A stretch of DNA of 51,820 nucleotides, taken from Candidatus Collierbacteria bacterium. Its GTDB lineage: Bacteria; Patescibacteriota; Microgenomatia; UBA1400; MFAQ01. The DNA lies in contig CAISER010000024.1 of the NCBI GenBank assembly GCA_903884375.1, positions 1-51,820 of the forward strand, given 5' to 3'. Position numbers and translations under genes: made by a program. This document shows positions 1 through 51,820 of this stretch, in pieces. The notes beneath the pieces are model-generated. The model did not search any database, was not told the origin of the DNA, and was given only the letters and a program-made list of their open reading frames with translations. How positions within the stretch are numbered: the stretch's first letter is position 1; the number at the start of each line of letters is the position of its first letter.

Positions 1-2
1 GA

Positions 3-1958
3 ACGTACTCTGGGGTACAAGTAAGACAAGTTGATGAATACAATATCTTTTATAAAGATGCTTCTGTGGCCTTTACGGAATTGGTTTTGAAAAGTGATAG
101 TTTTAAACCAATTAAAACTTTTAAAGATTTACCAGTTGATTCGTTGGCAGCGATAACCGCGTCAATGGCTAAGTTTGGAGATAACGAAGCGGCGGCAATT
201 CAAATAATAATATCTCCGACGGAGTCTTCTTGGAGTAAATCAGGCGAGGGTTATGTGTCCAAATTAAAAAAAGATGAGGCGAATCCCGAGAAAGCCAAGT
301 TTAAAATGAATCCTCAAGAAATGGAGGCGATAACCAATAAATGCAGTAAGGTTGGATTTTTGACCAGTGTAAGAATGATTAGTGTAGCACCAAATGAAGG
401 AATGGCCAAAGCAAATTTATCTAATTTGAAAGGAACTTTTTCTCAGTTTGCCGGAAGTCAGAATAGCTTTTCGAGCAGAAAAATCCGTATGAAACAAATG
501 TTTATGATGGATTTTCTTTATCGATACCAAAATATGTGGGGCAACAACTCGGTGCTATCTACCGATGAATTGTCGACAATTTGGCATTTACCGAATAAAA
601 CGATTGATACACCGCATATTTATTGGTTGACAGCTAAAGTGGCGCCGGCGACAGGAGGATTCCCCGATAACGGTTTGTGGCTTGGACGATCAATTTACAG
701 AGGACAGGAACGAAATATTTATATGGGAGATGCCGATAGAATGCGTCATATGTACGTAATTGGAAGAACCGGAACGGGAAAAACGGAACTGTTGAAATCG
801 ATGATTATTCAAGATATGAGAGCCGGAAGAGGTTTGTGTTTTCTTGAACCTCATGGCGAAGGAATTGAAGAGTTGATGGAACTAGTACCACCCGAGAGGG
901 CCGAGGATGTAATTTTCTTTGATCCAACGGATGATGAAAGACCAATAGGATTTAATCTTTTGGAAGTGAGGAATTATGACGAGATGTATCAAGTGGCTTC
1001 TTCGATTATTAATTTGATGTATAAACTTTACGACCCACACCGAACAGGAATGGTGGGGGCGAGATTTGAACACGCAGTTAGAAACGCCATGCTAACAGTA
1101 GCAATGGTTCCCGGTGCAACTTTTGTGGAAGTAAATAGGGCTTTAACTGATCAAAAATATGTTCAAGAAATACTACCTTTAGTAAAAGATCCAATTGTTA
1201 AACGATACTGGACAGATCAAATAGCACAAACGGCAGATTTTCATAAAAGTGAAACCTTGGACTATATCGCTTCAAAGTTTGGTAGGTTTGTTACCAACAA
1301 AAGAATTCGAAATATTATTGGTCAGTCGAAGAGCACATTGAATTTCCGTGAGGCAATGGATACCGGAAAAATTGTGTTTTTGAAATTAGCTAAAGGATTA
1401 TTAGGAGAGGAGGATTCAAGTTTCTTGGGCATGATTTTAATCCCTAAATTATTGGCGGCGGCATTATCACGACAAGATATGCCCAAAGAACAAAGAAGAC
1501 CATTTAATCTCTATGTCGATGAATTCCAAAATTTTGCTACCCCTGACTTTGCTCAGATGCTTTCTGAAGTGCGTAAATATGGCATGTCTTTGACTCTTGC
1601 TAATCAATTTGTGAGCCAGGTGGATGAACAAGTAAGAGATGCAATTTTTGGAAACGTGGGTACATTGATGTCTTATCGGGTGGGTATGCAGGACGCGGCA
1701 ATTTTAGCAAAAGAGTTTGAACCAACTTTTAATGAAACCGATTTAACTAACGTCCCTGCTCGTGTTGTTTATGCAAAAACAATTGTGAATGAGACCCCCG
1801 TGCCTCCATTTTCGATGAATGTTGAGAGGGACTTGAAAGCTGAAAAAGCTCAAGGAAGTCCTGAAGTTTCGAGAATGATTAAGGAACTTTCAAGGCTTAA
1901 ATTTGGAAGGGATGAGATGGAAGTAAACGAAGAAATTGAAAAAAGAAGTAATTTGTAG
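3..1958 (+). CDS. Type IV secretion/conjugation coupling-type ATPase (VirD4/TraG/DUF87-like), 5'-truncated by window edge
   Basis: Walker A 'IGRTGTGKTELL', 'FLEPHGEG', 'LYVDEFQNFATPDFAQMLSEVRKYGMSLTLANQF'. Frame stays open upstream of the GTG at 66 to the window edge (TYSGVQVRQVDEYNIFYKDASV...). Confidence 0.8.
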   Translation, partial: TYSGVQVRQVDEYNIFYKDASVAFTELVLKSDSFKPIKTFKDLPVDSLAAITASMAKFGDNEAAAIQIIISPTESSWSKSGEGYVSKLKKDEANPEKAKFKMNPQEMEAITNKCSKVGFLTSVRMISVAPNEGMAKANLSNLKGTFSQFAGSQNSFSSRKIRMKQMFMMDFLYRYQNMWGNNSVLSTDELSTIWHLPNKTIDTPHIYWLTAKVAPATGGFPDNGLWLGRSIYRGQERNIYMGDADRMRHMYVIGRTGTGKTELLKSMIIQDMRAGRGLCFLEPHGEGIEELMELVPPERAEDVIFFDPTDDERPIGFNLLEVRNYDEMYQVASSIINLMYKLYDPHRTGMVGARFEHAVRNAMLTVAMVPGATFVEVNRALTDQKYVQEILPLVKDPIVKRYWTDQIAQTADFHKSETLDYIASKFGRFVTNKRIRNIIGQSKSTLNFREAMDTGKIVFLKLAKGLLGEEDSSFLGMILIPKLLAAALSRQDMPKEQRRPFNLYVDEFQNFATPDFAQMLSEVRKYGMSLTLANQFVSQVDEQVRDAIFGNVGTLMSYRVGMQDAAILAKEFEPTFNETDLTNVPARVVYAKTIVNETPVPPFSMNVERDLKAEKAQGSPEVSRMIKELSRLKFGRDEMEVNEEIEKRSNL

Positions 1959-1984
1959 TTGAGTTTGATAAAATACTCATGATT

Positions 1985-2061
1985 GGGCCGATAGCTCAGC
2001 TGGTTAGAGCGCGAAGCTTATACCTTCGATGTCCCAGGTCCGAATCCTGGTCGGCCCACCA
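1985..2061 (+). tRNA. tRNA-Ile (anticodon UAU), CCA encoded
   Basis: Acceptor GGGCCGA/TCGGCCC, D-arm GCTC..GAGC, anticodon arm CGAAG-CTTATAC-CTTCG, T-arm CCAGG-TCCGAAT-CCTGG, then ACCA. Confidence 0.9.
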
Positions 2062-2427
2062 ATGAAGATTAAAAGTAAAAAAAATAAAACGAAGAACGAT
2101 AAAATTCTTAGATTGGCACAGCCAGACGAGGAGTTAAACGATATGGCCTCGAATACTCCTTGGTCGCAAGAAATGGTTATTACCGGCAACATGAATTTGG
2201 GAAAAAGTGGAAACCCGGTGACGATATATATTGAAGATGAAGTAACAGGGGAACAGTTAGAGGTTTCCGGTGTTAAAAATGCTTTTTTAATTGTGGAAGA
2301 TACCAGAAAATCAACTTCCGGTTGGTTGGCCTTAGCGGTTGGATCGATGGAAAAGATGGGGGAAGTGCTTGGCTTCTTATCACAGACAACATTACAGGCA
2401 TTAAAAAAGCTAGTCAATAAAGACTAG
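2062..2427 (+). CDS. Hypothetical protein (about 121 aa)
   Basis: The ORF-track start at 2029 lies inside the tRNA; first ATG after the tRNA is at 2062. Confidence 0.6.
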   Translation: MKIKSKKNKTKNDKILRLAQPDEELNDMASNTPWSQEMVITGNMNLGKSGNPVTIYIEDEVTGEQLEVSGVKNAFLIVEDTRKSTSGWLALAVGSMEKMGEVLGFLSQTTLQALKKLVNKD

Positions 2428-2430
2428 CTT
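2407..2430. terminator. Bidirectional intrinsic terminator between convergent genes
   Basis: AAGCTAGTC-AATAAA-GACTAGCTT, with A-tract on the left (U-tract for the minus strand) and TTCTTT on the right. Confidence 0.75.
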
Positions 2431-2453
2431 CTTTAATTAATTAAAGTGACGTT

Positions 2454-3329
2454 TTAGAGGTCGATAAGTTTGGGCTTATCCTTAGCAGGTTTTTCGGAAA
2501 TGAATTCAAGATATTTTTCGGTAGTGGAAAGTCTCTTGTGACCAACAAGTTTACTAATATAAACGAGAGGACTGCCTGAAGTAAGCTGTTGGGCAATAAA
2601 AGTATGTCTTAGGTCGTTAACCTTAGCGTTTTCGATTCCAGCCATGTGGAAATACCTGTCAAGGTTTGAACGAATATTTCTAATGAGAAAGGCGTTGCCT
2701 GTTTTGGTAATAAAGACATAAGTGTTTCCACTTTTTGGGCGGGTTTCCATGTAACGAGCAAGTGATTCTTTAACCGGTTGGTTTAGAGGAATTATACGTT
2801 CCGGGTGGGATTCATAGGCACGAATGGTGATTTGATTGCTTGAAAGATCCAGATCACCAATTTTAAGGTTGGCAAGTTCGGAAATACGCATACCTGTTTG
2901 AAGTAAAAGCTCAACAATGGCAGCCATACGAAGATCTTCACGACAAGCATCTCGAAGAGCACGGTATTCAATTTTATTTAAGATTCGAGGAGGTTTAATG
3001 TCGTATTTGGGGTGAGTGACGTTGGTGCTTGGGTTTTCAGAGATAGTCCCATTGGCTAGAATGTAGGAGAAAAAAGACTTTATGGAGTTAATTTTACGAG
3101 AGATAGACTTGGTGGTATAGTTTTGAGCAGAAAGACTATCCTTGAAGGCGTCGATATCTTCTTTTGTAACCTCAGAGAGGTTGTTTTTATTAGATTTTGC
3201 TACAAAATTGGCCAATTGCTCAATGTCTTTTGAGTAGGCTAAGATAGTAGCAGAAGCTCTGCCTTGAGAAGCCAAGTGGCTTTTAAAAGCAATCACAGCT
3301 TGTTTGATGTTTTGATCAACTTGTTCCAT
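2454..3329 (-). CDS. Tyrosine recombinase (Xer family)
   Basis: 'LLQTGMRISELANL', 'VNDLRHTFIAQQL', 'LVGHKRLSTTEKYLEF' (R..HxxR..H..Y catalytic pattern). Confidence 0.9.
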   Translation of the reverse strand: MEQVDQNIKQAVIAFKSHLASQGRASATILAYSKDIEQLANFVAKSNKNNLSEVTKEDIDAFKDSLSAQNYTTKSISRKINSIKSFFSYILANGTISENPSTNVTHPKYDIKPPRILNKIEYRALRDACREDLRMAAIVELLLQTGMRISELANLKIGDLDLSSNQITIRAYESHPERIIPLNQPVKESLARYMETRPKSGNTYVFITKTGNAFLIRNIRSNLDRYFHMAGIENAKVNDLRHTFIAQQLTSGSPLVYISKLVGHKRLSTTEKYLEFISEKPAKDKPKLIDL

Positions 3330-3382
3330 AATTAGTTACGGTAATATTTATGGCACTTATTATAACACTCTAGGTTTCAACA

Positions 3383-3760
3383 ATGCAATCATTAAATCGG
3401 GATAATCGACATAAAGATAAAAAAGATTGGATAAGGGGCATTATTTTAGTTATTGCCTGGATTCTTATTATTTCCTTGGCAAAAGACCTTTGGCAGGTTA
3501 AAAGAGGTTTTTCACGAATTGAAGAAGCTAAAAGCCGTTTAATAATAGAAGAAGAAAAAAATCAAATGTTAAAGGATAAACTTGAAATGGTAATGACTGA
3601 GGAATACAAAGAGAAAATTATTAGAGAACAGTTAAATATGCAGAAAATAGACGAGGTTGTAGCTGTATTACCCAAAGGAAATATGTTGGGTACAAAAGAG
3701 GCGGGGGAAGAACAAAAAGAGGAAGAAAATTGGGAAAAATGGTGGGCAATTGTTAGATAA
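3383..3760 (+). CDS. Septum formation initiator-like (DivIC/FtsL-type) protein
   Basis: Short N-terminal cytoplasmic segment, single TM helix, coiled-coil. Confidence 0.6.
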   Translation: MQSLNRDNRHKDKKDWIRGIILVIAWILIISLAKDLWQVKRGFSRIEEAKSRLIIEEEKNQMLKDKLEMVMTEEYKEKIIREQLNMQKIDEVVAVLPKGNMLGTKEAGEEQKEEENWEKWWAIVR

Positions 3761-3781
3761 CCTACTGAACATAGACAAGTG

Positions 3782-4040
3782 TTGCGGGTCTGGGGTCACG
3801 CTCCCCAGTTAAGCGAGATTATGCACTGTTTCTCTGGTTACCCAGAGTGTCGGACTATGTCATCATCCTAATAAAATTAGGAGCTCGGCGTTTAGTCTCT
3901 ACGGGGTCATCCGCCTAAGGCGGAGACTTCCCTCGGCGTTGTCCTTTTCTAGGATTTCACCGATATAGCCAAGTTCTATTCAACGATTACTCATTGAACG
4001 GCCCATTTGAGCCTCGCAAGATACTCACCTTCCACCCGCA
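3782..4040 (-). tRNA. tRNA-like gene with CAU anticodon (initiator Met-like), interrupted by a group I intron; exons 4010-4040 and 3782-3823
   Basis: Spliced minus-strand exons give TGCGGGT/ACCCGCA acceptor, D-stem AAGG/TCTT, anticodon arm CGAGG-CTCATAA-TCTCG, T-stem CTGGGG/CCCCAG. D- and T-loops are non-canonical. Confidence 0.6.
3824..4009 (-). other. Group I intron (about 186 nt, no ORF) in the tRNA-like gene
   Basis: P1 GGCT^C-AAAT-GGGCC with U.G at the splice site; P2 TTCAA..TTGAA; P6 TCCGCC-TTAG-GGCGGA; P7 GACTA/TAGTC flanking P8 CCTAAT-TTT-ATTAGG; P9 CTCTGG-GTAA-CCAGAG; terminal omega-G. Confidence 0.85.
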
Positions 4041-4268
4041 AATAAGAGCTTACTCGAATTTTTCTGATAACTTTCGTTATCAAAATAAAATTCTTGCGTT
4101 TCCTCTTATATTCGCCCATAACCTTCGTTATGATGCTCGAATATTAACGAACATGGGTATTTTAGCACGAACGAGCACGTTTGACAATTCGGGTAATGTA
4201 TGGGTACTATTATCTTATCAGGAGTGGAGAGAGCTTATGTTGATGATAAAATATAGTGGTTGGATTGA

Positions 4269-4342
4269 GGCAAGGTAGCTCAAATGGTTAGAGCGGCGGA
4301 TTCATAAACCGCAGGTAGTGGGTTCGATCCCCACCCTTGCTA
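4269..4342 (+). tRNA. tRNA-Met (CAU; elongator-like, Ile2 not excluded), CCA not encoded
   Basis: Acceptor GGCAAGG/CCTTGCT, D-arm GCTC..GAGC, loop TTCATAA, T-arm GTGGG-TTCGATC-CCCAC. Confidence 0.88.
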
Positions 4343-4364
4343 CTTTAGCAGACAATGAATTTAT

Positions 4365-5366
4365 ATGAAAAAAAGAATATTGACGGGAGATAGGCCAAGC
4401 GGAAGATTGCACTTGGGTCATTTTGTTGGTTCGTTGGCTAATCGAGTTAAGCTACAAGAGGAATACGAGCAATTTATATTAATTGCTGATGTACAGGCAT
4501 TAACCGATAATTTTTCCAATCCTCAAATCGTAGCCGATTCCGTTAGAGAACTGGTACTCGATTATGTGGCTTCGGGAATTGATCCTCAAAAAAGTACGAT
4601 TGTGGTGCAGTCAAAAATACCGGCGATAGCCGAACTTACGGTTTTTTACATGAATTTGGTGAGTTTGAATAGAGTGTTAAGAAATCCAACCGTAAAGACG
4701 GAAATAGAACAAAAGGGGTTTGGAGAGTCTGTTCCGGCAGGTTTTGCCATGTATCCGGTTTCTCAAGCGGCGGATATTACCGCTTTTGATGCCGATTTGG
4801 TGCCCGTAGGAGACGATCAATTACCAATGATCGAGCAAACAAGAGAAATAGTAAGAAAGTTTAATTCCTTGTACGGAACAGTACTGAAAGAACCCGAGGC
4901 TTTGATGAGTGATTTTCCAAGATTGGTGGGTTTGGATGGAAAATCAAAAATGAGCAAGAGTTTGAATAATTGTATTTATTTGGCTGATAGGGCAGAAGAA
5001 GTTGAAAAGAAAGTGATGAGTATGTATACGGACCCTAGTAGATTGAAGCCAACTGACGCAGGAACCGTTGAAGGCAATCCAGTGTTTGTTTATCACGATG
5101 CTTTTAATCCCAATAAAGAAGAAGTTGAAGATTTGAAGAATCGATATCGCATGGGACAAGTAGGAGATGTTGAAGTAAAACAAAAATTGGTTTTGGCGAT
5201 AAATAACTTTCTTGAACCGATGAGGATAAGAAGATCCGAACTAGAGAAAAATCCGCAAAAAATTGATGCCATATTAAAAGAGGGAGTTGAAAAAGGTAAT
5301 AAAGTATCCGAAGAAATTCTTTCAAAGGTTAAAACAGCAATGAAAATTAATTACACTTTTAAGTAA
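4365..5366 (+). CDS. trpS: Tryptophanyl-tRNA synthetase
   Basis: 'LTGDRPSGRLHLGHFVGSL', 'GDDQLPMIEQTREI', 'KMSKSLNN'. Confidence 0.95.
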   Translation: MKKRILTGDRPSGRLHLGHFVGSLANRVKLQEEYEQFILIADVQALTDNFSNPQIVADSVRELVLDYVASGIDPQKSTIVVQSKIPAIAELTVFYMNLVSLNRVLRNPTVKTEIEQKGFGESVPAGFAMYPVSQAADITAFDADLVPVGDDQLPMIEQTREIVRKFNSLYGTVLKEPEALMSDFPRLVGLDGKSKMSKSLNNCIYLADRAEEVEKKVMSMYTDPSRLKPTDAGTVEGNPVFVYHDAFNPNKEEVEDLKNRYRMGQVGDVEVKQKLVLAINNFLEPMRIRRSELEKNPQKIDAILKEGVEKGNKVSEEILSKVKTAMKINYTFK

Positions 5367-5701
5367 TGAAAGGCGCAGTTAATTATCAGGATTTTGAGAA
5401 ACTGGATATAAGAGCCGGAAAGGTTTTAACGGCAAGTTGCCCAGAGTGGAGTGAAAAACTGATTCGATACGAAATGGATTTTGGTGAAGAGCTGGGAAAG
5501 AGAGTACTGTTTAGTGGAATTAGAAAATGGTATACACCAGAAGATTTAATCGGAAAAATAATGCCTGTTATTGTAAACATGGAACCAAAAAAAATGGGTG
5601 ACGAGGAAAGTCAAGGAATGACGATAATGATTGATGGAGAGGAAGGACCCAAATTAATTTATTTAGACGATAAAATCGTGCTTGGAACAGTGATAAGATA
5701 A
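5366..5701 (+). CDS. Stand-alone tRNA-binding domain protein (EMAP-II/Trbp111/CsaA-like)
   Basis: 'YQDFEKLDIRAGKVLTA...', 'GIRKWYTPEDLIGK..PVIVNMEPKKMGDEESQGM'. Confidence 0.85.
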   Translation: MKGAVNYQDFEKLDIRAGKVLTASCPEWSEKLIRYEMDFGEELGKRVLFSGIRKWYTPEDLIGKIMPVIVNMEPKKMGDEESQGMTIMIDGEEGPKLIYLDDKIVLGTVIR

Positions 5702-5715
5702 AAGACGATAATAAT

Positions 5716-7581
5716 ATGGAAACAAAAAAAGTAGAGTTTAAGTTGAATCTAAATATTAGACGTTTGTTGATATGGTTTTTGATTTTGTTTTTGTTTGTTC
5801 CCTATATTGTTAATTTTATTTTGGGAACAACCGGATCAGTGGTAGAGATGCCATTGTCTTCGGCAATTGCCGAGATTAAACAAGGAAAGGTGGAGTCGGT
5901 AGAGATTAAAGGAGAAGAACTAATTTTGCTTTATCCAAAAAACGGTGAGGGAAAACAAACAGTCGGAATGTCAAGAAAAGAGGAAGGATCAAGTTTTATG
6001 GATCAGTTACAAAAAGCGGGAGTGGACGAGAGTAAAATAAAAGTAACCGTTTCTTCCCAGGATTTCAGTAAAGCTATTTGGAGTATTTTGTCTTTAGTGT
6101 TACCAATTTTGGGTTTTGGTTTGTTGATGTTTATTTTGATGCGAAGGCAAGGTGGTGGTGGAGATATGTTTGGTATTGGTAAAAGCAAAGCAAAACTATT
6201 TTCAAAAGGAAAACAAAATGTGAAATTTAAAGATGTTGCGGGTGTTGATGAAGCAAAAAAAGAGTTGGAGGAAGTAGTTGATTTTTTGAAAAATCCAAAA
6301 AAATATCGTGATTTGGGGGCAAGAACTCCAAAGGGAGTACTACTGACCGGACCTTCCGGCGTGGGAAAAACTTTGATGGCAAGAGCCGTAGCCGGAGAAG
6401 CTGGTGTGCCTTTCTTTTCCATGGCAGGATCAGAGTTTATGGAGATGCTCGTAGGTGTTGGCGCGAGTCGTGTTCGTGATTTGTTTGACACAGCCAAAAG
6501 AGCAGCACCGGCGATAATTTTTATTGATGAAGTTGATGCGATTGGAAGAACAAGAGGAGTTGGGGGTGGAATGGGAGGACATGACGAAAGAGAACAGACA
6601 TTAAACCAAATATTGGTGGAGATGGATGGCTTTACCCAAAGCGATAATGTAATTGTGATTGCAGCGACAAATAGACCGGACGTGCTGGATCCGGCATTGG
6701 TTCGCCCGGGTAGATTTGACAGAAGAGTAAATTTGGATTTGCCGGACATCGCGGGTAGAAAATCAATAATTGAGATTCATAGAAGAGGGAAACCATTTGC
6801 TAAGGGGCTGAATTGGGACAGAGTTGCAGAGAGAACTGTAGGTTTTTCCGGCGCTGATTTGGAAAATATGTTAAATGAGGCGGCAATCTTGGCGGCAAGA
6901 GATGACAGAAAAGAAATTTGGATGGTTGATATTGAAGAAGCGGCGATGAAGGTGAAAATGGGACCGGAAAAGAAACGATTACAGTCTGATGTCGAACGTA
7001 AAATGACAGCTTATCACGAAGCCGGTCATGCTTTGGTTGGCCATCTTCTACCGGGAACGGACCCAATCCATCGACTTAGTATTGTGTCTCGGGGCATGGC
7101 TCTTGGATTTACAATGAGTAGACCAAAAACAGATAAATATCAACAAACGAGAACTGAGTTAAAAGATGAGATAGCGATGTCTCTTGGAGGTAGAGCAGCT
7201 GAACAAATGGTGTTTAACGAATTGACAGCCGGAGCAGCATCGGATATTGAAAGGGCTACAATGTTGGCTCGTAGAATGGTAGTTGATTTTGGTATGAGTA
7301 GTTTGGGGCCGGTGGCTATGGGTCAGATGACCGAGATGAATAGCTGGGGTTTCTCGTATGGTGATTCAACGAGATTATCTGAGGCTACTCAAGCTAAAGT
7401 GGATGTTGAGATAAAGAAGCTAGTTGATGAGGGTTTGAAGACCGCAGAACGGATACTAAAAGGCAATAGAAAGATTTTAGATAAGATTGTGACCAAACTC
7501 ATGAAAATCGAGACTCTAGAACAGGAAGGGTTTGAAAAAATCGTGGAAAAACCAAAAGCCACAATCGAGATTAAAATATGA
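5716..7581 (+). CDS. ftsH: ATP-dependent zinc metalloprotease FtsH
   Basis: AAA+ 'GPSGVGKTLMARAVAGEAGVPFF', SRH 'AATNRPDVLDPALVRPGRFDR', 'HEAGHALVGH'; N-terminal TM segments. Confidence 0.97.
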   Translation: METKKVEFKLNLNIRRLLIWFLILFLFVPYIVNFILGTTGSVVEMPLSSAIAEIKQGKVESVEIKGEELILLYPKNGEGKQTVGMSRKEEGSSFMDQLQKAGVDESKIKVTVSSQDFSKAIWSILSLVLPILGFGLLMFILMRRQGGGGDMFGIGKSKAKLFSKGKQNVKFKDVAGVDEAKKELEEVVDFLKNPKKYRDLGARTPKGVLLTGPSGVGKTLMARAVAGEAGVPFFSMAGSEFMEMLVGVGASRVRDLFDTAKRAAPAIIFIDEVDAIGRTRGVGGGMGGHDEREQTLNQILVEMDGFTQSDNVIVIAATNRPDVLDPALVRPGRFDRRVNLDLPDIAGRKSIIEIHRRGKPFAKGLNWDRVAERTVGFSGADLENMLNEAAILAARDDRKEIWMVDIEEAAMKVKMGPEKKRLQSDVERKMTAYHEAGHALVGHLLPGTDPIHRLSIVSRGMALGFTMSRPKTDKYQQTRTELKDEIAMSLGGRAAEQMVFNELTAGAASDIERATMLARRMVVDFGMSSLGPVAMGQMTEMNSWGFSYGDSTRLSEATQAKVDVEIKKLVDEGLKTAERILKGNRKILDKIVTKLMKIETLEQEGFEKIVEKPKATIEIKI

Positions 7582-8495
7582 GGAAATTGATACTAATTGA
7601 TGGCAACTCGTTATTGCATCGAGCCTATCACGCTTTTCCACCATTGAACACTGCCAAAGGGGAGCTGATTAATGCTGTTTATGGTTTTTCTTCAATGCTG
7701 CTTACTATTTTGGACAAACTTAGCCCAACACATGTGGCTGTAGCTTGGGATGTGAAAGGACCGACTTTCCGTAAAATGGAATATGTTGAATATAAAGCCA
7801 ATCGAGGACCGATGGATGAAGAATTGGCAACTCAGATTGAAAGAACAAGAGAAGTGGTTTCGGTTTTGAATATTCCACAGTTTGGAATTGATGGATATGA
7901 GGGAGACGATGTAATAGGAACGTTAGCAAGACAAGCGACTGATGAAAAAAAAGAAAAAGATACTCAAGTGGTAATAGTAACTGCCGATAGAGATGCTCTT
8001 CAATTAATTAAAGGGAAACAAATTGTTGTTTATTTGCCTTTACAAAATCGGGCGTCACAGGCAGTAGTGTTTGATGAAGATAAAGTGATAGAAACGTATG
8101 GATTTAAGCCGAAATGTATTGTTGATTTAAAAAGTTTAATGGGAGATTCGTCCGACAATATCCCAGGGGTAAAAGGAATAGGAAAAGTAACAGCTACAAA
8201 ATTGATTATGAATTTTGGGAGTTTGGAGGGAGTTTATAAAAACATTGATAGCGATAAAATAAGCAAAAAAATTCGAGAAATGTTGATTGCTGATAAAGAT
8301 ATGGCATTGCAAAGTTATAAATTAGCAGAGATAAACAAAGAAGCCCCTTTGAAAATCAATTGGGAGGATTGTTTGTTGACTAATTACGATAAGAACAAAG
8401 CAATGGAATTATTTAAGGAATTAAATTTTAATAGTTTGCTTTCTCGTTTACCAAAAGATTTTTGGGAAAAAGAAACAGAAGAAATATTCTTATGA
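7578..8495 (+). CDS. 5'-3' exonuclease (stand-alone PolA N-terminal-type)
   Basis: 'LILIDGNSLLHRAYHAFPPL', 'GYEGDDVIGTLARQA', 'MGDSSDNIPGVKGIGKVTATKLI'. Confidence 0.93.
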   Translation: MRKLILIDGNSLLHRAYHAFPPLNTAKGELINAVYGFSSMLLTILDKLSPTHVAVAWDVKGPTFRKMEYVEYKANRGPMDEELATQIERTREVVSVLNIPQFGIDGYEGDDVIGTLARQATDEKKEKDTQVVIVTADRDALQLIKGKQIVVYLPLQNRASQAVVFDEDKVIETYGFKPKCIVDLKSLMGDSSDNIPGVKGIGKVTATKLIMNFGSLEGVYKNIDSDKISKKIREMLIADKDMALQSYKLAEINKEAPLKINWEDCLLTNYDKNKAMELFKELNFNSLLSRLPKDFWEKETEEIFL

Positions 8496-9595
8496 AAATC
8501 GCATTAGTACATGACTATATAAAAGAGTATGGAGGAGCAGAAAGAGTTTTACGTGTATTGGCAGACATCTATCCGGACGCACCAATTTATACTGCTTTTC
8601 GAGTAAAAGGATCGAGCGGTGACAAAATGTTTCCGAATAAAAAAATCATCGAAAGTAAATATGCATGGTTAATAAAAAGATGGAATTTATATAGTCCGTT
8701 GAGATTTTTAGTTCCTTGGATTTGGAAATCATTGGACTTATCGGGTTTTGACCTGGTGATTACATCTTGCTCTTCATATTTTGCTCGTGGTTTTAAGGTA
8801 AGTCCAAAGACTGTGGTGGTGGCATATTGTCATACACCACCTAGATTTTTATATGGATTAGAGACAAGTATCAATTTGATGAAGTACCGAGTTGTGCGGA
8901 TGTATGCGACCGTGGTGAATCATTATTTGCGTATTTTTGATTTGTGGTCATCGGAAATGGTGGATAAATGGATGGTAAATTCAAAAAATGTTCAACAGAG
9001 GGTTTGGAAATACTATCGAAAAAAATCTGTGGTGGTTTATCCACCAGTGGAAGTAGAGAAGATAATTGAGGCAAGTAAAAAAGTAAATAAAGAGAATTAC
9101 TTTTTGATTGTATCAAGACTAGTTGGTGCCAAGGGAATTGTGGAAGCGGCAAGGGCAGCACAACATCTTGGATTTTCTTTGAAAATTGTGGGTGAGGCGG
9201 TCGGCTTTTCGCAAGTTGAAAACGAGTTAAAAACAATTAAAGGTGTGGAGCTATTGGGTTCGGTGAGCGATGCTGAAAAATGGAATCTTTATGCCGAAGC
9301 AAAAGGTTTTATCGCATTGGCTAAAGAGGAAGATTTTGGGATGACAGTGGTTGAAGCTATGGCATCAGGAACACCGGTGATAGCATTTAAGGGAGGGGGG
9401 TTTTTGGAAACTGTTGTTGATGGAGAAACGGGAATCTTTGTGGAAAGTACCGAAGTAGAGATCTTGGAGAAAGCAATGAAACGCTTTAATAATATTAAGT
9501 GGAGAAAAGAGGTGTTGGTGAATAGAGCAAAATTATTTTCTAAAGAGAAGTTTGTTCGTAATGTAAAAGCAGAAATAGCCAAAAGTAATGCCTGA
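8492..9595 (+). CDS. Glycosyltransferase family 4-type
   Basis: 'MKIALVHDYIKEYGGAERVLRVLADIYPDAPIYT', 'EDFGMTVVEAMASGTPVIAFKGGG'. ATG at 8492 overlaps the upstream stop (ATGA). Confidence 0.9.
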   Translation: MKIALVHDYIKEYGGAERVLRVLADIYPDAPIYTAFRVKGSSGDKMFPNKKIIESKYAWLIKRWNLYSPLRFLVPWIWKSLDLSGFDLVITSCSSYFARGFKVSPKTVVVAYCHTPPRFLYGLETSINLMKYRVVRMYATVVNHYLRIFDLWSSEMVDKWMVNSKNVQQRVWKYYRKKSVVVYPPVEVEKIIEASKKVNKENYFLIVSRLVGAKGIVEAARAAQHLGFSLKIVGEAVGFSQVENELKTIKGVELLGSVSDAEKWNLYAEAKGFIALAKEEDFGMTVVEAMASGTPVIAFKGGGFLETVVDGETGIFVESTEVEILEKAMKRFNNIKWRKEVLVNRAKLFSKEKFVRNVKAEIAKSNA

Positions 9596-10436
9596 ATTAC
9601 CCGAAGTGGAAACGATCCGCCGACAACTTGATGAAGTGTTGGTGGGTAAAATGATAAAGAAGATTACGGTATTAAAAGATAAAAGTTTTTGTGGAGATGA
9701 AAAATCCCTGGTGGATTGCAAAATTGAAAGAGTTGGAAGAAAAGCTAAAATACTAGAAATTTTCTTTTCGGGTAATAGCCAAATGTTAATTGTGCATTTA
9801 AAAATGACCGGGCAGTTGGTTTATGTGGACGGAAAGAAGAGGATTGCCGGAGGGCATCCAACGGCAGATTGGGTGTCCAATTTACCAAGGAAACATACGA
9901 GAGTGATAATAGATTTTTCAGATGGTGGTAAATTATTTTTTAATGATATGAGATCCTTCGGTTGGATGAAAATTGTGGAAAAAGTTAAATATGAAAGTGA
10001 AATACGCAATTCCGCTCCAGACGTGACAGATAAAGAATTCACGTTAAAGTATTTTTCAAATTTAATAATCAAGACGAATAAAGTAATAAAACAATTATTG
10101 ATGGATCAAGAAATGATAGGCGGTGTGGGGAATATTTATGCAAATGACGCTCTTTACTTGGCTAAAGTTATGCCAAACAGAAAAACGAACAGTTTGTCAA
10201 GGAAGGAGATAAAAAAGATATATGATTCCATCAAAATGGTGATTAACAAGGGTATTAAGTATGGCGGTGCAAGTGCAGCAAATTATGTAGACACAAAAGG
10301 TATGGGAGGAACTTACCAGAATTATTTTTTGGTGTATAAAAAAGACGGCAAAAAATGTTTTAAATGTGGAGAACAGATTAGCAAAATAAAGCTCGGAGGA
10401 AGAGGAACTTATTTTTGTCCAATTTGTCAAAAGTGA
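9588..10436 (+). CDS. mutM: Formamidopyrimidine-DNA glycosylase
   Basis: 'MPELPEVETIRRQL', 'GGVGNIYANDALYLAKVMP', C-terminal CxxC..CxxC zinc finger. Confidence 0.96.
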   Translation: MPELPEVETIRRQLDEVLVGKMIKKITVLKDKSFCGDEKSLVDCKIERVGRKAKILEIFFSGNSQMLIVHLKMTGQLVYVDGKKRIAGGHPTADWVSNLPRKHTRVIIDFSDGGKLFFNDMRSFGWMKIVEKVKYESEIRNSAPDVTDKEFTLKYFSNLIIKTNKVIKQLLMDQEMIGGVGNIYANDALYLAKVMPNRKTNSLSRKEIKKIYDSIKMVINKGIKYGGASAANYVDTKGMGGTYQNYFLVYKKDGKKCFKCGEQISKIKLGGRGTYFCPICQK

Positions 10437-10532
10437 AATAATAATTATTATTGGAATGTTGGGTGTTTTTTGTCTTCGTTCGAAATTTAATACTTCATTT
10501 GCTTAATTGGGATACTTGAATATAATCAAGGC

Positions 10533-11585
10533 GTGGGACTTTCAAGTATTACATTGTCGAACTTCCGAAATTATGAAAATAAGGAATTTAATTTTTCGAA
10601 CGGGGTAACGGTAATAGCGGGAGAAAATGCGAGAGGAAAGACAAATTTATTGGAGGCGATTTATTTATTGGGAGTTGGCGAAAGCTTTAGAGCAAAAAGA
10701 ACGGAAGAAATGGTTCGCTTTGAACAAGAATTGGGGAGGGTGTCAGGACAGATACCCTTGGCAAAAAAAGATTTATTAAATTTGGAAGTGGTAGTAAATG
10801 GTGGAGTGGTAATGGGAAAAGTGGTAAATAAAAGAAAATATTTAATTGATGGAGTGTCAAAAAGGAGAAAAGATATTTTGGGGCTATTACCCTTGGTATT
10901 ATTCCGTCCGGAAGATATTGAACTTATTAGTGGATCTCCCGAGATAAGAAGAAAATTTTTGGACAGATTAATGATTCAGATTGATAAAGAATACGAACAT
11001 AGTCTAACCACTTACGAACAAGCTCTTCGTAGAAGAAACAAAATACTGGACGCTGTACGTAACGGATCTGCGAGTAGATATTCTTTAACATTTTGGGATG
11101 GTTTACTTATTAAACATGGACAGATAATACAAGACAAGCGACGTGAATTGATCGAGTATATTAATCGATTGTTTGATAAAAGTGAGCTGTTTAAAAAACT
11201 TAGGATTGTTTATGATTTGAGTGTTATAAACGAGTCTCGAATAACACAGTATAGTGAGGCTGAAGTGGCAGTTGGTTACACCCTTGTCGGACCACACAAA
11301 GATGATTTGGTGATAAAAGAGGAAACACGAGATTTATTAATTTACGGATCAAGAGGAGAACAAAGAATGGCCGTATTGGCTTTAAAGATGGGAGAAATAT
11401 ATTTTTTGGAAGAAAAAGGAAAAAAGAAAGCAACATTGTTGCTTGATGATATTTTTTCCGAACTGGATGAGGAACATAAGCAGGAGGTGCTTCGGGTAAT
11501 GGCCGGAAGACAGGTGGTTGTAACAACGGCTGATGAAAAAGATCTGGAAATGTTTAAGAAAGCGGAAATAATCCGTATCAATTAA
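10533..11585 (+). CDS. recF: DNA replication/repair protein RecF
   Basis: 'LSNFRNYENKEFNF', 'VTVIAGENARGKTNLLEAIYLLG', 'LLLDDIFSELDEEHK'. GTG start. Confidence 0.95.
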   Translation: MGLSSITLSNFRNYENKEFNFSNGVTVIAGENARGKTNLLEAIYLLGVGESFRAKRTEEMVRFEQELGRVSGQIPLAKKDLLNLEVVVNGGVVMGKVVNKRKYLIDGVSKRRKDILGLLPLVLFRPEDIELISGSPEIRRKFLDRLMIQIDKEYEHSLTTYEQALRRRNKILDAVRNGSASRYSLTFWDGLLIKHGQIIQDKRRELIEYINRLFDKSELFKKLRIVYDLSVINESRITQYSEAEVAVGYTLVGPHKDDLVIKEETRDLLIYGSRGEQRMAVLALKMGEIYFLEEKGKKKATLLLDDIFSELDEEHKQEVLRVMAGRQVVVTTADEKDLEMFKKAEIIRIN

Positions 11586-11848
11586 GACCCTAATCTTTTT
11601 TTGATTCGAGCCATTTGCATAGCAACAATTACAGTAATTATAGTAATGAAAATAGCATAGATAAAGAGAGAAATGATACCGGTATCTTTTGCCAGATAAG
11701 GTTTAATATATAGATTAATGTATTCAGTAATGGCTTCGTTCCATGCTAAGGCAGCGATTAATCCAAGAGCGGAAGAAAACAAGGTCAGAGATTGAATAGC
11801 GATTTCTTGAGACAGTTTGGTGGTTGGGTTTTTGGGAGATTGTTTCAT
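11582..11848 (-). CDS. Small two-TM membrane protein (DUF5654-like)
   Basis: Two hydrophobic helices with 'LGLIAALAWNEAI'; overlaps recF 3' end by 4 nt. Confidence 0.6.
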   Translation of the reverse strand: MKQSPKNPTTKLSQEIAIQSLTLFSSALGLIAALAWNEAITEYINLYIKPYLAKDTGIISLFIYAIFITIITVIVAMQMARIKKRLGS

Positions 11849-11880
11849 AATTGAAGTTTATCACTTGTATACTTAACGTT

Positions 11881-12744
11881 ATGGTTGTAAAGAAATTTGG
11901 ATTAAAGAATTTTTTAGAGAGTAATACCTTTTTAAATATTGGTGATAAGTATTCAACAGGACAAATAACCATAATTGGAGGAAGCAATTTATTTCATGGT
12001 GCGCCGATACTAGCTTTGAAGGCCGCATCAAGAATGGTCAGCATGACATATTTTTCGACTCCGGTTGAGGATAAGTCTGTAGCAGATAAGATTAAATCTG
12101 AAATATCAAGTTTTGTTTGGATTGACAGAAAAGATTTAGATAGTTATATATCCAAATCTGACGTGGTATTGATTGGGCCAGGGTTGATGAGAAGTCATGT
12201 GAGAGAACAAGGTTTTGTGTGTGATTTTACAGGAGAAGAAACTCGGAAAATGAGCCTTTTGTTATTTAGGAAATTCCCCAATAAAAAATGGGTTGTTGAT
12301 GGTGGAGCGTTGCAGGTTGTTAAGGTTCCCGATATACCAAAAGGTGCCGTAGTGACGCCTAACAAAAAAGAATTTGAAATGATGTTTGGGGAAAAATTAG
12401 AAGAGGACTATAAAAATAGATGTGAACAAGTCTTTAAATTATCAAATAAATATAATTTGATTATATTAACAAAAGATTCGGTTTCGATTGTCAGCAACGG
12501 GAAAGAGACATGGTCGATCGAGGGAGGAAATGAGGGATTGGTTAAGGGGGGAATGGGAGACGTAATTGCCGGATTAACAACTGGGTTTTTGGCAAAAAAT
12601 GATGCCTTGTTTTCTGCGTGTGCAGCATCGTTTTTGGTTAAAAAAACCGCTGAAAAATTAGCCATGGAAAGAAGTTATATGTTTAATGCAGATGATTTGG
12701 TAAATAAGGTGCCAAAGATATATAAAGAACTGATAAATAGTTGA
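11881..12744 (+). CDS. nnrD: ADP/ATP-dependent NAD(P)H-hydrate dehydratase-like carbohydrate kinase
   Basis: 'GQITIIGGSNLFHGAPILALKAASR', 'LIGPGLMR', 'VTPNKKEFEMMFG', 'GGMGDVIAGLTTGFLAK'. First ATG of the ORF is at 11851; 11881 preferred. Confidence 0.85.
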   Translation: MVVKKFGLKNFLESNTFLNIGDKYSTGQITIIGGSNLFHGAPILALKAASRMVSMTYFSTPVEDKSVADKIKSEISSFVWIDRKDLDSYISKSDVVLIGPGLMRSHVREQGFVCDFTGEETRKMSLLLFRKFPNKKWVVDGGALQVVKVPDIPKGAVVTPNKKEFEMMFGEKLEEDYKNRCEQVFKLSNKYNLIILTKDSVSIVSNGKETWSIEGGNEGLVKGGMGDVIAGLTTGFLAKNDALFSACAASFLVKKTAEKLAMERSYMFNADDLVNKVPKIYKELINS

Positions 12745-12775
12745 GATTTTCCGCATACGATGCGATAATAATGGT

Positions 12776-13876
12776 GTGTTTAGCCCCCATTACATAATTA
12801 CCAATAAAATATTAGGAAGCATTGTAGAGCTTGAAAAATCAGTTGTGATAGCAGAGTTGGCTCAGCTCCAAACAGATTGGGAATTAAAACTAAAGTTAGA
12901 ATGTCTCTCCAAGAGAGCATATAACACGCTTCATTTTTTGGGAACGACTTTGGATGTTAATGATGTATCAAAAATTGTCAAAGATGATCCGGGAAGAGAT
13001 GACAAACCAACCCAAGTTGCGTTGAGGGTTGGAGTTGTGGCAAAAGAAAGAGATATACAGAGAGCAATTAATTGGTTAAACGCCAGTCGTTTGGTAGCCC
13101 AAACTGCTTATTTATCAAAAAAATTTAAACAAGAGACTTTTGGGGAAAAAGATCTGATGATTTTGAATAAAATATTGGGAGAAAGAATGGTAAATGCAAG
13201 TATTTTAGGAGAGTATCGGTATAAAACAACTAGTGAATATCCTGAAGTAAAAGCTCCTTTACCGATTGAAGTTAAGTATCAGATGGAAGATCTATTTTCA
13301 TGGTTTAAAAGTGCAGTAAAATCTGAAATTCATCCAATAATAAAAGCGGGAGTGATGCTTTTTGAGATAATGCGCATCAGACCATTTGAAGAAGATAACT
13401 TTAATTCAGGATTGTTTTTTACCAGTTTAATAATGGATAGCGAAGGATATGGAATGAAAGAAATGTGGGTTTTTGAAGAGGATTTGCTTAAAAACAAACC
13501 AAAATTAACGGAATTATTTGCGATTGCAGTTGATAGTGGAGAATTGACTGGCTGGTTAGAATTTATTACAAAAATGTTCTCGGAGTCAGCGGAGAAAACA
13601 AGAATTAAAATAATGAATTTAGTGGGAGATAGACCCATCTTTAAATCGGATGGCGGAAAGATAATTTCTCTTTCGGAAAGGCAAATAACCATTATGGAAG
13701 AAATGACTATTCAAACTGAAATGACTATTAAGGAAATCAGGGGGATATTGCCGATGGTTTCGGACGATACTATTTTGAGAGATTTAAAAGATTTGATAAC
13801 AAAGAAGTTGTTACGAAAGAAGGGAAAAACAAAAGGAGCGGTTTATGTTTTGGGAAAGGTAAAAGGGTTTAGGTAG
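12776..13876 (+). CDS. Fic-fold-like protein with degenerate catalytic motif and C-terminal winged-helix-like region
   Basis: 'IHPIIKAGVMLFEIMRIRPFEEDNFNSGLFFTSLIM' aligns by eye with Fic HPFxxGNGRxxR; C-term 'TIKEIRGILPMVSDDTILRDLKDLITKKLLRKKGK'. Confidence 0.65.
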   Translation: MFSPHYIITNKILGSIVELEKSVVIAELAQLQTDWELKLKLECLSKRAYNTLHFLGTTLDVNDVSKIVKDDPGRDDKPTQVALRVGVVAKERDIQRAINWLNASRLVAQTAYLSKKFKQETFGEKDLMILNKILGERMVNASILGEYRYKTTSEYPEVKAPLPIEVKYQMEDLFSWFKSAVKSEIHPIIKAGVMLFEIMRIRPFEEDNFNSGLFFTSLIMDSEGYGMKEMWVFEEDLLKNKPKLTELFAIAVDSGELTGWLEFITKMFSESAEKTRIKIMNLVGDRPIFKSDGGKIISLSERQITIMEEMTIQTEMTIKEIRGILPMVSDDTILRDLKDLITKKLLRKKGKTKGAVYVLGKVKGFR

Positions 13877-13884
13877 GTTACAAT

Positions 13885-15600
13885 GTGATTATGTTGTTCA
13901 AAGAATTTTCAGGGTATTTAGAAAAATTGGAAAAGATTTCATCAAGGTTGGAGATTACCGAAATGTTGGCGGAATTGATAGGAAAAATGGAACCGCAAGA
14001 AACCAGTAAGGGAATTTATTTGGTACTGGGACAACTTGGTCCCGACTTTGCCAATCAAGAGTTTGGGATGGCGATAAAAATGGTCATTCGGGCTGTGGCA
14101 ATAGGATCAGGAGAGTCGATTGAAGAGGTAACGAAGAAATATAAACAAAAAGGTGATTTGGGATTACTTTTGGAAAACCTGGCTTTTGTTGAAGAAAAAT
14201 ATAAAAAGCATAGTTTGAGCGAAATATATGACTCTTTACAAACGATCGCGATGGATGGTGGATTTGGAAGCCAAGAAAGAAAAGTAAATAGATTGGCGGA
14301 GATATTATTAGAAGTAAGCACACTGGAAAGAAAATTTATTTCACGAATGGTGGTGGGTAAACTACGTCTTGGTTTTTCAGCAAAAACGATTTTTGATGCT
14401 TTATCGAAGATAGAAAGCGGAAATAAAACACTTAGGAAAGAGATTGACTCTGTTTTTCAAATATACCCTGACCCAGGTCTGATAACAAAATTAGTTAAAG
14501 AAAAGGGGATAGTGGGACTTAAGGAAATTAAAGTAAAAGTGGGGGTTCCGGTTGTCCCTGCTTTGTGTCAAAGACTTAATGAATATGAAGAGATTGTGGA
14601 AAAAATGGAAGATTTGGCGGTGGAGAGAAAATATGATGGAACCCGTTTGCAAATTCACTTTAATAGATTAAAGAATGAAATTAAGACTTATACGCGGAAT
14701 TTGGAAGAGAATAGCTGGATGTTCCCTGAACTGTTGGAAATGGGTAAATGGATAAAGGGAAATGAAATTATTATTGATTGTGAAGCTGCCGGATATGAAA
14801 GAAAAACGGGGAAAGTATTACCCTTTCAGATTACAATGACACGAAAGAGGAAACATAACATTGCAAATGCCGCTGAGAGTGTGCCAATGAGATTTTATGT
14901 TTTCGATATTTTAAATAAAGATGGGCAAAGCCTAATTGAAAAGCCATATTTTGAGAGAAGAGAAATATTAACAAGGACGATAAAGGACAATGAAACAATG
15001 GTGGTTGATGAGTATGTGCGAACTAGTAGCGCTGATGAGGTAAAGAAACTTCATGAAAAATATTTAAGTGAAGGATTTGAGGGAGCAGTGCTGAAAATGT
15101 GGAACGGGAAATATTTGCCAGGAAGACAAGGATGGAATTGGGTGAAGATTAAAGAGGTGGAAGGTAATTTAGGGAAACTGTCTGATACTTTGGATTTGGT
15201 GGTATTAGGGTATTATTTTGGACGTGGAAAAAGAACAGATTTTGGAATAGGAGCGTTTTTGGTGGGTTTGAAAAAGGGTGAGTTTTGGGTATCACTTGCA
15301 AAAATTGGAACAGGACTTACTGACGATGAATTTAGAAATTTGAAGGAAAAATTGGAGGAGCTAATAATTAAAGAAAAACCGGAAAACTATATGGTGGAAG
15401 GAACTCTTTTGGCTGATGTGTGGGTTGAGCCCAAAGTGGTGGTAGAAGTTGCTGCCGATGAGATAACTAGAAGTAATGTTCATGCGGCAGGAATTGCATT
15501 AAGATTTCCCAGATTGATTAGGTTTAGAGAAGATAAGAGCATAAATGAGGCAACTACCTGGAAAGAAGTAGAAGAAATTGCCAAAATATCCAAGGTTTAA
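13885..15600 (+). CDS. ATP-dependent DNA ligase (archaeal/eukaryal-type)
   Basis: 'LAVERKYDGTRLQIHF' (KYDGTR), 'EGFEGAVLKMWNGKYLPGRQGWNWVKIK'; N-terminal helical DNA-binding domain. Confidence 0.93.
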   Translation: MIMLFKEFSGYLEKLEKISSRLEITEMLAELIGKMEPQETSKGIYLVLGQLGPDFANQEFGMAIKMVIRAVAIGSGESIEEVTKKYKQKGDLGLLLENLAFVEEKYKKHSLSEIYDSLQTIAMDGGFGSQERKVNRLAEILLEVSTLERKFISRMVVGKLRLGFSAKTIFDALSKIESGNKTLRKEIDSVFQIYPDPGLITKLVKEKGIVGLKEIKVKVGVPVVPALCQRLNEYEEIVEKMEDLAVERKYDGTRLQIHFNRLKNEIKTYTRNLEENSWMFPELLEMGKWIKGNEIIIDCEAAGYERKTGKVLPFQITMTRKRKHNIANAAESVPMRFYVFDILNKDGQSLIEKPYFERREILTRTIKDNETMVVDEYVRTSSADEVKKLHEKYLSEGFEGAVLKMWNGKYLPGRQGWNWVKIKEVEGNLGKLSDTLDLVVLGYYFGRGKRTDFGIGAFLVGLKKGEFWVSLAKIGTGLTDDEFRNLKEKLEELIIKEKPENYMVEGTLLADVWVEPKVVVEVAADEITRSNVHAAGIALRFPRLIRFREDKSINEATTWKEVEEIAKISKV

Positions 15601-15614
15601 GGTATGATTTAGAA

Positions 15615-16250
15615 ATGGAATTTATAAAAGCTGTCTTCGACTTTTTCTTACATGTCGATAAAAACTTAGTTTTAGTAATGGCTCAGTATGGCACTTTAAC
15701 CTACGTTATTTTGTTTGTCATTATTTTTATGGAAACTGGTTTGGTGGTAACGCCTTTTCTTCCCGGTGATTCTTTGTTGTTTGCGGCAGGAGCTTTGGCG
15801 GCAATGGGTTCTTTTAACATCATATTGCTTTATGGGTTAATGGCATTGGCAGCGATTGTTGGGGATACGGCAAATTATTGGATAGGCCATAAACTGGGAA
15901 GAGGAGTCTTTGAGAGGGGTAGTAAGTTGTTTAAAAAAGAGTATTTGGAAGAAGGGGAAGCTTTTTACGCGAAACATGGCGGAGCAGCTATTTTCTTAGG
16001 CCGTTTTGTGCCAATAGTACGGACTTTTGTACCTTTTGTGGCCGGTGTTAGCGAGATGAGTTATAAACATTTCATTATCTACAACGTTATCGGAGGATTA
16101 TCGTGGGTAACTCTATTTTTGATGGGAGGATTTATGTTTGGAAATATTCCATTTGTAAAAAATAATTTTCATTATGTTGTCGTTCTGATTATTTTGATTT
16201 CGGTTGTGCCAATTATTTGGACGACGGTGAAGAGGGGAATGAAGAAATAA
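15615..16250 (+). CDS. DedA family membrane protein
   Basis: 'FMETGLVVTPFLPGDSLLFAAGALAA', 'GHKLGRGVFERGSKLFKKEYLEEGEAFYAKHGGAAIFLGRFVPIVRTFVPFVAG'. Confidence 0.93.
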   Translation: MEFIKAVFDFFLHVDKNLVLVMAQYGTLTYVILFVIIFMETGLVVTPFLPGDSLLFAAGALAAMGSFNIILLYGLMALAAIVGDTANYWIGHKLGRGVFERGSKLFKKEYLEEGEAFYAKHGGAAIFLGRFVPIVRTFVPFVAGVSEMSYKHFIIYNVIGGLSWVTLFLMGGFMFGNIPFVKNNFHYVVVLIILISVVPIIWTTVKRGMKK

Positions 16251-16496
16251 TATGTTTGATTTTCTCATCAGACCCGTCGCCTTATACCGTTTTCAAAAAC
16301 CGGATGTTCTCCAACCAGCGTTGGAGCCATCCTTTGACTGAGCGGGTGCAAAAATTTTCTTCGAGGAATACCATGCTTTTCCTTGTGAGTGCCGAGGACT
16401 GTGAATACACATGTGCACATATGCGTATATTTTTGAAAAGATATAAGGCTTCGGTCTTATGATTCGAAAATGATGTTGAAAATGTTAGAATGAATT

Positions 16497-17432
16497 ATGG
16501 TTTTGAATTTATTGATGGGACTGATTCTCTTGGTTTTGATTGTTTTGTCATCTGGAGTTGTGGTAGATGTGTTGGAAAGATTTGTTTTTCAACTTCCGAT
16601 TAAAAAGAAAGCAATTACTTCAATATTGATTGGATTTTCGTTAGCTTTACCTGAGCTTTTTGTGGGAATTGCAGCGGCATTTGATGGAAAACCACAAATT
16701 GCTTTGGGAAATGTTGTTGGTGCAAATATGGCGAATTTGAGTTTAATTATCGGTGGATTAGCCTTGTCGGTGGGAGTTGTGCCAGTTTTGGGGGAGTATT
16801 TAGAGAAAGATCTTTGGTTGACGATAGTCTTTGCGTTAATGCCGTTTGTTTTGCTTTTTGATGGGACAATTTCCCGTTTTGACGGCGAGTTATTGATTGC
16901 AATGTATTTTATTTACATATTTTTCTTGTCGAAAAATAAGGGAGTGGTGAAACAGGTTAAGAAAAAAATTAGTCTTATCGAAAAAGGTGGACTGCCATTG
17001 ATATTGATTTTGGGGCTATTAATTATGGCAATATGTTCATGGCAATTAGTTCAGATTGTTATTAGAGTGGCGGCGATTTGGGGAGTGAGCTGGTTTTGGT
17101 TGGGATTATTGTTGATTTCTTTTGGGACGACCTTACCAGAATTGTTATTGTTATCGTTTTCCCGAAAGAAAAATAAGGCGAGTTTGGTGCTTCCAGATTT
17201 ATTATCGAGTGTGGTGATGAATTCGACAGTAATACTTGGAATCGTGGCAGTAATAACACCAATTGTGATGGCTGAGTCGATACAGCGAGGACTGTCTGGT
17301 ATGTTTTTGGTAATAATACTGGGACTATTTTGGCTTTTTACAAAATCAAAGAGAAAACTGGAAAAATGGGAAGGATTAGTATTGATTGGGATTTACTTAA
17401 TGTTTATTGGTTTGCAATTTATGTTTGCTTGA
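16497..17432 (+). CDS. Sodium/calcium exchanger family (CaCA) antiporter
   Basis: Two alpha-repeats: 'SLALPELFVGIAAAFDGKPQIALGNVVGANMANL' and 'SFGTTLPELLLLSFSRKKNKASLVLPDLLSSVVMNS'. Confidence 0.9.
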   Translation: MVLNLLMGLILLVLIVLSSGVVVDVLERFVFQLPIKKKAITSILIGFSLALPELFVGIAAAFDGKPQIALGNVVGANMANLSLIIGGLALSVGVVPVLGEYLEKDLWLTIVFALMPFVLLFDGTISRFDGELLIAMYFIYIFFLSKNKGVVKQVKKKISLIEKGGLPLILILGLLIMAICSWQLVQIVIRVAAIWGVSWFWLGLLLISFGTTLPELLLLSFSRKKNKASLVLPDLLSSVVMNSTVILGIVAVITPIVMAESIQRGLSGMFLVIILGLFWLFTKSKRKLEKWEGLVLIGIYLMFIGLQFMFA

Positions 17433-18300
17433 AAACTAATGATCGTTTTCTTCCAAGCTGAGGAGGGCTCTGATTCTGTCGGAAATCTTTTTTCTTGAAC
17501 CTTTTTTTGATAAAGACCGACTGGAGATTTTTTAAGAATTCCGGAGCTGTTTTAATTTTGTCAGGGTATTCCCCTCCCATGGGATATTCTTTTTCTTGGT
17601 CCACTTTTTGATTAGTCATGTATTTTAGATTAAGAACAGCATATTTTTGAATCAATTTAAGAGTACCAACTTTGCGGAAACGTCTTAAGGAGTAGACATA
17701 ACGAGGTTCATGAATGATGGAAAAAGAGTATCCCTTACGATAACCTTGTCTTACAAATTCAGTATCTTCAGCAAACCCAACATTAGGATTAAAACCGCCA
17801 ATTTTGCCAAAAATTTTGCGGCGACAGCCAATCATGGCTCCTAAAGCTCCGGGATTACCGATAAGGAAACCAGTTTCGGCAAGAAGATTGAGATATGTGG
17901 CGACAGCTTTGTCCGAACTTTTATTTGAATCTGGAAGACACCAGGTTGTGAACATGTCGACAGGTTTGACAGATTGATTGTATTTGACGCCTTCCAAGAA
18001 GTGTTTGGGAAGACGATTGTCGGCATCATTAAAGAGAAGATAAGTGCCTATTCCAGCTTCACCACCCATATTTCTTTGAACTGAAACGTTTCTAACTTTG
18101 CTTGAAAGAATTTTTAGAGAAGGGAGCTTTGTTTTAAATTCTTTGGCTTTTTCAACAGTTTTGTCTTTTGATTGACCGTCGATAACAATAACTTCAAAAT
18201 CCTGAAAAGTTTGGTTTGAAAGATCTTTTAACAAAAGAGGAAGAGACTTTTCTTCGTTTAGGCAAGGAATAATTATAGAAAAAAATGGTTCTTTGGTCAT
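17419..18300 (-). CDS. Glycosyltransferase family 2
   Basis: 'FFSIIIPCLNEEKSLPLLLKDLSNQTFQDFEVIVIDGQSKDKT', 'LLFNDADNRLP'. Confidence 0.92.
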   Translation of the reverse strand: MTKEPFFSIIIPCLNEEKSLPLLLKDLSNQTFQDFEVIVIDGQSKDKTVEKAKEFKTKLPSLKILSSKVRNVSVQRNMGGEAGIGTYLLFNDADNRLPKHFLEGVKYNQSVKPVDMFTTWCLPDSNKSSDKAVATYLNLLAETGFLIGNPGALGAMIGCRRKIFGKIGGFNPNVGFAEDTEFVRQGYRKGYSFSIIHEPRYVYSLRRFRKVGTLKLIQKYAVLNLKYMTNQKVDQEKEYPMGGEYPDKIKTAPEFLKNLQSVFIKKRFKKKDFRQNQSPPQLGRKRSLVFKQT

Positions 18301-18318
18301 AACTGATAGAATTATAGT

Positions 18319-18849
18319 ATGTATTTAATTGTAGGATTGGGCAATCCCGGTGAAGAGTATAAAAAGACAAGACATAATGTGGGGTTTATGTTTGTTGATC
18401 GATTGGCCGATAAAGAGAATTTTTCTTATGATAAGAAGCAAGAAATTGAAGTGTTGACAATAAAAAATATGGTTTTGGCAAAACCACAAACTTTTATGAA
18501 TGATTCGGGAAGAGCGGTTCGAAAGATAATGGATTTTTATAAATGGAAGGTTGAAGATTTAGTAGTGATTCATGATGATTTGGATATTGCTTTTGGTGAG
18601 TTTAAAATCCAAAGAGATAAAGGACCAAAAGTGCACAATGGAATAAAATCTATTGAACGTACCTTGGGAAGGAGTGATTTTTGGAGGGTGCGGATTGGAA
18701 TTGATAATAGACAGCCGGGGGTTAGTTATGGAACTGGTGCCGATTATGTTCTTTCCTCTTTATCAAAAGATGAATTGAAAGAATTAGAGGGAGTTTTTGA
18801 CGAGGTAGAGAAAGAACTAATGGAAACTTTGAGCTTGAATATCAAATAG
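18319..18849 (+). CDS. pth: Peptidyl-tRNA hydrolase
   Basis: 'MYLIVGLGNPGEEYKKTRHNVGFMFVD', 'KPQTFMNDSGRAV', 'HDDLDIAFGEFKIQRDKG'. Confidence 0.96.
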   Translation: MYLIVGLGNPGEEYKKTRHNVGFMFVDRLADKENFSYDKKQEIEVLTIKNMVLAKPQTFMNDSGRAVRKIMDFYKWKVEDLVVIHDDLDIAFGEFKIQRDKGPKVHNGIKSIERTLGRSDFWRVRIGIDNRQPGVSYGTGADYVLSSLSKDELKELEGVFDEVEKELMETLSLNIK

Positions 18850-20625
18850 TTCTTTGTAACGTCCTTTTTTAGCCATGAGACTTTTGTGAGTTCCGTATTC
18901 AACAACGATGCCTTGTTCCAGAACAAGAATCTTGTCGGCTTTTCTGACTGTACTGAAACGATGAGAGACAAGAAAGATTATTTTTTCTTTGGCTACTTTT
19001 AATACTTGTTCAAAAATTTCTTCTTCAGCTTGAGGATCAACATTAGAAGTTGGCTCATCGAGAATAAGGACTTCAGATGGACGATAGAGGATACGAGCAA
19101 GAGCAACTCTTTGCCAGAGGCCTTTGGATGGTTCGACACCGTCTTTAAACTCCTTGTCTAAAGGATTTTTGTAGCCAAGAGGAAGAGATTTAATAAAATC
19201 AGTGATGCCAGTGAGACGGGCAGCATCCTTGATTTTTTTGAGATTTTTTTTCTGGGAAATATCTCCAAAGCGAATATTGTCCTCAACAGAAAAGGGGTAT
19301 TGGGCAAAGTCTTGAAAAAGAGCAGAAAACCGGAATCGATATTCTTTAATATTGTAGTTATTGATGTTTTTGCCGTTGATTAGAATATCGCCTTTTTGGG
19401 GTTCATAAAAACGACAAAGCAGTTTAATTAATGTGGTTTTTCCCGCACCATTTTTACCAACAATGGCGATATTTTCGGTAGGATTTATTTTGAAGGAGAC
19501 GTCTTTTAGAATCCAGTCGCGGGATTGAGGATATTTGAAGTAAACATGTTGGAATTCTATGCCTTGGCCAATTATTTTTGGGAAATGAGCTCCTTTGTCT
19601 TGATTTTCTTCAGGCAAGGCCATAAAAGTTTCGTAATCGGTAATGAAAAGATAGTTTTGGAAAATATCGTTAGCTTGTCGAATTAAATGACTAACACTAC
19701 TAATAAATTGATTGATAGCCTGACTTGTTATTTGGGAAGTACCAAGAGTTATTACCTGAATTATCGCTAAGTAATATAGATAAAGTCTGGTACTTGTTTC
19801 AAATATTGAAAGCGGCAGAGAAACCAGCTGACGTTTTTTGGCGAATTGGGCACTTAAATTCTGGCGCTTTCCAATTATTTCTTGAGCTAGTTTTAAGCGA
19901 CGCGCAAGGAGAATTTCGACGTGACCGAGGATTTTATTTTCATAGAGATAACGGCCCTTGACGGCAAAATCTTCAAGAGCTCCGCCAATTCGCCACCTGG
20001 GAGCGAACTCAGTGGAGAGTTTGTGTTGGGCTTTGGAGAAACCAACTCCAATAATAATGTTGGGCAAAGCGAGTATGATACAAGGGAGTATTATGAGAGG
20101 ACTAATGGTGAGAATGGGGATAGCAGTAGAGACGATTGTGAGAACAATTTCTGGGAAGGTGGAGAGGGGAACAATAAGAGACCATGCTGAACGGCCAGTA
20201 TTGTCGATAACTTTTTGGAGAACATTTCGAGTTTGGGGATCTTCAGCAGTTGAAACAGGAAGAAGATTTAATTTGCGAGAGATTGAGACTTGAATTTTTT
20301 CTAAAAGAAGGTTGGAAAGTTGAGAATTATAAACACTGTCAACTTCCCTAAGGATTTGCCGGATACGATCAATTAAAAGACCGGTGGTAGCGGCAATAAT
20401 CATATTTCTTATACCTGTAGTTATGTCGTGAGTGGTGACGGCATTAATAACAGAATCAATAAGAAATTTACCAACTAATAGCTCAGGGTAAACGAAAGCA
20501 CCGTTAATGGCGTTAGTAATAGAAACTATTAAGAACACAGACTTATTGGTTTCCCAGGCAATTTTTACTGTGGAAGAATAAGTTTTAAGAAATTCTTTGG
20601 CGTTGTCAAAAAGTTTGGGCATCAA
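18817..20625 (-). CDS. ABC transporter, fused permease/ATPase (MsbA-like)
   Basis: 'IAIVGKNGAGKTTLIKLLCRFYEPQKGDI', 'GLWQRVALARILYRPSEVLILDEPTS', 'FLVSHRFSTVRKAD'. Confidence 0.93.
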   Translation of the reverse strand: MMPKLFDNAKEFLKTYSSTVKIAWETNKSVFLIVSITNAINGAFVYPELLVGKFLIDSVINAVTTHDITTGIRNMIIAATTGLLIDRIRQILREVDSVYNSQLSNLLLEKIQVSISRKLNLLPVSTAEDPQTRNVLQKVIDNTGRSAWSLIVPLSTFPEIVLTIVSTAIPILTISPLIILPCIILALPNIIIGVGFSKAQHKLSTEFAPRWRIGGALEDFAVKGRYLYENKILGHVEILLARRLKLAQEIIGKRQNLSAQFAKKRQLVSLPLSIFETSTRLYLYYLAIIQVITLGTSQITSQAINQFISSVSHLIRQANDIFQNYLFITDYETFMALPEENQDKGAHFPKIIGQGIEFQHVYFKYPQSRDWILKDVSFKINPTENIAIVGKNGAGKTTLIKLLCRFYEPQKGDILINGKNINNYNIKEYRFRFSALFQDFAQYPFSVEDNIRFGDISQKKNLKKIKDAARLTGITDFIKSLPLGYKNPLDKEFKDGVEPSKGLWQRVALARILYRPSEVLILDEPTSNVDPQAEEEIFEQVLKVAKEKIIFLVSHRFSTVRKADKILVLEQGIVVEYGTHKSLMAKKGRYKELFDIQAQSFH

Positions 20626-20652
20626 TGATTATTTTACGTTAAAATATCGGTA

Positions 20653-20937
20653 ATGGATAAAGTTGGATTTAAACCGATGATAAGTATTTTGGATAAATAT
20701 GATTTGGAAGAAACGAAACAAAGAAGAATTAGCCGTGAGTTTCAGGATTATGCATATCGATTGGCAGTGGAACTTGATGATACAGCTCATACGGCAATAT
20801 ATATGAGGTTGGCAAAAAACACTCCACGAGAAATCATTGAACAGGCAAGACTGTTTGTCTTGGGAGCAATTAACCCAACCAGTAAAGGAAAACTGTTTAT
20901 GTGGAAGTTGAAACAGTTAAAAGAGGAAAAGAAATAG
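20653..20937 (+). CDS. Hypothetical protein
   Basis: 94-aa ORF with start right after the divergent ABC gene; no recognised motif. Confidence 0.55.
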   Translation: MDKVGFKPMISILDKYDLEETKQRRISREFQDYAYRLAVELDDTAHTAIYMRLAKNTPREIIEQARLFVLGAINPTSKGKLFMWKLKQLKEEKK

Positions 20938-21016
20938 ACTAATATTCCCGGTATGGGAGGCTGTTTTAGCTGAGGACTAGGATCGAGATAACGGCGTTTG
21001 ATAAGATAAATACTGA

Positions 21017-22270
21017 ATGATAAAGAAGTATGGTTATGGTTTGTTCCGCGATTCCATGTGGGCTCGAGTACTGACAGTGTCAGTAATTTTGTTCTTTGTG
21101 TATTTGGGGGATGCCATTTTAAGTGATTGGGTGCCTTCATTTATGCAGAAGGTGTTGGGAGGTTCGGTATTAATGGGTATTGTTTTTGCCTTTTCTTCTA
21201 TGGTGGGATTTATGAGCGATATGATTTTTCCGCAATTGTTAAAAAAATATAAAGCCAGAAGGTTAATTCTGTTGTCCATTGGCGCAAGTCTGGTTTTTTC
21301 TGGAATATTGATGTGGACTACTTCTTGGTCATGGATGGCTCTTTTTTTGTTGGCAATGGCCGTTTGGGGGATTTATTATGAACTGTTGTGGTTTGGATCG
21401 GCACAATTTGTTTCCGATAATGTACCTGTTGGATCAAGATCAGGAGTGTGGGGAGTGATAAGTGTTTTTAAGAGTTTGGCATATTTTATTGGCCCGATTT
21501 TTGGAAGTTGGTTGGTGATAGGTAGAGGAAATTTGGCAGTTGTAATTACTGCAGCAGCTGCTGTTTGTGTCGGGTATATTGTTTGGGTTTTTACAAATAA
21601 AACAGAAAGGTCTTTTGAGCAAAATATTGAACCGATGGAGAAGTTCCATATTCTTGAGGAGTTGGGGTACTGGAAAGTTTTGTTTGGACATGTTTGGCCT
21701 GTGTTATTAATCAGCTTAATGATGGGATTGATCGACGCTACGTATTGGACGACAGGGGCAGTATTGTCTGATAATATGGCAAAAAATGGATTTCTTGGTA
21801 GCTTGTTTTTACCTGCCTATATGTTGCCACCTATTTTTATGGGAGTAATTTTGGCAAAATGGGGAGTGTATAAAGGGAAAAAGAAAATAGCAGAAATATT
21901 TTTATTATTATCGGGAATATTACTAACCTGTTTGGGATTTAAAGAAAATTTGGAATTAATGCTTTTATTGTCGTTTTTGATTGGGGCGTCTCTATCTATT
22001 GCCTGGCCGATGGTGGATGCTGTTTATTCGGATATTTTGGTAAGAATGGGGAAGGAGCGAAAACACATGGTGGGATTGTCAAGCTCGACCGTATCGTTGG
22101 CATATGTCGTTGGACCAATTATGGCGGGAATTATTTCTAGTAAGGTCGGTGAAAGAATTACTTTTGTGACATTAGGGGGATTGGTTGTGTTGATGGCTGT
22201 TTTGTTGTTGTTTGTAACACCTAAAAAACTGAAACTGCCTCAAACTGAGATTGCCGAATGGAAGGACTGA
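21017..22270 (+). CDS. MFS transporter
   Basis: About 12 TM segments over 417 aa with MFS-like loops. Confidence 0.8.
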   Translation: MIKKYGYGLFRDSMWARVLTVSVILFFVYLGDAILSDWVPSFMQKVLGGSVLMGIVFAFSSMVGFMSDMIFPQLLKKYKARRLILLSIGASLVFSGILMWTTSWSWMALFLLAMAVWGIYYELLWFGSAQFVSDNVPVGSRSGVWGVISVFKSLAYFIGPIFGSWLVIGRGNLAVVITAAAAVCVGYIVWVFTNKTERSFEQNIEPMEKFHILEELGYWKVLFGHVWPVLLISLMMGLIDATYWTTGAVLSDNMAKNGFLGSLFLPAYMLPPIFMGVILAKWGVYKGKKKIAEIFLLLSGILLTCLGFKENLELMLLLSFLIGASLSIAWPMVDAVYSDILVRMGKERKHMVGLSSSTVSLAYVVGPIMAGIISSKVGERITFVTLGGLVVLMAVLLLFVTPKKLKLPQTEIAEWKD

Positions 22271-22276
22271 GACGGA

Positions 22277-22849
22277 TTGTGTACAATGAAATTGATGTTT
22301 AAAGGAAAAATTTGGCTCCATCAAATAGTAATTTTCGGAGTATTGGCGGTATTGGTATTTTGGAGTGTAATAAATAGAAGTTTTATTTTCAACTTAGGTT
22401 TGTTATGGTGGCTTTTGGGTGCCTTGATTGGGTTTTTGTTTGTATTTTTGGATAGATTTTTTTATAGTGTAATATCGAATCCTAATGAGACGCTGAGTCT
22501 CCGTTTGAAGGAGTTGTTTGGCCAAAGAAATTATCTTGAAGGAGTAAAGCTTTTGTTGGCTGAGCGATATGACCAGAAAGAATTGGTGATGAGGAGTTTT
22601 ATGTTTGTCGTGGTGTGGATAGTCTTAGCCTTTTTTACGATGACGAGTGTGGTGAATTTTTTTGCCAGAGGTTTGATGCTCGGGATTGGAACACATTTAA
22701 TTTTTGATTTAATTTATGATTTTACTCACGATAAAGAAAGACTGGATAAGTGGTTTTGGCAGATTAAAAGAACGTTGGAGCCAGAAGAAAAGTTTTGGTT
22801 TGTGGTAATTGTGAGTGTTATCTATTTATTAATAGCTTTTAATTTGTAA
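22277..22849 (+). CDS. Hypothetical multi-pass membrane protein
   Basis: 190-aa ORF with about four to five TM helices. Confidence 0.6.
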   Translation: MCTMKLMFKGKIWLHQIVIFGVLAVLVFWSVINRSFIFNLGLLWWLLGALIGFLFVFLDRFFYSVISNPNETLSLRLKELFGQRNYLEGVKLLLAERYDQKELVMRSFMFVVVWIVLAFFTMTSVVNFFARGLMLGIGTHLIFDLIYDFTHDKERLDKWFWQIKRTLEPEEKFWFVVIVSVIYLLIAFNL

Positions 22850-22856
22850 AAAGGAG

Positions 22857-22895
22857 TTGACAGAGGATTGTTTTTAATATACCATGGGGGGTATA
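22857..22895 (+). promoter_or_regulatory. Promoter (TTGACA at 22857) with overlapping CsoR-like palindromic operator TATACCATGGGGGGTATA (about 22878-22895)
   Basis: TATACC-N6-GGTATA dyad with central G-run directly abutting the ATG of a CsoR-family gene. Confidence 0.6.
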
Positions 22896-23122
22896 TGTCA
22901 TTAGAAGAAAAAAAGAAACTACAGGTAATGTTAAAAAGAATTCAAGGGCAAGTTGGCGGAATTGAGAGAATGGTAAGTGATGATAAAAATTGCGATGCGG
23001 TGGTGACCCAAGTGGTAGCTTCAATGAGTTCTTTGAAAAGTGTTGCTAAAACACTTCTAGCTGACGCTGTTGGTAGTTGTTCAAAAGAAGAATATACTAA
23101 ACTATTAAAGAGATTTCTTTAA
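22895..23122 (+). CDS. CsoR/CstR/FrmR-family (DUF156) transcriptional repressor
   Basis: 'LKRIQGQVGGIERMVSDDKNCDAVVTQVVASMSSLKSVAKTLL...C'. ORF-track start (22868) lies in the promoter; ATG at 22895 preferred. Confidence 0.88.
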   Translation: MSLEEKKKLQVMLKRIQGQVGGIERMVSDDKNCDAVVTQVVASMSSLKSVAKTLLADAVGSCSKEEYTKLLKRFL

Positions 23123-23148
23123 AATATTAATAATTTATAAAAAATAAA

Positions 23149-23472
23149 ATGGAACTAATTCACTTTACGGATGCAAGTTTTGATGAGACGGTATTAAAGG
23201 CGGAAAAACCTGTGCTGGTAGATTTTTTTGCGGATTGGTGTGGTCCATGTAGAATGGTTGCGCCAGTAATCGAGGAAATCGCGAGTAGCTTTGGTGAAAA
23301 AATTGTTGTGGGAAAAGTTGACGTTGATGCAAATCCTGGTGTCGCCGGAAAATATGGAGTGATGAGTATTCCAACAGTGATTCTTTTTAATCAAGGAAAA
23401 GAAATGGAAAGACAGGTGGGTTTCGGAGGAAAGGAAATTTACGAGGAGATGGTTAAAAAGGTGTTGAAATAG
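23149..23472 (+). CDS. trxA: Thioredoxin
   Basis: 'VLVDFFADWCGPCRMVAPVIEEIA', 'YGVMSIPTVILF'. Confidence 0.96.
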   Translation: MELIHFTDASFDETVLKAEKPVLVDFFADWCGPCRMVAPVIEEIASSFGEKIVVGKVDVDANPGVAGKYGVMSIPTVILFNQGKEMERQVGFGGKEIYEEMVKKVLK

Positions 23473-23474
23473 TC

Positions 23475-24455
23475 ATGAATAAATATGATGTGATTGTCAT
23501 TGGTGGAGGGCCAAGTGGCTACACCAGTGCAATATATTTGGGAAGAGCTGCTCTTTCGGTGTTGGTTTTGGCCGGAGCTCAACCAGGCGGTCAACTAGTT
23601 TTTACTTCAGAGGTGGAAAATTTTCCTGGGTTTACCAAGGGAATTATGGGACCTGATTTGATGATGGCGATGGAAGCTCAAGCAAAAAGATTTGGTGTAG
23701 AAGTTTTATACAAGGAGGTTAGTAAGGTGGATTTATTAAAAGAGACTAAAAGTGTTTGGGTTGATGAAACCGAGTATCAAGCTAATGCGATAATCGTGTC
23801 AACCGGAGCGACTTCAAAAATGATTGGTATAGGTGAAGAAGCATACGTCGGACGAGGGGTAAGTACCTGTGCTGTTTGTGATGCTGCATTTTTTAAAGGT
23901 AAGAAGACTTTTGTTGTAGGTGGAGGTGATGCGGCAATGGAGGATACAATGGCCTTGTTGAAGTTTGCTGATGAAGTAACAATAGTGCACAGAAGAGATG
24001 AATTTAGAGCCAGTAAAATTATGCAAGACAGAGTACTTTCAAATTCCAAAGTGAAAGTTATGTGGAATAGTGAAGTTGTAGGAGTTTCCGGTGAGTCAAA
24101 ACTATCATCGATTAAAGTAAAAGATATTAAAACAGGAAAAATTTCTGAGCAGCAACTAGATGGATTGTTTGTGGCGATTGGTCACGTGCCAACGACAAAA
24201 ATGTTTGAAGGAATATTAGAGCTTGATGAAAAGGGATATCTACGTACAACAATGACCGCTTTAATGAGAGATGTGAAATGGAGAGTTTCCGAAAAAGATA
24301 TGTGGCTTGATGGGTTTCCTACAATGACTTCAGTTGATGGTGTGTTTGGTTGTGGGGATGTGGTGGATTATCGTTATCGACAGGCGATAACAGCAGCAGG
24401 GATGGGGTGTCAGGCGGCTTTGGATGCAGAAAAATATTTAACAGAACACAAGTAA
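23475..24455 (+). CDS. trxB: Thioredoxin reductase
   Basis: 'VIVIGGGPSGYTSAIYLGRA', 'CAVCDAAFF', 'VVGGGDAAMEDTMALLKFA', 'VFGCGDVVDYRYRQAITAAGMGCQAALDAE'. Confidence 0.95.
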   Translation: MNKYDVIVIGGGPSGYTSAIYLGRAALSVLVLAGAQPGGQLVFTSEVENFPGFTKGIMGPDLMMAMEAQAKRFGVEVLYKEVSKVDLLKETKSVWVDETEYQANAIIVSTGATSKMIGIGEEAYVGRGVSTCAVCDAAFFKGKKTFVVGGGDAAMEDTMALLKFADEVTIVHRRDEFRASKIMQDRVLSNSKVKVMWNSEVVGVSGESKLSSIKVKDIKTGKISEQQLDGLFVAIGHVPTTKMFEGILELDEKGYLRTTMTALMRDVKWRVSEKDMWLDGFPTMTSVDGVFGCGDVVDYRYRQAITAAGMGCQAALDAEKYLTEHK

Positions 24456-24462
24456 GGTTAAA

Positions 24463-26145
24463 GTGTTTAAAAACGAAATAATTAGAGAAGCAGTAGCGGA
24501 GTTTGCTTTAGACAAAAATTTTTCGGTGGAACATCCAGCTCAAGAAAATCTGGGTGATTACTCAACAAACGTGGCTATGTTGTTAGCCAAAGAACTTGGA
24601 AGGAACCCTCGAGAATTAGCGGTAGATTTGGTAAATAAACTTCAAGAAAATAAAAAGTTAATGAAACAGATTGAGAAGATTGAACCCGCCGGACCGGGAT
24701 TTATTAATTTTTGGGTTAAAGATGAAGTATTGATTCAAGCATTAAATGAGGGATTGCAAAAGGGAGAAGCTTTGGGAGAAAGTGATTTTATGAAAGGCAA
24801 AAAAGTTTTGGTAGAGTATTCATCGCCCAATATCGCCAAGAGCTTTTCTGTGGGACATCTGCGATCGACAATTATTGGTCAAGCAATATTTAATTTGTAT
24901 AAACATTGTGGAAGCAAAATAACAAATGATAATCATCTGGGTGATTGGGGAACTCAATTTGGCATGATTATCGCGGCGATTGAGGAAGATAGTAATTTTG
25001 ACTGGAGCAGTACTGATATGCAAAAACTAGAAGAGATTTATGTTGATTTTAATAAAAAAATTGAAGAAACTCCAAAACTGCGGACAAAAGCAAAAGAAGC
25101 ATTTTTACGATTGGAAAAAGGTGATGAATCGGCAAGAGAGATATGGCAAAAATCGGTAGAGATATCAATGAAAGAATTTGAGAAAATTTATAAAAAATTA
25201 AATGTTAATTTTGAGCATGTTTTGGGAGAATCAGAGTATATAAAAATAATGCCAGAAATAATTGAAGAAGCAAAATCAAAAAACATTGCTTCGATTGGTG
25301 AGGAAGGGGCTTTGATTGTGAAGTTTTTGGATAAGCGAGGAAAAGAACAAATGCCTCCGGCAATGCTGGTAAAAAGTGATGGATCAACAACTTATTTCAC
25401 AAGGGATTTGGCAACAATAAAAATGAGATTGTTTAATCCAGAACTAAAATCAGATTTATATGTATACGAGGTGGGTGGAGAACAACGATTACATCTGAAA
25501 CAAGTGTTTGCTGCTGCCAAAAAACTATGGCCCAGGGAAACAGAGAAAACAGAATTTGTTCATGTGGCTCACGGTTTGTTGAGTTTGCCAGAAGGGAAAA
25601 TGAGTACAAGAAAAGGTAATACGATCAAGTTAGATGATTTACTTTCAAGGGCTGAAGAAAAAGCGGTTGGTGGTTTGGTAATGTCTGTTGGCGCGGTAAA
25701 ATATAACGAACTTAAAAGATCGCCCGGAGTGGATTATATTTTCAAGTGGGATGAAGCATTGTCGATGGAGGGGAATAGCGCACCATATTTGCAGTATGTT
25801 TATGTAAGGACAAGGGGAATATTGAGCAAGTTTGGTAATAAATTGGAAAAAATTGTGACAGATAAAAAAAAGTTTGTTAATGAAGACGAAAAAATGTTGG
25901 CCAGATGGTTGACACTTCGGTTTGTTGATGGTGAAGTGATGGAGTCGGCCGCACGAAACTTTGCTCCACAACAAATTTGTGCATATTTATTTGAAACAGC
26001 ACAAAAGTTTAATGGGTTTTATGAAAGGAATAAGGTAATCGGAGTCGAAAATCAAAGTTTGCGTTTGGCACTTACCGTGTTAACCGGTGAGGCTATAAAA
26101 AAGGGATTGAGTATTTTGGGAATAGAAACTGTGGAGAAGATGTGA
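24463..26145 (+). CDS. argS: Arginyl-tRNA synthetase
   Basis: 'VEYSSPNIAKSFSVGHLRSTIIG', 'DNHLGDWGTQFG', 'LPEGKMSTRKGN'. GTG start. Confidence 0.95.
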   Translation: MFKNEIIREAVAEFALDKNFSVEHPAQENLGDYSTNVAMLLAKELGRNPRELAVDLVNKLQENKKLMKQIEKIEPAGPGFINFWVKDEVLIQALNEGLQKGEALGESDFMKGKKVLVEYSSPNIAKSFSVGHLRSTIIGQAIFNLYKHCGSKITNDNHLGDWGTQFGMIIAAIEEDSNFDWSSTDMQKLEEIYVDFNKKIEETPKLRTKAKEAFLRLEKGDESAREIWQKSVEISMKEFEKIYKKLNVNFEHVLGESEYIKIMPEIIEEAKSKNIASIGEEGALIVKFLDKRGKEQMPPAMLVKSDGSTTYFTRDLATIKMRLFNPELKSDLYVYEVGGEQRLHLKQVFAAAKKLWPRETEKTEFVHVAHGLLSLPEGKMSTRKGNTIKLDDLLSRAEEKAVGGLVMSVGAVKYNELKRSPGVDYIFKWDEALSMEGNSAPYLQYVYVRTRGILSKFGNKLEKIVTDKKKFVNEDEKMLARWLTLRFVDGEVMESAARNFAPQQICAYLFETAQKFNGFYERNKVIGVENQSLRLALTVLTGEAIKKGLSILGIETVEKM

Positions 26146-26163
26146 CAATGGTAAAATTTGAAC

Positions 26164-27639
26164 ATGGCAAGTAGACTGGAAGAAATTCTAAAAGAAAGAG
26201 AAAAGAAAATTGAAACTTTGAAAAAGAAGGGAATTGATTTATATCCCGCTCGAAGTGTCAAGGAAAAAACCAATAGAGAGGTGGTGGATAACTTTGAAAA
26301 GTATGATGGGAAAACATTGACCTTGGCAGGAAGAATTATGGCCTGGAGAGAGCACGGTAAACTAATTTTTGGACAGATTCAAGATCAGTCCGGCAAAATA
26401 CAACTTTTTATTCGAGCTGATTTTATGTTAAAAGCCGATAAGGCAAAACAAACTTTAGGATTTGAAGAACTTGATTTGTTGGATATCGGTGACATTATTC
26501 AAACAAGCGGAGTAGTAGTAAAAACAAGAACGGGAGAGGTATCTTTGCAGGTTAAGGAAATTAAGATACTAACAAAAGCCAGGCTCCCCTTACCTGAAAA
26601 ATGGGTGGGAATTGTGGATCCAGACGAAGCTTTTCGTAAAAGATATCTCGATTTATTAATGAGTCCAGAAAAGATCAAACGATTTGAGAGAAAGGCAAAA
26701 TTTTGGAGTGAGTGTCGTAAATTTATGGCCGACAACGGATTCTTAGAAGTGGAGACACCAGTACTGGAGGCAGTAACTGGCGGTGCTGATGCAAAACCTT
26801 TTGTAACGCACATGAACGCCATCGATCAAGATTTTTTCCTTAGAATTTCAACGGAACTTTATCAAAAAAGACTAATCGGAGCCGGATTTGAAAAGATTTA
26901 TACCTTGGCACCTAATTTCCGGAATGAAGGTATGGATGATGAACATTTGCCAGAGTATTACTCGTTGGAATGGTATTGGGCCTTTGCTGATTACCGAGAT
27001 AACATGCAACTTAGTAGAGAGTTGTTTCGTAATCTTGCCAAAAATGTATATGGGAAGACGAAGTTTGTGAGCCGAGGAATGGAGTTTGATTTGGCTGATG
27101 ATTGGAAGGAAATCGACTATCTTAAGATAATAAAAGAAAAAATTGGAATTGATATTGTTAACTCGAGTGAGGAAGAAATGATTGAGGTAATTAAAAAAGC
27201 AGGAGTGAAATTGACTGGTGAGATAAATAGAGCCAGACTTATCGATAATTGTTGGAAGGTTGTAAGAAAAACAATCGCAGGACCGGCTTTTTTGGTTAAT
27301 GAACTAAAAGCAATGTCTCCTTTAGCAAAAAGTAAACCAGAAAACCCAGAGCTGACTGAAAGATTCCATATAATAATCGCCGGATCGGAGTTGGGGAATG
27401 GTTATTCCGAGTTAAATGACCCAATGGACCAAAAAGAGAGATTTGACGAGCAAGAAAAAGCAAGAAAAAAAGGAGATGATGAAGCACAGATGTTGGATAT
27501 GGATTTTGTGGAAATGCTTTCATATGGTATGCCACCAACTTCAGGGTTTGGGATGTCGGAGAGGCTATTTTGGTTTATGGAAGATGTGTCTGCCCGAGAA
27601 GGTACTTTATTTCCTCCACTTCGGGTAAGGAAAGATTGA
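26164..27639 (+). CDS. lysS: Lysyl-tRNA synthetase (class II)
   Basis: 'FEKIYTLAPNFRNEGMDDEHLPEYYSLEWYWAF', 'GSELGNGYSELNDPMDQKERF', 'GFGMSERLFWFM'. Confidence 0.95.
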   Translation: MASRLEEILKEREKKIETLKKKGIDLYPARSVKEKTNREVVDNFEKYDGKTLTLAGRIMAWREHGKLIFGQIQDQSGKIQLFIRADFMLKADKAKQTLGFEELDLLDIGDIIQTSGVVVKTRTGEVSLQVKEIKILTKARLPLPEKWVGIVDPDEAFRKRYLDLLMSPEKIKRFERKAKFWSECRKFMADNGFLEVETPVLEAVTGGADAKPFVTHMNAIDQDFFLRISTELYQKRLIGAGFEKIYTLAPNFRNEGMDDEHLPEYYSLEWYWAFADYRDNMQLSRELFRNLAKNVYGKTKFVSRGMEFDLADDWKEIDYLKIIKEKIGIDIVNSSEEEMIEVIKKAGVKLTGEINRARLIDNCWKVVRKTIAGPAFLVNELKAMSPLAKSKPENPELTERFHIIIAGSELGNGYSELNDPMDQKERFDEQEKARKKGDDEAQMLDMDFVEMLSYGMPPTSGFGMSERLFWFMEDVSAREGTLFPPLRVRKD

Positions 27640-27642
27640 GTA

Positions 27643-27800
27643 GCAAGGTGGTATACTTTAGCTATAAGTAAATCGCTTTGTTGAACCGATTACCAACCGG
27701 AGAAAAGCAGGGAAAAAGCACCAACGCTTTAATTAAGAGGCTACCTAGCAAACAAGATGGAACCACCCGTAAGGGTTCTTGTAAGAAGGGTAGTTTTTTT
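27643..27800 (+). promoter_or_regulatory. T-box-like attenuator leader of thrS
   Basis: T-box-like 'AAGATGGAACCACCC' (27754-27768) can pair with 'GGGTAGTT' (27788-27795) followed by T-run (terminator), or with upstream 'GGTGGT' (about 27648-27653). Precedes thrS. Confidence 0.55.
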
Positions 27801-27820
27801 ATTAATTAAATAAATACATT

Positions 27821-29587
27821 ATGGAAGAAAACAATCTTAATGCACTTAGGCACAGTGCGGAACACGTATTAACTCAAGCGATGGAGAGACTTTGGCCAGG
27901 TCAAATAGTAAAGGCAATGGGTCCTTCAATTGAGACAGGATTTTACTTTGACTTTGATACAACCAATGGTTTAAAAATATCCGAAGACGACTTTCCAAAA
28001 ATCGAAAAAGAGATGAGAAAAATTGTGGAAAGTAACTTGCCTTTTGAAAAAATGATTGTAACGCCGGAAAGGGCAAGAGAAATGTTTGCTGATAATCCTT
28101 ATAAACTGGAATGGATTGATAAAGCCGAAAAAGAAAAAGAAGAGATTTCTGTTTATTGGACCGGGGACCCCGGTAAGGGTGGTTCGTTTGTGGATGTGTG
28201 TGCCGGACCTCATATTGCCAAAACAATTGAAATAAAAGCTTTTAAACTGTTATCGATTGCCGGGGCATATTGGCATGGTGATGAAAAAAATAAAATGCTG
28301 ACGAGAATTTATGGTACGGCCTTTGAAACTCAAGAAGAACTGGAAAAACAGGTGTCACTTTTGGAAGAAGCAAAAAAGAGAGACCATAGAAAACTTGGAA
28401 AAGAACAAGATCTATTTTCTTTTTCGGATTTAATCGGATCAGGTTTACCCTTGTATTCTCCAAAAGGAGCTTTTATCCGAAGGACATTGAATAATTATGT
28501 TGAAGAGATGCAGATTAAAGAGGGTTATACACAAGTTTGGACACCACAAATTGCAAAAGCTGAGCTGTTTAAAACTTCTGGTCATTACGATAAATATAAA
28601 GACTCAATGTTTCGAGTGGTCTCTAATTTTTCCGATGAGGAGATGTTTTTGAAGCCCATGAACTGTCCTCAACATACTCAGATTTATGCGTCACAAAGCC
28701 GAAGTTACCGTGATTTGCCCTTGCGTCTTACTGACTTTGCCATGTTGTACCGTGATGAAAAACCAGGAGAACTATCCGGTCTTGGAAGAGCGAGAGCTTT
28801 TTCACAGGATGATTGCCATATCTTTTGCCGAGAAGACCAAGTTGATGCTGAGATTGATATGGCACTTCAGATGACAAAGAAAATAATGAATACTTTTGGA
28901 TTTAAATATAAATATAGATTGTCGACGAGAGATCCACAGCACCCTGAGAAATTTTTGGGGGATCCAAAAATGTGGGATAAGGTGGAAAAGTGGGCCGAAA
29001 TTATTATGGAAAGAAACGAGATTGAGTATTTTCAAGGGCCAGGTGAGGCAGCTTTTTATGCTCCCAAAATGGACTTGATTGCCACTGATGCTTTGGGAAG
29101 AGATTGGCAACTTTCAACTGTCCAGATTGATTATGTAATGCCTGAGAGATTTAATTTGGTTTATACCGATCAAGATGGAACACAGAAACGTCCCGTAATG
29201 CTCCATCGAGCGATTATCGGATCAGCTGAGAGGATGATGATGGTCTTGATTGAACATTTTGGAGGAGCTTTCCCAGTTTGGTTGTCTCCAATACAAGTGG
29301 AGATTTTACCAATCTCGGAAAAAACAATTGATTATGCTGAAAGTGTTTATAAAAAACTTCTAGAAAAAGGAATTAGAGTAGAACTTAATAGAGACGCCGA
29401 TTCTTTAGGAAAGAAAATTCGCAATGCAGAAGCTTCAAAAGTTCCTTATATGCTTATTATTGGTGAAAAGGAAGTGGAAGCAAATCATGTTTCGGTGAGA
29501 CAGCGAGGACAGAAAGATTTGGGTACAATGTCGACTGATGATTTTGCCAAGAAAATATTAACAGAAGTGGAGAATAGGAGTCTCTAA
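27821..29587 (+). CDS. thrS: Threonyl-tRNA synthetase
   Basis: 'LRHSAEHVLTQAMERLWPG', 'MNCPQHTQIYASQSRSYRDLPLRLTDFAMLYRDEKPGELSGLGRARAFSQDDCHIFC'. Confidence 0.96.
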   Translation: MEENNLNALRHSAEHVLTQAMERLWPGQIVKAMGPSIETGFYFDFDTTNGLKISEDDFPKIEKEMRKIVESNLPFEKMIVTPERAREMFADNPYKLEWIDKAEKEKEEISVYWTGDPGKGGSFVDVCAGPHIAKTIEIKAFKLLSIAGAYWHGDEKNKMLTRIYGTAFETQEELEKQVSLLEEAKKRDHRKLGKEQDLFSFSDLIGSGLPLYSPKGAFIRRTLNNYVEEMQIKEGYTQVWTPQIAKAELFKTSGHYDKYKDSMFRVVSNFSDEEMFLKPMNCPQHTQIYASQSRSYRDLPLRLTDFAMLYRDEKPGELSGLGRARAFSQDDCHIFCREDQVDAEIDMALQMTKKIMNTFGFKYKYRLSTRDPQHPEKFLGDPKMWDKVEKWAEIIMERNEIEYFQGPGEAAFYAPKMDLIATDALGRDWQLSTVQIDYVMPERFNLVYTDQDGTQKRPVMLHRAIIGSAERMMMVLIEHFGGAFPVWLSPIQVEILPISEKTIDYAESVYKKLLEKGIRVELNRDADSLGKKIRNAEASKVPYMLIIGEKEVEANHVSVRQRGQKDLGTMSTDDFAKKILTEVENRSL

Positions 29588-29641
29588 TTTTCTACGGGAT
29601 GAGATTATACCCAGAGATATTCAAGTGAGTTAAAATAAGCT

Positions 29642-30847
29642 ATGAACGAAGCAGAAAAAAAAGCAATAATAGAGAGTTTTCTGAGTCGTGGAGTAGAAAA
29701 TATTATTCCTGGTAAGGCAGAGGTGGAAAAGTTGTTGAATTCAGGAAAAGTTTTGAATGTATATTTGGGTATTGATCCGACAGCAACAAAAATTCATTTA
29801 GGACATGCTTTTCCTTTGCGTAAATTGCAGTTATTGGCGGAACTGGGACACCATGTGATTTTTTTGATTGGGGATTTTACGGCAATTGTGGGTGATACTT
29901 CCGATAAGGAGTCAGAGAGACCAATTTTGACTCGTGAACAGATTGAAGAAAATTTTCAAACATACAAAAGACAAGCAAAAAAAATATTGGACTTTTCAAA
30001 AATCGAGTTGCACCACAATAGCGAGTGGCTATCTAAACTGGATTTTGCCGGAGTGCTGAAATTGACGAGCCATTTTTCCCTAAATGATTTTATTGGTAGA
30101 GAACTAATAAAAAAAAGGCTTGTTGATGGAAAAAGTGTAAGTTTGCCGGAAGTACTGTATCCAATTATGCAAGGATATGACAGTATGGCAATGAATACAG
30201 ACATCCAAATTGGAGGAACTGATCAGATATTTAATATGCAAACAGGAAGAACTCTGATAAAAGAGCTAAAAGGAAAGAACTCATATATTGTGGCAAATGG
30301 ATTTTTGCCGGGTACCGATGGCCGAAAAATGAGCAAGACATGGGGAAATGCTATTTGGCTTGAAGATTCACCGGAAGAAATTTTCGGGAAGGTAATGTCG
30401 CTTAAAGACGATATGATTCTCACTTATTATTTGATGGGAACTAACGTTGGACAAGAGATAATTGACGATGCTAAAAAGAGATTGGAAAATGGCGAGAATC
30501 CAATGAATATAAAAAGAGAATTAGGAAGAGTTATTGTCAAGGAGTTGTGTGGAAAGAGTGAGGTGGAGGCAGCCGAAGAATTTTTTCAAAAAACGGTGGT
30601 GGAAAAGAAAGTGGATGAAAATGCGCCTGAGGTGAAATGGAATGAAGAGACGATAGGAGTTGAGGATTTGATAAGAATGATTGTGGAAATTGGAATAGTC
30701 AGTAGTAATGGAGAGGCAAAAAGGTTAATTGAACAGGGCGGCGTTTACTTAAATGAAGAAAGAGTTGAAAAAAAATCAGGAGAGTTATCAGTGGGGAAAG
30801 GTGTTTTGAGATTAGGGAAACGTAAGTACTTAAAGATTGTAAGATAA
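29642..30847 (+). CDS. tyrS: Tyrosyl-tRNA synthetase
   Basis: 'YLGIDPTATKIHLGHAFPLRKL', 'MQGYDSMAMNTDIQIGGTDQIFNM', C-terminal S4-like domain. Confidence 0.95.
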   Translation: MNEAEKKAIIESFLSRGVENIIPGKAEVEKLLNSGKVLNVYLGIDPTATKIHLGHAFPLRKLQLLAELGHHVIFLIGDFTAIVGDTSDKESERPILTREQIEENFQTYKRQAKKILDFSKIELHHNSEWLSKLDFAGVLKLTSHFSLNDFIGRELIKKRLVDGKSVSLPEVLYPIMQGYDSMAMNTDIQIGGTDQIFNMQTGRTLIKELKGKNSYIVANGFLPGTDGRKMSKTWGNAIWLEDSPEEIFGKVMSLKDDMILTYYLMGTNVGQEIIDDAKKRLENGENPMNIKRELGRVIVKELCGKSEVEAAEEFFQKTVVEKKVDENAPEVKWNEETIGVEDLIRMIVEIGIVSSNGEAKRLIEQGGVYLNEERVEKKSGELSVGKGVLRLGKRKYLKIVR

Positions 30848-30850
30848 GGT

Positions 30851-32158
30851 ATGGCTAAAGTAACTCCGAAAATACAAGCAGGTTTTATGGAACTTCTTCC
30901 GGCGGAACAAATTCTTTTTAATAAGTATAAAAATATAATCAAAGAAACTTTTGAAGAGTATGGTTTTGCACCACAAGACACACCTACAATTGAAAATGCG
31001 GACGTGCTTTTTGCACAAATTGGAGAAGATACCAAAAAAGAAATTTACCGTTTTAAAAAAGGAGATGATGATTTGGGACTTAGGTTTGATTTGACAGTAC
31101 CATTGGCTCGTTATGTGGCAATGTATAGCAATAGCTTGACATTCCCCTTCCGACGCTATCAAATTGGTAAAGCCTATCGGGGTGAGCGACCACAAAAGGG
31201 ACGCTTCCGAGAGTTTTATCAGGCTGATATTGATATTGTGGGAAATGGCAGTTTGAGTTTGGTAAATGACGCAGAAATAGCGGCGGTGGTTAATAAAATA
31301 TTTGAAAAATTGGAACTGGGAGATTTTGTAATCAAAATAAGCAATCGGAAAATATTGGGAGGATTTTTGGAAGAAATGAATTCGGGAAATAAGATTGATG
31401 AGATACTTCGAGTGATTGATAAATTAGAAAAGGTAGGTAAAGAAACCGGCAAACAGATGCTAATTGATTTGGGACTAAAAAATACGGAAGCGGATAAGAT
31501 ATTGGAGTTTGTGTCGATTGGTGGAGACAGTAAAAAGGTATTTGAAACTTTGGATAAGAAGGGAATAAAAAATGAACTGTTTAACAGTGGAGTAAAAGAA
31601 TTGCTTGAAGTAACAGAAATGGCAAATAAATTTGGAGTACCAGAAAAAAATCTGCAAATTGATCTTTCGATTGCACGAGGACTTTCGTATTACACCGGAA
31701 CAGTTTATGAAACAATTTTATTGAATGATAGAGTAAAGGGAAGTGTTTGCGGTGGAGGAAGATATGATAATTTGGCTGAAAATTTTTCTAGTCAAAGTTT
31801 CCCCGGAGTAGGAGTTTCTATTGGACTAACGAGACTTTTTTCACAACTCTTGGAGTCAGGTATGATAAAAGCAAAAACGGCAACTCCCGCCAAAGTGTTG
31901 GTTGTCCCCATGGTGGCAAATTCCAACTATGCATTGGAAGTGGCCGGAAAACTTCGAGTAATGGGAGTTGCAACAGAACTCTATACCGAAGATGATAAGT
32001 TTAAGAAAAAGCTTGTCTATGCTAATAAAATCGGCGTTCCTTTCGTTGCTATTATTGGAGAAGATGAGGAGTCTAAAAAGAAAGTGGCTCTAAAAAATAT
32101 GGCTACGGGAGAACAGGTACTAATTGGGGTGGATGGTGTGGCAAAACTTATTTTATAG
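30851..32158 (+). CDS. hisS: Histidyl-tRNA synthetase
   Basis: 'FDLTVPLARYVAMYSNSLTFPFRRYQIGKAYRGERPQKGRFREFYQADIDIVG', 'LSYYTGTVYE', 'GGGRYDNL'. Confidence 0.95.
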   Translation: MAKVTPKIQAGFMELLPAEQILFNKYKNIIKETFEEYGFAPQDTPTIENADVLFAQIGEDTKKEIYRFKKGDDDLGLRFDLTVPLARYVAMYSNSLTFPFRRYQIGKAYRGERPQKGRFREFYQADIDIVGNGSLSLVNDAEIAAVVNKIFEKLELGDFVIKISNRKILGGFLEEMNSGNKIDEILRVIDKLEKVGKETGKQMLIDLGLKNTEADKILEFVSIGGDSKKVFETLDKKGIKNELFNSGVKELLEVTEMANKFGVPEKNLQIDLSIARGLSYYTGTVYETILLNDRVKGSVCGGGRYDNLAENFSSQSFPGVGVSIGLTRLFSQLLESGMIKAKTATPAKVLVVPMVANSNYALEVAGKLRVMGVATELYTEDDKFKKKLVYANKIGVPFVAIIGEDEESKKKVALKNMATGEQVLIGVDGVAKLIL

Positions 32159-33530
32159 CCTTTGAAAGTTCATCAATTTTGACTCTCTTTTGCTCGGCTG
32201 TATCACGCTCACGAACGGTAACGGTGTTGTCTTCAAGGGTGTCGTAGTCAACAGTAACACAGTAAGGTGTACCAATTTCATCTTGGGTAAAGTAGCGTTT
32301 GCCGATATTGCCTCTTTCGTCTAAAACAACAGACATGTCTTTTTTGAGAGTGGTGTAGATTTCCTTTGCTTTGTTACTTAACTCTTCTTTGTTACCGACA
32401 AGAGGGAAAACTGCTACTTTGTAAGGGGCGAGTGTTGTGGGGAACTTCATAATAACTCGTTGTTTTTCGATATCTTCGTAATAGGAGTTCATAAGGATAA
32501 TGGTTAGTAGACGGGATAGGCCGAAAGTTGGTTCGATAACATGAGGAATAAATTTTTCATTAGTGTAAGGATCGGTGAAACGTAAATCTACGCCTGATTT
32601 ATCGATGTGATTTTTTAAGTCGAAATCGGTGCGATAGGCTAAGCCCCACATCTCTTTGAAACCCCAAGGAAACTCGTATTCCAAGTCCTCTGTACGTTTG
32701 CTATAGTGTGCCAATTCTTCTTTGGTGTGAGCTCTCCAGCGAAGTTTTTCGGCTGGAAGGCCTAAGGAAATAGCAAATTCATACATGGCTTTTTTCCAGT
32801 ATTCGAAATGTTTTTCCCAGTCATCGGGTTTAACAAAATACTCGAACTCGGCCAAGTCGAACTCTAAAGTGCGGAAAGTAAACTTGCCCATGGTGATTTC
32901 ATTACGAAAAGCTTTACCTGATTGGGCAAGACCGAAAGGGAGTTTGGGATGGACAGAATCTAAGACTTGTTTGAAGTCGACAAACATTCCTTGAGCTAAC
33001 TCTCCCCGGAGATAGGCAGTGCTTTTGCCTTCGGTAATAATACCGATTTGAGTTTCAAATAACTGATTGAAGTTTCTGGTTTTTGTCCAGTTTCTATTGC
33101 CACACTTGGGACATTTAATTTCCTTTTCTTTGATAATTTTATCGAGCTCTTCTAGCGGTTTGCCTTCGACGTTACTAATATCTTTTACGGCATCTTCGAT
33201 TAAGTGATCGGCACGAGTACGAAAATGACAAGTAAGGCAATCAATCATGACATTGGTGAAATTAGCAGTGTGTCCGGATGCTTCCCACACTTTTGGACTC
33301 ATGAGAACGGAAGTATCGAGACCATAGATATCTGAGCGGTCGGTAACAAAAGTTTTCCACCAGAGATTAATTAAATTTCTTTTGAGCTCTGTTCCCAGAG
33401 GACCGAAGTCGTAAGTATTGGCCAATCCACCATAAATCTCTGAGCCAGGGAAAATAAAACCCCGGCGTTTGGAAAGAGAAATTATTTTATCGAGAGTGGC
33501 GTCTTTTTTGATATCGGGCATCTTTGTCAA
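32148..33530 (-). CDS. glyS: Glycyl-tRNA synthetase (alpha2-type)
   Basis: 'GFIFPGSEIYGGLANTYDFGPLGTELKRN', 'GLAQSGKAFRNEITMGKFTFRTLEFDLAEFEYF', 'HVIEPTFGLSRLL'. Confidence 0.95.
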   Translation of the reverse strand: MTKMPDIKKDATLDKIISLSKRRGFIFPGSEIYGGLANTYDFGPLGTELKRNLINLWWKTFVTDRSDIYGLDTSVLMSPKVWEASGHTANFTNVMIDCLTCHFRTRADHLIEDAVKDISNVEGKPLEELDKIIKEKEIKCPKCGNRNWTKTRNFNQLFETQIGIITEGKSTAYLRGELAQGMFVDFKQVLDSVHPKLPFGLAQSGKAFRNEITMGKFTFRTLEFDLAEFEYFVKPDDWEKHFEYWKKAMYEFAISLGLPAEKLRWRAHTKEELAHYSKRTEDLEYEFPWGFKEMWGLAYRTDFDLKNHIDKSGVDLRFTDPYTNEKFIPHVIEPTFGLSRLLTIILMNSYYEDIEKQRVIMKFPTTLAPYKVAVFPLVGNKEELSNKAKEIYTTLKKDMSVVLDERGNIGKRYFTQDEIGTPYCVTVDYDTLEDNTVTVRERDTAEQKRVKIDELSKAIK

Positions 33531-33577
33531 TTGTATTTTATTTATAAGATTCCGGGTTAAGCCGGAAAAAACGATAG

Positions 33578-34891
33578 TTAGGGAGTGAGTCTTTTAACAC
33601 CGCGATATAAATAAGTCGCTTCACGAATATTGTCGATGCCAAGCATCTTCATAACAAGACGACTAGGTCCGGCACCGAAACCACCATGTGGAGGACAACC
33701 ATAACGGAAAAAGTTTAGATAGTCACCGATGGTGGCATCAGTTAAACCTTTCTCGGTGGATTGTTTTTTGAGAATATCAAAACGATGCTCTCTTTGCGCT
33801 CCGGTGGTGACCTCCAAACCATTCCAGAGAAGATCAAAACTCATAGTGATGTTTGGTTTGTCTTGGTAACGCATATGATAGAAAGGACGACCTTCGATGG
33901 GGTAATCTGTGACAAATATAAATTCATGATCATATTTTTCTTTTACATATTGACAAATACCTTTTTCTTCTTCTCCGGTAAGATCAGCCGGTTTTTCACT
34001 TTTTATACCCATGTTTTTTAGGATTTCTTTGACCTCTTTGAAAGTAATTCTAGGGAATGGATTAGTTGGAATTGGAAGATCTCGTTTGAAAACAGATTTA
34101 ATTTCTCTACCAAATGTTTCTTTAACCTTGGTGATTATCTCAATCAATATTGATTCTTCGATATCCATGACATCATGGTGATTTTTTATAAAAGAGACTT
34201 CCAAGTCATAACCGGTAAACTCAGTTGCGTGTCTTGAAGTGAAAGAGGGGTCGGCGCGGAAAACTGGGCCGATTTCAAAAACTTTTTCAAAACCAGCGGA
34301 CATTGCCATTTGTTTGTAGAACTGAGGAGATTGAGATAAGTAAGCTTGTCGGTCAAAATATTTTATTTCAAAGACTTCAGCACCGGACTCACTGGCTGTG
34401 TTCATTAATTTTGGTGAGTGAATTTGGATATACCCAATGTCCGTTAAAAAGCTGGTGTAGATTTGATCCATGAGAGTCCAGACTTTAAAAATGAGAGCGT
34501 TTTTTGCTTTTCGAAGATCTAGATAGCGCCAGTCTAAGCGAGTATCAAGATTGGTTTCTCCCTCTCCTTTTTCATCAACCGGAATTGGAAGTTCTGGTTC
34601 GGCTCTTGAAAGAACTTCAATAGAATCAACGAGTACTTCGATACCATTGGGGGCTTGGGGATTTTCTTTGGCTTCACCAATAATAGTGATGACGGACTCG
34701 AGAGAGAGATCTTGGATAATGGCAAAAGAATCGGTATTTGATTTGAGAATTACAGTTTGAACTGTGCCTTTAATATCACGCAGAATGAGAAAAGCAATGC
34801 CACCCTGCTTTCTTAAAGTTTCCACAAAACCGGAGAGGGTGATTTTTTCCCCAAGATGTTTTTTGATTTGATTGACGTAAATTCTTTCCAT
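33578..34891 (-). CDS. aspS: Aspartyl-tRNA synthetase (archaeal-type/short form)
   Basis: 'LSQSPQFYKQMAMSAGFEKVFEIGPVFRADPSFTSRHATEFTGYDLEVSFI', 'PPHGGFGAGPSRLVMKMLGI'. Start set at MERIYV; no large bacterial GAD insertion. Confidence 0.92.
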   Translation of the reverse strand: MERIYVNQIKKHLGEKITLSGFVETLRKQGGIAFLILRDIKGTVQTVILKSNTDSFAIIQDLSLESVITIIGEAKENPQAPNGIEVLVDSIEVLSRAEPELPIPVDEKGEGETNLDTRLDWRYLDLRKAKNALIFKVWTLMDQIYTSFLTDIGYIQIHSPKLMNTASESGAEVFEIKYFDRQAYLSQSPQFYKQMAMSAGFEKVFEIGPVFRADPSFTSRHATEFTGYDLEVSFIKNHHDVMDIEESILIEIITKVKETFGREIKSVFKRDLPIPTNPFPRITFKEVKEILKNMGIKSEKPADLTGEEEKGICQYVKEKYDHEFIFVTDYPIEGRPFYHMRYQDKPNITMSFDLLWNGLEVTTGAQREHRFDILKKQSTEKGLTDATIGDYLNFFRYGCPPHGGFGAGPSRLVMKMLGIDNIREATYLYRGVKRLTP

Positions 34892-34957
34892 GTTTAATTT
34901 ATTATACAGCGGTTTAGCCTCGACAAAGAAAGTTTTAGAGTACAATAGGCCATTAAG

Positions 34958-36055
34958 ATGACAGAAATTGATAATAGTAGTTTGCGACCTAAAGTTGAAT
35001 TTGTGATTTCACGAGAGGAGTTTTGTGCAAAATCAACTTTGAGATTAGGAAAAGCTTTAGAAGAAGCTTCAAGGGTACATGAAAATGATATAAGAACTTC
35101 AACTGGAGAACCGTATATAAATCATTGTATCGCAGTGGCGGAGAGTTTAAGAGAATGGGGAGCGGATGAAGATACTCAAGTGGCCGGATTGTTGCATGAT
35201 ACGGTGGAGGATCATCCAGATTTGATTACTTTGGAAGACATTGTCGAAAAGTTTGGCGAGAGAGTGGCACGTATCGTTTTTGGGTTGACAGGATGTAATG
35301 ATGATATCAAGGACCAACAAAAAGTGGTAAAAGAAGCACAGGAAGAATTGAGTATTGTATTGGTAAAATGTGCCGATCGTTTACACAATTTGATGACGAT
35401 GAATGGTTTTGATGATGAAAGAAAAGCGGCAAAAGGTAGAGAGACATTGGAGGTATATGTACCAATGGCCGAGTCTTTGGGTTTGTGGCAGGTAAAGAAT
35501 GCTTTGGCAGACATCTCTTTTTCTTTTACCGAACCGGCAAAATATAAAAAGGTGAGGGAATATATTGATAATGACCCCAGACTTAATTCGGATTTTATTA
35601 TTAGAACAAAGGAGAGAATAAAAAATATTTTAAAGGAGGCCGGATTGATTGCAGAAGTGGAACACCAAGTTGGAGGTTACTGGGAGCTATCAGAAAAGCA
35701 AAGAAAGTCGGGGAAATGGTTTGTGGATATTACTGACGTGGTGAGTTTTCGGGTGATAACTGGAGACGAATATAATTTAGGTGAGTGTTATCGAGCAATG
35801 GGGATTATCAGAACGAAATTTGGAGAATCGATTCGGTTAGAAAGGAGTGATGACTTTATTGCTGTTCCGGCAAAGAATTTATACAGTGCGCTGCATGATA
35901 GTTATAGATTTCAACAAGGAATTATCGAAGTAGCTTTTACCACAAGGAAAAGAGAGGATTTTAATAATCGAGGAGTGGCAAGTTTGAGCCAAGAAGAATT
36001 GGCTGTGGATATTGAAAAATATCGGAGTTGTTTAAAACAGGCGTTTTCTGAATAA
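34958..36055 (+). CDS. RelA/SpoT homolog-like HD phosphohydrolase with degenerate synthetase-like domain
   Basis: 'VAGLLHDTVEDHPDLITLEDI', 'VLVKCADRLHNLMTM', then 'DVVSFRVIT...CYRAMGIIRTKFG...DDFIAVPAKNLYSALHDSY'. Confidence 0.8.
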   Translation: MTEIDNSSLRPKVEFVISREEFCAKSTLRLGKALEEASRVHENDIRTSTGEPYINHCIAVAESLREWGADEDTQVAGLLHDTVEDHPDLITLEDIVEKFGERVARIVFGLTGCNDDIKDQQKVVKEAQEELSIVLVKCADRLHNLMTMNGFDDERKAAKGRETLEVYVPMAESLGLWQVKNALADISFSFTEPAKYKKVREYIDNDPRLNSDFIIRTKERIKNILKEAGLIAEVEHQVGGYWELSEKQRKSGKWFVDITDVVSFRVITGDEYNLGECYRAMGIIRTKFGESIRLERSDDFIAVPAKNLYSALHDSYRFQQGIIEVAFTTRKREDFNNRGVASLSQEELAVDIEKYRSCLKQAFSE

Positions 36056-36084
36056 TATTCGTGGATATAGTATATTGAAAGGGC

Positions 36085-36981
36085 TTGAGCAATATAGAAA
36101 GTTTAATCAAATGTTTGGAGCCGGAGAGGGTTAAAAGAGATGAGCCCTTAGCAGGACAGACAATGTTGGGAGTTGGGGGGAAAGCGGATTTATTTTATAC
36201 GACGGAAAATTCCGGAAATTTGGTAAAAGCGGTACGTTTGGCGAGATCTTTTCAGGTTCCCGTAACGGTAATCGGTGACGGAAAGGGAGTGGTGATTTCC
36301 GATGCCGGGGTCCCCGGATTGGTAATAAAAAATACCAGTGAGCGGATAATAATAAAACCACAGAAGAGTATTTTTGATATTTTCAGGAAAAAAGAAGTAA
36401 AAAAAGCCGAGGTAGTGATTGATAGCGGGGTAACAATTAACAAGGCTTTAGATAAATTACTTTCAATGGGAATTGTGGGGCTAGAAAAATTTGAATTTCT
36501 TGAGGGAAGTATTGGAGCCATTGTGAGTAATGGTGAAGGGAAAGAGCTATTGAAGAAAGTGTCTGTTTTGGATGAGCACGGAGGGGTGAAATCGATAGGA
36601 ACTGATAAGAATATGGGGAATAATATAATAATTGATGCCACGTATTTATTAAGCTATGGTGACTTAAAGACTAGTGTTATAAGGGCGACAAGAAAGATTG
36701 AAAAAGGAATTAAGGTTTTTGAAGACATTGGTGAAGACGAACAACTAGCTACGGGATATCCAACGAGAAGCGTTGGACATATTATTGGAGAGATATTAAA
36801 TATGAAAGGATTTAGAGTGGGAAAGATGGAGATATCCGATGATGATTTTAATGTAATTGTAAATAAGGGTGGTGGAACTGCACAAGAATTTATCAGGATA
36901 GTTGAGGAGATAAAAAGCCGAGCGAGAGATTCAATTGGAATTGAATTAGTGGAGAAAGTGGTGAGACTAGGAAGCTGGTAG
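36085..36981 (+). CDS. murB: UDP-N-acetylenolpyruvoylglucosamine reductase (MurB)-like
   Basis: 'GQTMLGVGGKADLFYT', 'VTVIGDGKGVVISDAGVPGLVIKN', 'LEGSIGAIVSNG', 'GFRVGKMEISDDDFNVIVNKGGGTAQEFI'. Confidence 0.85.
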   Translation: MSNIESLIKCLEPERVKRDEPLAGQTMLGVGGKADLFYTTENSGNLVKAVRLARSFQVPVTVIGDGKGVVISDAGVPGLVIKNTSERIIIKPQKSIFDIFRKKEVKKAEVVIDSGVTINKALDKLLSMGIVGLEKFEFLEGSIGAIVSNGEGKELLKKVSVLDEHGGVKSIGTDKNMGNNIIIDATYLLSYGDLKTSVIRATRKIEKGIKVFEDIGEDEQLATGYPTRSVGHIIGEILNMKGFRVGKMEISDDDFNVIVNKGGGTAQEFIRIVEEIKSRARDSIGIELVEKVVRLGSW

Positions 36982-36990
36982 AATATAGGC

Positions 36991-39306
36991 ATGGCTTATG
37001 ATTTTGTCAAAATAGAAAAAAAATGGATTGGCCGATATGATGGGTTTGAAGGATTCCGTGGAAAAAATTTTGACAATAAAGAAAAGAAATATATTTTAGT
37101 GGAGTTTCCTTATCCTTCAGGATCCGGACTTCATGTGGGACATGCTTTTTCAATGACCGGCTCGGATGTATATGCTCGTTATATGAGAATGATGGGAAAG
37201 AATGTATTATTTCCGATGGGTTGGGATGCGTTTGGTTTGCCAACGGAAAATTATGCAATAAAAGTAGGCAGGAAACCTCAGATAATCACTAAGGAAAATA
37301 CCGATAAATTTAAGGAACAGATGAGAAGACTCGCCTTATCTTTTGATTGGGAAAGAGAAGTAAATACAACAGACCCAGATTATTACAAATGGACACAGTG
37401 GATATTTATCAAACTTTTTGAGAAAGGCTTGGCGACCAAGGAGGAGATGGCAATTAATTGGTGCCCTTCATGCAAAATAGGTTTGGCGAACGAAGAAGTA
37501 ATTGATGGAAAGTGTGAACGTTGTGGAACAGAAACGGAGAGAAGAACTATTTCTCAATGGGTGGTAAAAATTACTGCTTATGCAGAAAGACTACTTGAAG
37601 GACTTAAAAATACAAATTTTATTGAAAAAGTTAAAGCTTCTCAGATTAACTGGATTGACAAACGAGAAGGGGTAAAAATTCGATTTGCAGTAAAAAATCG
37701 CGATGAATTATTGGAAGTATTTACTACGAGACCAGATACTCTACTTGGGGTGACCTTTATGGTGATTGCGCCAGAACATAAACTGGTTGCCGATTTGATG
37801 GGTAATGAAGAAGTAAAAAAGTATGTGGAAGAAACAAAAAAGAAGAGCGAGATGGAAAGAACAGAACTAGCTAAAGAAAAAACGGGTGTTTTTTCGGGGC
37901 TTGTGGCTGTGAATCCAATTAACGGAAAAGAAATACCAATTTGGATTGCAGATTATGTTTTGGTTAGTTATGGTACCGGAGCAATAATGGCTGTGCCCAG
38001 CCATGACGAAAGAGACGAAACTTTTGCCAAGAAATATTCCCTACCGATTGACCGTGAGTATGTGCCGGATGAAAAACTAATGGAGACAATTATCGAAAAA
38101 GGCGTTGGGGAAAGGTCGGTAAATTATCACCTTAGAGACTGGATTTTTTCGAGACAACATTACTGGGGAGAGCCGATTCCGATGATTAATTGTCCGGTTT
38201 GTGGATGGGTAACGGTTTCGGACGAAGAACTACCTGTTCGTTTGCCGGAAGTATTGAAATATCAACCGACAGACACAGGAGAATCGCCTTTGGCAAATAT
38301 AACCGAGTGGGTGGAAACAGAGTGTCCAAAATGTGGAGGAAAAGCCAGACGAGAAACAGATACTATGCCAAACTGGGCTGGAAGTGATTGGTATTTTCTT
38401 CGATATTGTGATCCAAAAAATAATCAAGAATTGGCAGAAATTAGCAAAATGCAGTACTGGATGCCGGTAGATGTATATGTGGGAGGGGATGAACACAACA
38501 CACTACATTTGCTATATTCACGATTTATATATCAGTTTCTTTGGGATTTGGGAGTGGTGCCAAAAAATATTCCCGAACCATACAATAAAAGATTGTCTCA
38601 CGGGGTAATTTTGGGCGCAGATGGAAATCGAATGAGTAAGACAATCGGAAACACGGTTATTCCTGATAACGTGGCTGATGTTTATGGAACAGATGTGCTA
38701 CGAACTTATATGATGTTTATGGGACCATTTGATTCAACAATGGCTTGGAATGAGCGATCGCTTATTGGTGTGAGAAGATTTATCGATAAAATATCAACGT
38801 TGATATTGGAAAGTGTTGGAAAGTATAAGGAAACAGACCTTGAAGGAATAAGAATCGTACATCGATTGGTAAGGGGAGTTGGTGAGGATATTGCAGAATT
38901 TAAATTTAATACCGCCATCGCCAAATTGATGGAGTCCGTTAATTATTTGAGTAAAAATAAGATAGGACTGTCCAATAACGAACTATCGATGATGGTGAGA
39001 ATTTTGGCACCTTTTGCCCCCTTTGTTGCTGAAGAAATGTGGAGTAGGTTGGGAAATAATTTTAGTGTTCATGTAGCTGAGTGGCCAAAATACAATGATA
39101 AATATTTGGTGAGTGAGATAATCACTTTGTCGGTGCAAATAAATGGAAAATTAAGAGGAACGGTGGAAGTGACTCCAGAAGCTGAAGAAGCAGAAGTAAA
39201 AAACATTGCGGAATCACTGGAAAAAGTGCAAAAATATTTGTCTGAAGGGAAGGTTGTGAAGATAATTTACATTAAAGGTAAGACAATAAATTTTGTGGTA
39301 GTTTGA
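36991..39306 (+). CDS. leuS: Leucyl-tRNA synthetase
   Basis: 'PYPSGSGLHVGHAFSMTGSDVYARYMRMMGKNVLFPMGWDAFGLPTENYA', 'HLRDWIFSRQHYWGEPIP', 'GNRMSKTIGNTV'. Confidence 0.97.
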   Translation: MAYDFVKIEKKWIGRYDGFEGFRGKNFDNKEKKYILVEFPYPSGSGLHVGHAFSMTGSDVYARYMRMMGKNVLFPMGWDAFGLPTENYAIKVGRKPQIITKENTDKFKEQMRRLALSFDWEREVNTTDPDYYKWTQWIFIKLFEKGLATKEEMAINWCPSCKIGLANEEVIDGKCERCGTETERRTISQWVVKITAYAERLLEGLKNTNFIEKVKASQINWIDKREGVKIRFAVKNRDELLEVFTTRPDTLLGVTFMVIAPEHKLVADLMGNEEVKKYVEETKKKSEMERTELAKEKTGVFSGLVAVNPINGKEIPIWIADYVLVSYGTGAIMAVPSHDERDETFAKKYSLPIDREYVPDEKLMETIIEKGVGERSVNYHLRDWIFSRQHYWGEPIPMINCPVCGWVTVSDEELPVRLPEVLKYQPTDTGESPLANITEWVETECPKCGGKARRETDTMPNWAGSDWYFLRYCDPKNNQELAEISKMQYWMPVDVYVGGDEHNTLHLLYSRFIYQFLWDLGVVPKNIPEPYNKRLSHGVILGADGNRMSKTIGNTVIPDNVADVYGTDVLRTYMMFMGPFDSTMAWNERSLIGVRRFIDKISTLILESVGKYKETDLEGIRIVHRLVRGVGEDIAEFKFNTAIAKLMESVNYLSKNKIGLSNNELSMMVRILAPFAPFVAEEMWSRLGNNFSVHVAEWPKYNDKYLVSEIITLSVQINGKLRGTVEVTPEAEEAEVKNIAESLEKVQKYLSEGKVVKIIYIKGKTINFVVV

Positions 39307-39332
39307 TAAATTTGTTTGTGATAACATAGCTT

Positions 39333-40061
39333 ATGTTTAAAGATAAATATTCTCTCTACGCACCCGTTTTGGTGCTTTTATTAGTAGTGGCTTCTTTTTT
39401 CGTTGGTCGGTTGTCATCTAAAGTTTCACAACTTGAAAGTAATACTGGTGGAACCGATAAGGCGGCTGCAACTCCAACCACAACCGTATCAAAAATTTCT
39501 GTTGCAAACCTAAAAGTAATGGCAAAAGGATTTGGTTTGGATACAACCAAATTTAATAAATGTTTGGATGACGGAACAATGGCAAGTAAGGTCAGCGCTG
39601 AAAGTAAAGAAGGTCAATCCTTTGGAGTATCAGGGACCCCTTCGTTTCTTATTAATGGATTGTTGGTTGTAGGCTCTTTACCTCAAGCTGATTTTGAAAA
39701 AGTAATAGATGCTGAGATAAAGAACGGTTCTGGAGCTGTAGTAGCATCCCAAGTGACGGGAGAAAAAGTTACAAGACAGAAGACGACTTCGGGAACAGGA
39801 TATATTAAAGGATCTGTAAATGCTGCAGTTAAAATTATCGAGTATACCGACTTTGAGTGTCCCTACTGTAATATGGCATTCCCAACGATTGAAGCTTTGT
39901 TAGCCAAGTATGGAGATAAAATAAGTTTGGAATATCGCAGTTTCCCCTTAAGTTTTCATGCTGATGCTCAGAAAGCAGCTGAAGCCGCTCTTTGTGCTGG
40001 AGAGCAAGGGAAATTTTGGGAGATGCATGACAAAATGTTTACGGTCATGGCCGAGAAATAA
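39333..40061 (+). CDS. Membrane-anchored DsbA-family thioredoxin-fold protein with permuted motif order
   Basis: N-terminal TM; 'FGLDTTKFNKCLDDG...GVSGTPSFLINGLLVVG' precedes 'VKIIEYTDFECPYC...FPLSFHADAQKAAEAALCAGEQGKFWEMHDKMF'. Confidence 0.85.
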   Translation: MFKDKYSLYAPVLVLLLVVASFFVGRLSSKVSQLESNTGGTDKAAATPTTTVSKISVANLKVMAKGFGLDTTKFNKCLDDGTMASKVSAESKEGQSFGVSGTPSFLINGLLVVGSLPQADFEKVIDAEIKNGSGAVVASQVTGEKVTRQKTTSGTGYIKGSVNAAVKIIEYTDFECPYCNMAFPTIEALLAKYGDKISLEYRSFPLSFHADAQKAAEAALCAGEQGKFWEMHDKMFTVMAEK

Positions 40062-40086
40062 TGATGTATTTATAATTGTTTGATTT

Positions 40087-40109
40087 AAAAGGCGCCAAGG
40101 GCGCCTTTT
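40087..40109 (+). terminator. Intrinsic terminator
   Basis: AAAAGGCGCC-AAG-GGCGCCTTTT. Confidence 0.85.
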
Positions 40110-40155
40110 AAGTGTTGACTGGCTTGGTTGGACAAAATGAGGTAAAATAGGCATC

Positions 40156-41040
40156 ATGAAAAAAGTATTGATGGGACTTGCTATTTTGGTGGTGCTATGG
40201 GGAGTATTCCCCGCACAAATTACCTTGGCTGAGTCAGGTAAAGTATTGCCATCAGTTGCCCCATTAACCACGGCTTCTATGGCATCAGAACCCTTGGTTA
40301 AAGAGGTGGATTTGACAGTCCCCAGCCAAGAAGGAGATAGGTTGACAAAATTAATGAAAGGACAAAAACTTTCCGGTTGGTGGGGAAAGGATGTTTTGAA
40401 GATTGCCATGCGAAAAGCCGTATCTGAAGGAGTTTCTCCAAATACTTTGGTTTTACTTTTCTTATTTCCCCTTGTGGCTGCCTTGGTGGCATTTTCGCGT
40501 CAGGTAATTGGTGTGTCCGGATTTGGTATTATTACTCCAGCACTTCTTTCGGTTGCTTTTTTGTCAACAGGAGGATTGGCAGGTTTGGTACTTTTGTTTT
40601 TTATTTTGGGTGTAGCCACTTTTGCCAGAATGCTAATTAAAAAGATAAGGATTCCCTATCTTTCAAAACTGGCAATATTGATTTGGGTGGTTTCGATGGC
40701 TGTTCTTTTGTTGCTTTTGACATCACCATTGATAGGACTGGAGAGATTAATGAGTGTGGGTATTTTTCCGATTATGCTTTTTGTGTTGTTGGCGGAAACA
40801 TTTATCGAGGCGCAAATTAGTAGAAACTTATCTACTTCAATGTGGATGACAATTGAAACGGTAATACTGGCATTGGTTGCTTATAAACTAATGAGTGCTC
40901 CTTGGATTCAATCACAGGTATTACTTCAACCTGAAATATCGGTAATTGTAATATTGATAGTGGACTTAATAATTGGAAAATATAAGGGGTTAAGATTGTC
41001 TGAAGTTTGGAGATTTAGAAAAATTGTTTTTAGAAAATGA
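40156..41040 (+). CDS. 7TM membrane protein of the type linked to inactive transglutaminase domains (7TM_transglut-like), short N-terminal ectodomain
   Basis: Signal-like N-terminus; 'PLVAALVAFSRQVIGVSGFGIITPALLSVAFLSTGGLAGLVLLFFILGVATFARMLIKKIRIPYLSKLAILIWVV'. Confidence 0.75.
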   Translation: MKKVLMGLAILVVLWGVFPAQITLAESGKVLPSVAPLTTASMASEPLVKEVDLTVPSQEGDRLTKLMKGQKLSGWWGKDVLKIAMRKAVSEGVSPNTLVLLFLFPLVAALVAFSRQVIGVSGFGIITPALLSVAFLSTGGLAGLVLLFFILGVATFARMLIKKIRIPYLSKLAILIWVVSMAVLLLLLTSPLIGLERLMSVGIFPIMLFVLLAETFIEAQISRNLSTSMWMTIETVILALVAYKLMSAPWIQSQVLLQPEISVIVILIVDLIIGKYKGLRLSEVWRFRKIVFRK

Positions 41041-42347
41041 TAGGAGATTGGAATTTTAGTGATATTTTAGGTTTAAATGATAGATTTTTTTCGTATACAA
41101 AATTGAATCATAAGAGAGCCAGAAGAAGAGCCGACGACAAACTGGTGACTAAGAAAATGTTAATGACGGCAAAAGTGCCTCATCCTAAGTTGTTGGGAAA
41201 AATCGGCAGCAGAAAAGGACTGGATAGTTTTGAATGGAATAAATTGAGTGGAGGGATTGTTATTAAGCCAGTTAAAGGATTCGGAGGTCAAGGAATATTA
41301 ATTTTAAAAAAATCAATAAAGGAAGAAAATAAATTCTTCTTACCTAATGGAAAATCGATTAGTCTGGAACAAATAAAAGTTCACGCGATGGATATTATTG
41401 AGGGTAGGTTTTCACACAATAATTTGCCAGATAAAGTGATGATTGAGGAAAGAATTTATATTCATCCGAAGTTTAAGAAATTATCTGCTGGAGGAACACC
41501 AGATGTGCGGATAATTGTTTATAACAAAGTGCCAGTAATGGCCATGTTGCGTTTACCAACAGAGGAATCTGAAGGTAAAGCTAACTTACACATGGGAGCA
41601 ATTGGATTGGGAATTGATATTGCTACAGGAATTACGACATATGGTGTTTACAAAAATGAACTCATTAAACGATTCCCCGATAGTGTAAAAAAAGTAAACG
41701 GTATATTTATTCCTCACTGGAACAAACTAATGTTGATGGCCGTAAAAACACAAATTATCAGTAAACTGAAATATTTGTCCGTAGATATGTTAATTGATAA
41801 GGATAAAGGCCCAGTGGTTTTGGAACTGAACGATCAACCTGGACTATCGATTCAACTTGCTAATATGGCTGGTCTCCGAAAACGACTGGAAAGAGTAGAG
41901 GGTTTAAAAATTGATACTCCCGAAAAAGGAGTGAAAATTGGTAGAGCCTTATTTGCTTCCGAGTTCGCTAGTCGAGTGAAATTTGATACCATGGAAAAAC
42001 CGGTGGTATCTGTTTTTGATCAAGTATTTCTAAAATCTTTTGGAGGGAAACGGCAGACAGTAAAAGTAAAACTTGATACGGGGGCATATAGTACAAGCAT
42101 TGATAGAAGATTGGCTGAAAAAATGGACTTACTTAATCCAAAGAACGTGATAATGGAAAAAAATTTCCGTTCAGCTCTTGGAGAACAAATGAGACAAATT
42201 GTGGGGGTGAATTTCCGACTTAAAGGTGTCAAAATTAAAACAGTGGCTTCAATTACCAATAGAGGACATCTTGATTATCAAATGATAATTGGTCGTAGAG
42301 ATTTAAAGGGATTTTTGGTTGATCCTATTTCCGATGAAGTTGATTAA
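41037..42347 (+). CDS. ATP-grasp (alpha-L-glutamate ligase-like) fused to C-terminal retropepsin-like/RimB-like (PF05618-type) protease domain
   Basis: 'GGIVIKPVKGFGGQGILIL', 'LELNDQPGLSIQLANMAGLRKRLE'; C-term 'VKVKLDTGAYSTSIDRRLAEKM...RGHLDYQMIIGRRDLKGFLVDP'. Confidence 0.85.
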   Translation: MIGDWNFSDILGLNDRFFSYTKLNHKRARRRADDKLVTKKMLMTAKVPHPKLLGKIGSRKGLDSFEWNKLSGGIVIKPVKGFGGQGILILKKSIKEENKFFLPNGKSISLEQIKVHAMDIIEGRFSHNNLPDKVMIEERIYIHPKFKKLSAGGTPDVRIIVYNKVPVMAMLRLPTEESEGKANLHMGAIGLGIDIATGITTYGVYKNELIKRFPDSVKKVNGIFIPHWNKLMLMAVKTQIISKLKYLSVDMLIDKDKGPVVLELNDQPGLSIQLANMAGLRKRLERVEGLKIDTPEKGVKIGRALFASEFASRVKFDTMEKPVVSVFDQVFLKSFGGKRQTVKVKLDTGAYSTSIDRRLAEKMDLLNPKNVIMEKNFRSALGEQMRQIVGVNFRLKGVKIKTVASITNRGHLDYQMIIGRRDLKGFLVDPISDEVD

Positions 42348-42361
42348 AAAAAATAATATAG

Positions 42362-43273
42362 ATGAAAATAGCCGTTTTTTATAGAATAGATTTTGAAGAG
42401 ACGAGAGCTCGTATGGATGAAGAGGCGGCAAAACTAGAATTGGACTTAACCTGGATAAGATATAAAGAATTGAAAGTTATTGGGGCGGATATTTTGTGGA
42501 GAGAAATCAATATTGCCGATTTTGATGGTTGGTATTTTCGTGCAGTAGGAAACGAATTGGAGTGGAGCAAACTACTGCAACTTTACGCAAAAAAACACAA
42601 CATACCCGTAATTGACGATTATTTGTTATCTGAAGGGCCTTTGCGAAGATTCAAATCGGTGATGAGTTGGCAGTTACAGGATGCCGGTGTCAAGTATCCA
42701 AAATCGAGTTATGTGGAAAGTATGTCAGATTTGGAAAAAGAATTAAAAAACTGGGATTTTCCTTTGATTGTAAAAATGTCAAAAGGAGGTAGACATGGGA
42801 TGGGTACATTTTTCTTGAAAGAAATGGCTGATTTTAAAAACCTGGAAGATAAACTTATTTCCAGAGATGAGATGTCTGAAGCCGAAGGGAAGAAAGGAAT
42901 AGATCTGAGAGGATTCCTGATTCAAGAATATATTGCCAATGATGGGGATTATCGAGTGATGACTGTGGGATACAAATGCATCGGAGGATTTAAGAGGATG
43001 CCTAAGGTGGAAAAATTAGTATTGAATCAAAGTGAAGGAAACTCGGTTGGACTTACGGAAGTACCAGTGAAAATAGCTAAAGTTGCTGAAGACGCAGCAA
43101 GAGTGTTGGGTGTGGAAATCGCCGGAACTGATTTGGTGATTAGTGATAAGACGGGTGAAGTTTATTTAATTGAAGTGAATGAAGCACCTCAATTTAAAGT
43201 ATTTGAAAAAAGGACAAAAATTAATGCGCCGAGAATTATATTGGAGTACTGTACAAAAAAGTTTAGAAAATAA
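42362..43273 (+). CDS. ATP-grasp, RimK-like
   Basis: 'FPLIVKMSKGGRHGMGTFFLK', 'LIQEYIANDGDYRVMTVG', 'EIAGTDLVISDKTGEVYLIEVNEAPQFK'. Confidence 0.87.
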   Translation: MKIAVFYRIDFEETRARMDEEAAKLELDLTWIRYKELKVIGADILWREINIADFDGWYFRAVGNELEWSKLLQLYAKKHNIPVIDDYLLSEGPLRRFKSVMSWQLQDAGVKYPKSSYVESMSDLEKELKNWDFPLIVKMSKGGRHGMGTFFLKEMADFKNLEDKLISRDEMSEAEGKKGIDLRGFLIQEYIANDGDYRVMTVGYKCIGGFKRMPKVEKLVLNQSEGNSVGLTEVPVKIAKVAEDAARVLGVEIAGTDLVISDKTGEVYLIEVNEAPQFKVFEKRTKINAPRIILEYCTKKFRK

Positions 43274-43274
43274 T

Positions 43275-44186
43275 ATGAAGATCTTAATTTTAACCAGATT
43301 TAGGGGGGAGTATGAGCCAAGAAGATTAGCTGAGGAGGCGAAAGGAAAAGGGTATGAGGTGGACAGGGTTAATTATGAACACGTTCGTTTGGGAGTAAGC
43401 CCTTTGGGGAAACCGGTAATTGACTTAATGACCGGAAGAAAAATTGAAGATTATGATTTAGTGATTCCTCGTGCAGCGTCAAAAAGAGGAGGCGAGTCGA
43501 TGATGGGAGTTAAGTCGGTGATATTAGAGTACATCGATAAATTAACAAGGAATAAACCAAAAGTAATTAATGGAGAAAGTTTTAGACTTTATCCTTTAAT
43601 GGGGAAACTAGAGCAAGGAATTCTATTAGCACAGGCAGAAATGCCGGTTGTGCCATTTGCTTCGTTTAACGGGAAAAAAGGATGGAAGAGATTTTTGGAA
43701 GTGGTGAGCAAACGGAAACAGCCATTCTTGCCGGTAATGGTTAAAGCGCGTTTTGGAAGCCATGGAAAAAATGTAAAATTAGCCGAGACTTATGATAAGT
43801 TGGTGAAGTTGTCGCAAAAATATAGTGAAGGAGATGTGTTGATTCAGCCTGTTTTAACAGTTCGTCGATGGTATCGAGTGTTGGTATTAAAAGGGAAAGT
43901 ATTGGGAATGATGAAGCATAGACAAAAGGATAAGTTTCAGACTGAGACAATTCAAATTGAAACGGCTTTAATTAAACCTAAGTTTACCGTAGAACAAATG
44001 AAAGAGCTGGAAATATTGGCAATCAAAGCGACGAAAATATTGAAGGCGGATTTTGCTGGATTGGATGTAGCATGGGATGAAACACTACAAGGATGGAGAA
44101 TTTTTGAAGTGAACAGAACTGCGCAGTTTAAATGGTTTGAAAAAGCATATCCGGATATTAATGTGGCAAGAGAGATTGTTGGATAA
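43275..44186 (+). CDS. ATP-grasp, RimK-like
   Basis: 'FLPVMVKARFGSHGKNVKLAET', 'LIQPVLTVRRWYRVLVLKGK', 'FAGLDVAWDETLQGWRIFEVNRTAQFK'. Start at MKILILTRF; the ORF-track start overlaps the upstream gene. Confidence 0.87.
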   Translation: MKILILTRFRGEYEPRRLAEEAKGKGYEVDRVNYEHVRLGVSPLGKPVIDLMTGRKIEDYDLVIPRAASKRGGESMMGVKSVILEYIDKLTRNKPKVINGESFRLYPLMGKLEQGILLAQAEMPVVPFASFNGKKGWKRFLEVVSKRKQPFLPVMVKARFGSHGKNVKLAETYDKLVKLSQKYSEGDVLIQPVLTVRRWYRVLVLKGKVLGMMKHRQKDKFQTETIQIETALIKPKFTVEQMKELEILAIKATKILKADFAGLDVAWDETLQGWRIFEVNRTAQFKWFEKAYPDINVAREIVG

Positions 44187-44240
44187 ATTTGGAGAGGCAA
44201 AGAAAGCAATAAAAAGGGCGTTAGGCTTTACAATTGAGGG

Positions 44241-45683
44241 GTGAAGAGATTAATTGTTTTTGTCTTGGTTGTTGTTTTGTATGGAGTGGGAATTTTTGGC
44301 GGATTTATCCAAGATGATCTAAAGGTGATTCCCGGAGATCCTGAAATGGGGAGAGTGACCGCTTTGGCATCTTCCTTTACAAGGCCATATTACTACATGG
44401 ATGGAGGAAACGCTGGTGCTTATCGACCGATTACAAGTTTTAGTTTTTATTTAAATGCTCTATTAACCGGTAATAAAGCATGGGGGTTTCGGTTGGTAAA
44501 TATATTACTTTATGCAAATGTATGTTTATTAATTTTTGAACTACTTAAAAAATTGTTTTCGAAAAACATTGCTTTTTTGGCTGCGATGTTATTTATTGTG
44601 TTACCAATTCACACTGAAGCGGTTAACAATATTGTGGGGAGAGCGGAGATTTTATCTTTAGGATTTGTTATTTTAGCGATATTGAAACAAGAACAAAGAA
44701 AATGGGAAATGAGTGCAGGAATGTTTTTGTTGGCTTTGTTTTCTAAAGAAACGGCAATTATTGGTTTACCGATATTAATTTATTTGATAATTTTGAGGAA
44801 AGAAACTATTGAGACAAAAATGGGAATTATTTCTTTTTATGTATTAATTATGGCGTGTTATTTGGTTTTGAGAATAATGATATTGGGAAGTGGCGGTCTG
44901 GAAAATAACGCGACAATGGTAGAAAATCCTTTAAAGTATGTGACGACTTCACAGCGAGTAATGAATGCTTTTTCCTTGGTTCCTTTTGGTATTGGCAAAG
45001 TTTTTTTCCCTTTTCAGCTATCTTATGATTATTCCTTTAATGAATTGAAGTTGATGACAAATTGGTTTAACCGACAAGTAATAATTGGCATTGGTTTGGT
45101 GTTATTGTCTTTGGGAAGTATGTTTACAAACTTGAGAAAAAACAAAATATGGGTACTGGGGCAGGTATTTTTTTGGGGACCATTAATAATTACCGGAAAC
45201 TTTGTGTTTCCTATCGGGACAATTTTTGGAGAGAGGCTTTGGTTTTGGCCGAGTTTGGGATTAGTAATGATGGTGGTGAGTATTATTAATCGGTATAGAT
45301 TTATTCATTGGTTCCACTCCCTCACAATAATGATGTCGGTTTTAGTAATGGTGTTTTTTGTTGGGAGAACTTTTGTTCGCAACTTGAACTGGTTATCTCA
45401 AGATAGTTTGTTTATTCATGATGCCTCGTATGTAAAAGAGAGTGTGCTTACACAGAATAATGCAGCAGCGATGTATATGATAAGGAATGATTTGGTAAAA
45501 GGAAAAGAATATTTGGATAAAGCAGACACAATATATCCAAAATATCCAGAATTAATGAATAACTGGGGAATGTATTTTTTGTGGAAGGGAGACAAGGAGA
45601 AGTCTAGACAAAAATTTGAAGAATGTTTAATAGAAAAACCAGGATATTATTTATGCGAGAGTAATATTAATTTATTAAAGTAG
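44241..45683 (+). CDS. TMTC-like membrane glycosyltransferase with C-terminal TPR-like region
   Basis: 'GFIQDDLKVI', 'YRPITSFSFYLNALLTGNKAWGFRLVNILLY', 'FIVLPIHTEAVNNIVGRAEIL', 'LALFSKETAIIGLP'. Confidence 0.8.
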   Translation: MKRLIVFVLVVVLYGVGIFGGFIQDDLKVIPGDPEMGRVTALASSFTRPYYYMDGGNAGAYRPITSFSFYLNALLTGNKAWGFRLVNILLYANVCLLIFELLKKLFSKNIAFLAAMLFIVLPIHTEAVNNIVGRAEILSLGFVILAILKQEQRKWEMSAGMFLLALFSKETAIIGLPILIYLIILRKETIETKMGIISFYVLIMACYLVLRIMILGSGGLENNATMVENPLKYVTTSQRVMNAFSLVPFGIGKVFFPFQLSYDYSFNELKLMTNWFNRQVIIGIGLVLLSLGSMFTNLRKNKIWVLGQVFFWGPLIITGNFVFPIGTIFGERLWFWPSLGLVMMVVSIINRYRFIHWFHSLTIMMSVLVMVFFVGRTFVRNLNWLSQDSLFIHDASYVKESVLTQNNAAAMYMIRNDLVKGKEYLDKADTIYPKYPELMNNWGMYFLWKGDKEKSRQKFEECLIEKPGYYLCESNINLLK

Positions 45684-45696
45684 GATAAAATAAGCT

Positions 45697-45864
45697 ATGG
45701 AAAACCAACCATTTGATAATCAATCTTTTGTGATGGAGAGTGTAAAGCCACTGGCAATGTCAGCAAAGAAAAGAGACACCTTACAAGAAAGTGTGGAAAA
45801 AATGAAAGAGATAGTTCCAGTGAAAGTAGAGGAACAATCGAAAAATATTACTGAAACAAAATAG
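45697..45864 (+). CDS. Possible 55-aa small protein
   Basis: ATG..TAG: MENQPFDNQSFVMESVKPLAMSAKKRDTLQESVEKMKEIVPVKVEEQSKNITETK; sits between tandem genes, below the ORF-track length cutoff. Confidence 0.45.
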   Translation: MENQPFDNQSFVMESVKPLAMSAKKRDTLQESVEKMKEIVPVKVEEQSKNITETK

Positions 45865-45874
45865 TATTCAAATT

Positions 45875-46978
45875 GTGAAAAAGGTAGCGGTAGGAATTTC
45901 CGGTGGTGTAGACTCGGCGGTGGCGGCCTTGGCATTAAAACAGCAAGGATATAATGTTACGGCCGTTCATCTTTATTGTTGGCCACCCAAAAGTGAGATT
46001 GATAAAGACGGTTTGACAAGAGAAGAGTGGATTAAAAAAAATGGTTGTCGTGCTGACGAGGATAGAGATTTTGCTTTAAAAACAGCGCTGGAGCTTGAAA
46101 TTCCTTTTAAGATCTTGGATTTTTCGGAGGAATACAATTCGAAAGTAATTAAATATTTTTATGATGAGTATGAGGCAGGGAGAACACCAAACCCAGACGT
46201 GATGTGTAACTCGGAAATAAAATTTGGCTTGTTTTTGAGTTGGGCATTGGAGAATGGATTTGATTATATTGCGACCGGGCATTACGCCAAACTCGATGAT
46301 GATAAATTGATGATTCCTGAAGATAAACATAAAGATCAAACGTATTTTCTTTGGAAATTGACACAAAAAGAATTAGCACATACATTATTTCCTTTGGGTG
46401 AGTTTTCCAAAACCGAGGTAAGACAGATGGCGGAAAAGGCGAATTTGAGTGTAGCCAAACGTAAGGATTCACAAGGAATTTGTTTTGTGGGAAATGTGGA
46501 AGCTCGGGAGTTTTTGGCCAGAAGATTGAAAAAAAATCCTGGAAAGGTTTTGAACAACGATGGACGGGAAATTGGGAAACATGATGGAATTTGGTTTTAT
46601 ACAATTGGTCAACGAGGCGGTTGGGAAATAACACCTGAAGCTCAGAGAGAGTTTGCGGAGGATGGAGTCACTCCAGTTTTTTATGTTATAAAAAAGGACG
46701 CAAAAGATAATGTATTAGTCGTGGCGGAGGAAGGTGAGGCAAAAAGTGATCAATTTGAAGTCGGTGATATTAATAATATTTCCAAGACAAAATGGAATAT
46801 GAATAATCTGATAGTGAGAGTCCGACATGGAGGTGAATTAATTGGAGCTAGGGGAATGGAAAATAACGAGGGTTTATTAGTATTTTTGGATAAACCAATA
46901 AGAGGAATAGCCAGTGGACAGAGTGCGGTGTTTTACAAAGAAGATGGAGAATGTTTGGGGGGCGGAGTAATTGAGTAA
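45875..46978 (+). CDS. mnmA: tRNA-specific 2-thiouridylase MnmA
   Basis: 'VAVGISGGVDSAVAALALKQQGYNVTAVHLYCW', 'PNPDVMCNSEIKFG', 'ATGHYAKL', 'RKDSQGICFVG'. Confidence 0.95.
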   Translation: MKKVAVGISGGVDSAVAALALKQQGYNVTAVHLYCWPPKSEIDKDGLTREEWIKKNGCRADEDRDFALKTALELEIPFKILDFSEEYNSKVIKYFYDEYEAGRTPNPDVMCNSEIKFGLFLSWALENGFDYIATGHYAKLDDDKLMIPEDKHKDQTYFLWKLTQKELAHTLFPLGEFSKTEVRQMAEKANLSVAKRKDSQGICFVGNVEAREFLARRLKKNPGKVLNNDGREIGKHDGIWFYTIGQRGGWEITPEAQREFAEDGVTPVFYVIKKDAKDNVLVVAEEGEAKSDQFEVGDINNISKTKWNMNNLIVRVRHGGELIGARGMENNEGLLVFLDKPIRGIASGQSAVFYKEDGECLGGGVIE

Positions 46979-46997
46979 AGATTTGGTATATTAAAGA

Positions 46998-48350
46998 GTG
47001 AAAACAAAACAATTCGAGTATTTGATTGTAGGGGCGGGACCGGCAGGTATATTTGCATGTTTGGAACTTCTTAAAAGGAAGGTTGATGGGTCAAAAATTG
47101 CCTTGTTTGATATGGGTTCAAGATTGGAAGATAGAAAGAAGGGTGATGTAATGACCGGGTTTGGTGGTGCTGGAACATATTCAGATGGAAAATTGCATTA
47201 CACACCTAAACTTTCACACGAGAGAACTTTTCATCTAATTGATCCAGATGATTATCAAAAGATTTTAGACGAGGTAGAAAAAATATTCGTCGATTTTGGA
47301 GTTAATTCGGAATATTACCCTAAAAATATGGAGGAAGTTGAGGAAATGGTAGCCGAAGCAGAGAGAAACGACGTGGAATTGGTGGTTCGAAAGGCCCAAC
47401 ATGTGGGAACAGATAAGCTCAAAGAAGTGGTAGCAAAAATGCAAAAGTTTTTGTTGGATAAGGAAGTGCACATATTTTGTAAGACAGAAATTACGGATTT
47501 AATGATGAAAAAGGGAGAAATTTATGGAGTAATCGATAAAAAGAAGCATAAGTATTTTGGGAAAAAGATATTGTTGGTTCCTGGTAGAGTAAATGCTTTG
47601 TGGTTGCAAAAATTGGGGAGCAAACATGGAATTAAGTACCAGTATGACATGGTGGAGATAGGAGTAAGAGTGGAGTTTCCGCAGTCTATTATGAAAAAGT
47701 ACGCAGAAGCTTTGTATGAGATTGTGTTGAAGGTGCGTACAAAAACATTTGATGATGTGATGAGGACTTTTTGTTCGTGTCCTAATGGAATGGTAGCTGT
47801 GGAAACTTATCCCGAGTATGTTTGTGTGAATGGACATTCATTGTCGGACCATAAGAGTGTAAATTCAAATTTTGCTTTTGTATGCGAAGTGCATTTGACC
47901 GAACCGGTAGAGAATTCGATTGATTATGCCGAATCTATTGCAAAATTAGCCACGACGATTGGAGGAGGGAAACCTATTTTGCAAAGACTAAAAGACCTAC
48001 AAAAAGGTAGAAGAAGTACCTGGAGCCGTCTTGCAAAATCAATGGTACATCCATCACTGAAAGTGGTAACTCCAGGAGATATCTCGATGGCTTTGCCACA
48101 CAGAATAGTGGTGAATATTCTGGAAGGACTGGAGAAACTGGACACTGTGATGCCTGGGATAAATTCGGGGTCGACTCTTTTGTATGCACCGGAAGTAAAG
48201 CTTAGGTCATCAAAAGTAACGATGACTAAAAATATGGAGACAACCTTGAAAGGGGTCTATGCAGCAGGAGATGCAGCGGGAATTTCTGGCTCGATTACTG
48301 GCGCGGCAGCGACAGGAATTATGGCGGCAAGGGGAATGTTGAAGAAATAA
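46998..48350 (+). CDS. FAD-dependent dehydrogenase/oxidoreductase
   Basis: 'YLIVGAGPAGIFACLELLKR', 'GFGGAGTYSDGKLHYTPKLSHE', 'GVYAAGDAAGISGSITGAAATGIMAARGML'. Confidence 0.88.
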   Translation: MKTKQFEYLIVGAGPAGIFACLELLKRKVDGSKIALFDMGSRLEDRKKGDVMTGFGGAGTYSDGKLHYTPKLSHERTFHLIDPDDYQKILDEVEKIFVDFGVNSEYYPKNMEEVEEMVAEAERNDVELVVRKAQHVGTDKLKEVVAKMQKFLLDKEVHIFCKTEITDLMMKKGEIYGVIDKKKHKYFGKKILLVPGRVNALWLQKLGSKHGIKYQYDMVEIGVRVEFPQSIMKKYAEALYEIVLKVRTKTFDDVMRTFCSCPNGMVAVETYPEYVCVNGHSLSDHKSVNSNFAFVCEVHLTEPVENSIDYAESIAKLATTIGGGKPILQRLKDLQKGRRSTWSRLAKSMVHPSLKVVTPGDISMALPHRIVVNILEGLEKLDTVMPGINSGSTLLYAPEVKLRSSKVTMTKNMETTLKGVYAAGDAAGISGSITGAAATGIMAARGMLKK

Positions 48351-48358
48351 AGTTTAAT

Positions 48359-48387
48359 TTGACATAAACCCATAGTAATGATATTAT
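48359..48387 (+). promoter_or_regulatory. Near-consensus housekeeping promoter: TTGACA (48359-48364)-N17-TATTAT (48382-48387)
   Basis: Exact -35 and 5/6 -10 with 17-bp spacing in a short intergenic gap. Confidence 0.75.
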
Positions 48388-48394
48388 ACGCAGG

Positions 48395-48665
48395 TACTTT
48401 ATTTTTAGGAGGAGGATTAGTAATGATCAGCATTACGATACCGGAGACGGTAAGCTTAGAGGCTCTGCCTCTGGAAAGCCTTTTTCGCTTGGTGGTTTAT
48501 TGCAAAAGAGGCGGAACGCGCCGCCAGGACCACGGAACGCGTGGAAATGGCAAAACAAACCGGGACAGATATGGAAAAATCGCCGCAAGTAAGCGGAGAG
48601 ATTTCCGGGCGAGTGGTTGCTTTTAATTGAAAGTTTTGATAAACCCCGGGTTGCCGGGGTTTTAT
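48395..48665 (+). ncRNA. Candidate structured RNA (alternatively a small mRNA starting at ATG 48423)
   Basis: Local hairpins ACCG-GAGA-CGGT, AGAGGC-TCT-GCCTCT, GGCG-GAACG-CGCC, CCACG-GAACG-CGTGG, CCGC-AAGTAA-GCGG; bounded by a consensus promoter and a terminator; visibly more GC-rich than neighbours. SD-like AGGAGGAGG before ATG 48423 keeps the coding option open. Confidence 0.5.
48643..48665 (+). terminator. Intrinsic terminator
   Basis: AAACCCCGG-GTTG-CCGGGGTTTTATTTT. Confidence 0.85.
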
Positions 48666-48758
48666 TTTGGTTTAGTCACTTCCCTTTATTATTTATGGCA
48701 GTTCAAGGGGTAACAAAGTGATTATGTACAACAACAAAGGCTGACTGGGTACGAAAAA

Positions 48759-48779
48759 AGGAGGCCGTTTTGGCCTCCT
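48759..48779 (-). terminator. Intrinsic terminator for the minus-strand small gene
   Basis: AGGAGGCC-GTTTT-GGCCTCCT preceded by AAAAAA on + (U-tract on minus). Confidence 0.75.
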
Positions 48780-48787
48780 ATTGAAAA

Positions 48788-48985
48788 TTACTTGGATATT
48801 CGACTAGGCTCGATGAGACTAAAAAATATAAGTCTGACCTTACGACCTTTATTATTTATTTTCGTTTCCTCTTCTTGAATTTCGACATCATCGACACAAA
48901 ATGGTTTTTGGAGAGTAATTATTTTATTTAAAATGTATGAATTACGATCTGCAGTATACTCAAAAACCAGAAAATAGGTATACAT
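48788..48985 (-). CDS. Small hypothetical protein (65 aa)
   Basis: Minus-strand AAGGAGGAACAATG gives an SD spaced from the ATG; terminator directly downstream. Confidence 0.65.
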   Translation of the reverse strand: MYTYFLVFEYTADRNSYILNKIITLQKPFCVDDVEIQEEETKINNKGRKVRLIFFSLIEPSRISK

Positions 48986-49199
48986 TGTTCCTCCTTGAGA
49001 TTAAAGAACTGAGATGGGAAGATAATACTATTATTGTCCCATAATGTCAATTAAATGATTTGATGATTAATAATCAAAGTGGTGGTATTTCCAGATAGAT
49101 TTATGATAAAATATTGGTGTTCGTGAGGGTAATAAATTTCCTATTTTGGAAGTTCTTGTTTGTACTTGCCAAACGTAAGCTTGGTTGTTACAATAACGG

Positions 49200-49211
49200 A
49201 GCTCTTTAACA
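49200..49211 (+). promoter_or_regulatory. rRNA antitermination boxA-like element
   Basis: AGCTCTTTAACA, close to E. coli rrn boxA TGCTCTTTAACA, about 100 nt upstream of 16S. Confidence 0.7.
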
Positions 49212-50049
49212 AGTGAAGCAGCCAAATATGCACTGGGTGCATATTTGATACTATTTTTTTGTCATTTGAAAAGTGGCAGAGAGTGACGTTTAAAATTCAA
49301 TTTTAATTGAGAATTTGATCCTGGTTCAGGATGAATGCTGGCAGTGTACCTTAAGCATGCAAGTCGAACGGAGGAGGCCGCAAGGCCGAATCAGTGGCAG
49401 ACGGGTGAGGATCGACAGGAACCTACCTTTTGTTGGGGAATAGCTCGCCGAAAGGCGAGATAATACCGCATAAGATCGTAAGATGAAAGGCCTTAACCGG
49501 CCGACGATAGATGGGCCTGTTTGCTATCAGCTAGTTGGTGAGGTAATGGCTCACCAAGGCTATGACGGCTAGGGGACGTGAGAGCGTGGTCCCCCACAAT
49601 GTTACTTAGACACGGAACATACACCTACGGGTGGCAGCAACTGGGAATTTTGCACAATGGACGAAAGTCTGATGCAGTGACACTGCGTGTAGGATGAAGG
49701 CCCTCGGGTCGTAAACTACTGTGATAGGGGAAAAAATTTTGATGGTACCCTATTAGAAAGTACTTGCTAACTACGTGCCAGAAGCCTCGGTAATACGTAG
49801 AGTACAAGCATTATCCGGATTTATTGGGCGTAAAGAGTATCGTAGGCGGTCTATTAAGTAATGGGTTAAAGCCCGGGGCTCAACCCCGGAGATGTCCGTT
49901 AAACTGGTAGACTTGTGGATGTTCGGGGTTGCTAGAATTCTTGGTGGAAGAGTGAAATCTGTTGATATCAAGAAGAATACCAAAAGCGAAGGCAGGCAAC
50001 TAGAACATTCCAGACGCTGATGAACGAAAGCTAGGGGAGCGAAAGGGAT

Positions 50050-50929
50050 TTTGACTAGTCCCATTACGTAGTAATACGTAATTAAAGAATCGGCTATATC
50101 GGTGAAAGTCCTTGTACTTTCGGTTTACTTTCGGGTAAACTGAAGATGTGAGGAAAATACCGAGGGAAGTTTTTAACTATAAAAAGAATGAATTTTGTTT
50201 AACTAAAACTCAAAGGAGCGTTTTGATTGGAACAATGCTAGGTGATGGTGGTTTGAGATTTCGGGGAAAGAATTGTCGTTTGCATATCAAACATAGCCTT
50301 AAACAGCTAAGCTTGGTAAATTACAAATGGCGTATTTTTGAACCTATTATCTCAATGAAAGTAAGAAAGTTTTCTCAGAAAGTCGGCATTAATGACTACA
50401 ACTTTGCCGAGTTTGTGACTTTAACTCATCCAATTTTTACCCATTATTATCAGTTGTTTTATAAAAACCACAAGAAAGTTGTTATCTCATCGATAGCATC
50501 TGCAATTGATCCTTTGGTACTTGCTGTCTGGATTATGGATGATGGCTCGGCAGAATATGCCGGTTTATCAATCCAAACCCACAGTTTTTCTGAAGTAGAG
50601 GTAAGTTTACTTATCAGTGCTATTAAGAAAAACATTGGGATTCAGGCGTCGAAGCGAATTAATAAAGGAAAATATATTATTTATTTCCCCTTTAGAACTT
50701 TGCATGAATTAAAAAGTAAGTTGGGCAAGTATATCTTGCCTGAATTTGAATATAAATTTATTCCATATAGAGAAAAACCCCGTAGAGACTGTACGCCGGA
50801 CTCCGATTTATCGGAGCATGATACAGTCCGATCTGTGCAGTAATGTACAGAGTTAATCAGAAATGATTAGCCGCCCAGACAACAGTCGTGGGTTAGTATT
50901 CCACTTTCGTGGAAGAAGTAACAGTTATG
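50050..50929 (+). other. Group I intron in 16S rRNA at E. coli position 788, ORF-bearing
   Basis: Exon junction GGGAT^TAGAGACCC; P1 GGGAT/GTCCC with U.G at the splice site; P7 GACTGTA/TACAGTC flanking P8 CTCCGAT-TT-ATCGGAG; last nucleotide G. Confidence 0.93.
50148..50843 (+). CDS. LAGLIDADG homing endonuclease (intron-encoded)
   Basis: 'SVLIGTMLGDGGLRF' and 'VLAVWIMDDGSAEY' dodecapeptide motifs; inside the 16S group I intron. Confidence 0.93.
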   Translation: MRKIPREVFNYKKNEFCLTKTQRSVLIGTMLGDGGLRFRGKNCRLHIKHSLKQLSLVNYKWRIFEPIISMKVRKFSQKVGINDYNFAEFVTLTHPIFTHYYQLFYKNHKKVVISSIASAIDPLVLAVWIMDDGSAEYAGLSIQTHSFSEVEVSLLISAIKKNIGIQASKRINKGKYIIYFPFRTLHELKSKLGKYILPEFEYKFIPYREKPRRDCTPDSDLSEHDTVRSVQ

Positions 50930-51785
50930 TAGAGACCCCTGTAGTCCTAGCCGTAAACTATGAACACTAGCTATTTCCCGTAAGGGGAGTGGTGTAAGCT
51001 AACGCGTTAAGTGTTCCGCCTGGGGAGTACGACCGCAAGGTTAAAACTCAAAGGAATTGACGGGGAAACGCACAATCAGCGTGCCATGTGGTTTAATTGG
51101 ATACGAAACCTTGAACCTTACCTAGATTTGACATGTAACTGCTAAGCCATAGAAATATGGCCTCCTTCGAGGGTGTTACACAGCTGCTGCATGGTTGTCG
51201 TCAGTTCGTGTCGTGAGGCGTCGGCTTAAGTGCCGTAACGAACGCAACCCCTGTGCTATGTTAAATATCCATAGCAGACTGCCTTGGATTTTTCCAAGGA
51301 GGAAGGAGGGGATGACGTCAAATCAGCATGGCGCTTATATCTAGGGCTACACACATGGCGTAATGGGTGGGACAACGGGATGCCAAGGCGCGAGCCGGAG
51401 CTAATCCTTATAAACCCATCCTCAGTTTGGATTGCAGGCTGCAATTCGCCTGCATGAAAGGGAGTTGATAGTAATCGCGGATCAGCAACACCGCGGTGAA
51501 TACGTTCTCGTTTCTTGTACACACTGCCCGTCAAGTCAACAAAGTCAGTAGTGCCCGAAGTAGGTACCCATAACCGCAAGGGTTGGGCCTCCTAAGGTAA
51601 GACTGGCGATGGGGGCTAAGTCGTAACAAGGTATCCGTACTGGAAGGTGCGGATGGATCACCTCCTTTCTAGGAGTGTTAGGGCACACGAGCCCGAAACA
51701 TGCGCCGCACTATTGGTCAATGAGTGATTATAAATAAAATTGACCTTGACTCACTGTCACATCTCAGATATTTTGGATTTACTTA

Positions 51786-51814
51786 GAAAAAGCTCCACTT
51801 GGGAGCTTTTTTTG
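51786..51814 (+). terminator. Intrinsic-terminator-like hairpin downstream of 16S
   Basis: AAAAAGCTCC-ACTTG-GGAGCTTTTTTT. Confidence 0.7.
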
Positions 51815-51820
51815 GTTTTA

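Follow-up and report, generated by a model that had tools for sequence, protein, structure and literature searches.

Within the window, i.e. the whole 51,820-nucleotide stretch of DNA analysed here, four closely spaced genes lie on the forward strand of a CPR genome (0.81 Mb, 97% complete). The first (40156..41040) encodes a RloB-like seven-helix membrane protein (7TM; 294 aa) and shares 4 nt (ATGA) with the second (41037..42347), whose 436 aa product was resolved by Pfam, NCBIfam and AF2 as a fusion of an RloC-like ATP-grasp ligase with a C-terminal RloA/RimB-like retropepsin. These are followed by genes for two accessory RimK-like ATP-grasp proteins of 303 aa each (42362..43273 and 43275..44186). 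ORF calls, Pfam and NCBIfam thus agree with an earlier note made from the sequence, which had placed these genes here with the first pair overlapping by 4 nt, and its ATP-grasp/retropepsin fusion is borne out by an ATPgrasp_ST match (PF14397, 224 bits; Pfam) together with weak retropepsin matches and the RloA3 model. The last gene was originally called as 43179-44186; the ATG at 43275 is most likely its start, since RimK_N homology begins there and a start at 43179 would overlap the preceding gene by 95 nt. The nearest named relatives carrying the locus belong to Candidatus Collierbacteria, with 63% identity to the fusion protein. Neighbourhoods of ATP-grasp, 7TM and retropepsin genes were reportedly predicted by Iyer et al. 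in 2009 to tag proteins or make peptides.

The membrane protein was assigned from its 7TM_transglut domain (PF14402, 86.3 bits, aa 99-290; Pfam), its AF2 helices and its invariant residues. PF14400 was not found in it by the Pfam search, the transglutaminase domain being absent, and the NCBIfam RloB model aligns to it over its 7TM part only. The AF2 model (pLDDT 78) comprises an N-terminal signal/anchor helix, a low-confidence linker of ~60 aa and seven long membrane helices, and R115, E214, P259-E260 and E283 are invariant in an alignment with 17 relatives. Homologues occur in three lengths, ~520 aa, ~300 aa (as in the window) and ~220 aa, and the members of the longest class that were checked carry a PKD domain at the N-terminus. 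A known transporter fold was considered for this protein and rejected, as comparison of the AF2 fold with the PDB returned no structure better than E 2.

The ligase domain occupies aa 8-310 of the fusion (41058..41966), as delimited by TIGR02291, conserved residues and Foldseek. The alpha-L-glutamate ligase-like model TIGR02291 (NCBIfam) matched at 269.9 bits over 303 of its 317 positions, and this match, though under the curated cut-off of 314.2, places the domain with the RloC-type ATP-grasp ligases. In the AF2 model of the fusion (two domains, pLDDT 83), the ligase half found its best Foldseek matches in ArgX (with LysW/Glu) and in the RimK poly-alpha-glutamate synthetase; because the ATP-grasp fold is common to many ligases, such likeness falls short of proving glutamate. 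Across 222 homologues, some of which have a dead protease, K35, K77, D156, R172, D250 and E263 are invariant and N265 is near-invariant. Furthermore, K35, K77, D156, R172, N183, D250, E263, G269, Q273 and R283 are invariant both in the class with an intact retropepsin loop and in the class with a broken one, so that the ligase stays intact in either case.

The retropepsin-like domain (~aa 318-432; 41988..42332) gave weak Pfam matches to PF13650, PF13975 and PF05618 (E about 2-5e-4) and a match to the RloA3 model of NCBIfam, with a profile and motif match to the RloA-type structure 9g59 and a motif match to the Legionella structure 2pma. RloA of Pseudomonas aeruginosa contacts poly-glutamate through K46, R114 and R137, D48 being catalytic (PMC12239564). 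In the window, the catalytic loop K345-L-D347-T-G349 (42069..42083) is intact by alignment to the RloA-type structure, K345 and D347 corresponding to K46 and D48, while R386 (42192..42194) and R409 (42261..42263) align with R114 and R137; this mapping rests on alignment via 2pma and the Rlo-type structure deposited as 9g59 and on the equal spacing of the two arginines, 23 residues apart in both proteins. The catalytic D-T-G and the poly-glutamate contacts of RloA are therefore all represented in the window protein, by K345, D347, R386 and R409. Among 132 homologues with a D[TS]GA loop, the K46 equivalent is K in 127 and R in 4, and the equivalents of D48, R114 and R137 are conserved in 132, 132 and 131, respectively; those of K46 and R114 are mostly lost in the broken-loop set. 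As the C-terminal domain of a cytosolic ligase, the window retropepsin should itself be cytosolic.

The conservation of the locus was surveyed in ~460 genomes, which are drafts and mostly metagenome-assembled. PF14402 was found in 80 of 89 relatives and, in a sample of 381 genomes from across the phylum, in 111, all of them among the 115 with the fusion profile; the core is thus present in roughly 30% of the sampled CPR genomes and in about 90% of those from the window's order. Among the 175 loci fetched, the fusion gene follows the 7TM gene, adjacent and on the same strand, in 169, with a median gap of 2 nt and 62 overlapping pairs. The two genes are a near-obligate pair. At least some of the six non-adjacent cases are contig ends or unlinked copies. 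The PF14401 (RLAN) profile had no match in the window genome, and none in the controls either. In addition, a literature search covering papers available without subscription returned no account of this system in CPR, nor of a MATCAP/ATP-grasp fusion as described below.

The two RimK-like proteins behave otherwise. The first (PF08443, 62.8 bits; Pfam) is probably active, given that K138, E271 and N273 are conserved in the family alignment, and the second (PF08443, 54.1 bits; PF18030, 38.7 bits; Pfam) has the conserved ATP-site Lys and the E-x-N intact in its own. Besides these two and the fusion, the window genome encodes no RimK-family ATP-grasp. Their membership in the core was considered and rejected: RimK-like ATP-grasps of the accessory kind lie within 4.5 kb in only 34 of 169 loci, and high-scoring relatives of both are confined to the window family and one neighbour (G017/L062), with other RimK-like ATP-grasps found downstream of the core in some other lineages. 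They are lineage-specific accessories to a core made of the 7TM protein and the fusion. The earlier note had described a four-gene cluster and proposed co-conservation across CPR as its own test; the adjacency of the 7TM and fusion genes in 169 of 175 genomes upholds this for the pair, whereas the two RimK-like ligases drop out of it.

Relatives of the fusion reveal an exchange of peptidases. In an alignment of 40 fusions from the order, the catalytic Asp is replaced by Asn (mostly NTGR) in three families with an intact ligase, and the next gene at these loci encodes a ~320 aa protein that Pfam assigns to the MATCAP family (microtubule-associated tyrosine carboxypeptidases). The fusion of another CPR group reaches ~790 aa, its degenerate retropepsin being followed by a MATCAP domain. 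Most MATCAP proteins of the set keep the motifs HExxTH and T[EQ]EGL, and the CPR MATCAP domains match, below its cut-off, NCBIfam TIGR02421, the QEGLA-motif proteins, as the MATCAP family is called in bacteria. A loop was scored as broken if it departed from D-[TS]-G, which includes five DTKR proteins that have lost the Gly. We found broken loops in 75 of 167 genomes, and whole-genome searches found MATCAP in all 75, in most of them encoded by the following gene or within the fusion protein itself. The loop is intact in the remaining 92, of which 66 are without MATCAP and 26 encode it somewhere in the genome. The window genome (G000) is one of the 66, a whole-genome search having found no MATCAP domain (HExxxH, T[EQ]EGL) in it. 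Strict mutual exclusion of the two peptidases was rejected, as 26 genomes carry both.

A dead retropepsin is linked with the presence of MATCAP (Fisher 3e-25, a value that ignores relatedness). On the ligase tree, a single origin of the broken loop was rejected (p-AU 4.9e-5), and on the best tree the broken loops fall into three groups, giving three origins; on a smaller tree, the starred branches alone force two changes. An independent-pairs test gave no pair in the opposite direction, the approximately three losses being too few to reach 0.05. These patterns bear on whether the retropepsin-like domain serves the ligase chiefly in allostery or structure, with incidental proteolysis and a MATCAP link due to shared ancestry. 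Such a role would suit a dead domain whose fold has persisted through long spans of evolution, and has a precedent in RimB, which stimulates RimK through direct contact. We nevertheless consider it quite improbable, because genomes without MATCAP show hardly any variation in the D[TS]G or in the substrate contacts and because the broken loop, with more than one origin, always comes with MATCAP (75/75).

The ligase is constantly tied, in cis or in an operon, to either of two unrelated peptidases with studied relatives that trim poly-glutamate, a pattern best accounted for by a writer and its eraser, and the fusion of ligase and peptidase into one protein is direct evidence for a common substrate. 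We thus favour, with some confidence, a Rlo-type system for reversible modification of the polyglutamylation type, linked to the membrane and combining writer and eraser in a single polypeptide; we infer both glutamate as the substrate and reversibility. The RloC-like half would extend an amino-acid chain at the expense of ATP, most likely of alpha-linked glutamate, either unattached or bound to an acceptor. The retropepsin half, which by analogy would work as a dimer, would cut such chains back and may also stimulate the ligase, as RimB does RimK, and the 7TM protein would be the system's partner in the membrane, accepting the product, moving it or sensing it. Chain initiation, or the addition of another kind of residue, is the probable task of the two extra RimK-like ligases. 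The earlier note's idea of adding amino acids with the help of a membrane protein holds, but a writer-eraser cycle fits better than a one-way, three-ligase pathway would, given that ligase and peptidase are united in the fusion.

The same logic would apply if the residue were not glutamate or the chain were mixed, the product then being a short peptide metabolite or a cell-envelope modification. ATP-grasp specificity is not revealed by sequence, the ligase domain also comes close to LysX/ArgX and cyanophycin synthetase, and ligases like the latter, or other RimK-like ones, adjoin the locus in some relatives. Yet both eraser families have characterised members acting on poly-glutamate, and the residues by which RloA contacts it are conserved, so that we hold this alternative to be somewhat unlikely. 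The reading in terms of polyglutamylation could extend further, to a CPR-wide reversible modification in which the eraser was swapped at least twice, from retropepsin to MATCAP, with the dead retropepsin kept as a ligase activator, so that bacteria would have an equivalent of the cycle of tubulin ligases and MATCAP; this broader proposal is tentative, at a little short of an even chance. The dead domain would then be retained for a second, non-catalytic role, such as RimB-like stimulation of RimK. The swap of one poly-glutamate-trimming peptidase family for another points to the product, and the active, dead and replaced erasers of the relatives provide natural controls with which the chemistry can be tested. 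If the proposal is true, reversible polyglutamylation would be a core function in many minimal-genome bacteria, and an ATP-grasp ligase opposed by MATCAP would exist in bacteria.

Several known systems offer points of comparison. In the tubulin tail cycle (TTL/TTLL versus MATCAP/TMCP), a peptidase opposes an ATP-grasp ligase, the human TMCP1/2 of the MATCAP family shortening tubulin polyglutamate chains (PMC10499314). The CPR relatives resemble it in that a MATCAP homologue adjoins the ligase or forms one protein with it; by contrast, they are bacteria with no tubulin, and the window uses a retropepsin instead of MATCAP, so the likeness is one of logic only, without any claim of ligase orthology. 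Similarly, TIGR02421 proteins are akin to the CPR MATCAP domains, at their below-cut-off scores, and unlike anything in the window genome, which has none.

RimBK also pairs an ATP-grasp glutamate ligase with a cytosolic retropepsin. RimB cuts poly-Glu and raises the ATPase of RimK about fourfold, poly-alpha-Glu being made (PMC11957791). RimB and RimK are separate proteins, and RimBK is without a 7TM partner (PMC12239564). A RimK/RimB-type modification of ribosomal protein S6 would account for RimK-like ligases next to a RimB-like protease, in a genome whose only RimK-family proteins lie at this locus. However, the S6 of the window genome ends in ...DDKLLRFLLIRI (...LLRFLLIRI), without the acidic C-terminal tail, and is judged unlikely as an acceptor; furthermore, the window ligase is TIGR02291/RloC-like, on the RloC branch, and the RimK equivalog model (cut-off 331) gave 31-36 bits for both RimK-like proteins and did not list the fusion. 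In view of this and of the membrane partner, an S6 modification system is very unlikely here.

The closest described system is RloABC, now the best comparison although the earlier note did not mention it, which was named in 2025 with its substrate then unknown and whose RloB was reported as 96% proteobacterial (PMC12239564). In Pseudomonas aeruginosa, RloA cuts stretches of at least 8 Glu, and the system has a role in hypo-osmotic tolerance; cells are harmed by the loss of every RloA protease, and deletion of either rloB or rloC rescues their osmotic defect (PMC12239564). Both systems combine in one operon an RloB-type 7TM protein, an RloC-type ATP-grasp and an RloA-type retropepsin with D-T-G and poly-Glu contacts. 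RloA is, however, a separate, secreted protein with a signal peptide in Pseudomonas, and RloB is an inactive transglutaminase fused to a 7TM domain (PMC12239564), whereas the window retropepsin is fused to the predicted cytosolic ligase, a departure in topology from the model system, and its 7TM protein has the PF14402 part without the transglutaminase domain. The window further differs by its two extra RimK-like ligases, by its occurrence in CPR instead of Proteobacteria, and by the replacement of the retropepsin by MATCAP in many of its CPR relatives. Lacking a secreted retropepsin and the transglutaminase domain, it is best described as a Rlo-like system rather than as an RloABC.

On the upstream side of the four-gene cluster, the window encodes a DsbA-like protein (39333-40061, + strand) in which the half bearing the cis-Pro motif (GTPS, aa 101) lies N-terminal to the half bearing the CPYC motif (aa 176). 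With its halves in this order, the protein is a natural circular permutant of DsbA. The permuted order of the two halves is common to the family members at loci L032, L035, L036, L037, L039, L040 and L041, while DsbA-like proteins of other families (e.g. L200, L045 and L218) display the canonical order, with CxxC at ~95 and the cis-Pro at ~215. The gene following the cluster (44241-45683) encodes a membrane glycosyltransferase of the PMT_2 type that has a TPR-like stretch at its C-terminus, and it is retained in several family members.

Among the relatives, the loci of family f11 encode a conserved, strongly hydrophobic protein of ~120 aa directly upstream of the 7TM gene (L051, L054-L057, L060, L067 and L068). 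Long-class CPR 7TM_transglut proteins (~500-525 aa; L073, L078 and L071) carry an N-terminal PKD domain, and no transglutaminase domain was detected by Pfam in their intervening 180 aa.

The ATP-grasp-retropepsin fusion itself reaches 850-944 aa in genomes G156 (locus L249) and G321 (L260) and at locus L190; these proteins keep the D-T-G loop intact and are extended by several hundred residues. Finally, further ATP-grasps accompany the fusion at two loci, L099 (9075-10055) and L095 (3925-4914), with similar sizes and the same position relative to it; the L095 protein, which adjoins the fusion, resembles the ligase part of cyanophycin synthetase (204 bits).
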